Source: Promethearchaeota archaeon
GTDB lineage: Archaea > Asgardarchaeota > Lokiarchaeia > Sigynarchaeales > SOKP01
Length of the DNA: 7,203 nucleotides
Reading direction: 5' to 3'
Assembly (NCBI GenBank): GCA_030620005.1
Contig: JAUXAJ010000263.1
Location: forward strand, 1 to 7,203
The notes below the pieces were generated by a model. It searched no databases. It was not told the origin of the DNA and saw only the letters and a program-made list of their open reading frames with translations. The stretch's first letter is position 1. Each line of letters starts with the position of its first letter. Of this stretch, positions 1-7,203 are shown piece by piece. The position numbers and the translations under genes were made by a program.

Positions 1-2
1 AA

Positions 3-407
3 GAATCTCAAGCTATAATATTGAATAAAATAGGGGGGAGCACGTGTGCTTATGGAAATCCTGTTGATTATTGGCCGCCAGAAAAATTCATAGGGGTTAA
101 GATCTGTGGAATTTATAGCATTTCTGCCAATACTTTATTAAAAGACGATAATGTGGATGGATTGATTTTAGCCTTGGAATTCTTTATCGAAATTGAGTTC
201 GACTTTAGCATTTTTGAAAAATTAATAAAAACATATCCAAATAAGCCAATAATAACAATTTTAATTCAAGCAGAACGAGAGGGTGCTAAAAGGGTTTTAA
301 AATCAGCGTCTGAATTAAAAATACCTGTTTTTGAAAACGAGATCGAACGCGCTGTGCGAGGGTACAGATTACTTTACGATTATTATTCAAAAATTAAGAA
401 AAAATAA
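3..407 (+). CDS. ADP-forming acyl-CoA synthetase, C-terminal part (5' partial)
   Basis: This is the C-terminal end of an ADP-forming acyl-CoA (acetyl-CoA) synthetase/succinyl-CoA-ligase-like protein. These cytosolic enzymes convert acyl-CoA, ADP and phosphate to the acid, CoA and ATP, giving substrate-level ATP in fermenting archaea. The family signature is the GNPVDYWPP motif, followed by a DDNVDGLIL strand, a KPIITILI strand and the terminal segment IPVFENEIERAVRGYRLL, which ends as members of this family usually do. The reading frame is open to the left edge: codons from position 3 read ESQAIILNKIGG before the motif. The TTG at 21 is therefore most likely internal rather than a start. The N-terminal CoA-binding region lies outside the window, so it cannot be said whether the ATP-grasp part is fused or separate. 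It converges with the next gene. I am confident of the family, not of the substrate. Confidence 0.8.
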   Translation, partial: ESQAIILNKIGGSTCAYGNPVDYWPPEKFIGVKICGIYSISANTLLKDDNVDGLILALEFFIEIEFDFSIFEKLIKTYPNKPIITILIQAEREGAKRVLKSASELKIPVFENEIERAVRGYRLLYDYYSKIKKK

Positions 408-442
408 CGCAATTATTCATCCTTTAAACCTTCTGGAATTAA

Positions 443-457
443 ATTTGTTTCTTCTTG
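443..457 (+). terminator. T-rich tract after the acyl-CoA synthetase gene
   Basis: A pyrimidine-rich, mostly T stretch lies about 40 bp after the stop codon at 405-407 and before the convergent gene. Archaeal RNA polymerase commonly terminates at such oligo-T tracts without a hairpin. The assignment is positional only. Confidence 0.3.
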
Positions 458-523
458 CTAAATTGGATTAATGCGTGATTTGAATTAGGTTAAAATGCAA
501 AAATGAAATTAGATTGTATAAAC

Positions 524-539
524 AAAATAAAAAAAGAAA
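524..539 (-). terminator. Oligo-T terminator of the membrane-protein gene
   Basis: On the minus strand, a run dominated by T (seven in a row plus flanking T-rich sequence) follows the stop codon of the 428-residue gene by about 8 bp. This fits archaeal oligo-T termination. No strong hairpin is visible. Confidence 0.45.
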
Positions 540-546
540 TGGATTA

Positions 547-1833
547 TTAACTCATGAAAATGTCTTTCAATTCTTCCGGCACTTCAGAATCTTCTTCCAT
601 TAAAGAGAGGGCAAATATTTGTTCTCCGCATTCGCAATCTTTTCCTTCAAACAAGTAGTATTTGAATTGATCTTTCCAATTACAAATTTGAACATTTTCA
701 ATTTCCGTAACTTTACCACATAGGCAAAAAATTGCCATGTCTGGTGAGTAATTTGGGATTATTGACTTGAAATTGTTAGGAGCTCTTGTAAATTTTGATT
801 CGTTTAACATCTTATTAATTTGTTCGAAAAGATCGGATTTAAGACTTGGTACGAAACTATTTATTACCCCCCCCTTTCCTTTCATTTCTGATAATAGAAT
901 AAAATTTTGTTCGGGGTTTATAACTTTTTCGTCGGGAAAAATTGGTCGTTGGTATGGTTGCATATTATCTGGTATTGGAAATGGTTCCATGCCTGGCGGA
1001 TATTCAAAATTAAAAAGATATTGGGTAACACCACGCCCAGATTTTTGACCTTTTTCTTTCAGATTCTCGTAATCCCGGGAGTAGAGAGAGAATGAAATTA
1101 ATTGAAGGGGAACTTTCCATTCTAGAAGTCTTGCTCTTATATTAGCCAACACTTCCCCGGTAAAGCCTTTGAGAATCAAGATATCTTCACGATTCTCCAC
1201 GTACATTTGGTTTCTATTATTTTCTTTAAATTGAAACCACTTCCTTGACACTGATCCTCTTATCAACTGCGGTAAAAAGCAAAACATGCATAATAGTGGA
1301 AAAAGTAACCAAATCTCTGCGCCTATAAATGTCAAAATGATCATCACTGCGAACATTGGTAACGTGATATACAAGCTTAATTTTCGCATGCGCTTGTCAA
1401 AAGGTTTAGTTACTCCGTGACTCGCAGCTAATTGCTCCGCTTTTGTTTTTAGGTGTTTAATGATGTCTATAATCTGCTTATTTTTAAAGCTCGCTAACAA
1501 TAACTTGTCTTCTTCTTGACCCTGTTCATATGAAGCCATGCGACTGTTCAATTCATTTATATATTGTTCAATTTGCTTTTCCTTGTAAACGAAATCGAGA
1601 GTTTCTTCAGAATAGTAATCCAGAAATCGAGAAAGAAAGAGTTTATTTTCGATGTCTTCAATGATTTTTGGTTCAAGACCTAGAGCTTCTTGGAGTAATT
1701 GACCTTGCGATTTTCTAGCTGGTTTTCTGCGCCTTCTCCTTGGTCTTTCTTCGCTTGCTTGTTCTTCACTTGCTTGTTTTTCATTTTTTGAAGATTCTTT
1801 TTTAATAGTTTGATTATCTTCGTTATCGTTCAT
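547..1833 (-). CDS. Uncharacterised two-helix membrane protein with Arg-rich N-terminus and CxCG pair
   Basis: I do not recognise a named family for this 428-residue protein. In order it shows: an acidic/lysine-rich disordered start with a five-residue tandem repeat (QASEE twice, about 20-29); a strongly basic stretch PRRRRRKPARK (31-41); a helical, partly coiled-coil-like region (about 45-135); two adjacent hydrophobic segments (about 153-170 and 174-191) that should form a membrane hairpin; and a large soluble domain (about 200-428). Near the C-terminus lie a CLCG motif (370-373) and a CECG motif (Cys400, Cys402), with another Cys at 384, suggesting a zinc-ribbon-like or other metal site. 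The basic flanks of the hairpin would place both termini in the cytoplasm. The start is the ATG at 1833, with a TATA-like box about 25 bp upstream, so the mRNA is probably leaderless. It may be a lineage-specific Asgard protein. Function is unknown. Confidence 0.8.
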   Translation of the reverse strand: MNDNEDNQTIKKESSKNEKQASEEQASEERPRRRRRKPARKSQGQLLQEALGLEPKIIEDIENKLFLSRFLDYYSEETLDFVYKEKQIEQYINELNSRMASYEQGQEEDKLLLASFKNKQIIDIIKHLKTKAEQLAASHGVTKPFDKRMRKLSLYITLPMFAVMIILTFIGAEIWLLFPLLCMFCFLPQLIRGSVSRKWFQFKENNRNQMYVENREDILILKGFTGEVLANIRARLLEWKVPLQLISFSLYSRDYENLKEKGQKSGRGVTQYLFNFEYPPGMEPFPIPDNMQPYQRPIFPDEKVINPEQNFILLSEMKGKGGVINSFVPSLKSDLFEQINKMLNESKFTRAPNNFKSIIPNYSPDMAIFCLCGKVTEIENVQICNWKDQFKYYLFEGKDCECGEQIFALSLMEEDSEVPEELKDIFMS

Positions 1834-1851
1834 TATTTTTTCAAAATATTG

Positions 1852-1862
1852 TATTTATAATA
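1852..1862 (-). promoter_or_regulatory. TATA-like box of the membrane-protein gene
   Basis: On the minus strand this reads TATTATAAATA, centred about 24 bp before the ATG at 1833. That is the spacing expected for an archaeal TBP site serving a leaderless transcript. There is no Shine-Dalgarno sequence before the ATG. The background is very AT-rich, so chance matches are likely. Confidence 0.4.
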
Positions 1863-1918
1863 AATGTAATATATACCATAGAAAATCGTTTTTAGATAAT
1901 TAACTTTATTATAATGTT

Positions 1919-1931
1919 AAAAAAAAAAAAA
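1919..1931 (-). terminator. Uninterrupted T13 tract
   Basis: Thirteen consecutive A on the plus strand form a T13 tract on the minus strand, between the NifU gene and the next minus-strand gene. It is a plausible backup terminator for the NifU transcript. Homopolymers of this length are also prone to sequencing error. Confidence 0.35.
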
Positions 1932-1988
1932 CAAATCTAAATTAATTTAATTTGAAGAAAAAATCGATGGGCTTAAATCTTTAATGCT

Positions 1989-2017
1989 TAAAAAAAAAGA
2001 GAAAAATTAAAAAAACA
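1989..2017 (-). terminator. Oligo-T terminator of the NifU-like gene
   Basis: On the minus strand, T-rich runs (T7, T5 and T9) begin about 10 bp after the TAA at 2027-2029. This is the usual archaeal factor-independent terminator pattern, and it suggests NifU is a single-gene transcript separate from the downstream membrane-protein gene. Confidence 0.5.
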
Positions 2018-2026
2018 TCGTGTAAT

Positions 2027-2290
2027 TTAATAAGGAACATTTACAACAGATTTTACATCTGGAACGTGCTGAATTATTGCCCTTTCAATTCCATGTTTTA
2101 ATGTTTCTTGAGCGTGCATACAACCAGCGCAATGTCCTTGTAACCGAACCTTTACAATTCCATCATCAGTTATTTCGAGTAGTTCCACATCTCCACCTTT
2201 CAGGAATTTAGAGATATTATAAATTCAATCTAATTGGAGTTGAGGTCTGATTTTCTCGATAACTTGTTTTACCTTTTCTTTATCTACCAT
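2027..2290 (-). CDS. NifU-like Fe-S cluster scaffold, coding sequence split by a 30-nt intron
   Basis: This gene encodes a stand-alone NifU C-terminal (Nfu-type) domain, a cytosolic scaffold that carries an Fe-S cluster and passes it to apo-proteins. Read without interruption it stops after 21 codons: ATG at 2290, then MVDKEKVKQVIEKIRPQLQLD, then TGA at 2225-2227. The same frame then resumes after ten extra codons with GGDVELLEITDDGIVKVRL and continues to TAA at 2027-2029. Removing 2198-2227 rejoins D and GG into the family motif RPQLQLD-GGDVEL and gives an intact 77-residue domain of normal length. The cluster-binding pair is HCAGC (Cys44 and Cys47 of the spliced product), and the C-terminus PDVKSVVNV is typical. 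The RNA at the junction folds as a BHB splice motif (see the intron entry), so I call the gene functional with an intron rather than a pseudogene. It probably has its own promoter and a leaderless mRNA. Confidence 0.85.
2198..2227 (-). other. Putative 30-nt archaeal BHB intron in the nifU-like mRNA
   Basis: Seen directly: in transcript order the intron starts UGAAUUU right after GAU (Asp21) and ends CCUGAAA right before GGU (Gly22). Intron-internal helix: 2226-2221 (GAAUUU) with 2209-2204 (AAAUUC), six Watson-Crick pairs closing an 11-nt loop. Bulge 1: A2229, U2228, then the cut, then U2227. Central helix, exon with intron: 2233-2230 (UUAG) with 2203-2200 (CUGA), four pairs including one G-U. 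Bulge 2: A2199, A2198, then the cut, then G2197. Outer exon helix: after one A-G mismatch (2234/2196), 2239-2235 (CUCCA) with 2195-2191 (UGGAG), five pairs. Established for the tRNA splicing endonuclease: 3-nt bulges separated by 4 bp, cut after the second bulge nucleotide. Both cuts predicted by that rule fall exactly where homology needs them. Inference: endonuclease cutting, then RtcB-type ligation. Confidence 0.85.
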
Positions 2291-2313
2291 TTTTCATCAA
2301 TGAATCTTAAATT

Positions 2314-2325
2314 CTTATATATTAA
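2314..2325 (-). promoter_or_regulatory. TATA-like box of the NifU-like gene
   Basis: On the minus strand this reads TTAATATATAAG, centred about 29 bp before the ATG at 2290. That fits a TBP site with transcription starting at or a few bases before the start codon. No Shine-Dalgarno sequence is seen. Confidence 0.45.
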
Positions 2326-2445
2326 AAATCAAATCGAAATTAAAAATCTTCTTTTTATGAAATATAGGATAAGGAATAATTATTCTTTATTTTAACAATG
2401 TTAATAAAATAAAAACTAATAAAATAATTGGTGTCTTTTTTAATG

Positions 2446-2453
2446 TTATATAG
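2446..2453 (+). promoter_or_regulatory. TATA-like box of the PCI-like gene
   Basis: The element TTATATAG is centred about 26 bp before the ATG at 2476, the classic archaeal spacing for a leaderless mRNA. The 20 bp before the ATG are A-rich with no ribosome-binding sequence. Confidence 0.4.
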
Positions 2454-2475
2454 AGAATAACAAAAAATAAAAAGA

Positions 2476-2862
2476 ATGATAATGAGTACAAGAGAGAATT
2501 TCATTAATCAATTAAACGAAGCGCACGAATTAATGTCTCAAGAGAAATACCACGAATCACTCATCATACTTGAGGAATTAAAAAAAATCGAGGAAGAAGG
2601 CGATTTTGATTATAACTTAATCCATAGACTCTATCAGTTGATATCTAATTCTCGTTCTCTTCACAATCAGCAAATCATATTACAGGGTTTAAATAATATG
2701 GCCAAGGGTAGAAAATCAATCTCATTTCAAGAATTAGACCAGAATTTAGCAAAAAACATGGATTTTAACCTAAAAGAATCAGAGTTAAGAAAGGAAGTGG
2801 AACTTTTAATCCTAAGAGGCAAGATAATCTGTAAGATAAGTGGAAACGAGTTAATTTTCTAA
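2476..2862 (+). CDS. Small helical-repeat plus winged-helix protein, PCI-like
   Basis: This 128-residue protein is all-helical in its first half (about 9-58), with a TPR-like pattern in HELMSQEKYHESLIILEELK, a typical helix-turn-helix hairpin of a TPR/PCI solenoid. The second half (about 64-128) looks like a winged helix: ISFQELDQNLA, a helix ESELRKEVELLILRGKI, then a short beta wing KIICKISGNELIF ending the protein. A helical repeat leading into a C-terminal winged helix is the layout of PCI domains, known from the proteasome lid, COP9 signalosome and eIF3. This similarity is by pattern only. No DNA-binding or catalytic residues are evident. Another reading is a small transcription-regulator-like winged helix. 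The start is the ATG at 2476, though the ATG at 2482 (MSTREN) is equally possible. The GTPase gene lies downstream beyond a pseudogene, too far away to infer an operon. The protein exists with good confidence; the family call is tentative. Confidence 0.7.
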   Translation: MIMSTRENFINQLNEAHELMSQEKYHESLIILEELKKIEEEGDFDYNLIHRLYQLISNSRSLHNQQIILQGLNNMAKGRKSISFQELDQNLAKNMDFNLKESELRKEVELLILRGKIICKISGNELIF

Positions 2863-2936
2863 CCTGATTTTTTCACGAGTTTAATATTGATTATTCTATT
2901 TAATTATACTATTGGGGAGCCTATAATATTTTTGAC

Positions 2937-3276
2937 GTTAAAAAGGAGCTTTTAGCACCATGTGGCTTGTATTGTGGCGTTTGTAGAGATATATTGCTCA
3001 TGAGGATAACAATTTAGAATTTAAACAAGAATTATTACCGGTATTTAAGCTTTGGGGAGCAAAAAACATTGACGATATAGCATGTTCAGGTTGCTTATCT
3101 GAAAGCGTCAAGACCCCTTTCTGTAGTCTTTGGTTATCCGACCAAGGAGAAGGAATTATTTAAAATATATTTTGAAAGAATTTAAAAATGAAGAGTGTGT
3201 TGATTTAGCGAATTCTTCTCAAGCTCAATTCATCACCTTCCTAAAGAGAAGTTGGTTTCTTGATTGGTCGGGATAA
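2937..3276 (+). pseudogene. Frameshifted remnant of a DUF3795-type cysteine-rich protein
   Basis: Three reading frames carry pieces of one protein. From 2937 the frame reads VKKELLAPCGLYCGVCR, the N-terminal Cys motif of DUF3795 proteins. At about 2985-2991 a single-base loss moves the match to another frame, which reads YIAHEDNNLEFKQELL and then IDDIACSGCLSESVKTPFCS before a TAA at 3161-3163. A third frame stays open from about 3126 to TAA at 3274-3276 and could be the degraded C-terminus. The second Cys cluster expected after the PFC motif (a pattern like IRxCA...CxxC...PC) is missing. No ATG precedes the first block in frame. DUF3795 proteins are small, Cys-rich, probably metal-binding and of unknown function. 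A sequencing error could explain one shift but not the missing start and missing Cys motif, so I call it a pseudogene. Confidence 0.7.
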
Positions 3277-3338
3277 AATTCTCGTTTTTTAAAAACATTG
3301 TTTCAGACTTAATAAGAAAGAAGTTATCATGTAAAAAA

Positions 3339-3938
3339 ATGATATTTAAAGAGATTGATAAAACTATTGAAATTAAGATAGTTTATTATGGACCTGCTCT
3401 TTCAGGAAAAACAACGTCAATTAAGGCACTTTTTAGGCATTTCGGTAAAGATCGTGAATTATATAGCATTGAAAGCACGGTAAAAAGGACTTTATTCTTT
3501 GACTACGGAACAATGACTTTTCAATACAAGCCGTGGAAATTAAAGATGCATCTCTATTCTACCACGGGACAAGATTTTTATGTTGTAACGAGACCAATCA
3601 CATTAAAAGCGATTGATGCATTAATTTTTATAGTGGATTCTCAGAAAAAAGCATACGAGCGTAATTTAATTTCTTGGAACGAATTACATGCCTATTTCCA
3701 AGAAGATCTATTCAAATTTCCAATGATTTTATGCTTTAATAAACAAGACTTGCCCAACAAATTTAATTACCTCACATTTTTACGGGAAATTGGTTATTTC
3801 AAGAATAAATACGATAATATTGCCATCAAGACAAGTATCGCGTTGAATGGAGAAGGCGTACTTGATTCGTTCGAGACAATACTATCCCTAACTTTTAGAG
3901 ACATGTACATTGACAACCTTATTCCGGTTTCGAGTTAA
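3339..3938 (+). CDS. MglA-like small Ras-superfamily GTPase
   Basis: This 199-residue GTPase is most like the MglA branch of the Ras superfamily, which Asgard archaea carry in many copies. Visible motifs: P-loop GPALSGKT (18-25); switch I region with RTLFFDYG (50-57), close to the MglA pattern; G3 region STTGQDFY (74-81), where the Ras-type Asp is replaced as in MglA proteins (TVPGQ); a VDSQ segment (99-102); G4 NKQD (134-137); and a G5-like KTSIALNGEGV. No lipidation Cys is seen at the C-terminus, and there is no membrane segment. I start at the ATG at 3339, because MIFKEIDKTIEIKIVYYGP puts the first strand at the usual distance from the P-loop. A TTG at 3264 would add 25 residues overlapping the preceding pseudogene. 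A weak TATA-like TTAATAAG at 3309-3316 fits that start. No Roadblock/MglB partner is adjacent. The family is secure; the cellular role (polarity, trafficking, cytoskeleton) cannot be read. Confidence 0.88.
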   Translation: MIFKEIDKTIEIKIVYYGPALSGKTTSIKALFRHFGKDRELYSIESTVKRTLFFDYGTMTFQYKPWKLKMHLYSTTGQDFYVVTRPITLKAIDALIFIVDSQKKAYERNLISWNELHAYFQEDLFKFPMILCFNKQDLPNKFNYLTFLREIGYFKNKYDNIAIKTSIALNGEGVLDSFETILSLTFRDMYIDNLIPVSS

Positions 3939-4329
3939 AATTTTATTGATCATGGAGCAATTGTATTTTTGAATTTTTTTCAAATTCTTATCACATGGTT
4001 TAACTTAAAAAGTATTAAAGCATTAAACTATACTTGTTTTTATCTTTAAATCTTCATTAAAGTAAAAGTATTGCATTTTAGTGTTGTTTAACTCTCGTTC
4101 AATCATCTCGTTCTTAAGATCTTCTAGAAAGTAAGAAAGAATACATCTTGGATTTAGTTACTTCATTCAATTATTTGACACTCCTTTAAAAATTGTGCGA
4201 GTAATTTTAAAATCATGTTTAATCATTGAAAATTTTTTGTATCTTATCTAAAACCATTTAAAAGAATTAAATCTTTAATAACCTATAAATGAAATTTAAT
4301 CATATACTGAATTTTTCAAAAAAAATTAG
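3939..4329. other. AT-rich stretch without a supportable gene
   Basis: These 391 bp after the GTPase gene are very AT-rich, with stop codons in all frames. The longest protein-like piece is on the minus strand at 4023-4157 (45 codons, no start codon; it includes FLEDLKNEMIERELNN). It could be a gene remnant but matches nothing I recognise. No tRNA, CRISPR or inverted-repeat element is visible. Confidence 0.6.
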
Positions 4330-4521
4330 GTTTTTTACAAGATTAATTCCGAACCGTTCACGATTAAGCTAAATGAAATAAAAAGAAAAGATTTTAGTAA
4401 AGTTGGAGGGAAAGTCGCAAACCTTAGTCAATTAATCTCGAATAATTTTACTGTACCCGATGGTTTTGTTGTTACATCCGCCGCTTATTTAGAGATTCTT
4501 AAAAAAAGGCGTTTTTTATAA
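4330..4521 (+). pseudogene. N-terminal fragment of PEP synthase / pyruvate phosphate dikinase
   Basis: An open frame of 63 codons carries the unmistakable beginning of the PEP-synthase/PPDK ATP-binding domain: KVGGKVANLSQLI, then FTVPDGFVVTSAAYLEIL, matching the family pattern of VGGKxAxLxEL followed by VPxGFxVTxxAY. The match ends abruptly at KKRRFL and a TAA at 4519-4521. Nothing resembling the remaining domains (the rest of the ATP-grasp, the phosphohistidine swivel domain, the PEP/pyruvate barrel) follows before the next gene. There is no ATG or GTG before the match; the frame is closed by a TAG at 4327-4329. Whole enzymes are about 750-900 residues, so this is a small relic, probably left by a deletion or rearrangement. 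A working copy may exist elsewhere in the genome. Confidence 0.75.
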
Positions 4522-4614
4522 TATAAAAATAAAACTAAAACTAATGATTAATAAATTAAAGATTAACAAATTCTATGTGGTGGATTAAATAACTGAAATA
4601 AATAATTCTCAAAT

Positions 4615-4625
4615 TTTAAATAAAA
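4615..4625 (+). promoter_or_regulatory. TATA-like box of the SCP2-like/dehydratase cluster
   Basis: TTTAAATAAAA is centred about 24 bp before the ATG at 4643, the usual archaeal spacing for a leaderless mRNA. It would drive the three-gene cluster to its right. AT-rich background makes this tentative. Confidence 0.35.
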
Positions 4626-4642
4626 AGCTTAGACTACAAAAA

Positions 4643-5068
4643 ATGTTAAATGAAGCTAAGCTACTCAATTTCGCAAGGTTAGCTAAAATATTAATTGAAG
4701 TATATGGATTTGAAAAACCCTTTCAAAAAGTTGGTAAAAGAGAGGGCCAAGAAATCGAATTCTATTTTTCATCAATAGAAGGATATATTACATTCATACT
4801 CGTAAAAAATAAATTTGATTTCGAACCGCGTGTGGAAAGAGCTAAAAATCCTGTGACGACTGCTATTATAAATGTAAAGAGAGATGAAATAGTTCCTTTA
4901 ATGAGTGAGATTGTAAGTATGAAGAATAATATCTTTGCATTATTAAAAATATTTATTAAATACATAATTCCTAAAAAAATAAAAATTAATGGAAATTTAT
5001 TATCCTTTATAAGTCTATTTAGATGCTTAGCTATTGGCAAACGTGAAATGTACAATTATAAGAGATGA
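4643..5068 (+). CDS. SCP2-like (sterol carrier/lipid-binding fold) small protein
   Basis: This 141-residue soluble protein has the layout of SCP2-type domains, which bind lipids or fatty acyl-CoA in a hydrophobic tunnel. A strand pair YFSSIEGYITFILVKN is followed by a basic/aromatic turn (FEPRVERAKNPVTTAIINVKRDEI), a helix with a NNIFALLKIFIKYIIP stretch, and a KIKINGNLLSFISLFRCL segment resembling the family's terminal K-I-x-G-x(n)-L motif. Strong similarity to a named enzyme is absent, and no catalytic residues are obvious. The stop TGA (5066-5068) overlaps an ATG (5065-5067) that duplicates the start region of the next gene, so the two are surely translated from one mRNA. Its place beside 2-hydroxyacyl-CoA dehydratase subunits suggests it handles acyl-CoA or a hydrophobic substrate for them; that is inference. 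The family assignment is by pattern only and moderately sure. Confidence 0.65.
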   Translation: MLNEAKLLNFARLAKILIEVYGFEKPFQKVGKREGQEIEFYFSSIEGYITFILVKNKFDFEPRVERAKNPVTTAIINVKRDEIVPLMSEIVSMKNNIFALLKIFIKYIIPKKIKINGNLLSFISLFRCLAIGKREMYNYKR

Positions 5069-5090
5069 GTTTACAAAATGAGTTTACAAA
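5065..5090 (+). repeat. Tandem 13-bp duplication at a translation start
   Basis: ATGAGTTTACAAA occurs twice back to back (5065-5077 and 5078-5090). The first copy contains an ATGA overlap with the SCP2-like stop codon, but its frame ends after nine codons at TGA 5092-5094. The second copy opens the dehydratase gene. Thirteen is not a multiple of three, so the duplication makes a decoy start. Confidence 0.85.
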
Positions 5091-6223
5091 ATGATCCATT
5101 TCTTAATATTTCAAACTCAATTATAAATTCTTACGTTAAAGAATGGCAAGAAAATAACAAAAAAGTTGTCGGATATTATTGTACATACATTCCCGAAGAA
5201 TTATTACATGCTGCAAAACTATTGCCTTTCAGAATTAGAGCAACTGGAAATGAAAGTACGGAACTTGGAGATATATATATGGTGCGATTTACTTGTAGTT
5301 TCGTTAGGGCTTCGCTTGATTTGGCTTTAAAAGGTGGCTTTGATTTTTTTGACGGTTATTTAATTTGTAATAGCTGCGATCATAGTAGGCGAATGTACGA
5401 ATTATTTCAACGAAAAGTGTTTAATAGAGAAGGATTTAAAAAGAAAATCCCGCGTTTTTATATTTCAGTCCCTCATATTATTACAAATGCAGGATTTAAA
5501 TGGTTTAAACAAGAAATTGAAGAATTGAAAGAAAAAATTGAAAAAAATTATGATATCAAAAAAATAACTAACGAAGATCTTAAAGAATCGATAAAAATAC
5601 ATAACGAGAATCGAAAACTCTTGAGAGATATTCACGAATTAAGAATACAAACTGTACCAAAAATTACAGGAAGTGAAACTTTACAGATTTCTATGGCGAA
5701 CAGTTCTATTCCGAAGGATATTGCTAATCAGGAATTAAAGCGAATTTTAAAAGTGTTAAATGACAGTGAAGGAAATAAGACAAATCAAAAAAGGATAATG
5801 CTTGTTGGAAGCATCATGGATAATATATATTTTACTGAACTAATTGAGAACGCTGGTGCTTTAATAGTTTCTGATTTTTTATGTTTTGGAACTCGAAACT
5901 TTTTAGATGATATACATGTTGATGGCGACCCCTTAGAAAGCATATCTAAACGCTTATATTATAGAATGTCTTGCCCAAGAATGATGGATGATCATGAAAA
6001 GCGATTAAATTTTCTCAAAAGTGAAATTAAAAAAGCAAAAATAGACGGAGTTATTCTACAGAGAATAAATAATTGTGACCTTCATGGTTGCGATAACATG
6101 CTCTTTGAACACGAATTAAAAGATTTAGGTATAGCTGTATTTAATATTGACAGGGAGATTTTTCAAGCAGACACAAATCGTTTACAAACTCGAATAGAAG
6201 CTTTTTTAGAAATGTTAAAATAA
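5078..6223 (+). CDS. 2-hydroxyacyl-CoA dehydratase / benzoyl-CoA reductase family subunit, HgdB/BcrC-like
   Basis: This 381-residue protein belongs to the HgdB/BcrC half of the oxygen-sensitive [4Fe-4S] enzymes that dehydrate 2-hydroxyacyl-CoA or reduce benzoyl-CoA by ketyl-radical or one-electron chemistry in the cytoplasm. Visible features: the N-terminal entry VVGYYCTYIPEELLHAA; TCSFVRASLDLAL (Cys73); LICNSCDHSRRMYE (Cys100), a cluster ligand site; a helical linker (about 140-230); a second Rossmann-like half beginning RIMLVGSIMDN; YYRMSCPRMM (Cys299); RINNCDLHG (Cys333), further likely cluster ligand positions; and the terminal NIDREIFQAD followed by LQTRIEAFLEML, a standard family ending. 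Length is normal. The true start is the ATG at 5078, since the ATG at 5065 leads to a stop after nine codons. It lies 9 bp after the SCP2-like gene and 43 bp before the partner subunit gene. Substrate unknown; needs an HgdC-type activator not seen here. Confidence 0.88.
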   Translation: MSLQNDPFLNISNSIINSYVKEWQENNKKVVGYYCTYIPEELLHAAKLLPFRIRATGNESTELGDIYMVRFTCSFVRASLDLALKGGFDFFDGYLICNSCDHSRRMYELFQRKVFNREGFKKKIPRFYISVPHIITNAGFKWFKQEIEELKEKIEKNYDIKKITNEDLKESIKIHNENRKLLRDIHELRIQTVPKITGSETLQISMANSSIPKDIANQELKRILKVLNDSEGNKTNQKRIMLVGSIMDNIYFTELIENAGALIVSDFLCFGTRNFLDDIHVDGDPLESISKRLYYRMSCPRMMDDHEKRLNFLKSEIKKAKIDGVILQRINNCDLHGCDNMLFEHELKDLGIAVFNIDREIFQADTNRLQTRIEAFLEMLK

Positions 6224-6266
6224 TAAATGTTAAAATTATAGAAAATAAAAAAAAGTTGAGAATAAA

Positions 6267-7203
6267 ATGTCAGAGAGAGTTATTCCTTATAATATATTAT
6301 TGGAAATTGTTTCGAATACTTACGAATTACTTTGGAGAATTGTACCAGAACCAGAAATGTCTGTATTAAAAGAAGGATTAAAGGGTGTAGAAGTTTCCCT
6401 AACCAATGTTATTCAAAAAGCAGAAGAAGGATTACCAGTTATTGGTCATCATTTTTCTTTTCCATCGGAATTTTTATCTTGTTTTGATGCAGTTCCTATT
6501 TGCATTGAAGCAACCTCATATATGCTTTCTGCCTTACTCCCGGATGGCTGTGAGAAATATTATGATTTAATAAATAATTGGGGGCACCCTTATCACACTT
6601 GTTCTTCACAAAAAGGCACTATGGGAATGGTTTTAGACGATTTATTTGAATTTGATGTTATAGCAACACCAACTGCTCCCTGCGACAATACATACGCCTC
6701 ATATCCATTTTTTGCCTATAAAAATATTCCCTTAGTTATCACCGATATGCCTTTCATTCATGAAGAAAAAAGTTATATATATTTGGCTGAGCAATTGAAA
6801 TCAGACTTATACAAAATTGGAGAAATAATTGGCCAAAAACCTGATTTTGATAAATTAAAAATAGCCTTAAATTTAGAAAATCAAATATTAAATTATGAAT
6901 TAGAACTATTTGAATTACGAAAAGCTGTTCCGTGCCCAGTTGAGAGCATGATAAACCCAATGGTTTCTGCTATTAAAATATTTTCGTCAGGACGTCCAGA
7001 AAAATTGGCTTTATTTAAAACAATTCTTGATTTTGTAAAAAAAAGATATAAAAACAAAGAATTACCCCCAGGAATGAAGGAAGAAAAATTCCGTTCTGTA
7101 TGGCCATATATGACAATATTCTTTGATATTAATTTATGTGAATGGTTGGATCGAGAAATAGGGATGTCAATTTTAATAGATATTTTTAATTATAATTTTA
7201 TAG
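6267..7203 (+). CDS. 2-hydroxyacyl-CoA dehydratase / benzoyl-CoA reductase family subunit, HgdA/BcrB-like (3' partial)
   Basis: The frame opens at ATG 6267 (MSERVIPYNILLEIV) and stays open for 312 codons to the window edge, so the C-terminus is missing. It is the HgdA/BcrB-type partner of the preceding gene: PVIGHHFSFPSEFLSCFDAVP, then GHPYHTCSSQKGTMGMVLDD (Cys112) and TPTAPCDNTYASYPFFAYK (Cys139), both conserved cluster-binding regions. These are followed by IPLVITDMPF, a long helical segment (about 165-270), and the entry to the second Rossmann-like half at FRSVWPYMTIFFDINLCEW. The two subunits form the heterodimer that carries the [4Fe-4S] clusters and the active site. The gap of 43 bp to the upstream gene has no clear promoter or terminator, so co-transcription is likely. 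There is no Shine-Dalgarno sequence. The family is sure; the substrate is not. Confidence 0.87.
   Translation, partial: MSERVIPYNILLEIVSNTYELLWRIVPEPEMSVLKEGLKGVEVSLTNVIQKAEEGLPVIGHHFSFPSEFLSCFDAVPICIEATSYMLSALLPDGCEKYYDLINNWGHPYHTCSSQKGTMGMVLDDLFEFDVIATPTAPCDNTYASYPFFAYKNIPLVITDMPFIHEEKSYIYLAEQLKSDLYKIGEIIGQKPDFDKLKIALNLENQILNYELELFELRKAVPCPVESMINPMVSAIKIFSSGRPEKLALFKTILDFVKKRYKNKELPPGMKEEKFRSVWPYMTIFFDINLCEWLDREIGMSILIDIFNYNFI

What the first reader, a model, noticed from the sequence alone, without database searches (positions are those of the whole stretch)
2198..2227. A 30-nt bulge-helix-bulge intron interrupting a NifU-like protein gene
Sequence: an in-frame TGA sits between D and GG of the NifU motif, and deleting exactly 30 nt restores a complete domain. 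The junction RNA folds as a complete hBHBh' element: 6-bp inner helix, two 3-nt bulges, 4-bp exon/intron central helix, 5-bp exon helix with one A-G mismatch. Both cut sites from the known endonuclease rule coincide with the homology-defined boundaries to the nucleotide. Two independent lines (protein alignment and RNA fold) agree, which chance would rarely give. Established: archaeal mRNA introns of this kind are few, the best known in crenarchaeal cbf5. I know of no accepted case in nifU or in this lineage, though I cannot search the literature. A pipeline would call this gene broken or miss it.
Basis: partly seen in the sequence, partly recalled or inferred. Interest (0 to 1): 0.93.

Follow-up and report, generated by a model that had tools for sequence, protein, structure and literature searches.

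The report
Spliced mRNA introns in Lokiarchaeal genes
A nifU-like iron-sulfur gene of what is likely an Asgard (Lokiarchaeal) organism is interrupted by 30 bases that are predicted to be cut out of its messenger RNA by the tRNA-splicing enzymes, and related genomes carry similar small inserts in seven other genes, so this kind of archaeal mRNA splicing is probably far more common than has been reported.

Summary
A nifU-like gene on the minus strand (2290..2027) is interrupted at 2227..2198 by 30 nt with an in-frame TGA. At the homology-fixed cut sites the RNA forms a bulge-helix-bulge (BHB): 15 of 16 scored pairs; 11 of 100,000 shuffled introns do as well. Relatives support it. Two Lokiarchaeal genomes have a similar insert at the same site (30 and 29 nt) and two have a BHB insert at a second nifU site; in each of the four, one NifU gene was found, the interrupted one. 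A homology screen then found BHB-like inserts of 26-35 nt in seven more genes: Elf1, a Rag-like GTPase, CO dehydrogenase, a B12-binding protein, SCP2, a cold-shock protein and an SBF permease. In 39 of 39 distinct introns tested, at least 3 of 4 central pairs form at the predicted register; at 24 other offsets 0-11 of 39 do. Elf1 introns covary. EndA and RtcB genes are present in the four nifU-intron genomes. The mechanism is the known archaeal one; a 2020 paper knew it only for cbf5 mRNA. New are lineage, genes and frequency. No RNA evidence was available.

The parts
2228..2290 (-). Exon 1 of the nifU-like gene (MVDKEKVKQVIEKIRPQLQLD, 21 codons)
   Evidence: translation; alignment with uninterrupted homologues
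2198..2227 (-). 30-nt BHB intron; in-frame TGA is its first codon; predicted cuts between 2228/2227 and 2198/2197
   Evidence: absent from 17 of 20 aligned homologues; BHB score 15/16
2027..2197 (-). Exon 2 (GGDVELLEI...VNVPY) with stop codon; holds the CxxC motif of the NifU domain
   Evidence: Pfam PF01106 on the 53-aa ORF (59.8 bits) and on the read-through (78 bits)
2230..2233 (-). Central helix, exon strand UUAG
   Evidence: pairs with 2203..2200
2200..2203 (-). Central helix, intron strand CUGA
   Evidence: pairs U-A, U-G, A-U, G-C with 2233..2230
2227..2229 (-). 5' bulge AU^U with the predicted 5' cut
2197..2199 (-). 3' bulge AA^G with the predicted 3' cut
2220..2226 (-). Inner helix, 5' strand GAAUUUA (7 bp with 2210..2204)
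2204..2210 (-). Inner helix, 3' strand UAAAUUC
2235..2239 (-). Outer exon helix, 5' strand CUCCA (pairs 2195..2191; A.G mismatch 2234/2196 next to it)
2191..2195 (-). Outer exon helix, 3' strand UGGAG

Best explanation
The 30 nt at 2227..2198 interrupt a nifU-like gene with an in-frame stop and can pair with the exons as a bulge-helix-bulge at both junctions, and they are most likely a pre-mRNA intron that the archaeal tRNA-splicing endonuclease (EndA) would cut out and the ligase RtcB would seal, giving an uninterrupted NifU protein. Shown from sequence: the insertion, its exact boundaries, the possible BHB pairing, BHB-like inserts at the same and other sites in relatives, covariation in the Elf1 set, and EndA and RtcB genes in relatives. 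Inferred: cleavage two bases into each bulge, ligation, translation of the spliced message. The intron is likely one of a class of about 30-nt BHB introns scattered through genes of Lokiarchaeia and repeatedly lost or gained at fixed sites.
For: Window: BHB 15/16 at homology-fixed cuts; 11/100,000 shuffles and 0/7,088 other positions do as well; 9 of 20,000 random coding draws with shifts of +-3 allowed.

nifU site 1: similar insert in L012 (30 nt, TAG) and L051 (29 nt, a frameshift, so not a translated peptide insert); two database proteins, P0002 and P0003, carry 10 extra residues at the same place. nifU site 2 (GHCAGC|MHAQ): L036 30 nt and L054 31 nt, both 16/16. One NifU match in each of these four genomes, the interrupted one.

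Other genes: 43 introns tabulated over 11 sites in 8 genes, in the window and 32 genomes, 26-35 nt.

Register test: 39 of 39 distinct introns have >=3 of 4 central pairs (mean 3.38); 24 other offsets give 0-11 of 39.

Covariation in 28 Elf1 introns (27 distinct): 92.0% of cells paired against 81.4% shuffled (0/500 reach it) and 44-49% when slid; 9 of 21 pairs changed on both sides (0/500); score 0.317 against 0.137. The Pro-codon wobble base covaries with an intron base: A-U 19, U-A 2, G-C 2, A.A 2 of 25 distinct.

Machinery: RtcB in 6 of 6 and EndA in 6 of 6 related genomes searched, two EndA paralogues in 5 of 6.
Against: No RNA or protein evidence exists here. The energy fold does not form the central helix on its own, nor does RNAalifold on Elf1. 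Several introns are weak one by one against random coding draws: Elf1 of G027 3,647/20,000, SBF-1 3,211, nifU of G002 1,414, cold-shock 1,269, SBF-2 1,108 (draws that fell off an end were counted as misses, so these are slightly low). In 21 of 28 Elf1 introns one of the four central pairs is a mismatch. Where the sequence left the cut ambiguous by a few bases, I took the register that pairs best. The Elf1 covariation counts ignore relatedness, and I drew the structure from the same alignment. The window's own genome is not held, so its EndA, RtcB and nifU copy number are untested. A protein search with an Elf1 exon 2 listed no near-identical full-length protein that could stand for a spliced transcript (best listed 91%, 120 of 472 hits shown); this is uninformative rather than negative.
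Confidence: 0.93

Rival explanations
1. Programmed translational bypassing: the ribosome hops over an untranslated hairpin that stays in the mRNA, as in phage T4 gene 60 or the byps of yeast mitochondria (both recalled).
For: The inserts are short, form hairpins and often begin with or hold an early stop codon. Take-off and landing codons code the same residue in 5 of 22 distinct site/codon combinations.
Against: 17 of 22 combinations lack matching codons, the window among them (GAT/AAA). In the B12-binding gene and in the GTPase of L001 the conserved residue at the junction is coded only by the spliced sequence (G|AC = Asp, T|TC = Phe). Bypassing gives no reason for a 4-bp exon-intron helix at a fixed offset from both cuts, nor for covariation of an exon wobble base with an intron base.
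Confidence: 0.03
2. The gene is a pseudogene, or the insertion is an assembly error.
For: The window holds other broken pieces (2947..3290 and 4340..4540, by eye). The genomes compared are metagenome bins.
Against: Both exons align without breaks to homologues; the same site is hit in independent assemblies; the interrupted gene is the only NifU match in four relatives; 28 genomes have an Elf1 interrupted at one site between recognisable exons; errors would not be expected to make BHB-forming 26-35-nt inserts that covary.
Confidence: 0.02
3. The insert is a translated 10-residue loop, with UGA read as an amino acid.
For: 30 nt keep the frame; P0002 and P0003 carry an open 10-residue version.
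Against: The similar insert of L051 (29 nt) shifts the frame and that of L012 has a TAG; 29 of 43 tabulated introns are not a multiple of three, though the screen favoured frame-breaking inserts.
Confidence: 0.01

Closest known systems
BHB intron of cbf5 pre-mRNA in Sulfolobales and Desulfurococcales (Watanabe 2002, recalled and seen in reference lists; Yokobori 2009, PMC2738675, first of six parts read)
   Same: Protein-coding gene, BHB-like junction, EndA-dependent, 16-44 nt in the paper's table, patchy presence by loss
   Different: Other lineage (Lokiarchaeia), other genes (eight, none of them cbf5), some genes with two introns; splicing not shown experimentally here
Archaeal tRNA and rRNA BHB introns
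   Same: Same motif and cut rule; likely the same EndA and RtcB enzymes
   Different: Here in mRNAs, where reading frame must be restored
HVO_1309 5' UTR BHB in Haloferax (PMC7714728, passages seen)
   Same: EndA acts on a BHB in an mRNA
   Different: There the BHB lies in a 5' UTR; here exons of a coding sequence would be joined
Translational bypassing elements (recalled)
   Same: Short non-coding hairpin inserts inside genes
   Different: No matching take-off and landing codons in 17 of 22 combinations; BHB architecture and covariation instead

Membership tests
Archaeal BHB pre-mRNA intron | Removal restores the conserved protein exactly | tested here: met
   D|GG boundary
Archaeal BHB pre-mRNA intron | hBHBh' structure: two 3-nt bulges, 4-bp central helix, cuts after the second bulge base | tested here: met
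   15/16 pairs at the fixed register, best of 25 shifts; not the energy minimum
Archaeal BHB pre-mRNA intron | Structure conserved in relatives with compensatory change | tested here: met
   nifU site 1 central pair A-U in the window against G-C in two relatives; Elf1 covariation
Archaeal BHB pre-mRNA intron | Host has EndA and RtcB | tested here: inconclusive
   Present in six related genomes; the window's own genome is not held
Archaeal BHB pre-mRNA intron | Excision and ligation in the cell | not testable with these tools
   no RNA reads
Translational bypass element | Matching take-off and landing codons | tested here: not met
   window GAT/AAA; matching in 5 of 22 combinations
Group I or group II intron | Catalytic core of hundreds of nucleotides | tested here: not met
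   insert is 30 nt; no Rfam search was run

The most novel reading that the evidence does not exclude
Lokiarchaeia run a genome-wide, protein-enzyme mRNA splicing system: dozens of minimal BHB introns of about 30 nt per genome, in core genes that include the Elf1 transcription factor and Rag-like GTPases, gained and lost over and over, sometimes two per gene. Intron-rich mRNAs would then exist, without a spliceosome, among the closest archaeal relatives of eukaryotes.
Probability: 0.6. Interest if true: 0.96.

Novelty: new member of a known kind. Interest (0 to 1): 0.92.

Why it matters
A 2020 paper states that to date only one additional BHB intron, in crenarchaeal cbf5 mRNA, had been reported in archaea (PMC7714728, passages seen). 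Here one homology screen and a few searches give 11 sites in 8 genes of Lokiarchaeia. Gene finders would be expected to truncate, miss or mistranslate such genes (P0002 and P0003 appear to carry ten translated intron residues), so Asgard gene inventories used to discuss eukaryote origins may be affected. It also makes the origin, loss and possible regulation of mRNA introns outside the spliceosome testable by comparison across many close genomes.

Tried and rejected
The own genome is not held. Window protein 550-1833 has no relative in viral contigs. Folding energy as a test gave nothing. RNAalifold does not recover the central helix. Elf1 tree (41 rows; L250 left out as a contig-end piece): intron presence needs 10 changes, 6 forced by well-supported branches, and is not clearly clustered (68 of 500 shuffles as low), so I could not tell one gain with many losses from repeated gain. 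The search for a spliced-transcript protein was uninformative.

Rows dropped: one search gave 111 interruption clusters, many antisense or one-query matches, and part of its output was cut. One search lists the 28 with at least 85 bits; I kept 14 (L001 and its duplicate L156, L036, L051 twice, L054, L160, L177, L194, L196, L211, L243 twice, the window) and dropped 14 (L006, L009, L016, L017 twice, L022, L030, L031, L034, L063, L182, L201, L244 twice) as antisense, weakly flanked or low-identity, by eye, without testing each for a BHB beyond. The screen keeps only inserts with a stop or frameshift, so '43 of 43 disrupt the frame' is by construction.

Rejected: bypassing, pseudogene or assembly error, translated loop, group I/II (see rivals and membership). 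Literature: six searches; among the papers listed (not all hits were listed) none was on mRNA BHB introns in Asgard archaea; one search found 0 papers. Subscription journals and most preprints are not held.

Full report
THE OBSERVATION. The nifU-like frame on the minus strand (2290..2027) is interrupted after Asp21 by exactly 30 nt beginning with TGA. Pfam NifU scores 78 bits on the read-through and 59.8 on the ORF after the stop. In an alignment of 20 proteins, 17 read through RPQLQ.DGGD without a residue at that place; the window, P0002 and P0003 have ten. At the cut sites fixed by homology the RNA has a canonical hBHBh' form: central UUAG/CUGA, bulges AU^U and AA^G, inner 7 bp, outer 5 bp after one A.G mismatch. 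It scores 15 of 16; 11 of 100,000 shuffled introns and 0 of 7,088 other positions on the strand do as well. Energy alone does not show it: z = -0.83, central helix open in the MFE.

RELATIVES OF NIFU. A protein search gave 223 hits, 120 listed. Two, P0002 and P0003, carry 10 extra residues at the same place without a stop. A scan of GTDB contigs gave 67 loci, of which I translated 52. Four, all titled Lokiarchaeota or Lokiarchaeia, have insertions: L012 (30 nt, TAG) and L051 (29 nt, frameshift) at the window's site; L036 (30 nt) and L054 (31 nt) at a second site, GHCAGC|MHAQ. BHB scores are 14, 13, 16 and 16 of 16, each the best of 25 shifts. By eye the three site-1 introns share a core around AGAAUAUCUCUAA, so they look homologous. 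Each of the four genomes has one NifU match, the interrupted one. Among 227 genomes of the phylum searched, 103 have a match, and only these four show an extended or split match of this kind. Not looked into: G075, G078, G127 and G135 list one stop each without extra length; G077 and G177 match only in part; G012 and G051 have a second, degenerate or partial hit.

OTHER GENES. I compared open frames of the fetched loci with all loci by tblastn and listed insertions that carry a stop or frameshift. The last round used 198 loci, 2.78 Mb, and gave 111 clusters, 28 of them with at least 85 bits. Besides nifU I kept: a Gtr1/RagA GTPase (31 nt, L001), CO dehydrogenase (30 nt, L160), SCP2 (26 nt, L177), Elf1 (30 nt, L194), cold-shock protein (30 nt, L211), an SBF permease with two (33 and 31 nt, L243) and a B12-binding protein (32 nt, L051). 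Families are from Pfam hits of the uninterrupted homologues. In each, removal gives the homologous sequence at the junction: GIFDFGGQ, YYMPICDM, GEIDGTS, FTCPQCGEK, MANGTVKWFNS, VLVWGYMAKG (the homologue has W for Y), TTMGLFWEVP, KPGLDGHDRG. Against 20,000 random coding draws the counts that do as well were: window 9, nifU G001 129, nifU G002 1,414, nifU site 2 3 and 0, GTPase 65, CODH 9, SCP2 79, Elf1 3,647, cold-shock 1,269, SBF 3,211 and 1,108, B12 13 (unusable draws were counted as misses).

DISTRIBUTION. In 83 genomes of the class, 76 have a match to the B12-binding gene; the split is known in G002, whose match starts at residue 15; a few other rows also start late or hold a stop (G042, G049, G003, G020, G022, G029, G040) and were not read. 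The GTPase (all 83 genomes match, paralogues included; the list was cut) is split at the same residue in G027, G029 and G070, and G070 has a second insert of 29 nt; other partial rows were not read. Elf1 is found in 72 of 83. I fetched 40 Elf1 regions: 28 suspected from the rows, of which 27 are interrupted at CPx|CGEK by 28-32 nt and one (G073) is not, and 12 controls, none interrupted. With G027 that makes 28 genomes. G044 has one copy with and one without. The Elf1 tree needs 10 changes of intron state, with close neighbours differing (G049 and G001; G040 and G036; G004 within G061/G066/G069-G071).

POOLED STRUCTURE TEST. Of 42 introns, 39 distinct, all 39 have at least 3 of 4 central pairs at the predicted register, mean 3.38, mean total score 18.3. 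At the 24 other offsets 0-11 of 39 do, mean 0.79-2.10, score 7.1-10.8. Caveat: where the cut was ambiguous I chose the best register. In 28 aligned Elf1 introns (27 distinct) 92.0% of cells pair, against 81.4% shuffled and 44-49% when slid; 9 of 21 pairs change on both sides (0 of 500 shuffles), 55 cells (shuffled 16.7), covariation 0.317 against 0.137. The alignment was made by MAFFT without structure; I drew the structure from it by hand, and relatedness can raise the shuffle-based figures. One central position is the wobble base of an exon Pro codon and covaries with an intron base (A-U 19, U-A 2, G-C 2, mismatched 2). RNAalifold finds the inner and outer helices but not the central one.

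MACHINERY. EndA: two paralogues of about 200 aa in 5 of 6 genomes, one found in G001. By eye and recall, the first keeps the catalytic Tyr, His and Lys and the second lacks the His, which would fit the heteromeric type that a paper title links to archaeal pre-mRNA splicing (seen in a reference list). RtcB: one copy without inner stops in 6 of 6.

KNOWN OR NEW. cbf5 introns of 16-44 nt are the closest case (PMC2738675, part 1 of 6 read). PMC7714728 (passages) says that to date only one additional BHB intron, in cbf5 mRNA, had been reported; that paper itself adds BHB cleavage in a Haloferax 5' UTR. In the passages seen, a 2026 review names only tRNA splicing for archaeal BHB (PMC13149111). Six searches listed nothing on Asgard mRNA BHB introns; the library lacks most subscription papers and preprints. 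So the kind is known; the lineage, the genes and the frequency appear new.

LIMITS. All splicing is inferred. The window's organism is assigned by best protein hits only. The screen sees only genes with a homologue in my sample and inserts that break the frame, so its count is a floor; 'dozens per genome' is a guess from a small, chosen sample (6 introns in 447 kb of G002).

Noticed in passing
window 2947-3290, + strand: Short Cys-rich frame (APCGLYCGVC...) broken by small frameshifts, by eye; looks like a decayed gene rather than an intron.
   Followed up: no
window 4340-4540, + strand: Fragment that resembles the N-terminus of a PEP-synthase-like protein (recalled, no call), cut off by stops.
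   Followed up: no
window 3264-3938, + strand: Arf/Ras-family small GTPase (Pfam Arf, 39 bits).
   Followed up: no
window 5078-6223, + strand: 2-hydroxyglutaryl-CoA dehydratase D-component (Pfam HGD-D, 289 bits).
   Followed up: no
P0002, P0003: Database NifU proteins with 10 extra residues at the intron site: most likely unspliced introns translated by gene finders.
   Followed up: partly
L254 and L281 (G044): One genome has an Elf1 gene with the intron and another without it.
   Followed up: no
G012:C1:3652388-3652600: Second, degenerate NifU-like copy with TAG and TAA about 260 nt before an intact one.
   Followed up: no
L104, L105: Second EndA paralogue seems to lack the catalytic His (by eye and recall), suggesting a structural subunit.
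   Followed up: partly
L247:635-663 (-): Second BHB-like intron, 29 nt, in the Rag-like GTPase gene of G070: central 3/4, inner 9 bp, outer 5 bp.
   Followed up: yes
G048, G049, G038 and others, Elf1 rows: Several genomes list a second, more distant Elf1-like match of shorter length; not read.
   Followed up: no
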